Shown here one piece after another: positions 1 to 48,431 of a stretch of 48,431 bases of DNA (position 1 is the first letter of the stretch; every line of letters begins with the position of its first letter). Source of the DNA: a virus; the IMG/VR virus record IMGVR_UViG_3300049043_000028, positions 1 to 48,431 of that record; one strand, 5' to 3'. A model generated the notes under the pieces. That model worked only from the letters and a program-made list of their open reading frames with translations. It had not been told where the DNA came from and did not search any database. The position numbers and the translations under genes were made by a program.

Positions 1-240
1 TCAGGTTGTAGCCAGACAAATTAAGCCAGTTCCAAAGAGAACGACAGATGCCCCAGAACGAGCCAGTCGGAGGCTGAAGCGTGGATGCGGTTGTGCCGGA
101 GTCTTTCACCAGCCACCAATCTTTTCAGGGTATCCAGAGCGGAACCGAATCTTGTCAGACTCAAACCACCCGCCTTCGTTGGCAAGCGTTGTGCCTTCTC
201 GGTTGACGCCGGGCCTGAACTGAAGTTTTTGTAGAGGCAT
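1..240 (-). CDS. Virion structural protein, N-terminal part, cut by window edge
   Basis: The protein starts MPLQKLQFRPGVNREG and goes on to a segment FESDKIRFRSGYPEKIGGW. This opening is familiar from large virion proteins of freshwater phages, in which the N-terminus is followed by several hundred residues, so most of the gene lies off the left edge. The frame changes soon after GGW and resumes as a Trp-rich stretch (FWGICRSLWNWLNLSG). The start ATG is directly next to the stop of the endolysin gene, so it is the last gene seen in the late leftward transcript. No catalytic motif is visible and the exact virion role is unknown. Confidence 0.7.
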
Positions 241-714
241 TTAAGCGACCAGTCCGGGAACGTATTGTGTTTTGCCAGCAACTTTCATGGCGGTTAGCTC
301 TTGCTTCTTCAAGTTGTCTGGGTCGTAGGAGACATGCACCCAGCCGGAATCAGGGATGCCGGGGTGTAGAATTCCAAGAATGAGCTGGGTGTAGTCGAGG
401 TTGTCCATGATCCACTGCGCCAACTCTGCGTTTGGCACTCCGGGTATCTCAATATCGGCTGCTTGGCCCTTGCAATGGTCTGAGGTACTTCGATCCGCCC
501 ACCGCTTGCGTTACTCTCAGGACTGCGATAGCCTGAGTTCACCTTTACACCTTTTCCATAGTGGTCACGCACTGGCTGCAAGACTTTCTCACACAGAATC
601 GTCAGGTGCTTCAGTCTCGGCTTCACCGGGCGTGTTGTCAAACCCCATACGCAGGGCTGTCTCAGATTTGGTCAGTTCATGCAGGGAGAAGTTGGCGGTC
701 AGGTGTCATTTCAT
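241..714 (-). CDS. Peptidase M15-type endolysin (D-Ala-D-Ala carboxypeptidase-like), frameshifted
   Basis: The rebuilt protein begins near HLTANFSLHELTKSETALR and MGFDNTPGEAE. It then has KVLQPVRDHYGKGVKVNSGY and RSPE, and ends with DYTQLIL, GWVHVSYDP and QYVPGLVA. SGYRS and the late W-V-H-V-S pattern are hallmarks of the M15A/M15_3 peptidoglycan peptidases (zinc ligands in SGYRS..H/D and WxH). Such enzymes cut the peptide side chain of the cell wall at lysis. Frames change near 610 and 430, and the DHCKGQAADIE-like zinc-ligand segment falls in the broken part. It follows the spanin and holin genes, completing a lysis cassette. The start is uncertain because a TGA follows the first ATGAAA. 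Confidence 0.82.
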
Positions 715-1188
715 ATTCCTCTACTTGGTTGTACTGTTCGATGCAGGTGTTGAGCTTGCGGATGGCTGCGTCGCCTTCTGCGACGAGGGCGATAAGAGAT
801 TCAGCAGTCTGTCGGTCAAGTTCGGCTGATGTGGTTCCGCCGTCACCTCCGCTGGTAGGGGTGGCGGGTTCGGACACTGATACGGGGCAGACTGGGCGCT
901 TTGACAGGAATCCGCAGGCTTGAGAGCGCCACTCGGCAAGATCAGCTACGCAGCTTGTCTTCTTTAGCTTTCGCAGCATTTTGGGCTTTCCTCAAAGTCT
1001 GGGCGTAGGTGTGTGGCGACCTGCGCCATACTGCTGTTCCGTCTCTCTTGCCTTGGCGTTTAAGACTGGCGATTTCCGCCTGCTGACGGGTGTATTCTGC
1101 ATCTTTTCCGCGCCAATATCCAGTCCCGAAAGCTGGCCGAAATGGCCAGCAGGACACCCAGAATGACGTAGGGGTTAAAGATGCTCAT
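677..1188 (-). CDS. Inner-membrane spanin (Rz-like), frameshifted
   Basis: The rebuilt protein starts MSIFNPYVILGVLLAISAS, a short cytoplasmic tip followed by one membrane segment. It continues as a long charged helix (DAEYTRQQAEIASLKRQ, HTYAQTLRKAQNAAKAKEDK) and ends in a periplasmic part with a few cysteines. This type II membrane plus coiled-coil build, directly after a holin and before an endolysin, is that of i-spanins, which bridge to an outer-membrane partner and disrupt the outer membrane. Its ATG overlaps the holin stop (ATGA). Frames change near 1130 and 990. No nested Rz1 reading frame was clear; the lipoprotein two genes upstream might be the partner. Confidence 0.68.
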
Positions 1189-1503
1189 GGGGCAGGTGGC
1201 TCGTTGTCGTTGGCTTCAGACTTGGATATGGCGGTTGCCACGGCCTTGATACCGGAACGCCCAGCCACACCACCGAGAACCCCGGTAATGAACACCATGA
1301 TGGTGGAAATCTGGCTTGTGTAAACCTTGTCGATGGGAGCCATGCCAGACATGGGTTGGGTGACGTAGGTCACCGGAGTAGAGGAACATTGCCATCGCGC
1401 CAAGCAGGATGGTCACCAAAGTCACAATCACAAAAGCCCAGACACGAACTTCAATTTCTTCTGCGGTCAGGCGTTGTTTTGAGTTCATCACGACGGTAGG
1501 CAT
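1185..1503 (-). CDS. Holin-like small membrane protein, frameshifted
   Basis: The N-terminus MPTVVMNSKQRLTAEEIEVR is charged. A first membrane segment follows (VWAFVIVTLVTILLGAMAMF), then a short loop, a second hydrophobic stretch (ISTIMVFITGVLGGVAGRSG) and a charged tail ending SEANDNEPPAP. About 105 residues, two membrane segments and a place just before the spanin and endolysin fit a class II-type holin that makes the membrane lesion triggering lysis. The frame changes near 1370. The start overlaps the stop of the upstream lipoprotein gene (TAATG). Confidence 0.68.
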
Positions 1504-1683
1504 TATTTTTTCTCCGGTTCGGGTTTAACAAGCATGTCGGGGCAAGTTCCAGCCGCTGTGCAGATAGGTGGCTTGCATTCTGGTTTACTCCAGTTCGTTG
1601 GGTCTTGGCATTCGTAGCGGTAGCGGTTTTCGCACCCGATCAAACACAGGGTTATCAGTCAAAGGTATCAGGAGTTTTGTCAC
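1503..1683 (-). CDS. Small cysteine-rich lipoprotein, frameshifted
   Basis: A GTG start at 1683 gives TKLLIPL, a hydrophobic stretch and a lipobox-like LIGC. The mature part is NRYRYECQDPTNWSKPECK and PPICTAAGTCPDMLVKP. The motif YxYxCQDPxNWxKPxC recurs in freshwater phages next to holin genes. Lipidation would place it in the outer or inner membrane. It could be the outer-membrane spanin partner or a superinfection-exclusion lipoprotein; the sequence does not decide. One frame change lies near 1655, inside the signal peptide. Confidence 0.6.
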
Positions 1684-2545
1684 GATTCTTCCTCTCAATT
1701 TCTCGTCTCAACTTTTCCACTTTTTCAATCTGTTGCTTGCTTTCATGTTTGGCCTCCAGCACGTCCAAGTACAGGAACGCCAGCAACGGGCAACATCAAC
1801 GCCACCAACACCACTGCCACAATCCAGCCCAAGCATCCCCATCAAACGCTCCTCAGTTGTTTCAACCACAGGAACCACGTCCACAGGTATGCGATAAGGA
1901 TCAAGGTTAGGACGGCGGCTCCCGCCCGTCAGGTTTTGGCTTCTTTCCCTTTGGTGTCGTTGCCATTTCAGTCTTCGCTCCCGCTGTTCCTGCGCCAGTC
2001 TGGCGGCCTCTTGTTCAGCGGCGATGACATCCCGCATCTCAAACACCTTGGAATACAACGCCCCCATCTCTGGTGGACTTTGATAAACCATCGTCTCCCT
2101 GATCGTTACCTCCAGCGCCGCCATCTGATCCATCGCCATCACCCGCTTGAGTGCCGCCTCCATTTGGTTCTGGTCTGGATTCGTAGACGTTTCTGGACTT
2201 CTCCTCCTCCTCCCTGATACGTGTGCGGCTAACTGCTCTTGGAGCTTGAAGAATTCTGTGAGTTGCTTGACGACGCCGACCATGACTTGGGTTTCGTCAA
2301 CTGGCAACGAACTTGTCCTTCTTTTTTGCCACAGGCTTCGGCGTTGGTCGAGCTTTAGGCTTCGCTCCAAAGAGCGCAGAAATCTTTCCCCAGAATCCAT
2401 AGATTTCTTTCCCGACGCCGATTGCCTCATCAACCGTGGCTTTGACCTCCATGAAAGAAGTCTTCGCCTGCTTGTATAACTCACAACCTTCCTTGATGGC
2501 TGCGACACAAGCATTTGCGGCAAAGAGGAGTGAGATTGGGTCAAT
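1655..2545 (-). CDS. Conserved phage protein with C-terminal membrane segment, frameshifted
   Basis: The N-terminal part reads IDPISLLFAANACVAAIKEG and YKQAKTSFMEVKATVDEAIG, then YGFWGKISALFG and a Lys/Pro-rich linker. The middle is helical (VMVGVVKQLTEFFKLQEQLA; ALKRVMAMDQMAALEVTIRE) with a highly charged coil (AAEQEAARLAQEQRERRLKW). Near the C-terminus a hydrophobic stretch is followed by QIEKVEKLRREIERK. The gene lies between the collar fibre and the lysis genes. Frames change near 2300, 2200 and 1830. No clear ATG precedes IDPIS, so the start is approximate. I recognise it only as a repeated neighbour of phage holins. Confidence 0.5.
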
Positions 2546-2547
2546 TT

Positions 2548-3666
2548 TTACCTCACCCGGTCTCTTTGCGACATATACACTACGACATACGGTTGCAGGT
2601 TTGCGTCCGTTGCACTTGAGCCTTCAGTTGATGTTGTGCCAGACAATGTGTGGTTGTGGTTAGCGTTCATACTTGCATAAGCAACGCCGTAAAAATGCGC
2701 CACCTCCATACTGCGTCCCTGCACCAACGTCAGTGAATACTCCAGTTGATCCAGCCGATGCTCCTTTGGGGCCAATATTGCCGGTAAGGTTTGTGGTTGT
2801 TGAAACTGTTAACGAAGATGGAGTATGGCTGTGGCTTACCAGCGTAGCATCTTTACTGCCGCCAGTTGATCCAGCCGTGTACGTTCCACCACCGCCAGTG
2901 CCAGCACCAATCAAAACACGCCCAGCACCAAATGCTGTCCATGTACCAAACCCAAGCAAAGTTCCGGGATTGGTTGCAACTGTGGCTGTGTAAATAGCGC
3001 CCACCGGGAACAGTGTCTGAGCTACCGCTTGAACAAACGCTGTTGTGGCGATGGAGGTGTCGTTGTCTGAAGTTGATGGGGTCGGCGCAGTGGGGTTGCC
3101 AGTAAATGCAGGGGAGGCCACAGGGGCCACATCCGTACCGATTTCCAATCCAAGATTTGTTCTTGCGCCTGACGCCGCGGTTGCTCCAGTGCCGCCGTTG
3201 GCAACGGCAACAGTTCCTGTCACATTGTTGCTCTCTGGCATCGTAAAAGTTGGTTCCATCTGACCAGACCTGTACTTTGTCGCCAGCCGCTATAGCAACA
3301 CCTGTGCCTGCGGCGGTTGTGTTACCAATCACCGTTGAGTTGTAGATGGTGATGGTGTAGCTGGTGTTGTTCCACAGGATGTACTGCTCTGGACGCAGGT
3401 GGGGCGTAGATGTTGGATGCCGCCGCCGCGCTGTTGAATTTGAGAGGATGGCGTACACAGACTGATTCAAAGCAGCGGTAGAAGATGGCCCGTTGACGTA
3501 TGTCAGCGCCTGATTGGTCGAAGAACACTGTGACCGCCTGATACCCAGCAATTGCAGAATCAAAAATATAGGCAAAATTGTTATCGGTGGTGGTTCCCCA
3601 CGTACCCGCTTGGTCGCCTGTGCGAATCAGCTCAACGCGCAGGTTTGATGAATATGTACTACTCAT
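2548..3666 (-). CDS. Tail fibre with phage tail-collar domain, frameshifted
   Basis: The start MSSTYSSNLRVELIRTGDQA and GTWGTTTDNNFAYIFDSAI is a common fibre N-terminus. The middle carries VANGGTGATAASGARTNLGL and SPAFTGNPTAPTPSTSDND, the repeat type seen in fibre shafts. The C-terminal third has FPVGAIYTATVATNPGTLL, GFGTWTAFGAGRVLIGAG, a Gly/Ser/Thr-rich stretch with SHSHT and HNHT, and ANLQPYVVVY. That is the tail-collar fold (PVGSI...P.G.L.CDG / W...GRVLVG...H.H / lQPYi). It should lie at the distal tip and bind the host. Its ATG overlaps the stop of the small protein upstream. Frames change near 3530, 3250 and 2690. Confidence 0.75.
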
Positions 3667-3951
3667 GCTTGTACTCCTGGTTTGGGATATTTTGCCTTAA
3701 CCGCGAAGCAGTCGGCAATGTATTTTGTCATCTCTTGCGCTCTGGTCAACCCTTGACCACGCCATCAAGGCAGCTCTGGTGATGGGTGGGTATTCTGCGG
3801 CACGTTTTTGTGCGTAGGTGAGTTCAGGCGGTTTTGGACGCAATGCTTCAGCTTCTTGATCTGTAACTTGAACCGAGCCTACAGGTAACAAATGAACGAA
3901 CGCATCGTCATCAAGCCAGTGCAAAGAGTTGTCGGGGGCTTTGTAGTGCAT
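3663..3951 (-). CDS. Small tail-fibre-associated protein (assembly-chaperone-like), frameshifted near C-terminus
   Basis: The rebuilt protein is about 95 residues. It starts MHYKAPDNSLHWLDDDAF, has VQVTDQEAEALR and LTYAQKRAAEYPPI, and ends LDGVVKG..MTKYIADCFAVKAKYPKPG. This pattern (KAPDNsLHwLDD, LTYAxKRxxEYP, xVKxKYPK) is typical of small proteins encoded beside fibres in many phages, annotated as tail fibre assembly or XkdW/APC-like; the role is inferred from context. A second family member lies at 6955-7234. It sits between two fibre genes with 1-4 base junctions. Confidence 0.6.
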
Positions 3952-3954
3952 GAT

Positions 3955-4801
3955 TTACCTCAGTTCTGACCATAATTGAAGCGTTGATCCAGACGTAACG
4001 CTATAACTTGCGCTTGGGGGTACGATAAAGGTCAAAGTTCCCCAGTTATTTACAGACTGGATACGTTTGTGTCGCAGTGACACCCCCCACCGTAGCAGTA
4101 TTGATAGCGCCTGTTGTAGTGACTGTAATGTTTACAAGTATGGGTTTTGCTGTGGTGTTGTAATAAGTTGTGCTGAATGCCCTAGACCCCGTTACATTTT
4201 GCCAAGTCTGACCATACCCCAGCGACTGCAAAGAAGTAAATGCTCGACCGCCAACGCCTTGAATGGTTGATGGTGCTGTCGCCCATGTTCCTGCGGTGGT
4301 TTGTGTAGACACAATTGCACCAACCACTTTGAATGGGACACTTGATCTGCCTGTGGTGGAATAGATTGTTGATGATGAAGTCGCACCAGAACTGATGGTA
4401 GTGGTGGTTATCAGAGTTGTTTCATCAAGGTTGTTACCACCAGCAATATTCACAACCGCCAATTCAGCCGTGCCGCCGTTATTGATGGCAATCACCATGA
4501 TGGTTGACTGCGTAGCGTTCACCGTTCCCAATGTTGCGCTTGCAGGGACAGTCACTGAAATAGGTGAGACACCGTTACGGTGGATGTTGTGCCACTACCA
4601 AGGGTTGAACTGCGAAATGCCAATGCACAAGCGTTCAGTGTCACCGTCATTGCGTTTGCCGCAACCGATGCGGTCACAGGATAGACAGCACTGAATGCTC
4701 GCTGATGGAAGCGTGGTTGAGTCGGCAAATGTAATTGACCCAGAACTTAACGATGCCCCCGGCGTTGTAATCCCACTTGTTCCCGAAATCGTTACAGGCA
4801 T
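3955..4801 (-). CDS. Tail fibre/appendage protein, paralogue of 7244-7643, frameshifted
   Basis: It starts MPVTISGTSGITTPGASLS, followed by a Thr/Ser/Gly/Ala-rich beta-type body (VPASATLGTVNATQSTIMV). The C-terminal module contains GYGQTWQNVTGSRAFSTTYY, an ILVNITVTTTG segment, GVTATQ and the ending LWSELR. The same C-terminal layout (QTWQDLT, YTNTTGKPIAVNIS, SWAELR) occurs in the gene at 7244-7643, so the two share a duplicated receptor-tip-like module. Low-complexity beta-rich composition and its place among fibre genes support an exposed virion appendage. Frame changes lie near 4570 and 4060. Confidence 0.6.
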
Positions 4802-5650
4802 TTTGTTTTCCTGATTTCGTAGGCGACATTGACACTACCAGCATCAAAAGTATCCGTTCCCCCGACTGTGGTCAAAACAATTCGATCCAACACGCCGCCC
4901 AAAGTAATTTGACCTTGGATGTAACTGCCTGATGTGTTATCCATGTTTAGAAATCCAAGAGCAGACCAAATATTTGAATTTGCGGTTTGTAAAGTCATGC
5001 TACCAACTCGACTATATGACGCACTACTACCAGATTCTGTTTGAAAACCAGTTGTGTTATATCCGCAAGCCACGCCACCAGCAGTGTTAAAACCATTTCG
5101 ATAAGACCTATAACCACTTGAAGTTACTGATCCTGAACCTATTCTGACAGTCATAGGACTTGATCCTGTTGTGCTGACATCAGTAAACACTATTGTGATT
5201 CGTTTTACCCATGATGGAATTGAACTGAATGTGATGCTTGTTCCTGATGTGGATGCCACAGCAGTGCCAGATGTGATGAGACTACCCCCAGCAGGTGCTA
5301 CAGGTACGTTTGTTGGTACTGTTTCAATCGGATACCAAGTTGTATTTGATAACCGATATACATAAGCACCAGCTTGATTTGCTGGAAGTACGGTTGGTGC
5401 GCTGACAATACTTTGTCCTGTGTTTGCATTTACAGTCAAAGCTGTAATTGTTTTAGTAGTGCTAAACGTGATGGTCATGCCATCCACAGGCGATGCTGGC
5501 ACGGTAATCGTACCTGTTGCCAACGTACCCGCAGGGTCCATCACCAATACATTTGTTCCAGCGGCAAATGTGTAGCGGAAACCCTGTCGATGGGGTTTGA
5601 TAATCGTACTGTTGAATCAGTCCGTTCGTGCCGTCAAGTTTGGCTGGCAT
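4792..5650 (-). CDS. Tail fibre/appendage protein, paralogue of 5807-6335, frameshifted near N-terminus
   Basis: The start MPAKLDGTNGLIQQYDYQTP is followed, after a frame change near 5560, by GTITVPASPVDGMTITFSTT and a QAGAYVYRLSNTTWYPIET segment. The C-terminal half holds GTSITFSSIPSWVKRITIVF, GSGSVTSSGYRSY and LTTVGGTDTFDAGSVNVAYE. That half aligns by eye along its length with the product of 5807-6335. The repeated unit looks like a beta-sandwich receptor-binding or carbohydrate-binding tip. It ends IRKTKCL and overlaps the next gene's ATG by ten bases. Confidence 0.6.
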
Positions 5651-5803
5651 TGGTTACCTCTTGGGGTTGTGCGGCAGGTTGCTGTGCATCAACTTCTGCT
5701 TGTTGTGCCGCTACTGCCGCATCATGTTCTGCTTGTTCTTCAGGTGTGTACTCGACCGAGTGACTTCGCCTGTTTGGACATTTACAACGATTCGATGTGT
5801 CAT
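5634..5803 (-). CDS. Small Gln/Ala/Glu-rich protein between fibre genes, frameshifted
   Basis: The rebuilt product, about 55 residues, starts MTHRIVVNVQTGEVT and continues VEYTPEEQAEHDAAVAAQQA, ending QPQEVTNASQT. The pattern of a beta-like head (xxRIVxNVxTGExxxxxyTpEEqa) and a charged helix is common in tiny proteins encoded between phage fibre genes. These may act in fibre assembly; no direct evidence is visible. One frame change lies near 5758. It overlaps the next fibre gene. Confidence 0.5.
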
Positions 5804-5806
5804 GGT

Positions 5807-6335
5807 TTATCCTTCATACATGATGTTTACTGCGGCCAGCGTCAAAGGTATCCGTTCCACCTACGGTTGTAATGCGTACTGCGGTGAGATGAGTGCCGCC
5901 AAGTGTCACAGTGCCTCCACCAGTGCAAATATTAGTTGTGGCTTGCGTGCAAGCGTGAGAATTACTCCAGATATTACTGCCCAGTGTGGTAATTACCATT
6001 TGACCAGAAATGACATAAGCGGCACTATTTGATTGAAGTACAAATCCAGAAGTGCTATTTGCACCTGTTGTTAAATTGGCGTTGTTTGCAGAAATTGAAG
6101 TTGATACATAACCAGATGAAGTCACAGAGCCAGCACCAAGTTGAACAAGTAAGCTTGATGTTCCACTTAAAGACACCCCACTAAACATCACAGCAAATCC
6201 GCTTCACCCAACTGGGTATGCCGTGAAATCAATGCTTGTACCTGATGTAGAGGCAACAGCAGTGCCAGAGGTTATCCCCAACACTACGCCTGAGTTGATC
6301 GTTACGCTTGCTGATCCATCAATTACTGTACTCAT
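5807..6335 (-). CDS. Tail fibre/appendage protein, paralogue of 4792-5650, frameshifted
   Basis: It starts MSTVIDGSASVTINSGVVLG and continues GTAVASTSGTSIDFTAYP. After a frame change near 6205 come WVKRI, VMFSGVSLSGTSSLLVQLG, GSVTSSGY, SNIW, TLGGTHLTAVRITTVGGTD and TFDAG, with an ending NIMYEG. The shared blocks SWVKRI, GSGSVTSSGY and TTVGGTDTFDAG show common descent with the neighbour at 4792-5650. ATG overlaps the preceding stop. Likely a receptor-contacting appendage. Confidence 0.58.
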
Positions 6336-6952
6336 GCCCATGTCCCCACGTTGGTGTTAACACCCATGCGCCAATTGGGTAAATAAAGAAATATGACCCA
6401 ATGTTGGTTGAATAAGCCCCGCCCGGTGCGGCAGAAGTGAATATTGCGGAATAAATGTTCCAGCCGTGTTTATAGAAACTGTACCTCTCATTAAAAATAT
6501 CACCGCCTGCTATCCCGATGTCATAGCACCAGTAAAAGTAGTGGCGGTAAGTACGTTAGCTGTTGTAAAACTAGAATTTGCAATTCTGGTTCCAATTGCG
6601 CCGCTGTTATCTGCTTCTGCCACAAAATATAAAATATTGTTAATAGTTGCAGTTCCGCCAAATTGCGAACTCATTGTGTGAGATGTTGTTCCTGCTGTCT
6701 TTGTAAAAATTGCACTGCATTCAAACGAATAAACTGTATTTGCAGATAAAGAAACACCAACACCAAAAATGCTTTGTGCGCCTGTTGCATTTGAACCTAC
6801 ATAGGCAGTATTAAGTCTGTAATACTGCTGACTTGGAACAACACCGCTGTGTGCCAATTGGTGTGGCGGCAAAAATAGGGCTGGAATATTCAATATATCC
6901 CTACGGCTGGTGTGCCAATCAGTGTGTCAGAAGTTAGAACAAGTATTGACAT
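6332..6952 (-). CDS. Fibre/minor virion protein, frameshifted
   Basis: It starts MSILVLTSDTLIGTPAVGYI. The conserved core reads QQYYRLNTAYVGSNATGAQ, VSLSANTVYSFECSAIFTKT, GTTSHTMSSQFGGTATINNI and SSFTTANVLTATTFTG. The end contains FTSAAPGGAYSTNIGSYFFI followed by an N-V-G-T-W-A end. This Ser/Thr-rich module with PGGAYsTxxGSYFxIyPiGA is a recurrent C-terminal domain of phage structural proteins. Frames change near 6860, 6500 and 6380. It overlaps the next gene by ATGA. Confidence 0.55.
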
Positions 6953-6954
6953 GG

Positions 6955-7234
6955 TTATACCTTTGGATATTTGTCTTTGACCGCCTGAATTGAGGCTTTC
7001 CACGCATCCATGCCGCCATGAAACAGCAAGTCAAACTGATCTGCAAATGATGGGTACTCTCTGACGCGTTTTTGTGCGTAGGTCAATGATTCTTCTGCGG
7101 CGATTTTTTCTGCGGCACGAATTTCAGCCGCTTCTTCATTTGTAATCTGTACACATTTAGGCAACCATTTTGCTGAATCATCATCATTGTCAAGCCAATA
7201 CAGTTTGTTGTTTGAATCTTTAAAAGTGTGGCAT
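6955..7234 (-). CDS. Small tail-fibre-associated protein, second copy, frameshifted at codon 5
   Basis: The rebuilt N-terminus is MPHF-KDSNNKLYWLDNDDD, followed by WLPKCVQITNEEAAEIR, LTYAQKRVREYPSFADQFD and LLFHGGMDAWKASIQAVK, ending DKYPKV. It shares the layout of the product at 3663-3951 (short beta start with LxWLD, LTYAQKRxxEYP, VKxKYP). It again follows a fibre gene directly, so fibre and small protein form a repeated gene pair. Confidence 0.6.
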
Positions 7235-7243
7235 GGTTTTTCC

Positions 7244-7643
7244 TTACCGTAATTCTGCCCAAGATGAAATACTGTCTGCGCTTAGACTAAGTACATACGT
7301 ATTTCCATTAGGAACAATTCCAGACATGCAACTTCTTCTGTTGGAGTGTTCTCCCGTAGTACCGAGGCTTACTCCGTTTACTGTTAAAGTTGCACTGCTT
7401 GTGGTGGTTGCAGAACCGTTTACAACACTAATATTTACAGCAATTGGTTTTCCAGTAGTATTTGTATAAGTTGTACCGCCTACACGACTTGCGGTTAAAT
7501 CTTGCCAAAGTCTGACCACTTGTTCCAAGCATTGACAGTTCGCCCGTTGCCGATGGTAATGTAGCCGTATTTGTCCCTGCCACCGCTGGTGCGGCAACTG
7601 TTACCTGTCCTGATGTATCGCCTGTTAAAACAAGGGAAGCCAT
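7244..7643 (-). CDS. Tail fibre/appendage protein, paralogue of 3955-4801, frameshifted
   Basis: It starts MASLVLTGDTSGQVTVAAPA and continues GTNTATLPSATGELSMLG, a fibre N-terminus used by many phages. The C-terminal module has QTWQDLTASRVGGTTYTNTT, KPIAVNISVVNGSATT, LTVNGVSLG and SLSADSISSWAELR. The last module matches the end of the gene at 3955-4801. Frame changes lie near 7510 and 7340. It precedes the small fibre-associated protein at 6955-7234. Confidence 0.58.
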
Positions 7644-7652
7644 GTGAATCCT

Positions 7653-7947
7653 TTACAAAACTACCCAGCGCTGAACCCGCTGGAAGAGTTACCGATACAC
7701 CCGCATTCAGCGTGATTGGGCCAACAGACATGGCGCATGAACCTGAAGTGATGGAATAAGTGGTTGTCACAGTCTTGGTGTTCTCATAAATGGGAACGCC
7801 TGTAATCAAAGCAGTGGACGACTGCGCCACAGGAATTGTTCCTGTAACCGCTGACAGCGTTTGGGTGTAGTTGCTACTGGTGTTTGGTGATGTGACGGTA
7901 ATCGTTCCTGACCCCGCCGCATTTCCCGCTATTGATACTTGTGACAT
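7653..7947 (-). CDS. Small fibre-type protein, frameshifted at C-terminus
   Basis: It starts MSQVSIAGNAAGSGTITVTS, has NYTQTLSAVTGTIPVAQSST and ends GPITLNAGVSVTLPAGSxWVVL. The ending is of the same type as that of the gene at 7957-8416 (GPITVATGVTITVPTGSTWTVV), a short beta motif seen at the C-terminus of phage fibre modules. About 98 residues. One frame change lies near 7665. Confidence 0.5.
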
Positions 7948-7956
7948 CTTTTCTCC

Positions 7957-8416
7957 TTACACCACAGTCCATGTTGAACCAGTTGGAACCGTGATTGTCA
8001 CGCCGGTGGCTACTGTGATTGGCCCTGCGCTCAGGGCATTTTTGCCAGTATTGACGGTTGAGTTTGCGTCGATTTGGGTGTCGTTTTCTACATATCCCTC
8101 ATTACCAATGACTGACCGCCCTGCGGGGTAGGTGACAGAACACATCCTTTGTACCGGCGCTGAAGTTCACCAAACTACCCGAATTGCTGGAGGCCAGCAC
8201 AGTGTCTCGGCTCAATGTCGTACCAGAGGACGTGTACGTACCAACACCCACCTCCCACTCAGAGCCTGTTTGTGCTGCGATGGTGTAGTAGGTGATGTTG
8301 CCGTTGCCCACCACCGCAAACGACTGATACCCCGTTGACGCACCAAGCAGAGTCACCGTTCCCGTACCCGTCGTGGTGGTCGTTTCTTTTACTCGATCCG
8401 CAAGTACAAGTGCCAT
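7957..8416 (-). CDS. Tail fibre N-terminal-type protein, frameshifted
   Basis: It starts MALVLADRVKETTTTTGTGT, then LLGASTGYQSFAVVGNGN, YYTIAAQTGSEWEVGVGTY, LSRDTVLASSNSGSLVNFSA and GTKDVFCTYPAGRSV. This is a very common phage fibre module (ADRVkETTtTtGTGtvtL.Ga..GyqsFa.vG.gntt.YtIa). It ends with the GPITV..GVTITVPTGSTW motif. It is probably an attachment module joining fibres to the tail. One frame change lies near 8130. Confidence 0.65.
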
Positions 8417-8424
8417 GTGCGTCC

Positions 8425-9650
8425 TTAATCCGTCTCAACCAAAGTCCAGTCAGATACTTCCGTATCATCCACCAGCGCCCAAGTAGGTGTTTGGGCGTTA
8501 TTTACCAGCGCCCAATTTGGTGTTTCCGCGTTATCCACCAGCGCCCAAGACGGCGTTTGAGAATTGTTGACATTTTGCCAGTTTGATGTTTCGCTGTCAT
8601 CCACCAACTTCCAATAGACAGGGAACAAATTTCCAACCGACCCAGCCGCCTGAACCCCAGACAGAGCCACAGAAACTACTGGGGCCAACTGTTCCTGCCG
8701 CGCCCGTTGCACTATTTCCAGTTAAGTTGGCTACTTGAACAAACTCAACCGAACCAACTGCTCCATCGGCTGACACACCTGTCAAAGCTTTGTTGATTGT
8801 GTAAACAACGGTTCCAACGCTGCCTGCTGCCTCAACGCCCGAAAGTGCAGCCACCTGAACAAAATTAACTGTACCAACCGTTCCAGAGGCTTCAACTCCG
8901 GTCAAAGCGATTTCTTTGCCGTGAACAACAGACCCAACTTCGCCCGCTGCTTGAACCCCGCTGAGTGTCACGGTGCTGGTTGCAGAAACGCTACCAACTA
9001 ATCCTGCGGCAACCACGCCGCTCAAACCAATCTGCGTCTCGCCACGGGAAACCGTGCCAACCTCGCCAGAGGCCGCTACACCAGACAGGGTGACCGTCAG
9101 GGTGGGTTCGACCGTGCCTACAAAGCCGTTTGCCTGATCGCCAGTTTCAGACTGGTCAATTGTGTAAACAACCGTGCCAACCGCCCCGGAAGCCTCAACA
9201 CCCGATATGGCAACCTGCCGCTCACCAACGGATACCGCTCCAACTTGGCCAGACGCTTCAACGCCGGACAAGGCAATAGTTAAAGCTGCGGTGGGGTTCC
9301 AGCATACCCGTTGGCGTGGACTTCCTGTATTTCCTGCGTGTTGTTTTCGTCTACGCCGCCAACATCTGGGTGACACAAAACGCCCGTCAGGGCAACAGAA
9401 ACATCAACCCCTACCGTCCCAACAAAACCGTTGGCTTGATCGCCTGTCGCAGGCTGGTCAATCGCGCAAACGACCGCGCCAACATTACCTGTGGCTTGAA
9501 CGCCCGTGAGGGCAACGGAATTTACTTCCGATACATCCCCAACATTCCCAGTCGCAGCTACGCCCGTCAGGGCAACCGTGACGCTCTGGTGTCGTTGCAC
9601 CGGTAAAGCGATGAAAACGGTGCTTCTGAAAATGCGGATATACCAAACAT
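8425..9650 (-). CDS. Repeat-rich structural protein (GVxAxGxVGxV repeats and a C-terminal Trp-repeat block), frameshifted
   Basis: It starts MFGISAFSEAPFSSL. The body consists of about fifteen to seventeen units of roughly 18-22 residues around a core of the type vxLSGVeAsGxVGtV, spaced by linkers such as YTIDQSETGDQANGF. The last about 60 residues form a different repeat: five units of about 11 residues with the core WALVDNAetP, ending SDWTLVETD. Such tandem beta repeats suggest an extended or solenoid appendage with multivalent binding. Frame changes lie near 9590, 9300 and 8700. It is preceded by the gene at 9676-10152 and followed by a fibre gene. Confidence 0.6.
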
Positions 9651-9675
9651 GGCTTACGGCTAACGCCGCCTCCGC

Positions 9676-10152
9676 TCAGGTTGTCGCCAAACGCAACAGT
9701 GCTGTGGAAGTTGTGTTGGAGGGCATGGTCAGAGTGAACGTACCAGCCGTAATGGTCTGAGAACCAAACGTGTGGACAGACACCGCCTGATTACTCTGGG
9801 GTAGAGTTGTAAATCAGCACTGCATCAAACGCCGTGGTCAAAGTCACCGATGTATAGGTCAAACTGGCAGAAGGTGTCCAGAAAGCCACGCCAGCGGTAG
9901 CCGATGCGTTTGTTGCTGTGGGCGGGTTCGCGTTGGTCACCGTCACACCGCCGGGTGAATAACCAGTGCCAGTCACTTCTCCGGTAGAAGAATAGGCTGT
10001 GGTTGACGCATTGATGGTGGCCGAAGCCAAGTACAACGCACCTTTAAAGGTGTCGGCGGTGGATGCTGCGCGGATGGTGCAGTACCAAAATTGTGCGTAG
10101 CTGTCATCAGCTCGCCCATGAAAGAGGTACACATGGATTGGGTATTTGCCAC
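9676..10152 (-). CDS. Virion-associated protein of a duplicated family (with 10371-10793), frameshifted
   Basis: A GTG start after GGAGAAATAAA gives ANTQSMCTSFMGELMTATHN. Then come STADTFKGALYLASATINAS, TAYSSTGEVTGTGYSPGGVT, FWTPSASLTYTSVTLTTAFD, LIYNS and AVSVHTFGSQTITAGTFTL, ending STALLRLATT. The order (ADTFKxALY, TTGEVtGtgYxxGG, ALIYN, QTitaGTFTLtmP) is shared with the neighbouring product at 10371-10793, so the two arose by duplication. It is probably a tail or capsid-surface protein. Frames change near 10080 and 9790. Confidence 0.55.
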
Positions 10153-10163
10153 TTTATTTCTCC

Positions 10164-10359
10164 TTAAAACGAAGCTGCTTCACCGCCAGCAAACACAGGC
10201 GGTTTCTTCAGGTCACATGCGCCGAACGGTGGACAAGCTCCCCATCCAGCCAATACTCCACCCATGTGGTGTATTCATTCTCATTATCGACGATGCCTTC
10301 CTTTTTCTCAAGGAGAGAGACGATCCATTTCGCCTTCTGGTTGTTGTGACGAGTGCCAT
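10164..10359 (-). CDS. Small hypothetical protein between two virion paralogues, frameshifted
   Basis: An AAGGAG site sits seven bases before the ATG at 10359. The rebuilt product is MA-RHNNQKAKWIVSLLEKKE, GIVDNENEYTTWVEYWLDGE and LVHRSAHV, ending LKKPPVFAGGEAASF. About 65 residues, acidic and Trp/Tyr-rich in the middle. No family is recognised. One frame change directly follows the start and one lies near 10210. The same DNA can be read in other frames as parts of the upstream gene, so boundaries are approximate. Confidence 0.4.
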
Positions 10360-10370
10360 TAAACAACTCC

Positions 10371-10793
10371 TTATAAGAGCTGACGTGCTGGTGTTTGCAG
10401 GCATCGTCACGGTGAAAGTATGTGGTTGAATGTTTTGTCATTTCCAAAGTCAAGAACACAGACCGCGCCGTTTGTCGCCCGCTTTGTAGATCAACGCACC
10501 GCGAGCGGTTATTTGGCCCGTCCAAGACGGAGACGAGAATGACACATACACAACGCTACCAGACGCAGTTGTCTGCAGACGAGACGGTGGCGGTCACGAT
10601 CTTACCGCCAGCCACATAGTTTCCGCCAGACGCTTCTCCGGTGGCTGTGTACTGCGGTTGTGGTTTGCATCCAACGTCGCTGCGTTGGTGTACAAAGCCA
10701 GCCGGAACGTGTCTGTTGACAGGTTAATCGACGCCGTCGGCCAAGCCCACTGCGTAACGTGTTGCATGAGATAGTTTCCGCGTAAAACGCCAT
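10371..10793 (-). CDS. Virion-associated protein, paralogue of 9676-10152, frameshifted
   Basis: The start region after GGGGGT reads MAFYAE, or starts a little later at the ATG of MQHVTQWAWPTASINLSTDT. It continues FRLALYTNAATLDAN, YTATGEASGGNYVAGGKI, VTATVSSADN, GSVVYVSFSSPSWTGQITA, RGALIYKAG, NGAVCVLDFGNDKT and TVTMPANTSTSAL. The order matches the paralogue (TFRLALYT, yTaTGEaSGgnYxaGG, ARGALIY). Several single-base frame changes (near 10740, 10660, 10545, 10490 and 10430) break it. Confidence 0.5.
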
Positions 10794-10807
10794 CAATCGT
10801 ACCCCCG

Positions 10808-11561
10808 TTATTCTGAGGCAGCGGCAGCTTGACTCTAGCCTGTCCGCTGCGGTACGCATCGCTACGCTCCAGACCATCACCCAGACGTTGATGCCAACGC
10901 AAGTGCTTCTTTGTACTTGCCGTCATAGAGAGGCCATGATGTCTGTCTCACCCTTCATATAATGTGTAGGCTTCAACCAGACGATCCGTACAACAGAACA
11001 GAATCAAAGTTGTCGCCCAGCCAAGTTTGACCAGCCAGCGCAGCAGTTGTGATTGACTCTGGGTAATAGTAATAATGCAGCTCGACGTAATACGCCGCAT
11101 CAGGTGTTGGGCCAAGAATGAAGCTGACAACTCGTTGGTGACTGCTGAACTTGCACCCGAGATTATGTCGGGCCAAACAGCGCGTAGTATTTCGAGTACG
11201 CCGGTGTCAGTTTGGTGCGGGATACGCTCTGACGGATGAAGTTCACATCCTTGTTCAACAAATACTCAAACGTGCCGGTGTCAAGATTACCGCCAGTCAC
11301 GCCCGTAATCAAAGCCAACGAATACACAGACAAGAAGTCATTTGGTAGCGAAACGTATTTGTTATTTGCCGTTGATTGGTGTGTATTGGTTTTTGCGCAA
11401 GCGATGGGAATTGAACTGTGTTGAAAATACGCTGCTCGGCCTGTTGAATAAAGGTATTCAACTGGGTCTGTGGCACAGTAGAGCCGCTATACAGGTACGT
11501 CTCAGGGAACGTATTCTCCGTATAGCTTTGAATTGCAGCGATTCAACTCGGTGTAGGTCAT
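10808..11561 (-). CDS. SU10-type adaptor (head-tail connector) protein, frameshifted
   Basis: It starts MTYTELNR and contains SYTENTFPETYLYSG, QLNTFIQQAEQRIFNTVQF, KYLSLPNDFLSVYSLALI, YLLNKDVNFIRQS and KLTPAYSKYYALFGP. The second half has SFILGPTPDAAYYVELHYYY, YPESITTAALAGQTWLGDNF, YGSLVEAYTLYEGETD and DGKYKEALA, ending GDGLERSDAYRSGQARV. The pattern (FIxqAEqrIfn, YLsLPxDFLxvySLA, GPtPdAAYxVELhYYYyPeSit, WLGDN) is that of the SU10 adaptor family, which sits below the portal and joins head to tail. The start ATG overlaps the previous stop. Frames change several times. Confidence 0.75.
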
Positions 11562-11767
11562 GCCATTGGGCCTCGTGCCATCACGCCTTTGGTAGCCGCG
11601 CCAGCTGCCACGGATTTTGATACCGCCAGTTTTGACAGGCTTGTATTCACCGCTACGGGTATTTGCGACAGACACATTCATGTCTTTCAAATACTTTTTG
11701 TTGTCGGCTTCGCCCACAACGACGGAATTGGGCATGTATTTCTGGGTTGTTCGGTGTAATCAGCCAT
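11558..11767 (-). CDS. Small conserved phage protein, frameshifted
   Basis: A CGGAGG site precedes the ATG. The rebuilt product is MADYTEQPRNTCPIPS, DMNVSVANTRSGEYKPVKTG, GIKIRG and AATKGVMARGPMA. The C-terminal signature EYKPVKTxGIKxRGtGAATKGxMARGPMA is a frequent small protein in freshwater phage head-tail regions; function unknown. It lies between a 50-residue basic protein and the adaptor gene, overlapping the latter by ATGA. Confidence 0.55.
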
Positions 11768-11797
11768 ATCAGCCTCCGCGACCAGAAGAACGCTGGT

Positions 11798-11950
11798 TAA
11801 TCGACTTTGGCCATGTTGCGGCCATACTTAAGCATGTGCGCTGTTGGTTTTACCGCCAGCACGCCATCTTTTTGCACCGGGGTGCATACGCTGCTCATGG
11901 GCTTTCACCTCTTTGTCAGCAATCTTTTTTACCTGTTTTGTGTCCATCAT
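11798..11950 (-). CDS. Small basic protein (about 50 residues), one probable frameshift
   Basis: An AGGAG site lies four bases before the ATG at 11950. It reads MMDTKQVKKIADKEVKAHEQ and RMHPGAKKMA, and after a frame change continues MLKYGRNMAKVD. Short Lys/His-rich proteins with KQVKKIADKEVKAHEkRMH and KYGRNMA recur in phages of this type beside the adaptor gene; function unknown. Confidence 0.5.
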
Positions 11951-12391
11951 CGACTCCTGATGTCGTTGCTACCGTAACTGTACCAAGTTCTACTGTTAAC
12001 ACCAAGTTATTTGGTGTCAGCCCATCATCACTTGGCCCTTGACCCGCCCACGGGGTTCCACCCCCACTGAAAGATTCTGCTACCACCTTCAACCGTTCCA
12101 GCGCCTTGTTCGACTGGTTCCTGTCGGGACAATCTGCAACCCGTTTGTTCCAGAGTAAATGTAGCTGCGATCAGGGCGTGGATTCCTAAAAGCTGCGGGT
12201 CGTCCACCGGGAACATACCCAAGCTGCAACTGAGGCTGGTCGGGGTCCCAGCACTCTAGGACAAACCAACAGGTCGTAAGTTCTTGGTTTTGATAATCTC
12301 GCGTCTTCAAGCACTTTCAGTTTAAACCGCTGGTCGCAGCGGTCGCACTGAGCAATTGCGTATTTGCCTGACTGGCAAACCGATTACCCAT
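11947..12391 (-). CDS. Zinc-ribbon virion-module protein, frameshifted
   Basis: A GGAGGTAA site precedes the ATG. The rebuilt protein is MGNRFAS, GKYAIAQCDRCDQRFKLKVL, LSKPRTYDLLVCPECWDPD, QPQLQLGMFPVDDPQ, FRNPRPDRSYIYSGTNGLQI and IFQWGWNPVGG, ending LTPNNLVLTVELGTV. CDRC and CPEC form a four-cysteine zinc ribbon. The following QPQLxLGmfPVDDPQaxRNPRPD block is strongly conserved in phages. It is coded between two head-tail genes, so it may help assembly; no enzyme motif is seen. Frames change near 12350, 12240 and 12100. Confidence 0.6.
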
Positions 12392-12393
12392 CG

Positions 12394-13337
12394 TTACCTC
12401 CCAATGTAGGTTTGACGGGGTACAAGCCTCAAAGCTGCTTTCTCATGATCTTCGTAGGCGGCAAGTTCCCAAGCCTCGTCATACTGTGCTTTGAGAAATG
12501 GGCATGCGCTCCATGCCCATAGGGAATCTTTCCAGCAATGTAGTACGACAGGCCAGCCGCCATGCAGGGGATGAAGCGGAACGGCACGTCCATGATGTTG
12601 ACACCGCCACCGGCGTCTTGAGTACGGCGCAGAGCGCCAATACACAAATTGGTACTGCTGTGCATTGTCCGGCGTCGGCCAGACGGTGATCGCTGGAACC
12701 TGCTGCCAATAGACGGCTGTGCCATCTGTATGGCTTGCCTCTGTGGTGTTTTGCTGACCACCAAAGCAGCTGTACAGCGTGTTTCCGTCGATGTAGCCGT
12801 AATTGATGATCTCGTTGTCGATCTTCGACAAAGCCAGAAGCTGGTAGGCCAACGGTCGAGTTCAGGGTGATCTGTGTTGCGCCATGCCGCAATCCCGCCA
12901 GCTTGGTCAATCGTCAAGCCTGTCGGCGAAGTCTGGCCGTTGTAGCGTTGAATCCAAACCTGAATGGGTCTGGCTTGAGTAATCTTGTTGGGGATCGTAG
13001 CGTAGGTGGAGACGCTGATGCGAGTGAATGGTCAGGTCGGCCTGAGTTGCGGCTACGTTTGCTCCAGTGCGGATAACGTGTTCCAACAGGTCAATGGTGT
13101 CGTCTGGGCAGGGCGTAGGTGTTTTGGCCTCTGAACCAAATCAATCGTGCCGGGTTCTATCGTCCACAAGGTTGATGCCTCGGTTTGCCCAGTCAGCAAA
13201 CATGATATTCAGGCTACGCCGTGCTGTACGCAGGTCATACCCGGTGCGCATCTCACCACCGGCGCGTTCAAACGCCTCTTCGACCAGCTCTGTCAGGTCA
13301 AGATTAAACGATGAGTTGCCGGAGGCTCTGCCGCCAT
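12394..13337 (-). CDS. Head-tail adaptor / tail accessory protein, frameshifted
   Basis: It reads, after MAA, SGNSSFNLDLTELVEEAFER, AGGEMRTGYDLRTARRSLNI and MFADWANRGINLW. Further along come YALPDDTIDLLEHVIRTGA-type and TQADLTIHSHQR segments, then AITVWPTPDNAQQYQFVYW, RTQDAGGGVNIMDVPFRFIP, CMAAGLSYYIAGKI and KAQYDEAWELAAYEDHEKAA, ending RLVPRQTYIGR. Blocks such as LTELVEEAFERAGxExRTGYDLRTARRSLN and DVPFRFIPCMaAGLxYY mark a conserved family near the portal and adaptor genes (P22 gp4 or tail-accessory-like role, inferred). At least five frame changes. Confidence 0.6.
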
Positions 13338-13517
13338 TATTTACCCAATTTCTTCAAGGTTTGAGCCAAACCGAGCACGCTGGCCAGTCTTACCTGGCTC
13401 TTCCCAGCGGCGGCAGCCAGCTTCTTGGCTGGGATGGGTTTGTCGCCCTTGACCCCCAGCGATTCACGCAAGGCTCCGGGTTTCTCTGATTGCCTTCTGT
13501 ATCCACTTCTCAGCCAT
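13337..13517 (-). CDS. Small basic conserved protein, frameshifted
   Basis: The rebuilt product starts MAEKWIQKAI, has KPGALRESLGVKGDKPIPAK and KLAAAAGKS, and ends RLAQTLKKLGK. The pattern WIqkAixkPGALrxsLGVkxgekIPakKLxaAA occurs in many phages and some capsid-module proteins; function unknown. The stop overlaps the next ATG (TAATG). One frame change lies near 13485. Confidence 0.55.
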
Positions 13518-13748
13518 TATCTGTACCCCGCTGTCTTCTTGGCTATGCCCTTTGGTTGGGAAACAAATTGTTTTCCAGCCTTCTTACCTGCTCTTAGCCC
13601 TTGTCGTTGCCGCATACTCGGCTGGACTCAGGGCTTTGATTGCCTTCTCAGGTAAGTACCGCTCACCGGTGTCGGATGAACGCTTCCCTGACTTGGTACG
13701 CCACTTCTGCGCCGTCCAATCTTTCAGGGATTGCTGCGGTGCTTTCAA
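13517..13748 (-). CDS. Small Lys-rich protein with TTG start, frameshifted
   Basis: GGAGG lies seven bases before TTG, which overlaps the upstream TGA. The product is KAPQQSLKDWTAQKWRTKSG, SDTGERYLPEKAIKALSPAE and YAATTRAKS, and after a frame change near 13580 continues GKKAGKQFVSQPKGIAKKTA. Proteins with LxxWtxQkWrTKSGkxSxxTGERYLPxkA xxxLSpxEYAaTtraK are common in freshwater phages. It is strongly basic; perhaps DNA- or virion-bound. Confidence 0.55.
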
Positions 13749-14023
13749 TCTCTGTACCCTCCGCCAGCAGCTTTATACTTTTTAGCTACAAGCTGTGCTT
13801 TTCTCGCACTCCACTGACCTGCGCCAGTGCCTTGGGTTGCCGCAGCTTTGACCTGAGCCACAATCCGCTTACGCAGTTCTGGCTTGGTATAGTTTCCAGC
13901 GGCGTTGACCTTCCCGCCCTCGGCGTACATGGCCACATCCTGCGGCTTGTCCTTGCGATGGATCACCTTCTTGCCCGGCATCTTTGACGGGTTGATTGCG
14001 CCCATACCGCGAGAGGCCATCAT
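13745..14023 (-). CDS. Small Lys-rich virion-module protein
   Basis: It starts MMASRGMGAINPSKMPGKKV and continues RKDKPQDVAMYAEGGKVNAA, NYTKPELRKRIVAQVKAAAT and QGTGAGQWSARKAQLVAKKY, ending KAAGGGYRD. The block AGxYTKPxlRkxixxxikAxavqGTxAGQWSARKAQxLAKkYkaxGGGYrD is a recurrent phage family of unknown function. About 92 residues, intact. It overlaps both neighbours (ATGATGG at the start, TTG/TGA at the end). Confidence 0.65.
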   Translation of the reverse strand: MMASRGMGAINPSKMPGKKVIHRKDKPQDVAMYAEGGKVNAAGNYTKPELRKRIVAQVKAAATQGTGAGQWSARKAQLVAKKYKAAGGGYRD

Positions 14024-14275
14024 TTTTTGCCCTTTGCGTAGCCACCGCCGCACATCACCATTTTTCCGCGAGTTTTGCCACGTTGAGCAATACCGTCGGC
14101 ACGAGAAGAAGCTGAGCCTGCCCTTGGCCATGCCTTTTACCTTTTTGCCATCGACACGAATGTCTTGGCCGGGCTGTTCGGGCATACCGGGTTCGCCTTT
14201 TTTGAACTTGCGTCCAGCAGAAGCACCGTCGATATCTTTTGGTGCTTCTTTGGTTTTTTCGAGATCGTCACCCAT
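14020..14275 (-). CDS. Small Lys/Gly-rich virion-module protein, frameshifted
   Basis: AGGAG precedes the ATG. It reads MGDDLEKTKEAPKDIDGASA, GRKFKKGEPGMPEQPGQDI and RVDGKKVKGMAKGR. After a frame change near 14115 it continues SSRADGIAQRGKTRGKM and ends CGGGYAKGKK. The motif SxADGIAxRGKTRGKmvmcGGGya is widespread in small phage proteins of this region. No function is known. Confidence 0.55.
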
Positions 14276-14284
14276 GACTACTCC

Positions 14285-14775
14285 TTAGCAGTAAGCTTTG
14301 CCGCCCTTTTTCATGCCCAGTGGTTTAGAACCGGCCATCTTGACCTTGAGTGCCTTTGGTGTGGCCCTTGGCTTGAACAGAGTGTTCGCCAAAAGCTTTT
14401 TTGCCACCAGCAGTGACTTTGCCCATCTTGGCAGAAGTAATACCGCCAGAAGCTATTTTCTTCATACCGCCTTTTTTCATGCCGTACTCCTCTTTTTCGT
14501 GTTTGACCATAGATTTGGGCGCGCCCTTTTTCTCCATGAACGAAATTTCTTTCTTGGCCATAGCCTTGGACTCTTTCATATCGCCTCCTTTTGCGAACAT
14601 TGAATTTTTACCGTGAAGGGTTGTGGATTTGTTAACTTTTTGCAAATCGGGGCGAGACCCAGAGTCGCTCTTTTTGAACGTCATGCCTTTGTCGGCGTTG
14701 ACGAACTCTTTTCCCACTGACTGCTGGGACTCCAGCTTTCTTGGCAAACGCCGGGTTGTTGGCCACCGCCGCCAT
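14285..14775 (-). CDS. Lys/Gly/Met-rich conserved virion-module protein, frameshifted
   Basis: The rebuilt start is MAAVANNPAFAKKAGV, then GKEFVNADKGMTFKK, MFAKGGDMKESKAMAKKEIS, FMEKKGAPKSMVKHEKEEYG and MKKGGMKKIASGGITSAKMG, ending MAGSKPLGMKKGGKAYC. The core (FAKGGdMKESKAMxkKEixFmkKKGAPkSMxkHE) is a hallmark of freshwater phage genomes. An internal AAAGGAGGCGAT directly before ATGAAAGAG could start a shorter product, giving two genes in place of one. Frames change near 14735, 14650 and 14335. Confidence 0.55.
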
Positions 14776-14794
14776 GAAATTGTGTTGTTTACTG

Positions 14795-15052
14795 CTACTG
14801 CTTGGCATCATCAGGCTTTCGACTTAGAAGGAGTTGGTCAATTTTTGCTTCAAGCCGGTTAAAGCGTTGGTCAATGTGGTCAGTAACTCTTTGCACTTCT
14901 GAATTAGTCGCGTAATCACGGGCAATCTCCTCGCGTGTAATGTTTAGCAAGCGTTCAATCCGCTTGACATCTTCCAGTTTCTCACGAATGAAAAACCAAA
15001 GACCTGCAAGCAGGGCCGATAAAACGCCTGACCAAATTGTGTTTGGGTCCAT
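14795..15052 (-). CDS. Small membrane-anchored coiled-coil protein
   Basis: Eighty-five residues, intact. MDPNTIWSGVLSALLAGLWF and FIREKLEDV give one membrane segment at residues 6-22, followed by a helical, heptad-like cytoplasmic or periplasmic tail (IERLLNITREEIARDYATNS, VTDHIDQRFNRLEAKIDQLL). Similar proteins in phages are called holin-like or hemolysin XhlA-like, but this gene lies in the virion module far from the endolysin. The start is directly after the stop of the DUF6321 gene. Confidence 0.55.
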   Translation of the reverse strand: MDPNTIWSGVLSALLAGLWFFIREKLEDVKRIERLLNITREEIARDYATNSEVQRVTDHIDQRFNRLEAKIDQLLLSRKPDDAKQ

Positions 15053-15377
15053 TTAGACAAACTTGCCTTTTGTTTTGCCCTTGGTGGCGCATCCGTCTGC
15101 TTTGGTGACATAGCCACCATCTGCGCAGTTCCATGCACGAAGGCTCTTGTTAATCCTCGAATCTGGATCGTTGGCGGTCTTGGCGCTCGTAAGCTTCGCT
15201 TTCATCCCTTTCATGCGTGCGCAGAAAGAGTCGCGGCGTTTGCCGCCCTCGGGTTGAGGACGCTTCAACCCCGGCTTCCCGGGATTCGCTGCGTTGTAGG
15301 AAGCCCGACCTTTGGCGTTCAAGCCTCCGCTCTGGATTCTTCCCTTCCTTGCGCTGCCATGCAGGGGACTTAGCCAT
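15053..15377 (-). CDS. DUF6321-type protein, one frameshift
   Basis: It starts MAKSPAWQRKEGKNPE and after a frame change near 15330 continues SGGLNAKGRASYNAANPGKP, GLKRPQPEGGKRRDSFCARM, KGMKAKLTSAKTANDPDSRI and NKSLRAWNCADGGYVTKADG. The signature GLNAKGRaSYxaanPGkxLKrPqPeGGkRRdSFCARMxGM is that of the DUF6321 family, which is frequent in tailed phages. It is Lys-rich and of unknown role, coded in the virion module. It overlaps the preceding gene by eight bases. Confidence 0.75.
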
Positions 15378-15664
15378 AGAACACCGTCACGCTTGCAATG
15401 TTGGTCAACGTCGCATAGCACGTTTGTGTTGAACTGAATGCCTTCGCCGGGAATCAAGGTGTAGAACGAGTTGGGGTTTGAGTTGGATGGGATGTCCACT
15501 TCCAGCAGCACAGTGCCGCTGGAGCCGCCGTCTTTCAACTGCAAAGTCCCAGCATGGCCTGGCGGTCGCACAAATCGAAAACCCTTTGATTCGCGCTGAA
15601 AACCGCTACAACTGACGCCAGAGGTATTCGTGTGCGCCGATTTGACGTCATATTGCATCGCCAT
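15370..15664 (-). CDS. Small virion protein, frameshifted
   Basis: It starts MAMQYDVKSAHTNTSGVSC and has GTLQLKDGGSSGTVLLEVDI, NSNPNSFYTLIPGEGIQFN and TNVLCD, then LTNIASVTVFYG after a frame change near 15405. The pattern MAMqYDVKxAhxNxSGv, IPGEGI and sVtvFYG is a familiar small phage protein that may decorate the capsid or tail. GGAGCCAATC precedes the start. Confidence 0.55.
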
Positions 15665-15678
15665 GATTGGCTCCTAGA

Positions 15679-16222
15679 TTAGGAATCAGCAAACGGTGTG
15701 GCAACAGAGCCAGTACCAAGAACAACGCCAGTGACCATGTACTTGTTGGCAGCAACTGCAACGATTTGACCCATGTACCAGCCACGCCGCCAGTAGTGCC
15801 GCCGTTCAGGTTGATGAAGTCGTTAGATGATGCTGCGGTAAAGCCAACCATTGCGCCAGAAGAATCGGTATCCACAGACAACAAAGAACCAACATACTTG
15901 TCAGTGCCGTCTGTGCCAATCTTCAAAGAGCTGGTAGCGATGGTCGTGGGAACCCAAATGGTGTAGCGCACACCTTCGTTGTTCGCAGTGTTGGGGTCAT
16001 GAGCCGGGGCCAGATAGTAGCTGGGTTGGTTGAGACGTTGATGGTGGGCAGAGTCAATGTAAGGTCTGCAGCCAATGTGCCGCCAACAGTAAGGATACGA
16101 CCACCGTGGTCAATAGGGTTCAGTGTGGTAGAAGCAAGTGATTGCAACAACAGTAGCCGGGGCCTTGGGTATAAACACCAGCCAACGACCGAACTGGGCC
16201 TTGAAATGTAGTACGATGCCAT
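15679..16222 (-). CDS. Head/virion protein (capsid-associated), frameshifted
   Basis: It starts MASYY, then FQGPVRSLAGVYTQGP, ASTTLNPIDHGGRILTVGGT, LAADLTLTLPTINVSTNP, GVRYTIWVPTTIATSSLKIG, TDGTDKYVGSLLSVDTDSSG and SSNDFINLNGGTTGGVAG. It ends MGQIVAVAANKYMVTGVVLG and TGSVATPFADS. The beta-rich, Thr/Gly-rich product follows the capsid gene across a terminator, which suits a decoration or minor capsid protein. Frames change near 16190, 16125, 16000 and 15770. Confidence 0.5.
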
Positions 16223-16321
16223 GATTTTTCCTTACATGCAAGTTAAGGTGCATCTGTCTGCATGTACGTCAGCCGGGACTGTCAGATGCACCGGAAAGCC
16301 CGGATTAATCGCAATATACAC

Positions 16322-16354
16322 GCAAAAGAAAAGGGGACAGCAAGGCCCCTTTCT
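16322..16354 (-). terminator. Intrinsic terminator after the major capsid gene
   Basis: Read leftward the transcript has AAAGGGG, a 9-base loop, CCCCTTT and then TCTTTT. The hairpin lies just past the capsid stop and before the next virion gene. It probably lowers, rather than ends, leftward expression, because further virion genes follow. Confidence 0.65.
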
Positions 16355-16364
16355 CTGTCGCTTA

Positions 16365-17287
16365 TCAGGACGAACCAGAAGAACCCCACATACCGAGAGG
16401 ATCAGACCAGCCGAAGCTATAACGCTCACGAGCCTTGTAGCGAACGTTGCCAGTGTCGAAGTCGCCGTCCATTGAGTTATGCCAGCGGTGTACGCACAAA
16501 GTGCTTCATACCGTTAGGAACGTCGGTGGTCAGAAACCAAGCGTTGGTATCGGTCAAGAAGTGGTTGACGGTGTAGCCTTCGGGGATTGCACCCATTGTG
16601 CTTAATGGCGTTGATGTCGTTGTCAGCAGTAGACAACACGGAGTTCGGTGTCCAGCAAACGTGTTAGCAACGAACATCAAGTGCAGGGGGAACAATCATC
16701 TTCACGAGGCTTGGCGGCGATCAACAGACCACGTTCATCAGTCCACGCAGCGATCTGGATCACGGCAGCTTCCAAAGAAGTTTCGTTCAGATCACACGCG
16801 GTAGCGGGAGTGTTGCTGTTAGTACCACCAGAAACCAACGGAGTGCGAGGTTGCAGAACAAAGCTAACGCCGTCACCACCGGTGTAGCGTAGCAGCTAAA
16901 GCCGTTGTTCAGAACCGCAGCAGCTTTGACCTGCTTGGTGTAAGCCATTGCACGAGCCAAGGACTTGGTGTAACGAGCAGACAAGCTGTCGTACAGGTTA
17001 TCTTCAATCGCTTCTTCAGTGATTGAGAAACCCAAGGCGATGGTTTCGTGGTGTATAGCGGGCGGTCCATGCTTCCTGCGCATTGTCATAAGCAATGGCA
17101 GAACCTTCGTTCTTGACTGGTGCAGCAGAGAAGCCAGACAGTTTGGTTTCTTCTTCAAAGGAACGCTCAGAAGTCTCGGTTTCGTAGATTTCTTTGTGCT
17201 CTTCGCCGTAGCGAGCGTACTCCATACCGAACAAGGCGTTCAGGCCGGGGAGCAGCTCTTTCAGTAGTTGTGCGCGTGAAATAGCCA
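16365..17287 (-). CDS. Major capsid protein, frameshifted
   Basis: It starts MAISRAQLLKELLPGLNALF and continues MEYARYGEEHKEIYETETSE, RSFEEETKLSGFSAAPVKNE and GSAIAYDNAQEAWTARYT. Further on: ALGFSITEEAIEDNLYDSLS, ARYTKSLARAMAYTKQVKAA, TYTGGDGVSFV, DLNETSLEAAVIQIAAWTDE, RGLLIAA, GAIPEGYTVNHFLTDTNAWF and MKHFVRTPLATSMDGDFDTG. It ends YSFGWSDPLGMWGSSGSS. About 307 residues. The pattern (EExGF.ITeEaieDNLYdsl; DlneTsLe.AvIqIa.WtDeRGLlIAa) is that of the HK97-fold capsid of the SU10-like and freshwater phage group. Its GGAGTAAATAC site lies in the end of the upstream gene. Confidence 0.9.
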
Positions 17288-17292
17288 TGTAT

Positions 17293-18011
17293 TTACTCCT
17301 TATCAGACGCCAGTGGGTTGAGGTACTGATGACCACCGGCCCATGTACTGGTATTAGGTGTTCCAGTCAGCGAGGGTGAATACGGCGCGTTCCACTTGAC
17401 TATCAACTTCGCAGAAGTTGCCGCTGGAGTCTAGCGGTGTCGGGCACGACGTCGATGATGCGGATTGGCAAGCTGATCGTAGTGGTTAGCGCCAGCGGCG
17501 GTATAAATCGCCGACGGTAGCTGTCACCTGTGGTGGTGGAGCCTGCGTTTTGCACCAGAGCGAGCGTTTGAGCCAATCACAGTGCGACCCAAGTAAGCTG
17601 GGCAACAAGCCTGAAGTCGCGTCATCAGCGGTTGTGCCAGCGACGCTGACACAGCTTTGAACAGTTGGTCGGGATCATCTGCTACGAAAGCCAAGATGGT
17701 TGTAGCCAGTCTTAACTGCCAAACTTGCAGGGTAGTACTGCGAGAAGGTCAGCTGGCCGGTGACGGCGCTTGTGTACTGACAGCCCATGAACACACCGCA
17801 CGGGGGTGGCGGTGGTAGTGCCAGTGATCATTTTCGAATAGTGCCTGCCAGATGCAAGTGGTCACGACGTCGCCGTAAAAGATATTGGTGTTGTAACCAG
17901 TACCTGAGATCAGCGATGACGAGCTTGACTGTTTCTCCGGCAAACACCTGTCCACCAGATCAGATTGATCGGCTTCAAGCCATAGGGCTTGTCAACGGTG
18001 GGGTAAGCCAT
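17293..18011 (-). CDS. Virion protein upstream of the capsid gene, frameshifted
   Basis: It starts MAYPTVDKPYGLKPINLIGG and QVFAGETVKL, then SGTGYNTNIFYGDVV, TGTTTATPVGVFMGCQYTSA, VTGQLTFSQYYPASLAVKTG, LAFVADDPDQLFKAV and NTSTWAGGHQYLNPLASDKE. The signature APYGLkPVNLiGGqvfAGxTrxxxIaxGYNTxIFYGDVV, with pvGVFxGcxYtd, is found directly upstream of capsid genes in this phage group. It may be a second head protein or capsid stabiliser; the role is inferred from position only. At least five frame changes. Confidence 0.55.
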
Positions 18012-18026
18012 TTGAGACTCCTAAAT

Positions 18027-18499
18027 TTAAGAACCAGAACCGAAAGTGACTTTCGACTTCTTATCAGCGAATAACGCCATATTCGATCGAGCGTCACGTT
18101 CACGAAGGAAATTGTTGTCCACCGAATCCATTTGTGCTTTGTTCAAATTCTCAAAGTGCTGTGCACGTTGTTCCATGAACTCCGCAGGGATACGACAGAG
18201 CAACAGCCCGCCAATTTCAATGCCGCCTTTAAAGCGACCTTCGGTGGCAGCGTGCATCATGAGTTCAGGATAGTCTTCCGCTCTGTATGGTTTGATATCC
18301 TCTCACGTAACTTAGTAATGTTGCTGGGGTCTGCTTGCCCAAGCGTACTCAAACGGATGTAACATGTTTCCAACCGGGACGTTCGTCCGGCATAGGTAGC
18401 GCTTCAGGAGTCCTGCCAATAGGTTCTGTGAGCTTGCACTCGGCTATCCAACGCACGATCCAAACGGTTCTGCGATTTTTTTGTTTCTACGTTTTCCAT
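18027..18499 (-). CDS. Conserved head-module protein, frameshifted
   Basis: It begins MENVETKKSQNRLDRALDSR and continues through several frames to HTERKTILNS / DYPELMMHAATEGRFKGGIE, then IGGLLLCRIPAEFMEQRAQH, FENLNKAQMDSVDNNFLRER and DARSNMALFADKKSKVTFGS. The end (GGiEiGGLvLxkiPxEfxxQRxxyfexmnxxQmesVDNNFlrexD) is conserved among phages with this capsid. About 155 residues; role unknown. It lies between the scaffold-like gene and the virion gene before the capsid. Confidence 0.5.
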
Positions 18500-18501
18500 G
18501 A

Positions 18502-19525
18502 TTAAGCACCTTTTCTAAGTAAAGCAACCTGTCTTGCATATTCTTCAATAGGAACCCAAGGCGACGCGCAGTCGCAGCTTCTGATGCCTCCAAACGAACA
18601 CGGGCAGGTGGTGTACTCTGCGAGGCCGGGGCCACAGGCGAAGTAGTTTCTTGTTGCACGGCGCGGGTGTCATCTTCGTCCTCGTCAACCGGTTCTGACG
18701 TTCTTTGTCGGGAGGCGGTTCGTCATCCTCGTGGCTCTGTTAACATCATTAAAGTGCTCAGGAAATCTTTTGCGCATCGTTTTGTCGATGGTTTGTGAAG
18801 TACTCTTCAGTACCCACGTAATCCGCACCATACTCCCTCTGTAACTTCCTGTCAATACCCATTGCGGCCATCGTCATCTCGTCATCCGACGCCCCACCAA
18901 TCTTTGAATTGGCGTTCAACCCATTTCTGGGTGCGGGGTGTAAGGTTATGGCTTTTGGCGCTTGGGGCAGGAGGGATGCTCCGGCTCTTCAATCGGAATC
19001 GGCCTCATGCCACGGGCACTTGTCGAGCCTCAGAGGTTGCCTTCGGCGATCGCTGTCTGGGCGTCTCAGCTAGGGCGTCCGCATCGCCTGCTTCGTAGGC
19101 TTCTTTGTACTTCTTCTTGGCGGCGTCAAGCTGCATTTGCGGCAGTTGATTGTGTTCTGCTCAATGAAGTACTTCACTGCCGCTTTTTAGCTGGTTCTTG
19201 AAGGCGTTTGTTTTCCTCATAGAACCTCTTTGCGCAAACTGTTCCGGCAGCCTCGCGTTCGCGCAAAGCCTCTTCTTTGGCTCGGCGTTCATCGTGGTAG
19301 CCACGGGTAAATTTCTTGATCCGCTGCTGAACTTTTTCGTCATACGTAGACTAACTCTTCATCAGTCGGGTCATCCACCTTCTGCTGGAGGGGCTTTTTG
19401 CCTGCTGTCTTGCTCAGGGTATCGTCCTCCACTTCAATCTGAAACTTGTCATCAGCTATCGGCGCTGACTTGTCACATCATCGGGGAAAGGTCATAGGTC
19501 GTCGTCGAATTTCTGGTTGTGCCAT
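18502..19525 (-). CDS. Putative scaffolding / capsid assembly protein, frameshifted
   Basis: AAGGAGAAAGC precedes the start MAQPEIRRRPMTF. The acidic N-terminal region (DKFQIEVEDDTPEQDRR) leads to a charged helical segment (ELVYDEKVQQRIKKFTRGYH, DERRAKEEALREREAA) and AEHNQLPQMQLDAAKKKYKE, AYEAGDADALAE. The C-terminal part has TPRTQKWVERQF, WWGASDDEMTMAAMGIDRKL, QREYGADYVGTEEYFT, TMRKRFPEHFNDVNRA and PPARVRLEASEAA. Acidic start, long helices and a place between portal and capsid genes fit a scaffold. Many frame changes break it. Confidence 0.55.
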
Positions 19526-19534
19526 GCTTTCTCC

Positions 19535-19946
19535 TTATGCAGCGCGGGTGATTCCGCGCGGGTCTTCCACCACCGCTTCCACAGAGTCATCGTTGATGAT
19601 GCGGAATTCACGGCCGTGGATCTTCAGGCGAGTGCCTGAATTGGGGCGGACGATGACAAAGTCACCTTCCTTACAAGATGGCCCATTGGGGAATCCGGGT
19701 TGCATCCTTGTAGGCATCTGGGCCCAGCTTGATTACAAACAGGACTGGGGTCAGCACCTCTTCGTAATGCATGGTTTTTGAATCTTTCAATAAACCCACT
19801 TTGCTGTCTTGGTATTCCTCCATTGCTTCGGGAACAACGCACAAAAGGCGAAAGGTTTTGGGATCTGGCAACTGCTTGGCTTTCTCTTCTGGTGTTTTGT
19901 TAAGGACGCCAGATAGATCAATTGCAGCGACATCAAACTCAGTCAT
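19535..19946 (-). CDS. GroES-like co-chaperonin-fold protein, one frameshift
   Basis: It starts MTEFDVAAIDLSGVLNKTPE and EKAKQLPDPKTFRLLCVVPE, then HYEEVLTPVLFVIKLGPDAY and KDATR. After a frame change near 19690 it continues RFPNGPSCKEGDFVIVRPNS and GTRLKIHGREFRIINDDSVE, AVVEDPRGI. The late block (GDfVivRpnSGTrlKihGxeFrIindDsVeAVveD) matches the C-terminal half of the GroES fold, where the equivalent is GDxVlfxxyaGteikldGxeylilrexDilAv. Phage GroES-like proteins can help capsid folding with the host GroEL. It lies between the portal and scaffold genes. A divergent head-closure role is also possible. Confidence 0.6.
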
Positions 19947-20140
19947 CGGCTATACTCCATCTTCTTCGCAAGGTCTTTCACGAGGGTTTCTGCGTAGGTC
20001 AGACCTCGACCACCCCGCAGACATGGCGATACTCGTCAAAATTGATGGCTCAGACCCGCGGCAACGAATGCAACGTCGTCTTCGTAACTTGTTGATTTCG
20101 CTCTATCTACCAAGCTGAGTTCAGATACTTGTCCGTTCAT
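19943..20140 (-). CDS. Small protein after the portal gene, frameshifted
   Basis: It starts MNGQVSELSLVDRAKSTSYE and DDVAFVAA, then INFDEYRHVCGVV after a frame change near 20045, and GLTYAETLVKDLAKKMEYS. The pattern lxxvrxxsyEeDVaFvxaRInFDEYRyxCGxIrGlxxaexyvkDLAkrmE is typical of a small protein next to freshwater phage portals. It overlaps both neighbours by ATGA. Confidence 0.55.
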
Positions 20141-22678
20141 CCACGTTTAATCCTTCTTTTAGGTTTGCTGGGCGGTTGTCGGTTTTGCGCTGCCCGTTGC
20201 GCTTGTTGTACGGCCATTTGAGCGCGGTGTTTTGCAGCGTCAATGCCCATACGAATCCTTCAGCTTCCATCTGTTTGTTCAGCTTGTCTTTTGCAGCGGC
20301 TGCGTTGGCCGCGACCTGCATAGCAGCGATTTCTTACTGCGCTTCAATGCGGGCTTTCTCGATCTCCAGCTGGTCTGCCTTGGCAGCAGCGTCGATCTGT
20401 TGTTTCTGTTGCTTCAGCTGCAAGTCTTGCTGCTTGAGCTGTAACTCCTGCATCTGCATCTGCACGATCGGGTCTTGCATCTTCTGCTGTGCTTGCATCT
20501 GCTGAGCTTGTTGTCTGGTCTCTTTGCAACAGTTGTTGTGAGGCTTGTGCGGCCAACATCGCAATCTGGTCGGCCACTTCGGGGGCCAACTTGACGGGTT
20601 TGTCGTTCTCGTCTTTGGGTGGAGTGGCATACCCATCGCCATCTCAACTTGTTTGCGGTACTCGAACGCAATGTGCTCGTTGATGTGCGCCATCGCTGCG
20701 GCCATGATCGCCTGCGCTTGTGGGTTCATCTGCATCAACTGCTGATCTTCGGGTCTCTGTATCGCAGCCATGTGAACTTGGATATGCGCCATCGTGGTTC
20801 TGCTTGATGAACGCCTTGACGGGCTTCATGGTCAGGAGGTCTTGGTTCTCCTGCACTGGGTCTGTCGGCATCGCCTCGTCGTCGATCGGCACGCGGCTTG
20901 ACGCATTCTTGATACCCAACACCTCAATCATCTGACGGTGCAGCAGGGGCATAGTCGTACAACTGCAGGAGCTGTTTGGGCCAAGCTGCAAGAACCGCTT
21001 GGTACTGCACAATCTTCTGGGCCATCGTGGCTGCGTTGGGATCGCTCGACTGGGATGACGTCCGCGTGGAGTCGTAGTCTGGACGTCTTGGCTCATGCGA
21101 CCCTGCGTTCAGTGGCTCGTAGGGCGTAGTCCTCTGGTGTGTAGTCGGCGATGATGGTCTTCAAGAGCTTGAACTCTTGACGCATTGAATAATGCATACG
21201 GGACTGAACTGCGCCCATGACCTTAAGCTGGCGCTCGAACAAAGCAAGGTTGTGCCAACTGGAGCGTTGGCGCTCATGTCATGACACATTCATATCGCCA
21301 GAGGAGGCAAAAGACCGGCCTTCTTCTACGATAGTCTGGAATAAACGCAAACAAAACCTGACTGGGTTCTTTGTAAGGCAGGGGAAGGATGTTGTCTCTG
21401 ATCGAGCCGCTTGGGACATCTACGTCTCTGAACTCTCCGGGCTGGATGGGGGTGTCGTCCCCTTTGATGCGCAGTCCTCTGGACTACGAGGCCGCCGGGT
21501 AGGTTTGATAGAGTGCCCGCATCCACCAGTTGTCGAATGAGCATGGTGGCGGACTTGGCGTAGCCCCCGATAAGATGGATAAGACCATACCCATAGAACC
21601 CGAATCCGGGGATGTATTGGTAGTGGACGAAGTGCTGACGCTTGATGTGGAGTTCATCTCCTTCGTACCAATTTCTCCGAATAGATCAAGATTGTGCGGG
21701 TTGCTTTTCAATGGTAACCACATAAGGCAGGGCGATTTCTGTCTTCTCGCCTTCATCGCTTGTATGCTCATAGCCCTCAAGGTCAATGTCTACATGCATT
21801 TCCAAGACACGGAAGCGGTCATCTTGAATGGCTGACATGCCATTCTCTTCGGCCTTTTGCTTCTCAACATCATCAAGGTCATAGCCGGTCGCCCAAGTCA
21901 ACATCTCTGTAGAAGCCTGCGTCTTGCAACTTCTCGACCTCGTTCTCGGTCTTGCGCATCACATGGGTGACACGCTCTGCGCTCTCCAAACTGACTCGCG
22001 CCGTACGGGACAACGATGTCTTCTGCGGGAATAAACACCGACAATTTGGCGTACCTTTGCCGGGTCATAGTACGACCTTTTTGAACGCCGAGCCGGCGAG
22101 CGGCGAGTGACCACAGTAGCTTCTCATGCTCTGGGCGGTACTCCGACCATCACTTCGGTCAGCTGGTAGTTCACGTATCCTCGCGCACGCGAGCAGCGGC
22201 TTCTTCACGCAGTTGGTCTATCGCACCAACGATCTGCGTCTTCACAGGTCCCATCGCTGGGAACGTCTTCCATCATGGCCTCAGACTGGAACCTGACTAC
22301 GCTTTCGGTGAGCATGGGGTGGAACACGCCACACGCACCTTGCCAAGGTTCTGTTCTCTCTTCGTAGTTCAAGCCAAGCAGTTTTAACCCATCGACATAG
22401 GTCTTGATCCAATCGCGTCGGTCTTGAATATCTTTGTCGAAGTCTTCGACTAACTCCATCCCCAAAGACTGTAACTCGCTATCGTCCATGAAGTCAGCTA
22501 AGTTGGCATCGAAGTCCTTGGCCGTTTCTTTCTCTGGCTTTAGATTGATCTCAATACCGTCGATGCCAATGTTGACTTCTTCCGGGTCTTCAATCTCGAT
22601 CTCAATGTCGGGTGCGCCCTCTGGAACGAGTTCTTGGATGCCTTGCGGTGCTGAATACAAGCCTTTGCTGATTGCCAT
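20137..22678 (-). CDS. Portal protein (P22/SU10-like), frameshifted
   Basis: It starts MAISKGLYSAPQGIQELVPE with an acidic stretch (DIEIEIEDPEEVNIGIDGIE). Then come DDSELQSLGMELVEDFDKDI, RRDWIKTYVDGLKLLGLNYE and ERTEPWQGACGVFHPMLTES, VVRFQSEAMME. Further along: HEKLLWSLPLAGSAFKKVYY, DPAKVR, FGYGLIHL-like and IGGYAKSATMLIRQLVDAGT, LSNLPGG. The C-terminal about 120 residues are a Gln/Lys/Ala-rich coil (QQQAQQ, QLKQQDLQLKQQKQQIDAAA) ending KRRIKRG. About 840 residues is long even for this portal group, and the Gln-rich barrel-like tail explains it. The dodecameric portal is the DNA gate and terminase dock. Many frame changes; AAGGACTAATC precedes the start. Confidence 0.85.
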
Positions 22679-22680
22679 GA

Positions 22681-24221
22681 TTAGTCCTTACACTGTGTAA
22701 GTACCGCTCTTTGCGGTAACCTTTGAAAATACCGAATGTCTTCAGGTTCATCGCTGGGTAAACGCAAGAACCCACCTTGTCTAAATCTCATGAGCGCAAG
22801 AGTTGTCGCGTCCACCAAGTCATCGTGTTCGCCTGACGGGAACTCTGCGATCTCATCGACCAACTCTTCTGCCCATCGTGTTTGTGGTACCCATACTTTC
22901 CCAGACGCGATTATGTCGCTGACTGCGTTGAGACGGGCAATTTTGTCTTGGCCTTTACTCGGGGTGTACTCCTGCACAGGTATGCCCATCGCCCTCAAGT
23001 CATAGATCAACGGCGCACCGGATGCCTTCTTCTTATTAGGACCCTGTCCGGATCAAACTCGCTGTACTCCCTGAGCACGTCTCTCTTCAGGTCCGGATAC
23101 TCCACCGCTTCTTATATGTATTGAGCAAGATGATGTTGGGTGCGCCTCTGTCCTCGTCCAGATGGAAGATGCCCCACGTCGTGCCAGCAGAGTAGTCGGC
23201 CCTGTTGTTCTTCTCGAACGCCGTGTCCCATGTCTGCAAGATGTATTCACAGCGGGGTGGGTTGTCATGCTCCCACCACTTCCACCAGTCTCGCTTGACG
23301 ATGGCTGACTCGTTGCCCACTGGGTTTTGCTGGTACTGCGCTTGCCACTTGGCGTTGGGCAGCTCGTTTCTGAGCGCCTCCAGCTCTTCCAAACTCCAAA
23401 ACTCTGGCCATAGGGGATTACCCGAGGGCAGTATCGCAGGGAACTCGATCACCTCCCAGTCCTCGCCCGAGCGTTGCGCCGCAGCTTTCAACACTTGGCC
23501 AGTCAAATCTCTTTGAGACCAGCGAGTCATCCGCGATGACGATCGCCCCACCGGGTTGAAGACGCTGCCTTGGTCCTGAGGTGTACCATTCAATCACCTT
23601 GTCGTACACATCTGGGTTGCTCGCGGCCATCGCCGCCTCTTGTTCTGAGTGCGGGTCATCTATTATTAGTACGTCAGCACCTTTACCGGTCACCGCACCG
23701 CCCACACCGATCGCAAAATAGTCACCGCCCTTGCTGGTGTTCCACCGTCCTGCCGCTTTCGAGTCACTTCGCAGGCTCAAATCCGGGAAAAGTCGAGTGG
23801 TAGACGTCCGAATCCACCAAATTACGCACTTTTCGCCCGAATCCCACCGCCAATTCAGCTGTGTGGGACGCTTGGATCACCTTTTTTGTCGCGGAAATTT
23901 ACCCAAAAACCACGCTGGGAGCAGGATGACGCGAATTCTGACTTGGTATGGCGGGGTGGCATGTTGATTATGAGCCGTTTGCACTCGCCTCTGGCCACCC
24001 GCTCAGAACGCCTCGGCCATTCTCTTGTGGTGCCTGCCTGAAATGGTAAGGTCGGCCAGACGTCTCTCCACGACAGCTTTACGGAACCGAGTCTGGGCAA
24101 GCTCACGATCTTTGAGCTTCTCCAATTTAGTTAACTGCGCCTCTAGTACCCGTAAGTCCGACTCCGACAGCCTGCCCGAGTGGATCAGGGTTTCAATGTC
24201 CTTGAGTGAGATGTCACTCAT
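22681..24221 (-). CDS. terL: Terminase large subunit, frameshifted
   Basis: It starts MSDISLKDIETLIHSGRLSE and continues ADLTISGRHHKRMAEAF, RVARGECKRLIINMPPRHTK and SEF. MPPRHTKSE is the ATPase P-loop of this TerL group. Then come YFAIGVGGAVTGKGADVLII with DDPHSEQE (Walker B). The nuclease half has ILQTWDTAFEKNNRADYSAG (first acidic residue), AVSDIIASGKVWVPQTRWAE and EFPSGEHDDLVDATTLALMR (last catalytic acids). It cuts concatemers and powers DNA packaging at the portal. About 510 residues. Frames change near 24010, 23900, 23780, 23520, 23110 and 23010. Its ATG overlaps the end of terS. Confidence 0.9.
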
Positions 24222-24842
24222 CTGCTTTTTCTTCGCTATCTTGGGGTGGCTCGTCCTCTGGGCCGAGGTCTTCAATCAGGTCCGGCTTGGTTGCCCCTAG
24301 CTGAGCATCCAGATCGTCCAGCGGTGCAATGTCCGTCACGTCCGTATTGAGCAGGCGTTTGATCCGCTCTTTGATTGAGTTCTCAAGCGAGGAGGAAGTT
24401 GTGTGGTGGACTGTGATTCGCTGCGCTCGGTGAAGAGGCCAATGTCTGAGTGCTTGCCCAGCAGCTCCAGTGCTTTCAACTCAATCTTTGGGTCACCGTT
24501 GTCGGCCAGTTCAATCAGTTTGTTTGTGATGAAGTTTCTGGCTTGGAGCGCATCGGAGAACGCTTGGAAATCAAACTTCTTTACCAAATGGTGCGCCGCA
24601 GCAGCTTCGGCAGACTTGGACATCGTCCTTGGTACGTTGGGTTTCTTTGCCCCCGTCATCAGCTCAGCAGCTTTGCCCAAGTCTTCGGTGTTGAAGTCTA
24701 TGCTGGGTCCGAGGGTTTCGATCAGATCGACTGTGTTTACAGCGATGGCTACGCTATCTGCATGAGTTTTTGGTTGCTCATCAGATAGGTCAAACGGAAT
24801 TGGATGTTCCGAAGTAGGTTCAAGTTGAATCATAAGCACCAC
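24214..24842 (-). CDS. terS: Terminase small subunit, one frameshift
   Basis: It starts MVLMIQLEPTSEHPIPFDLS, or four codons later at MIQLEP, and has ADSVAIAVNTVDLIETLGPS, DLGKAAELMTGA, SKSAEAAAAHHLVKKFDFQA and FSDALQARNFITNKLIELAD. NGDPKIELKALELLGKHSDI follows, then GLFTERSE. After a frame change near 24420 it continues TTSSSLENSIKERIKRLL, LDDLDAQLGATKPDLIED and an acidic end. NxlieiadnGdpkielkALElLGKhsdiGlFtErsE is typical of TerS proteins of this group. It recognises packaging sites and loads TerL. It is the first gene of the leftward arm. Confidence 0.8.
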
Positions 24843-25255
24843 GTGAATGGGAGTGGCCGGACTGTAACGAGAAAATATATAGGGGGCAAGCGGGGGAGGT
24901 GAGGAATCCTACCCGGGGGGTGTTGTTATAGGAAATGAATTATTTGGTCCCGTCAGAAAAAAAGTATTGGGGTACGGGGGGGTATTGTTATGAAAAGTAT
25001 GAAGTTGGGGATTGGGTGTGCAACACACTGTGTATAGCCGCCACCTCCCTTTTGCCTATTTTTGGGGTGGTGGGGTTCTTATAGATTTGATGAGAATATT
25101 CGTTTGCCCATACCCCGATATACATAGATTTATTTTTTACGATATATTTGAATTGTCCCTTATTTCGTGGTATAATATACCCATGCAAACGAGGAAGCGG
25201 TTGCATACATAACAAAAGTTATGTTTCATGTTAGAAAATTTTGAAAGGTTAGAAA
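24843..25255. other. Divergent control region between virion and early arms
   Basis: These 413 bases hold no gene. The part next to terS has runs of G on the plus strand (gggggcaagcgggggagg, acccgggggg, tacggggggg) and two TTGTTAT half-sites of the early repeat near 24924 and 24986. The part next to the early gene is AT-rich and carries the rightward promoter at 25148-25176 and a near-copy of the early repeat at 25210-25221. No leftward promoter for the packaging genes could be pinned down with confidence. Confidence 0.6.
25148..25176 (+). promoter_or_regulatory. Early promoter P1 (sigma-70 type)
   Basis: TTGAAT, a 17-base spacer ending GTGG, and TATAAT (25171-25176), with TGG just before the -10 as an extended -10. 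It shares GTGGTATAATATA with P2 and GTGGTATA with P3. It drives the first early gene. Confidence 0.85.
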
Positions 25256-25778
25256 ATGAATGCACTCAATCAAGTGAATCAAGCGGTTGTCACGCAAGTA
25301 GGTACTACCACTGTCGTCCCTCTGGCTGACTTACGCACTGACTTAGTTAAGTCAGCGAAAAAGACGGGTCAGGTTTTGAAAGCTTATGCTAGCGGTTTAG
25401 ACTCTGCCTTTGACCTTGTCGACAATGAAGGCAATGTCACTTCTAAGTGGTACGAGCTTAAGGGTAAGCTCAAAAGCGGGTATCAATGACGAACGCAAGT
25501 TATTCGTTCAGGCTTTTAAAGATGAGGGTTTTGGTGAAGCCACAATCAATGTTTACTGGCAACGGGTAAAAGAGGCGAGCGGGTATGTCACTGCGGGTAA
25601 CAGTGTAGCGGGTGGCGAGGTTGATACCGATACCAAAACCCTCGCAGAATTGAAAACCATGATTAACCGCATCTTCAAAGCAGAGGAAGCGGGCAAGGAT
25701 TGCAAGGCGTCCGAAGTCAAAGGTGAATTGATGACTGCTTACTCTATCCTCGGTGGCAACATTGACGAGTTAGGCTAA
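25256..25778 (+). CDS. First early protein, unknown function, one frameshift
   Basis: A GAAAGG site precedes the ATG. The rebuilt 172-residue product starts MNALNQVNQAVVTQVGTTTV, has KSAKKTGQVLKAYASGLDSA and YELKGKLKAGINDERKLFVQ, then FKDEGFGEATINVYWQRVKE, a linker SVAGGEVDTDTKT and KTMINRIFKAEEAGKDCKAS, ending ILGGNIDELG. The frame changes near 25470. It is mostly helical and charged, with no family recognised. As the first gene behind P1, alone between promoter and terminator, it may be a host-takeover or regulatory protein, but nothing in the sequence proves that. Confidence 0.7.
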
Positions 25779-25780
25779 TC

Positions 25781-25810
25781 AAATAGGGGAGGGTTTTCCC
25801 TCCCCTATTT
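25781..25810 (+). terminator. Strong hairpin after the first early gene
   Basis: A perfect 13-base-pair stem (AAATAGGGGAGGG with CCCTCCCCTATTT) with a TTTT loop lies two bases after the stop. The downstream U-tract is weak (ATAAC), so it may terminate in either direction or protect the mRNA end. A copy of the 12-bp repeat follows at once. Confidence 0.7.
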
Positions 25811-25842
25811 ATAACATTTGTTATAAATCAACGGAGGGTTTT

Positions 25843-26055
25843 ATGGTTCATCATGTTTCACTCAATGTTATCAATGGCGTAAGAATTTCGACTGTTTTGC
25901 TTTGGAAGGTTCGCCCTGATGCGCCCGACTTGTATGAGACTTGTGTTTTCGAGGGTGAGGATAGTAATGTTCTCGGTCATTATGACACTGAGGGCGAAGC
26001 AATCGCAGGTCACAATCGGATACTGGCTGAATACCAAAACTTGGTCAATTCATAA
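25843..26055 (+). CDS. Small early protein, unknown function
   Basis: GGAGGG sits upstream of the ATG. Seventy residues: MVHHVSLNVINGVRISTVLL, WKVRPDAPDLYETCVFEGED, SNVLGHYDTEGEAIAGHNRI, LAEYQNLVNS. The end (yxTeGEAiaGHnril) resembles a short beta-sheet plus helix protein often seen in phage early regions, function unknown. The TAA stop is the first three bases of a copy of the early repeat. It can be read only from P1 past the hairpin or from an unseen promoter. Confidence 0.75.
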   Translation: MVHHVSLNVINGVRISTVLLWKVRPDAPDLYETCVFEGEDSNVLGHYDTEGEAIAGHNRILAEYQNLVNS

Positions 26056-26083
26056 CAATTGTTATATTTACCCTCTTAATCCT

Positions 26084-26108
26084 AAGCCCGCTTCATGCGG
26101 GCTTTTTT
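26084..26108 (+). terminator. Intrinsic terminator
   Basis: AAGCCCGC, loop TTCAT, GCGGGCTT followed by TTTT. It is a classic strong hairpin with a U-tract and closes the short transcript of the gene at 25843-26055. Confidence 0.9.
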
Positions 26109-26115
26109 GCGTCTG

Positions 26116-26150
26116 CCCATCATAACAATTGTTATGATGGGTTTTTATTT
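26116..26150 (+). terminator. Intrinsic terminator built on a copy of the early repeat
   Basis: A perfect 26-base palindrome (26116-26141, arms CCCATCATAACAA / TTGTTATGATGGG) is followed by TTTTTATTTT. Its centre is the early repeat TAACAATTGTTA (26123-26134). The same DNA can therefore be a terminator hairpin in RNA and a protein-binding site in DNA. It lies eight bases after the terminator at 26084-26108. Confidence 0.85.
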
Positions 26151-26165
26151 TGCCCGCCTATTTCA

Positions 26166-26286
26166 ACTAGACCAGTTCTCTGTGCGGGGGTAGCCACAGC
26201 TCGGTAAAGCGATACACTGCACGCAGTGTATCGTTATTTTCGGGTTTTTCTATTAGGGGAAACCCTTAGACTAGACCAGTTCTCTG
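26166..26286. repeat. Direct repeat pair flanking a hairpin
   Basis: ACTAGACCAGTTCTCTG occurs at 26166-26182 and 26270-26286, each followed by a GC-rich GCGGG..TAGCC segment. Between them a perfect inverted repeat (26210-26233, CGATACACTGC / GCAGTGTATCG with AC between) is followed by TTATTTT. The unit could be part of an origin or encode a structured RNA. Confidence 0.7.
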
Positions 26287-26460
26287 CGCGGGTAGCCCCG
26301 TCGCGTAACAAATGTTATAAAAAAAGTGTCTTTGTTACACAACACCCTTCGTAAGTCATTGATTTTAAAGCAATGTTATATGTTATAATGTTACAAGGGT
26401 AATATGAAAACCTGTTAAAACGAGTTCTTCAGCAAGTGCATTTCATCACGCCCATCTACA

Positions 26461-26477
26461 ACTTGACATTGTCAAGT
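26461..26477. promoter_or_regulatory. 17-bp palindrome ACTTGACA-T-TGTCAAGT, putative operator
   Basis: A perfect 8-1-8 inverted repeat. It overlaps the -35 box TTGACA of the promoter at 26463-26490. The same sequence, reverse-complemented in its centre, lies at 44876-44892 in the same relation to a promoter. Confidence 0.75.
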
Positions 26478-26490
26478 TCACCGCTATATT
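26463..26490 (+). promoter_or_regulatory. Promoter with operator overlap
   Basis: TTGACA, a 16-base spacer and TATATT, followed by an AT-rich run. The -35 box lies inside the 17-bp palindrome. It would transcribe towards P2 and the early operon starting at 26791. Confidence 0.6.
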
Positions 26491-26681
26491 ATATTTTTTT
26501 TCAGTAACATTATAACATTACACACTATTTTTTCTTCTAACTACTTGATTTCATTGACTTTTCCCGCGTTACGTTTTTGCGTTATATTTTCAAAACTCAC
26601 TTATAACATTGCCTTTTCCATAACATCCCAAACACACCTATTTTCGTAACAATACACTTGCCCAAAGCCCGCCCAAAAAAT

Positions 26682-26710
26682 TTGACAATATTGTAACTAT
26701 GTGGTATAAT
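26682..26710 (+). promoter_or_regulatory. Early promoter P2 (consensus sigma-70)
   Basis: TTGACA, 17 bases and TATAAT: both boxes match the consensus exactly, and TGG precedes the -10. The stretch TGTAACTATGTGGTATAATA is nearly repeated in P3. A perfect early repeat (26760-26771) lies about 43 bases after the expected transcript start. Confidence 0.92.
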
Positions 26711-26790
26711 ATAAGCTGGTTGGGAGAAAACCAATTTCACCCAGCCAAAACCCAAAACATAACATTTGTTATAAATCAGAAAGGTTAGAT

Positions 26791-27048
26791 ATGTTAGACA
26801 AAGAAGTTCTCGCCATTGCATCGGGCTTGTACAGCCCACTGTTCGCAACCCAAGACTCCATCGGTGACGCATACAACTATGCCCAAAAAATCGCCAATGC
26901 GTCCGACAACCCTGCGGCTGTCATGACCGCTATCCATGTGATGCTCAACACCATTGCACAAACCATAGAAGACACAGTGCGCATCCAACACCACGCTGAT
27001 GCCGAGGCATTCATTGCATGGGCAAACCAAGAATCAAGGGAGGGATAA
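26791..27048 (+). CDS. Small early helical protein, unknown function
   Basis: First gene behind P2. GAAAGG precedes the ATG. Eighty-five residues: MLDKEVLAIASGLYSPLFAT, QDSIGDAYNYAQKIANASDN, PAAVMTAIHVMLNTIAQTIE, DTVRIQHHADAEAFIAWANQ, ESREG. It looks all-helical, with no family recognised. It is also intact. Its stop TAA forms the first three bases of the repeat at 27046. Confidence 0.75.
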   Translation: MLDKEVLAIASGLYSPLFATQDSIGDAYNYAQKIANASDNPAAVMTAIHVMLNTIAQTIEDTVRIQHHADAEAFIAWANQESREG

Positions 27049-27051
27049 CAA

Positions 27052-27290
27052 ATGTTAGACGGATGGAAAGAATGTATTGACTGGCGGTGAGCGATGTACC
27101 AACATCGCGTTACCAAGCGTTCTGCTTATTCTGCGAGCGTGACCGAGAGCACAGTGCCATGACCGAGCGCATGAGCTGGTGCATCATCCAAGAATACAGC
27201 AAGGGTAATTATCAGTTCGTTACCCCTACTTCAGCACCCACAGTGTTGAAGAACACCAACCAAAAGCACACACGAGGAGAGATGGTATGA
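27052..27290 (+). CDS. Small early protein, probably one frameshift
   Basis: The ATG lies inside the repeat at 27046. It reads MLDGWKECIDWR and then meets a stop. From a GTG at 27087 the adjacent frame continues SDVPTSRYQAFCLFCERDRE, HSAMTERMSWCIIQEYSKGN and YQFVTPTSAPTVLK. The likely reading is one protein of about 78 residues with a lost or gained base near 27088, but two separate short genes are possible. CLFCERDREH could bind a metal. It overlaps the next gene (ATGA). Confidence 0.5.
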
Positions 27291-27460
27291 CCGACCAAGA
27301 ATTGACCGCACTGAAAAGGGTACTTGATTACCTTGCTGAGGAGGAGGACGACTACGACTTGTTCATGGAGAACGGATGTGGCAAACCCGACGACCACATA
27401 TTCTTCTACATCCAAATCCTCAAGAAATACATCCAAACCAAGGAGAACACACATGACTGA
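27287..27460 (+). CDS. Small acidic early protein (57 residues)
   Basis: MTDQELTALKRVLDYLAEEE, DDYDLFMENGCGKPDDHIFF, YIQILKKYIQTKENTHD. Intact, acidic and helical. It overlaps the genes on both sides by a few bases, so it is translated in one chain with them. No family is recognised. Confidence 0.65.
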   Translation: MTDQELTALKRVLDYLAEEEDDYDLFMENGCGKPDDHIFFYIQILKKYIQTKENTHD

Positions 27461-27659
27461 ACACGACTACGAGAAGGCACTGAAACTGTTGCAAGCGGTG
27501 GAGATTGACCTGCGCAACTACCTGAGAAACCCAGCCGAGTACCAAGCATCGTACTTGGAAGACACGCACTGCTGTATCACCGAGGCGATGAGCTTGCTCA
27601 AAGTGGAGAGGTACGCGGGTGCTGAACGTGACTACGACTACTTTGAGATGGAGGAATAA
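27453..27659 (+). CDS. Small early protein (68 residues)
   Basis: AAGGAG lies upstream. MTEHDYEKALKLLQAVEIDL, RNYLRNPAEYQASYLEDTHC, CITEAMSLLKVERYAGAERD, YDYFEMEE. Helical and acidic. The stop TAA opens the repeat at 27657. Function unknown. Confidence 0.7.
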   Translation: MTEHDYEKALKLLQAVEIDLRNYLRNPAEYQASYLEDTHCCITEAMSLLKVERYAGAERDYDYFEMEE

Positions 27660-27662
27660 CAA

Positions 27663-27975
27663 ATGTTAGAAAAAGACAAGTGAACTGACAGGACGCGCCC
27701 TTGACTGGGCAGTGGCGCAGTGTGAACGGTTTGTTGAGGATGTGTTTGAACCATCCGAGCACTGGGGTGACGGTGGGCCGATCATTGAGAGGAGAAGATT
27801 GGTCTGCGTTGCGGTGACGGCACATGGGGCGTATCGGAAGGTAAATGGGAAGCCTCGCATCCCGAATGTCTGTATGTAGAACATGGGGCAACACCCACTC
27901 GAAGCGGCAATGCGCTGTTATGTGGCAAGCAAACTCGGCGACAGAGTCGAGATACCCGATGAACTGAAAGGATAA
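27663..27975 (+). CDS. DUF2591 (NinX-like) protein, frameshifted
   Basis: The ATG lies inside the repeat at 27657. After MLEKDK the frame changes and reads ELTGRALDWAVAQCERFVED, VFEPSEHWGDGGPIIERRRL, then WGVSEGKWEASHPECLYVEH in a second frame and ATPLEAAMRCYVASKLGDRV, EIPDELKG in a third. The blocks LtGaaLDWAVAkCE, w..GGPIIER and GxTPLxAAMRCYVASkLGdeVdvPeeL define the DUF2591 family, common in phages and prophages and of unknown function. The stop TAA opens the next repeat at 27973. Confidence 0.85.
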
Positions 27976-27978
27976 CAA

Positions 27979-28176
27979 ATGTTAGAAGGACAGAACAACA
28001 CCATCGTGGTGGAAGTCAGAGACGTGTACGGGCAATCGAAGATATACCCAGTGTGCGGGGAAGCGCAAATCTTTGCTGACATTGCGGGGACGAAAACGCT
28101 TTTGCCAGAGGACATCAAGCGCATACAGATGCTTGGGTATGAGGTAAAGGTTAGACAGAAGGAGGTTAAGTTGTGA
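27979..28176 (+). CDS. Small early protein (65 residues)
   Basis: The ATG lies inside the repeat at 27973. MLEGQNNTIVVEVRDVYGQS, KIYPVCGEAQIFADIAGTKT, LLPEDIKRIQMLGYEVKVRQ, KEVKL. A beta-alpha pattern (VVEVRDVYGQSKIYPVC) is common in small phage proteins without a known role. Its end overlaps the next GTG start. Confidence 0.72.
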   Translation: MLEGQNNTIVVEVRDVYGQSKIYPVCGEAQIFADIAGTKTLLPEDIKRIQMLGYEVKVRQKEVKL

Positions 28177-28290
28177 ACGGAGACAACTTGCGGGTGCTCT
28201 GTCGAGGACTGTTCGACACCATTGTTCAGATGGTTTTTGTCAAGGATAGATTGGATGCGGATTCTCAAGCAAATGGAGGTGAAGATATGA
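28173..28290 (+). CDS. Small early protein with GTG start, probable frameshift
   Basis: AAGGAGG precedes GTG. It reads NGDNLRVLCRGLFDTIVQMV, FVKDRLDAD and, after a frame change near 28260, ILKQMEVKI, ending in a TGA that overlaps the next ATG. Without the frame change it would run into the following gene. About 38 residues; unknown function. Confidence 0.45.
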
Positions 28291-28605
28291 GTATGCCGAC
28301 AGGGAAACAAACGATTGTCCTGCGTCAGTGGTCAAACATACGCAAGACTCAGGGAACACGTTGAGGAGTTGATTCTCAAGTTGATGGAGAACCCTGCGAC
28401 TGAGCCTGAACACTTAGCGAAAGCCCATGCTCTGTATTCGGATGTATGTGCAAGGCTGAGTGCAGTCAGTCAACATGTGAGTAATGTGATACGCACAGGG
28501 TCAACCACTGGGTTGGAGATATACGAGCGCACATGTATATGTGGGCACACGAGCAAGCAGATAAAAGGGCAGACTTTCCGTTGCCCTGATTGTGGGATGT
28601 TGTGA
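28287..28605 (+). CDS. Early protein with C-terminal zinc ribbon, one frameshift
   Basis: GGAGGTGAAGAT precedes the ATG. It starts MSMPTGKQ and after a frame change near 28315 reads SGQTYARLREHVEELILKLM, ENPATEPEHLAKAHALYSDV and CARLSAVSQHVSNVIRTGST. It ends YERTCICGHTSKQIKGQTFR and CPDCGML. CxC and CPDC form a four-cysteine zinc ribbon after a helical region. A DNA- or RNA-binding or adaptor role is possible, but no family is recognised. Confidence 0.6.
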
Positions 28606-28616
28606 GGGGATAACAA

Positions 28617-28778
28617 ATGTTAGGTAGATACTATGTGACAGGGTGGTGCGATAGGTTCAGCAACTGGGTTGCCGAGAGTATCGTAGCGAAGAACATGAAG
28701 GTGGCGAAGGAGAGGTTCAAGTTAGCCAACCCAAGCCTAAAGAAAATTAAGGCATACAAAACATTGGGAGGTGTGTGA
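28617..28778 (+). CDS. Small basic early protein (53 residues)
   Basis: The ATG lies inside the repeat at 28611. MLGRYYVTGWCDRFSNWVAE, SIVAKNMKVAKERFKLANPS, LKKIKAYKTLGGV. Basic and helical. It overlaps the next gene by one base (TGATG). No family is recognised. Confidence 0.65.
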   Translation: MLGRYYVTGWCDRFSNWVAESIVAKNMKVAKERFKLANPSLKKIKAYKTLGGV

Positions 28779-29731
28779 TGGGATACAGAACGATACTGAG
28801 AGTGGCGAAGGTGGCAACCTACGCTGAAGCATTGGCAAAGTACGAGACAACTGCGCCCATTCGTGGGCGACTGCCCAGAGGTTCGACCGTTGGGTGACAG
28901 GAAGGACTGCGACAAGTATCAGATACGCAAGAATGGAGAGGATTTTGAGCTGGTCTTGTATAAGACTGCCGTGATTACGCTCAAGCCAGGCGGTTGAGTT
29001 GTTGTGTTTACCGATGGGTTCGACACGGTGTCAACGCACCAATTCATTTCGTGGATATTGGGGTTCAATGTGCAAGGCGTGAGACGCACGACCGTGCTGA
29101 CGATCGACGGCAACAAGTACGCAATCAAGAATGGCGACAAGCTGACCTTGACCAAGGAGGACGGACGCTGGGTGGTGCATGATGCCAAGCAACAAGAACG
29201 CTGGATACTCAACCGCAAGGCGATAACAAATGTTAGGGCGAGGTACGGTGAGTTCTACAAGTACTTCAAGGCGTTTGTGAATCTGCGCACCGAGCGGGTC
29301 AAGGTTCGGTACTACACCGAGTTCGATGGGGTGGTGATACCAAGAGAGGAGTATGCGTCGTTGTTTGGTACGGTTGCAAACCTGCGTCAGTATGCGTGTA
29401 TGAACAAGCGTGGCGCACAAACTTTTGAATTGGGCTAACGTCAATCCACAACAGTACAAGGCGGCATCGGATACGTTCGAGGCATTGATTCGAGCTGACC
29501 AACCCGAGGACATGAAGCACACCAACTTCTACAAGGCCGCACTTGCCACTGGTGCTCAAGGAAGATAACGATGTGATGGACATTCGAGCGGATGAGGTGA
29601 GGGCGAAGGCAAAGCACCTTGTGCCCCTGCTGGATGAGGTGCTGTTCATGCGGTACGCCGACGAGGTATTGGTGCGGGATAAGTTGCCGATGGGTAAAGT
29701 ATCGACCAACCTGTTACGAGTCGTGCGATGA
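28778..29731 (+). CDS. Conserved phage early protein (about 315 residues), frameshifted
   Basis: It starts MGYRTILRVAKVATYAEALA. Later blocks are RPLGDRKDCDKYQIRKNGED, FELVLYKTAVITLKPGG, VFTDGFDTVSTHQFISWILG, YAIKNGDKLTLTKEDGRWVV, RYGEFYKYFKAFVNLRTERV, DTFEALIRADQPEDMKHTNF and EVRAKAKHLVPLLDEVLFMR, ending LLRVVR. The series PIRGRxPEiRPLGxRrDxdxyxIRKnGdxxExvLYkTaVvtf, STHQFxsxiLG and RYGEFYrYfKg recurs in many phages, role unknown. It carries one copy of the early repeat internally (29224), in frame. Frames change near 28870, 28995, 29435 and 29550. Confidence 0.65.
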
Positions 29732-29750
29732 AGTCACACGGATGAAACCC

Positions 29751-29831
29751 TAACAAATGTTAGGTAGCGTTTAACATGGATGAAGTCAAGCTAACAAATG
29801 TTAGGCAGCGTTTAACACAGAGGAGAAAGAG
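29751..29831 (+). repeat. Two tandem copies of an approximately 41-base unit holding the early repeat
   Basis: Unit one starts at 29751 and unit two at 29792. Each opens with TAACAAATGTTAGG, then TAGCGTTTAACA or CAGCGTTTAACA. In each, the ATG in the repeat opens a five-codon mini-ORF (Met-Leu-Gly-Ser-Val-stop). A 19-codon basic ORF (MDEVKLTNVRQRLTQRRKR, 29776-29835) also spans them and overlaps the next ATG. Part of the unit (ATGAAGTC) also appears just upstream. Confidence 0.75.
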
Positions 29832-30016
29832 ATGATTGAGTTTTCAATTGGAGAGATTGCACTGTTTTGCTGGGCCGTACTCGCTACTGGGTACGCACTT
29901 AATACAAGGCACGAGCCGAAGGCGCTGACCTGTTCATTCGGGTATTGCTCGAACGCAAGGAGGTTCGAGACAAGGTGGTGGCTGAGTTCGAGGAGTTCAA
30001 AGCAAAACAGAGCTGA
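29832..30016 (+). CDS. Small membrane protein with basic-acidic tail, frameshifted
   Basis: AGGAGAAAGAG precedes the ATG. MIEFSIGEIALFCWAVLATG and YAL form one membrane segment at residues 7-23. After a frame change near 29905 the tail reads RAEGADLFIRVLLERKEVRD and KVVAEFEEFKAKQS, a charged amphipathic helix. About 61 residues. It resembles small phage membrane proteins with a coiled tail; function unknown. Confidence 0.6.
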
Positions 30017-30020
30017 AAAC

Positions 30021-30049
30021 TCGACATATATGTAACTTTGTGGTATACT
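30021..30049 (+). promoter_or_regulatory. Early promoter P3 (sigma-70 type)
   Basis: TCGACA, 17 bases and TATACT, with TGG before the -10. The block TGTAACTTTGTGGTATACTA is a near-copy of that in P2. A perfect early repeat (30099-30110) lies about 43 bases after the expected transcript start, the same spacing as at P2. It drives the MoxR operon. Confidence 0.85.
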
Positions 30050-30132
30050 ATATATGTGAGTGTGAATTTGTCCGTGTGTTAGTTTGTTCAACCCCGCATA
30101 ACAAATGTTATGCAAATCAGGAGAGTTAGAGA

Positions 30133-31197
30133 ATGTCACGAAGTAAAGTTTGGTAAGTCAGTGACTTTGAAGCAAGCGGCAACGCTTATCCGTACCAACC
30201 CCGAAACAATCTTCCTGTTACAAGGTGAGCCGGGCATTGGTAAATCATCGCTACTCAAGCAAGTAGCAGAGGAATTGGGATACGACTATGCGTATATCGA
30301 CGTACCCAATATGGACTTGGGCGACATTGCAATGCCTGTGATCGACCACGAAACCAAGACCACACGCTATTACCCCAACGCTCGGTTCAAGGTGCATGAG
30401 AAGAAGCCTGTGGTCATCATGCTCGACGAGTACACCAAGGGTGCAGACCCTGTGAAGAACATGCTTCACCCCATGTTCGAGAAGGCCAACCCACGACTCG
30501 GTGACATTTCACTGGACACCAACACCATCGTGTTCTTGACTGGTAACTTGACGACCGACGGGGTGGGCGACTCGCTGAAACAACACAGTGCGAATCGCTT
30601 AGTACCCCTAACGATTGCCAAGCCGGACGCTGAGCAGTGGCTGGAGTGGGCTATCCCCAACGTATCGAGCCGGAGGTGTGTGCATGGGTGAGCCGATTCC
30701 CTCATGTGTTGGCAAGTTAACACCGATGGACATGGGGACAACCCCTATATCTTCAACCCCAAGAAACCCCAGAAGGCGTTCGTATCTCCACGTTCTCTAG
30801 CAACTGCAAGCAACATCGTGCGAAGCCCGTAGACACAACGACCCCGATGCAGTGATTGCGGCGTTGACTGGTGCGCTGGGTGAGTCAGGTGCGCGGGACA
30901 TGCAAGCGTACATCGAGTTCGCTGACCAACTGCCAACATGGGAGTCAACCATCGAGCATCCAAAGACTACGAAAGTACCGACAAGTCCGGGCGCTTGTGC
31001 GATTGTGGTGTTTGGCGCGATATCGCGTATCACTAAGGACACGATTGCACCGTTCATGGAATACCTAGAGCGGTTCGATGCCGAGTGGCAAGCGGTGTTC
31101 GCTATCAACATTGCCAAGGCCAAGGACAAGCAAGCGATTGCGTTCAGTTCCAAGGCGTTCAGTGATTGGGTACACCAAGAACCAAGACCTGCTGTGA
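30133..31197 (+). CDS. MoxR-type AAA+ ATPase, frameshifted
   Basis: GGAG and the ATG at 30133 give MSRSKV, then FGKSVTLKQAATLIRTNPET, IFLLQGEPGIGKSSLLKQVA and EELGYDYAYIDVPNMDLGDI. GEPGIGKSS is Walker A. PVVIMLDEYTKG is Walker B. IVFLTGNLTTDG is the sensor strand and ANRLVPLTIAKPDAEQWLEW follows the arginine-finger region. The C-terminal half has PYIFNPKKPQKAFVSPRSLA, VIAALTGALGESGARDMQAY and GAISRITKDTIAPFMEYLER. MoxR-type ATPases remodel partner complexes and are usually paired with VWA proteins. Such a gene follows at 32125, with a DUF3150-type gene at 33524. Frames change near 30150, 30665, 30700 and 31170. Confidence 0.85.
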
Positions 31198-31209
31198 GAG
31201 GGCTAACAA

Positions 31210-31506
31210 ATGTTAGGCGACTCTTTGTATGCGCCTCTGACCAACAGAGGGACGTGGCCGTTGGCATGGGAGGAAGCTGAACACCTTGAGAGAGTGCTCA
31301 GACGAATCAATATCGACTATCAAGTGGGTGCAGAACGTCGGATGTTTTCATCAGACGAGCTACCAGTGTATCGGTTTGTCTTGTTGAAGTGGAGTGAAGA
31401 CCCCATCCTACATGCACGTATTCGAAAGGAGGTGTTTGTGACCGACGATATTCAACAAATGATATCGGCGTTGAAGATGTTGATAAGTGTTGAGAAGGAG
31501 GGCTAA
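31210..31506 (+). CDS. Early protein (98 residues), unknown function
   Basis: The ATG lies inside the repeat at 31204. MLGDSLYAPLTNRGTWPLAW, EEAEHLERVLRRINIDYQVG, AERRMFSSDELPVYRFVLLK, WSEDPILHARIRKEVFVTDD, IQQMISALKMLISVEKEG. Intact, mixed alpha/beta. It lies between MoxR and the metallopeptidase/VWA gene, so it may belong to the same module, but no family is recognised. Its stop opens the repeat at 31504. Confidence 0.65.
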   Translation: MLGDSLYAPLTNRGTWPLAWEEAEHLERVLRRINIDYQVGAERRMFSSDELPVYRFVLLKWSEDPILHARIRKEVFVTDDIQQMISALKMLISVEKEG

Positions 31507-31509
31507 CAA

Positions 31510-31732
31510 GTGTTAGGCAAACAACACCGAAAGAGTATCGACCACAAAAGAATTGCGCAAGAGGTTGGAAGCACCGTACTTTGTGCAGTGGGTGACAAAG
31601 CTGGACGACAACAACCAAATCATCCGTGTGGTGGGCTACTGCGTGAGAGACAAGGATAGTTTTGGTTGGAAGACCGTGTTCTATCACGAGAGTGCACGAT
31701 GTGTGTCAGAAGATTGCAGATATGTTAAATGA
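31510..31732 (+). CDS. Small early protein with GTG start, frameshifted
   Basis: GTG inside the repeat at 31504 gives LGKQHRKSIDHK. After a frame change near 31545 come LRKRLEAPYFVQWVTKLDDN, NQIIRVVGYCVRDKDSFGWK and TVFYHESARCVSEDCRYVK. Near the end an alternative frame reads HDVCQKIADMLNEGE, which looks equally protein-like, so the exact C-terminus is open. Unknown function. Confidence 0.5.
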
Positions 31733-31743
31733 AGGAGAGAACG

Positions 31744-32085
31744 ATGGGTTACAGAAGTGATGTAGTGGCCGTGTTCTATACGAACGAACCGGATGATCTT
31801 GCGGCTATCAAGTTATTCGTAGATGAAAACATACCAGAAATCTTTAGGAATGAAGATGATATGAGTGTGTTTAGTCACGGGATTAAATTTGATTTTTCAG
31901 ATGTCAAGTGGTATCCAAGTTACCCCGACGTGAAAGCGTTTGAGGATGCGTTTAACAAGTTCGTCGAATTATCTAATTCGGAGGGGTCAAATTGGATGTG
32001 TGAGTTCGTTCGTATAGGGGAAGAATTGGAAGATATTGAATGTACGGAATCAAATGAAACCGATTCATTTGTTGCAAGTAGCTAG
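31744..32085 (+). CDS. Conserved phage protein (MGYRSDV family)
   Basis: AAGGAGAGAACG precedes the ATG. It starts MGYRSDVVAVFYTNEPDDLA and continues AIKLFVDENIPEIFRNEDDM, FDFSDVKWYPSYPDVKAFED, AFNKFVELSNSEGSNWMCEF and VRIGEELEDIECTESNETDS. The opening MGYRSDVaxxfY and the W-Y-P-x-Y-x-D-V block mark a common phage and bacterial family of unknown function. Intact, acidic, 113 residues. It is more AT-rich than its neighbours. Confidence 0.7.
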   Translation: MGYRSDVVAVFYTNEPDDLAAIKLFVDENIPEIFRNEDDMSVFSHGIKFDFSDVKWYPSYPDVKAFEDAFNKFVELSNSEGSNWMCEFVRIGEELEDIECTESNETDSFVASS

Positions 32086-32124
32086 AAGTATTCTTTGTGA
32101 TGTTTAACTTAGGAGGAATAACAA

Positions 32125-33330
32125 ATGTTAGAAGAGAGACGAGTTCAGAAGGCCAAGATCAGCTTGATGCGTAACCCCAAGTTCGCACTGCTGTCCGGCG
32201 TATTGATGGTTGGCAAGACAAGCGTGGTGGATGGACTGCCGACTGCGTGTACAACGGACGAGACGAGAAGTATGGGCGTGAGTTCGTGAAGTCACTGCGT
32301 GACCAAGAGCTAGGGTTCTTGATTGCACACGAGGCATCGCACAAGATGTATCGACACCTGGACTACATGGAAGAAACTCCATGATGAGAATCACCGACTG
32401 GCAAACCAAGCGTGTGACTACGTTATTAACCTGATGCTCAAAGACCTAGACCCAAGCGAAGCATTGATTGCTATGCCTCGCTACCCCAAGGGGCATCCGA
32501 TGGCGGGTAAGACGATGGGCTTGATCGACGAGCGATTCCGTGGCATGAACACCAAGCAAGTGTTCGACATACTCAAGGAGGAGAAAGAGGAAGGCGGTGG
32601 TGGCGAAGGTGGGGATGACTTTGACGAGCACGACTGGGGCGAGTGCCAAGACGTGACCGAGGAGGAGAAGCGTGAGCTTGAGCGTGAGATCGACCAAGCG
32701 ATACGCCAAGGCATGATGGCACGACAGAAGCTGGCTGGGTCTGGTGCAGATGGGTCAGACCGTGAGCTTGCCGACCTGATGGAGCCTAAGGTCAATTGGC
32801 GTGAGGTGTTGCGTGACTTTGTGAAATCAATCTGCAATTCCAAGGACGCATCGTCATGGCGCAGGGTTAACCGTAGGTTCTTATCCACAGGCACATACAT
32901 GCCAACGCTGATCGGTGAGAAGGTAGGCCGCTTGGTTATCGCAGTAGACACATCGGGTTCGGTGGGTGACGCTGAGCTTGCTGAGTTCTTATCCGAGGTT
33001 AAGGGTATCGCAGAAGAAGTAAACCCTGCGTGTGTGGACTTGCTGTACTGGGGTAGCGACGTGGTGGGGCATGAGACTTATGGTGACGGTGAAGCAACCA
33101 ACATCATCAACTCAACTCGACCCAAGGGTGGCGGTGGCACAAGCCCAAGCTGTGTATCAGAATATCTCAAGGAGAAGAACATCAAGCCTGAGTGCGTCAT
33201 CATCCTGACCGACGGCATGGTGGGTGACGACTGGGGTAGCGAGTGGACTGCACCTACGCTGTGGTGCATCGTGGGTGGGTGGTTCGATGGTGAAGCTGGT
33301 AACGGCAAGACCATTCATGTCAAAGACTGA
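32125..33330 (+). CDS. Metallopeptidase-like plus VWA protein (DUF2201 type), frameshifted
   Basis: The ATG lies inside the repeat at 32119. The N-terminal part reads MLEERRVQKAKISLMRNPKF and ALLSGVLMVGKT, then FLIAHEASHKMYRHLDY; HEASH is an HExxH zinc-peptidase motif. NQACDYVINLMLKDLDPSEA follows. A Gly/Glu-rich linker leads to a basic stretch (NWREVLRDFVKSICNSKDAS; WRRVNRRFLSTG) and the VWA domain: RLVIAVDTSGSVGDAELAEF with the MIDAS DxSxS, PACVDLLYWGSDVVGHETYG, STRPKGGGGTSPSCVSEYLK and VIILTDGMVGDDW. This is the two-domain DUF2201 layout, and it is partnered with the MoxR ATPase upstream. Frames change near 32240 and 32370. Confidence 0.85.
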
Positions 33331-33355
33331 GGATAACAATTGTTAGGAGAGAACT

Positions 33356-33520
33356 ATGAAAAAGTTTAGAGGTGTTATTTGTTTCCCTCTGTTTCAAGAG
33401 GTGGTAGTCGAAGCCGAGACGGAAGACGAGGCACGTGACAAGTTGGGCGATGAGTGCGATGTAAACAAAGCCTCATATGGCGACCCGTATGTGTATGACT
33501 TTGAAGAAACCAAGGAGTGA
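33356..33520 (+). CDS. Small early protein (54 residues)
   Basis: GGAGAGAAC precedes the ATG. MKKFRGVICFPLFQEVVVEA, ETEDEARDKLGDECDVNKAS, YGDPYVYDFEETKE. The layout of a beta strand, an ET-E-D-EA helix and an acidic end resembles short phage proteins with a vxxxVeAetEdEA motif. Intact. A perfect early repeat (33334) lies 11 bases before the start. Confidence 0.65.
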   Translation: MKKFRGVICFPLFQEVVVEAETEDEARDKLGDECDVNKASYGDPYVYDFEETKE

Positions 33521-33523
33521 ATC

Positions 33524-34380
33524 ATGAGTATCAGTGCATCAGCAGGTGTTAGTGGAATTGAACATCAGTGTGTGGCCTGCATCCAAGCTGGACAGAGAGG
33601 TCACGGAGAAAACCAACACCGACGCAGGCGCGGTGCGTGGGGCGAGTCAGACCAAGAAGAATCTGTTTGCAGGTACTTCACTACGCAAAGACATATCAGA
33701 CTTTGCCGCGCGTGTTCGTCTGTATCACAACAAGCACACGTTGCCGTGGGCTGACAAGGGTGAGCGCATGTTACCGACTGCATTGTTCATGGACTACAAG
33801 CAGACCATGAATGGGTTCGAGCAGACATTCAACATGATGTGTAACAACTTCTTCTTGGAGTACCCGCGTCTGGTTGCAGAAGCACCTACCAACTTAGGAG
33901 CACTGTACAAAGCTGAGGAGTACCCCGACATAACAGATGTTATGTTGAAGTTCGGATTCCGACGCACAGTCAAGCCTGTGCCCGAGGCTGGTGACTTTCG
34001 CTTAGACATACCTGCGAATGACTTAGAGGAAATGCGTGTTGAGTTCATGTCACAACAAGACCGCAAGTTAGCCGATGCTATGCGTGAGCCGTGGGATAGG
34101 TTGCACGAGATGTTGGTGGGCATGTCCAAGAAGCTGACAGATGTGGAAGGTGACGATACCAAGAAGCGGTATCACGATACGCTTATCTCCAACCCACTGG
34201 AGTTGTGTTCGTTGCTGACCAAGCTGAACATAACCAACGACCCCAAGCTGGAGGAGGCACGTCAGACAGTTGGAGTTGGCGATGATTGGCGCAGACCTTG
34301 AGAGTATCAAGGAACATGCACCTGCACGTAGTGAGTTGAAGTCCAAGGTGGACGACATTCTCAAGCGTTTTGAGTGGTAA
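33524..34380 (+). CDS. DUF3150-type protein, frameshifted near both ends
   Basis: It starts MSISASA and, after a frame change near 33545, reads VLVELNISVWPASKLDREVT, EKTNTDAGAVRGASQTKKNL, FAGTSLRKDISDFAARVRLY, HNKHTLPWADKGERMLPTAL, FMDYKQTMNGFEQTFNMMCN, PVPEAGDFRLDIPANDLEEM and SNPLELCSLLTKLNITNDPK. It ends IGADLESIKEHAPARSELKS and KVDDILKRFEW after a change near 34275. The pattern (LvxlniSxWtaxKlDrxv, HnxxTLPWxDxGxRlLPtxxF, PVPEAGDFRxD, NpxELCdLLtkLNiTnDPkL) is that of the DUF3150 family. Together with the MoxR and DUF2201 genes it forms a likely three-gene module. Confidence 0.8.
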
Positions 34381-34403
34381 TAACAATTGTTCAGGAGAAG
34401 AGC

Positions 34404-34571
34404 ATGAACGTATTTGAACTGAGCAACGTAGAACTGAACAGCAAGATGCAAACGGCACTTGCTGAAATAAAGAGGTGCACCCGAGACAGAGCCAAACGCA
34501 GAAAAGACGATACTGCCGGTCATTCAACGACTGGCTACGCTGAACCCACTGTGGACATTCGTGGGTACTGA
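34404..34571 (+). CDS. Small basic early protein (55 residues)
   Basis: AGGAGAAGAGC precedes the ATG. MNVFELSNVELNSKMQTALA, EIKRCTRDRAKRRKDDTAGH, STTGYAEPTVDIRGY. A helical basic middle. A one-mismatch early repeat at 34381 lies just upstream. No family is recognised. Confidence 0.6.
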   Translation: MNVFELSNVELNSKMQTALAEIKRCTRDRAKRRKDDTAGHSTTGYAEPTVDIRGY

Positions 34572-34596
34572 TCGTGGGTATAGCGGTAACGGTGTA

Positions 34597-35274
34597 ATGC
34601 CCATCACGGAGTTCACTGTACGAGAGCATGGGGAAGAGCTGGGCAGGATTGGTCGGCAACACTATGGTAGCAAGTATGTTATCTATGTGAGCAATGACCG
34701 CATCGCCAAGTCAAAGACACGTAGCAATGGGTATCGCACAGTAGATGCAGACAAGGCCGTACTCCATGCCAAGAAGATGTTCTTCAAACTCAAACCCAAC
34801 GAGCGTATTGAGAAGGCGACGAAGGATGCCGAGTCTGTCATCAGCACTCAAAGACGGATGAAAGACAGAGATCACTACCATGCCGAGGGCGCTATCAGGT
34901 CAGCCGCGCTGGACTTCATCATGGGAACTGGCTTTTCTTTGTTCCTTGAGCATATTAAAACACGCACAGAGTCTGAACGCGCAAAGCTAGAAAAAGCTAT
35001 GGAAGACAAGGTACGTTTGTCCGACGAAATGATGACTATTGATAAGGCCAAGTCAGCGTTCGAGAATGGTAAGACTGCACTGGTCATCAAAGATGGTGGT
35101 AAATACCTAGTGAAGATAGGTGACAAGGTGGACTTATATGATGATAATACGCTCCCCGATTGGATGCGTGGCAAGCTAGGTATGCTCAAACTTGTGCAAG
35201 CCGAGCAGTTCGTATCAGACACAGGTTGCCGAGTGAACGAAGAGACATTCGTGTTGATGGTAGAGGAGGGATAA
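34597..35274 (+). CDS. Early protein (about 225 residues), unknown function
   Basis: Start at MPITEFTVREHGEELGRIGR, or 12 codons earlier at a GTG. QHYGSKYVIYVSNDRIAKSK, TRSNGYRTVDADKAVLHAKK and MFFKLKPNERIEKATKDAES follow. A helical middle (ESERAKLEKAMEDKVRLSDE) precedes a beta-rich end with TALVIKDGGKYLVKIGDKVD. Intact, so it is one of the longest unbroken genes here. The opening resembles phage proteins with RxdGeelGxIgrxxxgxkyvixVxNdRI; no function is known. Its TAA opens the repeat at 35272. Confidence 0.68.
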   Translation: MPITEFTVREHGEELGRIGRQHYGSKYVIYVSNDRIAKSKTRSNGYRTVDADKAVLHAKKMFFKLKPNERIEKATKDAESVISTQRRMKDRDHYHAEGAIRSAALDFIMGTGFSLFLEHIKTRTESERAKLEKAMEDKVRLSDEMMTIDKAKSAFENGKTALVIKDGGKYLVKIGDKVDLYDDNTLPDWMRGKLGMLKLVQAEQFVSDTGCRVNEETFVLMVEEG

Positions 35275-35277
35275 CAA

Positions 35278-35831
35278 ATGTTAGATGACATGTTGAAAAT
35301 GAAACTGCTCATAGAGCACAGGCCGTGGAGAACGAGCCTGCACTTTGAGGAGTGGGTGGACAAGGACACCAAGTATCGGTGTCGTGTCAAACGCAACCCG
35401 AGAACACTAACTCTGTGTGGGTATGTCTCAGTACCCGCAGGGCACAAACTCCGTGGCATGACCTACGACGAAGCAGAAAGGCATGGAGTATCGGCGCATG
35501 GTGGGTTCGACATACTCTGATGTTGAAGATAGGCGTAAGTGGTTCGGGTTCGACTGTGCTCATGCAGGTGACTTGATACCACTTTTGCACATGCGGGATG
35601 TTGCTGAAGGTATAACTTATCCCTTTAATGTGGTGAAAGAAACATACCGCACGTTCGAGTGGGTCAAGAAGCAGAGACGGCTAAGTTGGCCGACTCGCTT
35701 GCGAGGGCAGATGAATATATCCGCAACGATGAGATCATGTCAGCGGCTAAGGCGGCTATGCGTGGTGGTACGAGCGTAACCGACGAGCTTGCTAAACGTG
35801 GGTATGTTCCCGCAAAAAGAAGAAGGGATAA
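35278..35831 (+). CDS. Conserved early protein (about 180 residues), frameshifted
   Basis: The ATG lies inside the repeat at 35272. MLDDMLKMKLLIEHRPWRTS, LHFEEWVDKDTKYRCRVKRN, LTLCGYVSVPAGHKLRGMTY and VSAHGGF are followed, after a frame change near 35515, by TYSDVEDRRKWFGFDCAHAG, DLIPLLHMRD, GITYPFNVVKETYRTFEWVK and ETAKLADSLARADEYIRNDE. It ends GTSVTDELAKRGYVPAKK. The core GYVsVPaGHxLxGxxYdd..HGGfTys and WFGFDCaHaGD is shared by many phage and bacterial proteins of unknown function. The stop forms the start of the repeat at 35829. Confidence 0.65.
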
Positions 35832-35834
35832 CAA

Positions 35835-35952
35835 ATGTTATGGGATGTACTTGTGACAGTAAGCCCTAATGGGGTTTGGTGCAGTGGCATTGATTGCTAT
35901 CTGCGGTCTGATTGGTTGGGCGATATTCTTTTTACAGAATGAGGGACGATGA
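35835..35952 (+). CDS. Tiny membrane protein, frameshifted
   Basis: The ATG lies inside the repeat at 35829. MLWDVLVT and, after frame changes near 35865, MGFGAVALIAICGLIGWAIF, FLQNEGR. One strong membrane segment in about 38 residues. Without frame repair the first frame would give an unrelated short peptide, so the call rests on the hydrophobic reading. Confidence 0.45.
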
Positions 35953-36194
35953 TGATTGAATCCATGACCTTGGATTTCAGTGTAAACAACGGGCAATGGG
36001 TTCCCAAAGTCCTGTTGCAATCATTTGACCATTACATACCCGACAAAGTGGTTTCCAATGGGTATGTCGACAGCCGACAAGTGTTGGTGTATTTCAAAGA
36101 CGGCGAAGAGATTGCTCGTTCTGAAAATGGCGTGTGCAAGTACACACCTAAATTCAAAGAGCTGTGCCACAAGATGGTTCGACAGAATGTTTGA
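35949..36194 (+). CDS. Small early protein (81 residues)
   Basis: Overlaps the previous gene by ATGA. MMIESMTLDFSVNNGQWVPK, VLLQSFDHYIPDKVVSNGYV, DSRQVLVYFKDGEEIARSEN, GVCKYTPKFKELCHKMVRQN. Intact, mixed alpha/beta. No family is recognised. Confidence 0.65.
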   Translation: MMIESMTLDFSVNNGQWVPKVLLQSFDHYIPDKVVSNGYVDSRQVLVYFKDGEEIARSENGVCKYTPKFKELCHKMVRQNV

Positions 36195-36203
36195 GGAGTA
36201 CGC

Positions 36204-36441
36204 ATGATTGAACCAACAACACCTGATGAAGACGAGGCGTTCAATGAGCTGGAGCGCATGGCGAGGCAAAGGAAGGAAGCTGTGAAGGCGTCGGTGGAAG
36301 GCGTTGACAAAAAATATTTGTCAGGCTGGAACTCTGCACTTGAAATGGCGGCTTTTAAGATCGAGTACAACTTCTGCAAAAGCGTTTGGCAAAGACACGT
36401 TGCAGAGTATTGCAATTTATATCAGGGGGATGAAGAAATGA
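36204..36441 (+). CDS. Small acidic protein, frameshifted near C-terminus
   Basis: It starts MIEPTTPDEDEAFNELERMA and RQRKEAVKASVEGVDKKYLS, then GWNSALEMAAFKIEYNF. After a frame change near 36383 come AKAFGKDTLQSIAIYIRGMK. The C-terminal pattern (A..IeynFaKAFGKDTLqSiAiYIRGMk) is typical of small phage proteins, role unknown. The stop overlaps the next ATG. Confidence 0.6.
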
Positions 36442-36618
36442 CTGCAAAGGATTTACGAGACATCAGCAAGTTTTTGGCTGACTTGCACGTTCATTCAAGC
36501 CAATGCGCTCGTAGGGTTTGAGTTGCAAGGTAACAAGCAAGCAATCAAGTATATGAAGCGAATTGCTGAACTGCGGGAGCTGACTTTATTGGAAGCTGGA
36601 ATTGAGGAGAGGAAATGA
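36438..36618 (+). CDS. Small protein (about 60 residues), frameshifted
   Basis: MTAKDLRDISKFLADL, then, after a frame change near 36487, TFIQANALVGFELQGNKQAI and KYMKRIAELRELTLLEAGIE, ending ERK. All-helical. The ATG overlaps the preceding stop and the TGA overlaps the next start. Unknown function. Confidence 0.55.
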
Positions 36619-36781
36619 AAAGCAAACCACCAAGTCAAAGGGACGTGCCTTGCGATGGCGATATTTTGGTGGGAAAACAAACGACCAGAACGCAGTTCGG
36701 AATTGGCTGTTTGTTCGGGGCTGCTACGACATGTGGAAGGAGGGCTGCGCGGAACGATTGACCGACTGTCTCTCAGCGTAG
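36615..36781 (+). CDS. Small protein (about 55 residues), frameshifted
   Basis: MKSKPPSQRDV and, after a frame change near 36650, LRWRYFGGKTNDQNAVRNWL, FVRGCYDMWKEGCAERLTDC and LSA. The Trp/Cys-rich second half occurs in other phages as a small conserved protein. It overlaps the preceding gene (ATGA). Confidence 0.5.
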
Positions 36782-36802
36782 CACTTGGGGTCACAGGATG
36801 GA

Positions 36803-37045
36803 ATGGTTTGTTTCCTGACCCGCCCCAGCCACCTACACGCTATCACGCTAAAAGCAAAAGCCAAAGAGCGAAGCCTTCACGCCCAGCGCGTTCGCCGGGA
36901 GAACAACAAGAAACAAAGCGACACAGTGAAACGTCTATGCAAAGAATGGAAGGAGCAACAAGGAAATGAAATTGATGATTTCCCTGATGTCATCCCCGGT
37001 AGCAGGTGGGTAATTCACCCCAGACAATCTCGCCATGCAAGCTAA
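36803..37045 (+). CDS. Small basic protein (about 80 residues)
   Basis: MVCFLTRPSHLHAITLKAKA, KERSLHAQRVRRENNKKQSD, TVKRLCKEWKEQQGNEIDDF, PDVIPGSRWVIHPRQSRHAS. The N-terminal part is a basic helix. The last part (IdDfPDVIPGsRWvIhPR) looks like a separate small protein known from phages that starts near the ATG at 36966; a missing frame change may have fused them. Confidence 0.45.
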   Translation: MVCFLTRPSHLHAITLKAKAKERSLHAQRVRRENNKKQSDTVKRLCKEWKEQQGNEIDDFPDVIPGSRWVIHPRQSRHAS

Positions 37046-37170
37046 GTACAAAAACAGTCGAATGAGCGTCTGCGCAGTTCAGAAGTGTGGAGGGGAAGGA
37101 AGTAAAACGTGAGGGTGAAGAAGTTGACCGTTCGGCTCCGCCTGAATATTGGGAAGTGTGCGCTCAGTAA
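37035..37170 (+). CDS. Small protein, frameshifted
   Basis: MQAKYKNSRMSVCAVQKCGG, EGSKT and, after a frame change near 37110, EGEEVDRSAPPEYWEVCAQ. About 45 residues. The call rests only on sensible residue composition in the second part and on gene spacing. Confidence 0.3.
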
Positions 37171-37239
37171 AAACGATTTACGCACTGTACCACGAAGGCA
37201 GGTTGGCAGATTTGTCACCGTGGCTAAAGGAGAAAAGCA

Positions 37240-37390
37240 ATGCTTGAAGCGATCAAAACTTTTTGGAGCAAGGTCAGAGGGGAGCGCGGTAGGCCGCACG
37301 ACTATCGTTCTCGCAGCAAAGGCTCTGTGCTGGAGATGCACAAAATGCAATCTTGTTTTCTCGACACCGAACAGCGGGGGAACAGCATGA
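37240..37390 (+). CDS. Small protein with cysteine pair, frameshifted
   Basis: AAAGGAGAAAAGC precedes the ATG. MLEAIKTFWSKVRGERGRPH, DYRSRSKG and, after a frame change near 37325, CWRCTKCNLVFSTPNSGG. CWRCTKC resembles half a zinc ribbon. The TGA overlaps the next ATG. Function unknown. Confidence 0.45.
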
Positions 37391-37574
37391 CTGCGCCGAA
37401 CGCATTCGATTGGAAAGAATATACGGATGAGGAACGAGCGAGACGTGGCGACCCATTCCAAGAAATAAATCGCAAAGCCTTGCACAGTCAAAGCGTGTCA
37501 AAGAGTATGAACAAACTGCGGGACAAGAAGCCCATGTCACGGCACTGTGCTTGGTATTAGCGAGAAAGCTGTAA
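37387..37574 (+). CDS. Small protein (about 62 residues), frameshifted
   Basis: MTAPNAFDWKEYTDEERARR, GDPFQEINRKAL and, after a frame change near 37485, AQSKRVKEYEQTAGQEAHVT, ALCLVLARKL. Acidic first half and helical second half. It overlaps the gene before it. No family is recognised. Confidence 0.5.
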
Positions 37575-37602
37575 GTCTGAAACCACCGGGGATGATGGGA
37601 AA

Positions 37603-37757
37603 ATGCCAAGGCCAAAAAGTGAACTGACCGACAACCCAAAAGATTGTTGGGGCTAGGTCGACAGAAGAGCTATTCAAAGAATGGAGAAAACTTGGAGGGG
37701 GCGTATGGTTTAGAAAGTTACTGGAAGAACACAGGCGAAACCGACGTACGTTCCGAG
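37603..37757 (+). CDS. Small DNA-binding-like protein (MPRPKS type), frameshifted
   Basis: MPRPKSELTDNPK and, after a frame change near 37643, VGARSTEELFKEWRKLGGGV and WFRKLLEEHRR. The pattern MPRPKSxLTxxxxxVxvRvTxxqxxxwkxLGGaxWLRxxL is frequent in small phage proteins with a ribbon-helix-helix feel; a regulatory role would be speculative. The end is not fixed because of further frame changes. Confidence 0.45.
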
Positions 37758-37862
37758 ATGCTCATCGAGCGCAACGAATGGAACCCATTCGAGCGAGTAG
37801 AGCCGACCGATTCTTGGGCAACTGCACAGGCAGAGAAACGTCAAACAAAAAGCAACGGTTAG
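37758..37862 (+). CDS. Small acidic protein (34 residues)
   Basis: MLIERNEWNPFERVEPTDSW, ATAQAEKRQTKSNG. A short peptide with a WNPFERVEPTDSW core that I have seen in other phage early regions, so it is probably real. It may start upstream in the same frame. Confidence 0.4.
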   Translation: MLIERNEWNPFERVEPTDSWATAQAEKRQTKSNG

Positions 37863-37885
37863 ATCGAGTCCGAGGAAAGTCCGAT

Positions 37886-38006
37886 ATGAAAACGTGTGTG
37901 AAATGCAAAGCGCCGATCCTAAGTGGAAACTGACTGCAAGCACTGCGGTTACGTCCATTGTTTGAAGCGCCGGAACAAAAACGCAGAAGGGCGGGGTCTT
38001 GGTTAA
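37886..38006 (+). CDS. Small zinc-ribbon protein, frameshifted
   Basis: MKTCVKCKAPILS and, after a frame change near 37928, TDCKHCGYVHCLKRRNKNAE, GRGLG. CVKC and CKHC form a four-cysteine zinc ribbon in about 38 residues. Function unknown. Confidence 0.5.
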
Positions 38007-38161
38007 GAAACCAGCGCTCTTTTGTACGAGCTTGCGTCTATCGAGAAGAGGTGATGGATTACTTCAACACCAACCATCCATATACAAAGCAAGCCAAGAG
38101 TCGTGAAATTCTGACCGAGTACGTAAACAGCCAACAGCAAGGAGCTAACAATGGCAACTAA
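37999..38161 (+). CDS. Small protein with possible TTG start, frameshifted
   Basis: From TTG: VKKPALF and, after a frame change near 38020, VRACVYREEVMDYFNTNHPY, TKQAKSREILTEYVNSQQQG, ANNGN. Helical and basic. Two starts are possible and the N-terminus is uncertain. The TAA overlaps the next gene by 11 bases. Confidence 0.45.
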
Positions 38162-38327
38162 AGAGAGAAAGAAAATTGACGAGGTATCACGCGCGGCTTT
38201 GATGCGAGCGTATTGGAGCAGGGGCAACCCAACGGCTACACCTTCCGAGGTAGCCAAGAAGTTCAAGACCACGTATCAGATTGCGGTACATGTGCGGGAA
38301 AGAGATGAACAAGAGCCAAAGCGATAG
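38151..38327 (+). CDS. Small helix-turn-helix protein (58 residues)
   Basis: GGAGCTAACA precedes the ATG. MATKERKKIDEVSRAALMRA, YWSRGNPTATPSEVAKKFKT, TYQIAVHVRERDEQEPKR. The stretch TPSEVAKKFKTTYQIAVHVR is a helix-turn-helix of the winged or AsnC-like recognition type. Intact. Its place at the end of the early operon makes it one of few candidate DNA-binding regulators in the window. Confidence 0.6.
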   Translation: MATKERKKIDEVSRAALMRAYWSRGNPTATPSEVAKKFKTTYQIAVHVRERDEQEPKR

Positions 38328-38593
38328 GCCAAACCCGCACCCGCACCGCAAGTCATCGTCACGACTGGAGGAAGCCCGAAGTCCGACCCCGTCAATCACC
38401 CTGCGCATTACACAAGTAGGTGGAATCGAGCCCATCGACTTCATCGAGGCCAAAGGCTCGAAACGTCACCACCTTGGTAATGTGGTGAAGTACATCACAC
38501 GAGCCGACCACAAAGGCAACCGCAAGCAGAGACTTGGCGAAAGCCAAGTGGTACTTGGAGCGGGAGATCAACCCGCCTCTAAACATTTGTTAG
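38307..38593 (+). CDS. DUF3310 protein, frameshifted
   Basis: It starts MNKSQSDRPNPHPH. Then, in other frames, QVIVTTGGSPKSDPVNHPAH and YTSGGIEPIDFIEAKG, LGNVVKYITRADHKGNRKQD, LAKAKWYLEREIN. NHPAHYtsGGIEpIDfIEA, LGNVvKYitRadhKGnrkqDLxKAkWYLeReI defines DUF3310, a family in many phages once called nucleotide kinase. Frames change near 38350, 38420, 38465 and 38525. The stop TAG lies inside the last, imperfect early repeat and is followed by a terminator. Confidence 0.82.
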
Positions 38594-38603
38594 GGTAAAT
38601 CCT

Positions 38604-38628
38604 AGCCGCCTTCGGGCGGCTTTTTTTC
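38604..38628 (+). terminator. Strong intrinsic terminator ending the early operon
   Basis: AGCCGCC, loop TTCG, GGCGGCT and seven T. A stable UUCG-capped hairpin with a full U-tract, placed 11 bases after the DUF3310 stop. It separates the small early genes from the replication module. Confidence 0.93.
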
Positions 38629-38634
38629 GTCCGT

Positions 38635-38646
38635 ACTTGACAATGT
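38635..38646 (+). promoter_or_regulatory. Partial third copy of the 17-bp palindrome
   Basis: ACTTGACAATGT matches the first 12 of 17 bases of the palindrome at 44876 and contains TTGACA. It lies directly after the early terminator and before the replication module, where a promoter is expected, but no convincing -10 box follows at 16-18 bases. Confidence 0.4.
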
Positions 38647-38692
38647 AAAAAGCCGCGCCACCGTTGCCGCTCGAAAACAAGTGGAGTGGTTA

Positions 38693-38995
38693 GTGGCATC
38701 AACACTTACCGAGGCCGAGGTCAAGGCCAAGATCAAAAAAATCCTGAAAGACAACGGTGTCTATTACGCCATGCGCGATCGGGCCAGGGCTACGGCAACT
38801 CAGGAGTCTGCCGATTTTCTTCGCTGTGTCAACGGACACTTTCTCGCCATTGAAGCCGAAGCAGGTAAAGGCACGACCACGGCACTGCAAGAAAGAACAT
38901 TCGGGGAATGAAGGAGGCTGGTGGCACAGCCGCTGTGATTGCCGAAAAGCAACTCGAAATACTTAGAGCAACTTATCCAACTGATGAAACAATGA
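38693..38995 (+). CDS. VRR-NUC nuclease, frameshifted
   Basis: GTG start: ASTLTEAEVKAKIKKILKDN and GVYYAM, then a Gly-rich GPGYGNSG-type stretch in another frame, a D-F segment (DFLRCVNGHFLAIEAEAGKG) and TTTALQERT. After a further change come NIRGMKEAGGTAAVIAEKQL and LEQLIQLMKQ. The series K.LKxxGvyy, GxxxxxGvpDFL, G.Fl.IEaKaGkg.tTaLQ..n with gGxaxVI is that of the VRR-NUC restriction-endonuclease-like fold; the catalytic acids and the ExK of AIEaK are visible (Lys read as Glu here). In phages such enzymes act in replication and recombination. First gene of the replication module. Confidence 0.75.
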
Positions 38996-39006
38996 AGGAG
39001 CTAACA

Positions 39007-39469
39007 ATGGCTGAATTATCCGCAGGTGTACGTGCGCTGGTAGGGCGAATGGAGTCCAACCCACAAGAGTTTTATGGGAGTGCCGACGAATGGCACTTCA
39101 TGTTCTCTGCCAACTTCCGCGATGTGCTGACCGAGCCGGAAAAGGGCGCACTGCACGAGGCGCTAAAAGAAGTTCGACGCAAAGAGTTCGACGAGAAAGT
39201 CATGCGTGAGCTGTTGAAGGATGATATGGAGGAAGCAGTCAGGGCGCGGTAAAAATTAGCAATGGTGGGTTTGGTCAAGCGCAGATTAAGCGTGAAGGCG
39301 CGGCTATTGGGTACGATGACACTGCCGACAGTTTTAAATACAGCGGTAGTCTAAGTGGCACGTATCTCCGCAAACCGATAACTCCTGCAAATTGGCAAAC
39401 AACAGCTGAGCGAGAACGACATAGAACAACTCAAGGCGGTGTGCTAAATCCCCGAACCTTTTCAAATGA
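39007..39469 (+). CDS. Replication-module protein, paralogue of the next gene, frameshifted
   Basis: AAGGAGCTAACA precedes the ATG. MAELSAGVRALVGRMESNPQ and EFYGSADEWHFMFSANFRDV, LTEPEKGALHEALKEVRRKE, FDEKVMRELLKDDMEEAV. After a frame change near 39250 come ISNGGFGQAQIKREGAAIGY, DDTADSFKYSGSLSGTYLRK and PNLFK before the stop. The N-terminal 90 residues align with the product of 39466-39928 (AGVrxLxxRMxSNP, LxxalkExrRkeFDekvMrrl). The tail, Gly/Ser/Thr-rich, is unstructured-looking. Function unknown. Confidence 0.6.
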
Positions 39470-39928
39470 GCGAGTTCTGCGCGGGGTAAAAAATCCTGCT
39501 TGAACGTATGAAGTCCAACCCCAGGACTCTGAATTGCTTGATTACGATGTGCCTTCGCTGTACAGCGTTAAAGGTAAGTTCTACTATTTTGCTACCGCTA
39601 TTGAAAAGGTAATCTTGGGTGAAACCAACAAAGACAAGCCGTGGAAAGACTGGCAGTACTTCACCGATGCGGAGCGCCAAGCTTTGATTGAGGGCTTCAA
39701 AGAAATGAAACGAGCCAAGTTTGACAACCAAATCATGGAGCGAGTGTTCGATGAGAAATACGTCGAGCGGCAAGTTGAAGAATTGCGCAAGAGAAACAGC
39801 GGATGTTGTACCAAGCCCCACCACTGAAACCACAGCAACAGGCACCACACCCTTTTCAAATAACCACAACCGACAACACAGGCGGGGGTATTTTGGGCGC
39901 TATTGGGCTTGGGGGTATTTTCAAATGA
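39466..39928 (+). CDS. Replication-module protein, paralogue of the previous gene, frameshifted at codon 7
   Basis: MSEFCAG, then, after a frame change, VKKILLERMKSNP and after another DSELLDYDVPSLYSVKGKFY, YFATAIEKVILGETNKDKPW, KDWQYFTDAERQALIEGFKE, MKRAKFDNQIMERVFDEKYV, RMLYQAPPLKPQQQAPHPF and QITTTDNTGGGILGAIGLGG, ending IFK. The ATG overlaps the stop of its paralogue, and its own TGA overlaps the DNA polymerase start. It shares domain order and the FK-stop end with the preceding gene. It may assist the polymerase; that is a guess from position. Confidence 0.6.
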
Positions 39929-41752
39929 ACATCATCACGGTGGATTTTGAATCGGCGTATGGCGGCACACTGGGCTTCAGGACTCAGACCACGGAGGAAT
40001 ACATTCGTGACCCTCGGTTTGAAGTTATCGGTGTTGCCGTACAGGTAAACAATGGGGAGCCAGTGTGGTTCAGTGGTACGCACCAAAAGATGTACGAGTT
40101 CTTGAACAAGTACGACTGGAAGAACTCACTGGCCTTAGCCCACAACGCTATCTTTGATGGGGCGATTCTGAATTGGCAGTACGGCATCACGCCCAAGGGC
40201 TGGCTGGATACGCTGAGCATGGGTCGTGCGTCTTCACGGTACGAACGTAGGCGGAAGTCTGCGGTGTTAGCCCAGCATTACAACATCGGGGTCAAGGGCG
40301 ATGAAGTGGTCAAGGCAGAGGGCAAGTTCCGCAAAGACTTCAGCAAAGAAGAGCTGGCACGGTACGGCGACTACTGCAAGAACGACGTGAAGCTGACATG
40401 GGATTTGTTCGGCCACATGAGCCAAGGGTTTCCAAAGATTGAGCTACGGCTGATTGACCTGACCGTACGCATGTTCACCGAGCCGATGTTGCAGTTGGAT
40501 AAAGACATACTTGAGAGGCACTTAGGTTCTGTGCAGGGCAAGAAGAAGAACTGCTGAACAAGGCGCTCATCGACCGTGACCAGCTGATGAGCAACAACCA
40601 ACTCGCCGACTTGCTTACATCGTTGGGGGTTACACCGCCCATGAAGAAAAGCCTAGCAACGGGCAAGCAAACTCTCGCGTTTTCCAAAACTGACGAAGAG
40701 TTCAAGGCACTTCTTGAGCATGAGAACCCAATGATTCAAGCAATCGTAGCCGCCCGTCTGGGGGTGAAATCCACGCTTGAAGAAACCCGTACTGAAAGAT
40801 TCATAGGGATTGCCTCGCGGGGGCCAATGCCAGTTCCCCTCCGATACTACGCCGCCCACACGGGACGGTGGGGTGGTGATGACAAATTAAATTGTGCAGA
40901 ATCTGCCGAGGACTTCCCCACTGAAGAAGGCTATCCTTGCACCTTATGGGTACGTGATTATTGACTCGGACTCATCACAAATTGAAGCAAGGACGCTGGC
41001 TTGGCTGGCTGGACAGGACGACTTAGTGGAGGCATTTGACCGTGGCGAAGACGTATACAAAATCATGGCATCGGCTATCTATGGCAAGGCGATCTCAGAA
41101 ATTACAAAGGATGAACGGTTTGTCGGTAAAACGACGATTCTTGGGGCTGGCTATGGCATGGGTGCGGCCAAGTTTAGAGCGCAACTCAAAACTTTTGGAG
41201 TGGAGGTATCAGAGGATGAGGCGAAACGCATCATTGACACTTATCGTAGAACCTATCCCAAAATTCCTGAGCTCTGGAAGGCGGCGGCGCAATGCTGCTC
41301 CCCGCAATCATCAGTGAACAAACTACATCCTTTGGTCGCGGACGGCATTCTCAAAGTAGATGGGTCAGAAGGTATCTTGCTCCCGAATGGACCTGCGCTT
41401 AAAGTACCCCAACCTGCGCCAAAAGCAGGACGAGGAAACCGGCAAGGTTGAGCTTGTGTACGACATCAAGAAAGGCAAAGCCACCATACCCAACCGAATC
41501 TACGGCGGTAAAGTGGTTGAGAACGGTATGCCAAGCCCTTGCACGTATCGTGATAGGTGAGCAGATGCTGATGATTGCCAAGAAGTACCGTGTGGCCACG
41601 ACGGTGCATGATAGTATAATCGTCATTGCCCCGAAGCGGAAGCAGAAAGGGCGCAAGAGTATGTTGAGTTGTGTATGCGTTTACGCCCCTCGTGGGCATC
41701 CGAACCGCCCCTCAACTGCGAAGCCAACTGCGGTAAAAGTTACGGAGGTTAA
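39925..41752 (+). CDS. DNA polymerase, family A, with 3'-5' exonuclease-like N-terminus, frameshifted
   Basis: MNIITVDFESAYGGTLGFRT starts an exonuclease-like domain (DFE; ALAHNAIFDGAILNWQYGIT; RYGDYCKNDVKLTWDLFGHM holds the late Y..D..ND motif). Polymerase motifs follow: YYAAHTGRWGGDDKLN, QNLPR, motif A YVIIDSDSSQIEARTLAWLA, motif B KTTILGAGYGMGAAKFRAQL (K..ILG.GYG, the phage form of the fingers helix) and motif C ATTVHDSIIVIAP. QALARIVIGEQMLMIAKKY precedes motif C. About 610 residues, usual for phage PolA without a 5' nuclease. Frames change near 40545, 40905, 41300, 41400, 41530 and 41630. Confidence 0.9.
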
Positions 41753-41754
41753 GC

Positions 41755-42349
41755 ATGGCGTGGAGCAAAGAAGATTTGACTGCCAAACGATTTGGTAGAT
41801 CCTGTTTGTCGTTTGTAAAAAGCCGGGTACGAGGTAGCAAAATGGATTTGTTTTTTGCGACCTGTGGGGTTGAATGTGAAGTTCTCGCAGGACATTTGAC
41901 TGGGGGGAATAAAAAATCTTGTGGGTGTTTGAAGCGCAATGTGCTCGGCGATACAACACGGAAACACGGAATGGCGAAACAGGCCGCATGACCGGATATA
42001 AGAACAGAGCTTACGGTATATGGCAAGCTATGCGTGGAAGATGCTTAAACCCCAATAACAAACGATGGGAATCCTATGGAGGCAGGGGCATAAAAACTTG
42101 CGCTCTGTCTCGGGGAGACTTCAAAAATTTTCTTGCCGATATGGGCGAAGCCCCAAAGGGGTTAACGCTTGAACGTATAAATGTGGATGGTAATTACACC
42201 CGAAAAACTGTAAATGGGCTACATGGCTGGAGCAAGCAAATAACAAAAGGAAGAAAAATGAGAAAACGACTGAAAAAATTTTTGCTCTGGGTAATGGAAA
42301 GCAGGGGGACGAAGGAATATCACTACGCTCGCCAGCACCTGACGGTTGA
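41755..42349 (+). CDS. Homing-endonuclease-like protein (AP2/HNH-type), frameshifted
   Basis: GGAGG precedes the ATG. Rebuilt: MAWSKEDLTAKRFGR, RGSKMDLFFATCGVECEVLA, GHLTGGNKKSCGCLKRNVLG and TTRKHGMAK, then GRMTGYKNRAYGIWQAMRGR, CLNPNNKRWESYGGRGIKTC, DFKNFLADMGEAPKGLTLER, INVDGNYT and ENCKWATWLEQANNKRK. The pairs CGVECEV..L..G..KSCGC and RGIkxC..W..F..FlxDMGxaPxGxtLeRinxDGNYxpeNCkWAT..eQxnNkrkn mark a family of selfish phage nucleases. It stands between DNA polymerase and the PD-(D/E)XK gene. The frame continues 30 codons past the family end, so the stop is uncertain. Confidence 0.72.
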
Positions 42350-42423
42350 GTCAGATTCAGGACGCCCTCAAGCCTCGTTTAGATTGGGCGTGAGCAAACG
42401 CCTCAAACGGGCGTATATCGGAG

Positions 42424-42534
42424 ATGTCCACGTTCAAGCACAACCCTCATGGGGCCTGACTGGACGAGCGAGCTCTCCGGCGCTTCGTTCCCGAAGATCA
42501 AACCCTCGCCGAGTGCATCGCGAGACAATCCTAA
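42424..42534 (+). CDS. Possible small protein in the gap before the PD-(D/E)XK gene
   Basis: MSTFKHNPHGA, an in-frame TGA, then LDERALRRFVPEDQTLAECI, ARQS. The peptide looks protein-like and the TGA may be an error. The stretch before it (42350-42423) reads LSQIQDALKPRLDWA in one frame, which also looks protein-like, so the whole 42270-42540 stretch may be one broken gene. Confidence 0.3.
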
Positions 42535-42554
42535 CCGTCAAAGGTCTTACACGA

Positions 42555-43231
42555 ATGTCGTTCTGGTCGTCTAGCAGTCTGAAAACATTTCAGCAGTGCC
42601 CCAGAGAAGTACTACCACACCAAGGTAGCCAAGGATATCGTTGAGCCTGATAGAACGGCCACGCTGTACGGCAAACAAGCGCACACTGTGGCGGGAGGAT
42701 ACAGTTCGAGATGAGCAAGCCCATCCCGCCAGCGTTTGATTACATGCAGGACACGTTGGATGTATTCAAGAACATCGAGGGTGAGAAGTTGTGTGAGGTC
42801 AAGCTACGGGCTGACCAAAGGACTTGGAGGCTTGTGAGTTTCAATGCGCCGAATGTCTGGTGGCACGGGATTGCTGACTTGGTTGTCATCAACGAAGCGA
42901 AAGGGTTCGCTACCGAGGCTGCCGAAACCAGTAAAAGTGCGCGGTATGCGGACACCAAACAACTTGACTTGGTAGCGGCGGGTCTCTTTGCTACATTCCC
43001 CAAAATCAATAAAGTGAAGTCTGCGCTGATATTCACCGTGAGCAAGGAATTTGTACAGGCTACGCGCTCAATGATGCCAAAGTACCTAGAACAGCCAGCG
43101 AAGGATGTTGCAAGGATTGAGGCGGCGTTGGAAAATGGGGTGTGGAATCCAGCAGTGGGCCACTGTGCAAGTTCTGCGCAGTCAAGCAGTGTGAGTACAA
43201 GACAGGAGTTAATCATGCCCTACGTAAATAA
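42555..43231 (+). CDS. PD-(D/E)XK (RecB/Cas4-like) nuclease, frameshifted
   Basis: MSFWSSSSLKTFQQCPR opens the gene; SxSSLktfxqCPrkYY is the usual start of this family. In the next frames come KYYHTKVAKDIVEPDRTATL, YGKQAHTVAEDY, PIPPAFDYMQDTLDVFKNIE, GEKLCEVKL (the E before K), VWWHGIADLVVINEAKGFAT (D of the core, then an E-A-K or ExK) and YADTKQLDLVAAGLFATFPK. ALIFTVSKEF and a C-terminal CKFCAVKQCEYK cysteine cluster, as in iron-sulphur Cas4/AddB-like nucleases, complete it. Likely acts in replication or recombination. Five or more frame changes. Confidence 0.78.
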
Positions 43232-43484
43232 ACCCCGACCATATAAAAAAGAATACCAACAGCAGAAAGCTCGCGGTGAAAACATGAAGACAGGATGGAT
43301 AGACAACGTGCAAGAAACGAGATGGACAAACGAGGCATTGACCGTACTGGAAAAGACATCGACCATGTGACCTTTCCGAGGCACTAATGCTAAGGGAAAT
43401 CTTAAACTCAAATCGCCGAGCGCCAATCGCTCATTCAGCCGCAACTCAGACCATACGGTCAAGATCAATAAACCAAAGAAATGA
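43215..43484 (+). CDS. Small HNH-type protein, frameshifted
   Basis: MPYVNKPRPYKKEYQQQKAR, GE, then HENRMDRQRARNEMDKRGID and RTGKDIDHV. After a frame change near 43370 come AKGNLKLKSPSANRSFSRNS, DHTVKINKPKK. The series KPRpykKEYxxqkxRGExxxRmxRqrARneMdkxgidRtGKDIDHVxPxxxGGtNxxGNLrlxSpxxNRSFxRnxxH is the small HNH-like endonuclease group of phages; DHV holds the metal-binding His. It overlaps the genes on both sides. Confidence 0.75.
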
Positions 43485-44881
43485 ACATATCAGAGTATGA
43501 GTGCCTCGTCCACAGGGGTTCACCCATTCGAGCATCAGAGCTACATCAGAGTTCCTTGTCAAAAACCCCAAGTCGTTTTGTTTCAACGAGCAAGGTACAG
43601 GCAAGACAGCGTCAGTGATTTGGGCAGTAGATTATTTGATGCAGTTAGGTGTAGTCAAGCGTGTGTTAGTGATCTGCCCATTGTCGATCATGAAATCTGC
43701 ATGGCAGCAGGACTTGTTTAAATTTGCAATTCACCGCACCGTTTCGGTTGCGCATGGCTGGAGCCAGAAACGCAAAAAGATCATCAATGCCGGATCGGAG
43801 TTTGTTGTCATCAACTTCGATGGTGTCGGTATTGTGAAAAGCGAGTTGCTCAAAGGTGGTTTTGATTTGATTGTGGTGGATGAAGCGTCAGCGTATAAGA
43901 ATGCTCAGACAGAACGCTGGAAAGACCTGCGCGATCTAACAAAAGTTATCAAGGGTCTATGGATGTCGACGGGAACTCCCGCCGCCCAATCGCCTGTGGA
44001 TGCTTACGGATTAGCAAAGCTGGTCAACCCAAGCGGGATACCGATGTTCTATGGGCAGTTCCGAAGTATCAGGTAATGTTCAAGATCAGCGAGTTCAGAT
44101 GGATACCACGCCCCGAGTCCAAACATATCGTACACAAGGTATTGCAACCTGCCATCCGGTTTGAGAAGCGCCAGTGTATTGACCTGCCCCCAGTGACGTT
44201 TGTTGATCGTGATGCGCCTATGTCAGCGCAACAAATGAGCTACTACAAACTGTTGAAGTCTCAGTATGTTGATCGAGGCCGACGGCGAAGAAATCAGTGC
44301 AGTCAACGCCGCAGTGAAGGTCAGCAAGCTACTGCAAATTGCTTGTGGTTCAGTGTATACAGATACCGGAGAAAGTACTTAGACTTTGACGTGTCTCAAC
44401 CGCAGGAACGTGGTACGTGAAGTGGTTGATGAGAGGCGGTGGCGAAAGTGCTTAATATTTGTACCCTTTACACATACCATCGCACTGCTGAAAGATTACC
44501 TGACCAAGCACAACGTAACCTGTGGAGTCAGTCAATGTGCGATGTATCTGTGAACAAGAAGATCAGATATTGTTCAACGGTTTCAAACGAAACACTGAAC
44601 CCAAACGGCTCTCATCACTCAACCACAAGCTGGCCCTCCGATCGCACGCTAACTGCCGCCGACACCATCATATGGTACGCTCCCTGTACCAGCGTAGAAA
44701 CGTGCCTTCAAGCCAACGCACGAATTGACCGACCGGGCCAAGTCAACCCAATGACAGTCGTGCATATAAATGGCAGTCCAGTAGAGACAAGGACGTCATA
44801 GCCTCTTACGAGGCAACGTGAGCAATCACAGCCATGTCGTTGAGCTGTACCGCCATAGAAATAACTTCAGAAGGTACTTGA
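43481..44881 (+). CDS. SNF2/DEAD-like helicase, frameshifted
   Basis: It starts MNISEYEMPRP, after which SEFLVKNPKSFCFNEQGTGK and TASVIWAVDYLMQLG give Walker A GTGKT. VLVICPLSIMKSAWQQDLFK is motif Ia, FDLIVVDEASAYKNAQTERW motif II (DEAS), and LWMSTGTPAAQSPVDAYGLA motif III. The second half has HIVHKVLQPAIRFEKRQCID, MSAQQMSYYKLLKSQ, AAVKVSKLLQIACGSVYTD, IFVPFTHTIALLKDYLTKHN, TLTAADTIIWYAPCTSVETC and LQANARIDRPGQVNPMTVVH (motif VI). About 460 residues: an ordinary phage SNF2 helicase for replication. The last bases overlap the palindrome at 44876. Confidence 0.87.
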
Positions 44882-44892
44882 CAATGTCAAGT
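44876..44892. promoter_or_regulatory. 17-bp palindrome ACTTGACA-A-TGTCAAGT, putative operator
   Basis: The same 8-1-8 palindrome as at 26461-26477, 18.4 kb away. It covers the helicase stop and the -35 box of the promoter at 44878-44905. Confidence 0.78.
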
Positions 44893-44905
44893 TCTGTGAT
44901 AGACT
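44878..44905 (+). promoter_or_regulatory. Promoter with operator overlap, upstream of 44933
   Basis: TTGACA, 16 bases and TAGACT; the -35 box is inside the 17-bp palindrome. It should drive the last replication genes (44933 onward, including the primase). Confidence 0.7.
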
Positions 44906-44932
44906 GAACCCCCAATCAAATGGAGGTAAGCT

Positions 44933-45374
44933 ATGGACGCATTAGAAGTTCAGGAAGAACAATCCTCCCTACCCCTCGACAAACTTGCCGCTATCGGCAT
45001 CAAGATACGCGACGCCAAGGACAAACGCACATCCGACTACAAAGACAACAATGCGCTGACCTTGAAGGTCAGATGGAAGTGCTCGAAGCCGAGATGTTGG
45101 AGACTTGCAAAACAATGAATGCGGCAGCAGCATCCGCACAAAAGCTGGCACGATTATTCGCTCAATAAAGTCACGGTATTGGACGAATGATTGGGATTCT
45201 ATGTATCGGTTCATCAAAGAACATGAACGCATACGGCCTGTCGGAAAAGAGACTTCATCAGACACACATGAAAGAGTTTCTTCTGCGAATCCCGACCTGC
45301 TCCCTGATGGGCTTGAACGTAGAGAGCGAGTTGCGCCGTCGGTTGTTAGACGTTCTAAAGGGAAAACTGAAATG
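44933..45374 (+). CDS. Conserved replication-module protein (about 145 residues), frameshifted
   Basis: GGAGGTAAGCT precedes the ATG. MDALEVQEEQSSLPLDKLAA, IGIKIRDAKDKRTSDYKDNN and, after a frame change near 45065, EGQMEVLEAEMLETCKTMNA. Then come SIRTKAGTIIRSIKSRYWTN, DWDSMYRFIKEH, ENPDLLPDGLNVESEL and KGKLK. The helical start followed by sxrtxxGTiIRsixsRYWTnDWdsmYrFikEh is a common phage protein upstream of primase genes; its role is not known. Confidence 0.62.
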
Positions 45375-46283
45375 AGCAATATCGCACTGTTAAACCAAGA
45401 CCTCCCCGACTTTCTGCAAACCGCTGGAGTCAGTGAGCTTTACAAAACAACTTCGCTGGTCGCACTGGCGTTAAACGAATCGTCCCCAAAAACGGAATCT
45501 TCCGCAAGGTTGTGGGCGGTGAAGAGATGGGCAAGGTCAAGGGCAACTTGGATGTTGTCGTTGTGAACGCCTCTCCGAAAGTTGGCCGCATCTGCTACGC
45601 AAAACAGTGGAGTCCTGATGCCGAGCCAAGCGCACCTGACTGCTTCTCTAATGACGGTAATGCGCCTGACGCCGGTTCAGACCGACAAGCGATATCTGAC
45701 CGTTGCGATACATGCGAACAAAACCCTCAAAGGTTCAGGCGTGGGGGCAACTTCTAAAGCTTGCCGCTACTCACGCTCCGCATCGCTGTGACATTGGTGG
45801 AAGACTTCGGCACTTCGCTTGAAGGTTCTGTGTACCGAATGAACTTGGCCTACCAAGTCTTTGTTTGGCTGAGAGCGTCGGTGATGACACTCGATCCCTT
45901 TGAGAGCTACACCAAATACTTGGCCAACAATGGCAAGAGCTTGGACTACGTTGTTACCCAGTTGAGCTTCAATGAAGACAACGACAATCAGTCCATCCTG
46001 TTCACTCCCGTGCGATTCATCACCGAAGATCAAGTACGCAGTGCGGGACAAGCAAAGTCGCCACCCTACCTGAACTACCAGAAGATGGTTGCGGATGACT
46101 CCGTACCAAGCCGACATGTCTGGCCGGTACACCGAAGTTGGTAAGCGCCAAAAGCTGAGGCCCCAGCCTGAAGCTAACGAGGAAGCGCCAAAACGTGAAT
46201 CCAAGAAGGCCGAAACCCCTGCGCCGACTGCCAGGAAGAGGCCTTGCCTCTGTCGCGGCGGCTTGGTCAACAGACGAGGATAA
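45372..46283 (+). CDS. Conserved replication-module protein, perhaps ssDNA-binding, frameshifted
   Basis: MSNIALLNQDLPDFLQTAGV opens the gene. In other frames follow GVKRIVPKNGIFRKVVGGEE, MGKVKGNLDVVVVNASPKVG, CYAKQWSPDAEPSAPDCFSN and DGNAPDAGS, CDTCEQNP (a metal-binding CxxC set), KACRYSRSASL, GSVYRMNLA, FESYTKYLANNGKSLDYVVT and NDNQSILFTPVRFITED. The end is a Glu/Lys/Ala/Pro-rich tail (EANEEAPKRESKKAETPAPT) and LASVAAAWSTDE. The core is very common in freshwater phages beside primases. A ssDNA-binding role is often proposed because of the acidic tail and context; I cannot prove it. Confidence 0.62.
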
Positions 46284-46290
46284 CCGTCGC

Positions 46291-46520
46291 ATGTCCTATG
46301 GTTACAGCCAAAAGTTAGTTGAAGCCAATTCAAAGGCCAGATGCTGAATCTTTGGGCGTAGCTTTGGGACGTTTCTGCAGTGAGAGCGGGAGATTACCGC
46401 CACAAAAGTAGCGAAAGAACTTGGTGTGAGCCGCATGACGGTTTACAACTGGTTCTGGGGTGAGTTCGCCCCGTCTCCCAATTACTCTGAGCAGATTGAG
46501 CGTTTCATGGGCACGACTAA
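46291..46520 (+). CDS. Helix-turn-helix regulator-like protein, frameshifted
   Basis: MSYGYSQKLVEANSKA, then, after frame changes near 46340, DAESLGVALGRFC and AKELGVSRMTVYNWFWGEF, ending YSEQIERFM. The VAKELGVSRMTVYNWFwG stretch is a clear helix-turn-helix (Cro/C1 or transposase-like) of about 70 residues. Its place just before the primase is the same in many related phages. It is one of two HTH candidates for a phage-coded DNA-binding regulator. Confidence 0.7.
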
Positions 46521-46534
46521 AGCGCGAATCGACA

Positions 46535-48431
46535 ATGCCCACATTCGACTTGCTCGACGCCGTACTCCCAACGGAGGGGCGGTACTTTGTGATCCGGCAG
46601 AGGGCGGTTTCCCGATCAGAGATTTGCAGATACCAGGAGAAGAAGCTGAAGAGATGATCCGAAGAGCTCGTCGGCAAGAAGATTGATGCCTATTTTGGCT
46701 GTGCCAAGTTTGGTGAAGCAGATGACCGAACACACAACAACGCCAAATACTTCCGCGCACTGTGGATGGACATTGATTGCGGCCCAACCGAGGGCGTACC
46801 AAACTCCAAAAAGGAAAGATTGAAGGCTACCTTGACCAGCACATAGGGCTGGCCGAGTTCAAGAAGTTCTGTAAAGCAGTCGGCCTCCCCCAACCAATCT
46901 TGGTGAATTCCGGTAACGGCATTCACGCCTACTGGCTACTTGAAGAGACGTTGACCCGCACTCAGTGGGAACCGTTGGCTAAGCGGCTAAAGCAACTGTG
47001 CAAAGAGCACGGCCTGATCGTTGATGACAAAGTGTTTGAAGCGTCGCGTGTCCCTGCGCCCGATGAATTCGTTCAATTTCAAAGACCCACAAAACCCCAA
47101 GCCTGTGGAGATTTTCGAACGAAAACTCAGCAAGGATACCCGCCGAGCAGATGCGTGGGATTTTGGTGGCCGCGCCCACAATAGTCGAAGACAAGCCTGA
47201 CTTTGTACCTGCCGCAATGAGTCCAATGATGGAAGCATTGATGGCCAACAAGGTTAAGAAGTTCAAGAACATCATGCTCAAGGCCGAGAACGGCTGTGCG
47301 CAACTCAACTATTGCTTTGAAAACCAAAATGAAGTTGATGAGCCACTGTGGATGTCGGCATTGTCGATTACAGCGTTTTGTGTAGATGGAGATAAAGCCG
47401 CCCACAAAATGTCAGATAAACACGATGAGTACGACCCCGCCGAGGTGGACAACAAACTCAGGAATATCCGTACAGCGTGGCGGCCCCCACCACTGCACGA
47501 CGTTTGAAGAGCGTAACCCCGGTGGGTGTGATGGATGTCCGCACAAAGGCAAGATTACTTCGCCGATTGTGCTGGGTATAGAAATAGAAGCGGCCAGTGA
47601 AGCCGACAACGAAGTCGTGGTTGAAACCAACAAAGGAGAAACCAAATACCAAATACCTGAATATCCGTTTCCGTTTTTCAGGGGCAAGAAGGGCGGCGTG
47701 TATGTACGCGCTGGGGAAGAGGAAGAGGCCGAGCCGAAGCTGGTCTATGAGCATGACCTGTATGTGGTCAAACGGAATGAAGGACAAGGAGCTTGGTGAG
47801 ATTGCGCTACTTAGACTCCACTTGCCCCACGACGGGGTGAAAGAGTTTGCAGTAACCACAGCGGCGATTTCAGCAAAAGATGAGCTACGCAAGCAGCTTG
47901 CACAACAAGGCGTGATGGCGCATCACAAGCAGTACGAGAACCTTGCCACGTACGTTATCACGTCGGTGAAGAATTTGCAGTACACAAAGAAGGCAGAAAC
48001 AATGAGAACACAATTTGGATGGGTCAAGAACGACAGTAAGTTCATCATGGGAGACAAAGAGATTACCAAGGACGGCACGTTCTATAGCCCGCCGTCGTTA
48101 ACAACTGAGTTTTTCGCCGAGAAGATTCATGTCAAAGGCGATTTTGAAAAGTGGAAAGAGGTTCTTCAACCTATATGCAATTAAGGGTATGGAGCCACAT
48201 GCGTTTGGCGCACTGACGGCCTTTGGTTCCCCGTTGATGAAGTTCACCGGTTTGAAGGGTGCAATCATTAACGTGATCTACGAATACGCTGGATCAGGAA
48301 AATCAACCATCTTGCGCATGTGCAACAGCGTGTATGGGATGCCGTATGAATTGATGGCCATTCAAAAGGATACGCTTAACGCCAAGATGACTCAGCTGGG
48401 GGTGATGAACAGCTTGCCCAATGCGATTGAC
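46535..48431 (+). CDS. Primase-helicase (AEP-type primase plus P-loop helicase), partial, frameshifted
   Basis: Starts MPTFDLLDAVLPTEGRYFVI. Then AYFGCAKFGEADDRTHNNAK, YFRALWMDIDCGP (the DxD of archaeo-eukaryotic primases), AEFKKFCKAVGLPQPILVNS and GNGIHAYWLLEETLTRTQWE (G-I-H), KRLKQLCKEHGLIVDDKVFE, then a zinc-type NPGGCDGCPHKGKI. The second half has LYVVKR, FAVTTAAISAKDELRKQLAQ, FGWVKNDSKFIMGDKEITKD and AGSGKSTILRMCNSVYG, the helicase Walker A. The gene runs off the right edge before the helicase is complete. Over 630 residues are seen, with frame changes near 46670, 46790, 47050, 47190, 47490, 47780 and 48180. Confidence 0.85.

Follow-up and report, generated by a model that had tools for sequence, protein, structure and literature searches.

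In the IMG/VR virus record IMGVR_UViG_3300049043_000028, the second of two tandem hairpins (T2) appears to be a back-up intrinsic terminator built around a palindromic operator. This is the reading that we favour, with moderate confidence, together with the proposals that the dyad repeats to which this operator belongs are bound by a regulator which the phage itself encodes, most probably in its first early gene, and that this regulator would act mainly as a roadblock. The role of T2 as a back-up intrinsic terminator is supported by the features of the sequence, and protein-regulated termination at T2 is possible. The window is the whole stretch of DNA that was analysed (48,431 nt, positions 1 to 48,431 of the record). 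T1 and T2 close a short unit made up of the first early gene and a 70-aa gene, which would be the first early transcription unit, encoding the candidate regulator and one small protein:

25256..25778, + strand: first early gene (about 170 aa), encoding the candidate cognate regulator; interrupted by a frameshift near 25480 here, unbroken in the relatives
25843..26055, + strand: small second gene of the regulator unit (ORF), 70 aa, ends in a dyad
26084..26108, + strand: T1, predicted first intrinsic terminator, AAGCCCGCTTCATGCGGGCTTTTTT; G+C-rich, conserved in relatives
26116..26141, + strand: T2 stem-loop, predicted second terminator, perfect 26-bp palindrome CCCATCATAACAATTGTTATGATGGG (26115-26142 including the outer G.T pair)
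26123..26134, no strand assigned: copy of the dyad (putative operator), TAACAATTGTTA, forming the core of T2
26142..26151, + strand: T-tail of T2, TTTTTATTTT, directly after the palindrome

As the preliminary description of this DNA had claimed, the palindrome was perfect over 26 bp and was followed by a T-rich tail, and the repeat at its centre was a genuine copy of TAACAWWTGTTA. No other perfect palindrome without a spacer in the window had arms of more than 7 bp. The RNA of T2 was predicted to fold into one hairpin of 12 bp at -18.2 kcal/mol (z -5.7); only 5 pairs of the stem are G-C, and none of 200 shuffled sequences was as stable. A stable RNA hairpin directly before a T/U-rich tract is the pattern by which an intrinsic terminator is recognised, and it was found at T2. 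The earlier proposal of an intrinsic terminator containing a putative binding site was thus upheld as regards a credible hairpin around the repeat, from which we infer termination itself. The distance from the first terminator had been given as 8 bases, but seven were counted (26109-26115) between the last T of T1 and the palindrome. Rfam searches gave no match at gathering thresholds in the window and no convincing match in the intergenic region, and the exact 26-mer was absent from the viral contigs searched, including all 62 related loci.

On the 3' side of T1 and T2 lie two CCAGTTC elements, another dyad, and promoter-like sites at 26463 and 26682. The two copies of the CCAGTTC element, ACTAGACCAGTTCTCTGYGCGGG(GG)TAGCC, are located at 26166-26195 and 26270-26299, between two dyads, and almost all relatives, distant ones included, had at least one related copy in the corresponding position. 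At 26463-26476, the -35 region of the promoter-like site is itself a dyad, TTGACATTGTCAAG, and related dyads were present in G001, G002 and G004.

The relatives examined were 62 viral loci obtained by a search with the DUF2201 (VWA/metallopeptidase) protein of the window, with protein identities of 53-92%; the phage collection contained no direct nucleotide relatives of the window. For most of the relatives bearing T1, a dyad was found close after it, and in 7 of the 8 relatives of the window's clade this dyad was contained in a hairpin with a T-rich tail. The arms of T2 differed among these relatives (CCCGTCA in L011, CCCAATC in L016, AGCTATTTA in L010 and AAGGGC in L014), and they were short in L020. 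Within genomes, the outer arms paired in 57 of 64 cells, a count that leaves out L006, whose arms are lost, compared to 37.0 ± 4.9 with shuffled partners (1 of 2000 shuffles was as high) and 21-31 when the arms were slid. Conservation of the palindrome outside the repeat, on which the preliminary description had made its case depend, was therefore observed, the arms being kept in close relatives via compensatory changes. Among 578 distinct dyads from 63 sequences, only 9 had arms of at least 4 and a T-rich tail, and 6 of these were T2 orthologues, the window included. The covariation of the arms, and the rarity of T-tailed dyads elsewhere, indicate that the T2 hairpin has been kept as a hairpin. 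In L006 a palindrome resembling parS (the ParB site), TGTTTCACGTGAAACA, occupies the place of the hairpin's left arm beside the dyad (approximately 3798-3814). Dyads just 3' of the regulator gene were also located within long hairpins in L046 (at 4792, arms of 9) and L060 (at 4668, arms of 7), which suggests that the dyad-in-hairpin arrangement may have arisen more than once.

The core of T2 was not uniform. It exactly matched the main dyad class of the genome in the window, L005, L010, L014 and L020, while L011 retained the hairpin and T-tail with an off-consensus core (TAACTTTTGTTA), and L016 and L019 retained them with a spacer-1 core in mainly spacer-2 genomes. Outside the window's clade, a dyad was present at the same place without a T-tailed hairpin. 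As hairpins with off-class cores occur in three relatives, and dyads without the hairpin in other clades, the operator and the terminator are separable elements that coincide here. The three relatives with a broken core or a core of the wrong spacer fit an alternative to which we give a lesser but real chance, namely that T2 is a plain back-up terminator, in which the hairpin is under selection and the palindromic operator was mere raw material whose binding is no longer needed. Tandem terminators are common in phages and can exist without regulation. Selection on the hairpin by itself, however, would leave unexplained the exact main-class cores of the window and four relatives, as well as the persistence of the dyad at this site in other clades. 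In the reading that we favour, T2 would have formed in the window's clade around a pre-existing operator, by the gain of complementary arms and a T-tract.

A stronger role for the protein, in which dyad-bound regulator raises or lowers termination at T2, so that the regulator unit is autoregulated or transcription reads through into the operon that follows, is considered unlikely. The exact coincidence of operator and terminator at the end of the candidate regulator's unit would suit such control, as would the hairpin-like dyads of L046 and L060, but the combination is conserved in one clade only, which itself includes off-class cores, and T1, lying upstream, would already halt most polymerases. 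In the back-up terminator model, the bound protein could strengthen termination at T2, and the hairpin should work without it.

The dyad TAACAWWTGTTA (TAACA-N2-TGTTA) was present in the window in 24 copies with no more than 1 mismatch, compared to 0.33 expected by chance, and 22 of the 24 were located among the early genes at 25.2-35.8 kb. The centre of the dyad is not palindromic, and both AA and TT were seen on the + strand. A frequent layout was a Shine-Dalgarno sequence followed by TAACAAATGTTA, the ATG of which is a candidate start codon; the arrangement at 27046-27057, with a Shine-Dalgarno-like GGAGGG and an ATG-containing dyad, was repeated at many later copies. The following dyads and promoter-like sites were identified in the sequence in addition to the T2 core:

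25148..25176, + strand: promoter-like site of the regulator unit, TTGAAT-17-TATAAT, with TG before the -10
25210..25221, no strand assigned: variant dyad TAACAAAAGTTA, located 5' of the candidate regulator gene and 34 nt beyond the -10 box at the 25148-25176 site
25812..25823, no strand assigned: dyad TAACATTTGTTA, closely following the candidate regulator gene on its 3' side
26053..26064, no strand assigned: dyad TAACAATTGTTA over the stop codon of the 70-aa gene
26306..26317, no strand assigned: dyad TAACAAATGTTA after the two CCAGTTC elements
26682..26710, + strand: perfect-consensus promoter-like site, TTGACA-17-TATAAT
26760..26771, no strand assigned: dyad TAACATTTGTTA, following the -10 box of the 26682-26710 site at a distance of 50 nt
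27046..27057, + strand: dyad TAACAAATGTTA, preceded by a Shine-Dalgarno-like GGAGGG and including a candidate ATG start
27657..35840, + strand: 15 more dyads, at 27657, 27973, 28611, 29224, 29751, 29792, 30099, 31204, 31504, 32119, 33334, 33931, 34381, 35272 and 35829

Every one of the 62 loci had at least three copies of one dyad class. The half-site TAACA was found with a spacer of 2 in 32 loci, of 1 in 17 and of 3 in 7, whereas five loci had TCACA-N1 and one had TGACA-N2. For 50 of the 62 loci, no copy of any other class was counted. Clearly mixed loci were L005/G001, L007, L016, L017, L019 and L055, with spacers 2 and 3 occurring together in L005/G001 and L007, and in G008 and G019 spacer-1 and spacer-3 sites were observed beside the regulator gene. 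The use of one sequence and spacing version throughout most genomes points to a putative phage regulator that has not been described.

The placement of 295 sites was assessed in the genomes of 18 relatives, some of them near-copies of each other, with genes from a simple in-house caller. On this basis, gene interiors were poor in dyads (44 observed, 220 expected), and + starts and the 60 nt 5' of them were rich in dyads (135 observed, 24 expected). A predicted start lay inside the dyad at 54 of the 295 sites, the remainder being distributed over leaders, intergenic positions and terminators. The dyad regions of 12 genomes contained 27 promoter-like sites of the TTGACW-17-TATAAT type, and 25 of these were followed by a dyad at a distance of 41-86 nt from the -10 box, mostly 47-54 nt; a dyad some 50 nt past the -10 falls within the transcribed leader. 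As most dyads are found at gene starts or shortly past early promoters, in transcribed DNA, a bound dimer would mainly be a roadblock to RNA polymerase. According to our proposal, the first-gene product would occupy some two dozen palindromic DNA sites as a dimer and obstruct polymerase at gene starts and in leaders, and early transcription would be shut down in this way.

An ATG was present at the half-site junction in 348 of the 578 distinct dyads, and many sites overlap Shine-Dalgarno or start regions. Both observations would also be expected if the repeats acted in RNA, as translational operators at start codons, with T2 as an RNA-protein site. This explanation is judged improbable, as the window dyads other than the T2 core folded weakly with 8-nt flanks (-0.6 to -9.9 kcal/mol), a spacer of 1 allows a stem of no more than 4 bp, and many sites are located away from starts. 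In addition, compensatory changes between the core halves were not in excess, as 8 were counted where 7.2 were expected, and half-sites and spacing vary together across the sites of a genome, which makes a DNA-binding protein likelier than an RNA-binding one. The preliminary description had allowed for either type of protein acting on T2, and it is the former that is retained here. A homodimer on double-stranded DNA would be expected to give rise to such a pattern, in which the two halves switch symmetrically and the spacer stays fixed. The region at 26-27 kb is AT-rich, with many single half-sites, and the GC skew turns positive from about 27 kb, features which might indicate that the dyads are replication-origin or partition sites around this intergenic region. 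However, the sites are spread over 10 kb, at gene starts and in promoter leaders, unlike a clustered iteron array, and such a function seems very improbable.

The first early gene and a conserved gene adjoining the terminase large subunit are divergently oriented, and the former had the same position in the loci reaching that far. Of 27 loci, 26 had a dyad in the 250 nt on the 5' side of the first early gene, and 24 had one in the 120 nt that follow its stop. When 63 protein families of G004 were compared, the first early gene was the one complete family that clearly followed spacer class over core relatedness: the G004 protein was nearer to those of distant phages of the same class (G012 and G014) than to those of closer phages of another class (G006 and G009). 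Changes of dyad-class label numbered 6 on the regulator tree and 6 on the core-protein tree, and as these counts are equal, the support for class tracking rests on the G004 family contrast. Tracking of the dyad class by the regulator gene is thus suggestive, not conclusive. Structure models of two distant members were both essentially all-helical (pLDDT 77.5 and 82.7), with no fold match in PDB for either model and none in BFVD for the first. Searches of Pfam and PHROGs gave nothing significant for this protein, in which no DNA-binding domain was recognised, and several members of the family are acidic. In L049 (2050-3793), a locus with spacer-1 dyads only, two tandem diverged copies of the regulator gene were present.

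Another protein might bind the dyads, either the 79-aa XRE-type HTH protein of the phage or a Crp/Fnr-type regulator of the host. The HTH protein was present in 18 of 19 genomes, with weak Pfam HTH matches, and the 12-mer core TAACATTTGTTA is identical to the core of the PrfA box of Listeria hly. On the other hand, the HTH segment (SRMTVYNWF or SRMTIYNWF) was almost unchanged across genomes with TAACA dyads of spacer 1, 2 and 3 and with TCACA dyads, its gene was outside the class-tracking families, and a host factor would hardly explain spacer switches between phages approximately 80-90% identical in the marker protein. No Crp/Fnr match was found among the early proteins scanned, which represented part of the genes, and a literature search with the repeat sequences returned only unrelated papers and the PrfA box, a likeness that we take as coincidence. 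A binder of either kind is considered quite unlikely, and the product of the first early gene remains our preferred candidate.

The terminase, PolA and first early genes were all frame-broken in the window, and the many frame breaks of this record are probably sequencing indel errors. An alternative genetic code was considered for the short ORFs and rejected, as coding density under table 11 was approximately 0.9 in the relatives, compared to 0.50 in the window. Evidence of a prophage or host in bacterial genomes was limited to one 4.5-kb contig in a Burkholderiaceae MAG, which had no dyads.

Dispersed phage dyads, such as those of Cluster O, were previously reported without a known partner protein. 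In the phages studied here, close relatives have interchangeable dyad classes that one gene family follows, so that the question of the partner is now directly testable, by cross-binding between a handful of small proteins and a handful of short DNAs. The change of spacing among 1, 2 and 3 bp at a dozen or more sites per genome represents an unusual natural experiment in the co-evolution of specificity and site. In its most far-reaching form, which we regard as speculative and unlikely, the proposal would be that a stoperator-like network silences the early operon in widespread uncultured phages through a regulator of new fold, that its specificity switches genome-wide in half-site and in spacing (1, 2 or 3 bp) with replacement of the regulator gene, and that the operator at the end of the unit forms a protein-gated terminator.

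The Cluster A stoperators (L5, TipsytheTRex) of temperate phages are 13-mers that lack symmetry and follow the direction of transcription, and a repressor with an HTH domain binds them as a monomer (PMC9283540). The dyads described here resemble them in the many dispersed sites in transcribed DNA, in the would-be roadblock or termination role and in recognition that diverges between relatives, but they are symmetric, and asymmetric oriented sites of the stoperator type were not what was found. The proteins that were scanned gave no recognisable repressor or integrase family. In Cluster K, SAS/ESAS repeats are located at translation starts of non-structural genes, and the SAS is asymmetric and occupies the ribosome-binding site (PMC3203893). 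The presence of repeats at starts is common to both systems, and the inverted-repeat consensus of the ESAS also varies between relatives; unlike the SAS, the dyad is symmetric and frequently includes the start codon, and further copies are placed in leaders and at terminators. The Planktothrix phage Pag-Yong1 (OL906435.1, L127), a distant terminase relative with AAA/VWA-like genes, had 22 copies of GTTCA-N3-TGAAC. Its first gene had no detectable similarity to the candidate regulator and its half-site is different, but, as in the window, its dyads are located both 5' and 3' of the first early gene.

Among described cases, the dyad array of the Cluster O mycobacteriophages (Corndog) comes closest, with more than 30 identical 17-bp dyads, TGTTCGG-N3-CCGAACA, per genome. 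Many of these are intergenic and they are concentrated in one operon; the centre is variable, often AAA/TTT, and no integrase was found. They were reported as one family in five close phages, with no known function and no cognate protein proposed (PMC4351075). The window likewise has many copies of one dyad, most of them within a single early region, and the sites of its relatives avoid gene interiors. In contrast to the 7-bp arms and N3 centre of Cluster O, the half-site here is TAACA with a spacer of 2, and the dyads of these phages, unlike those of Cluster O, fall into spacer and half-site classes.
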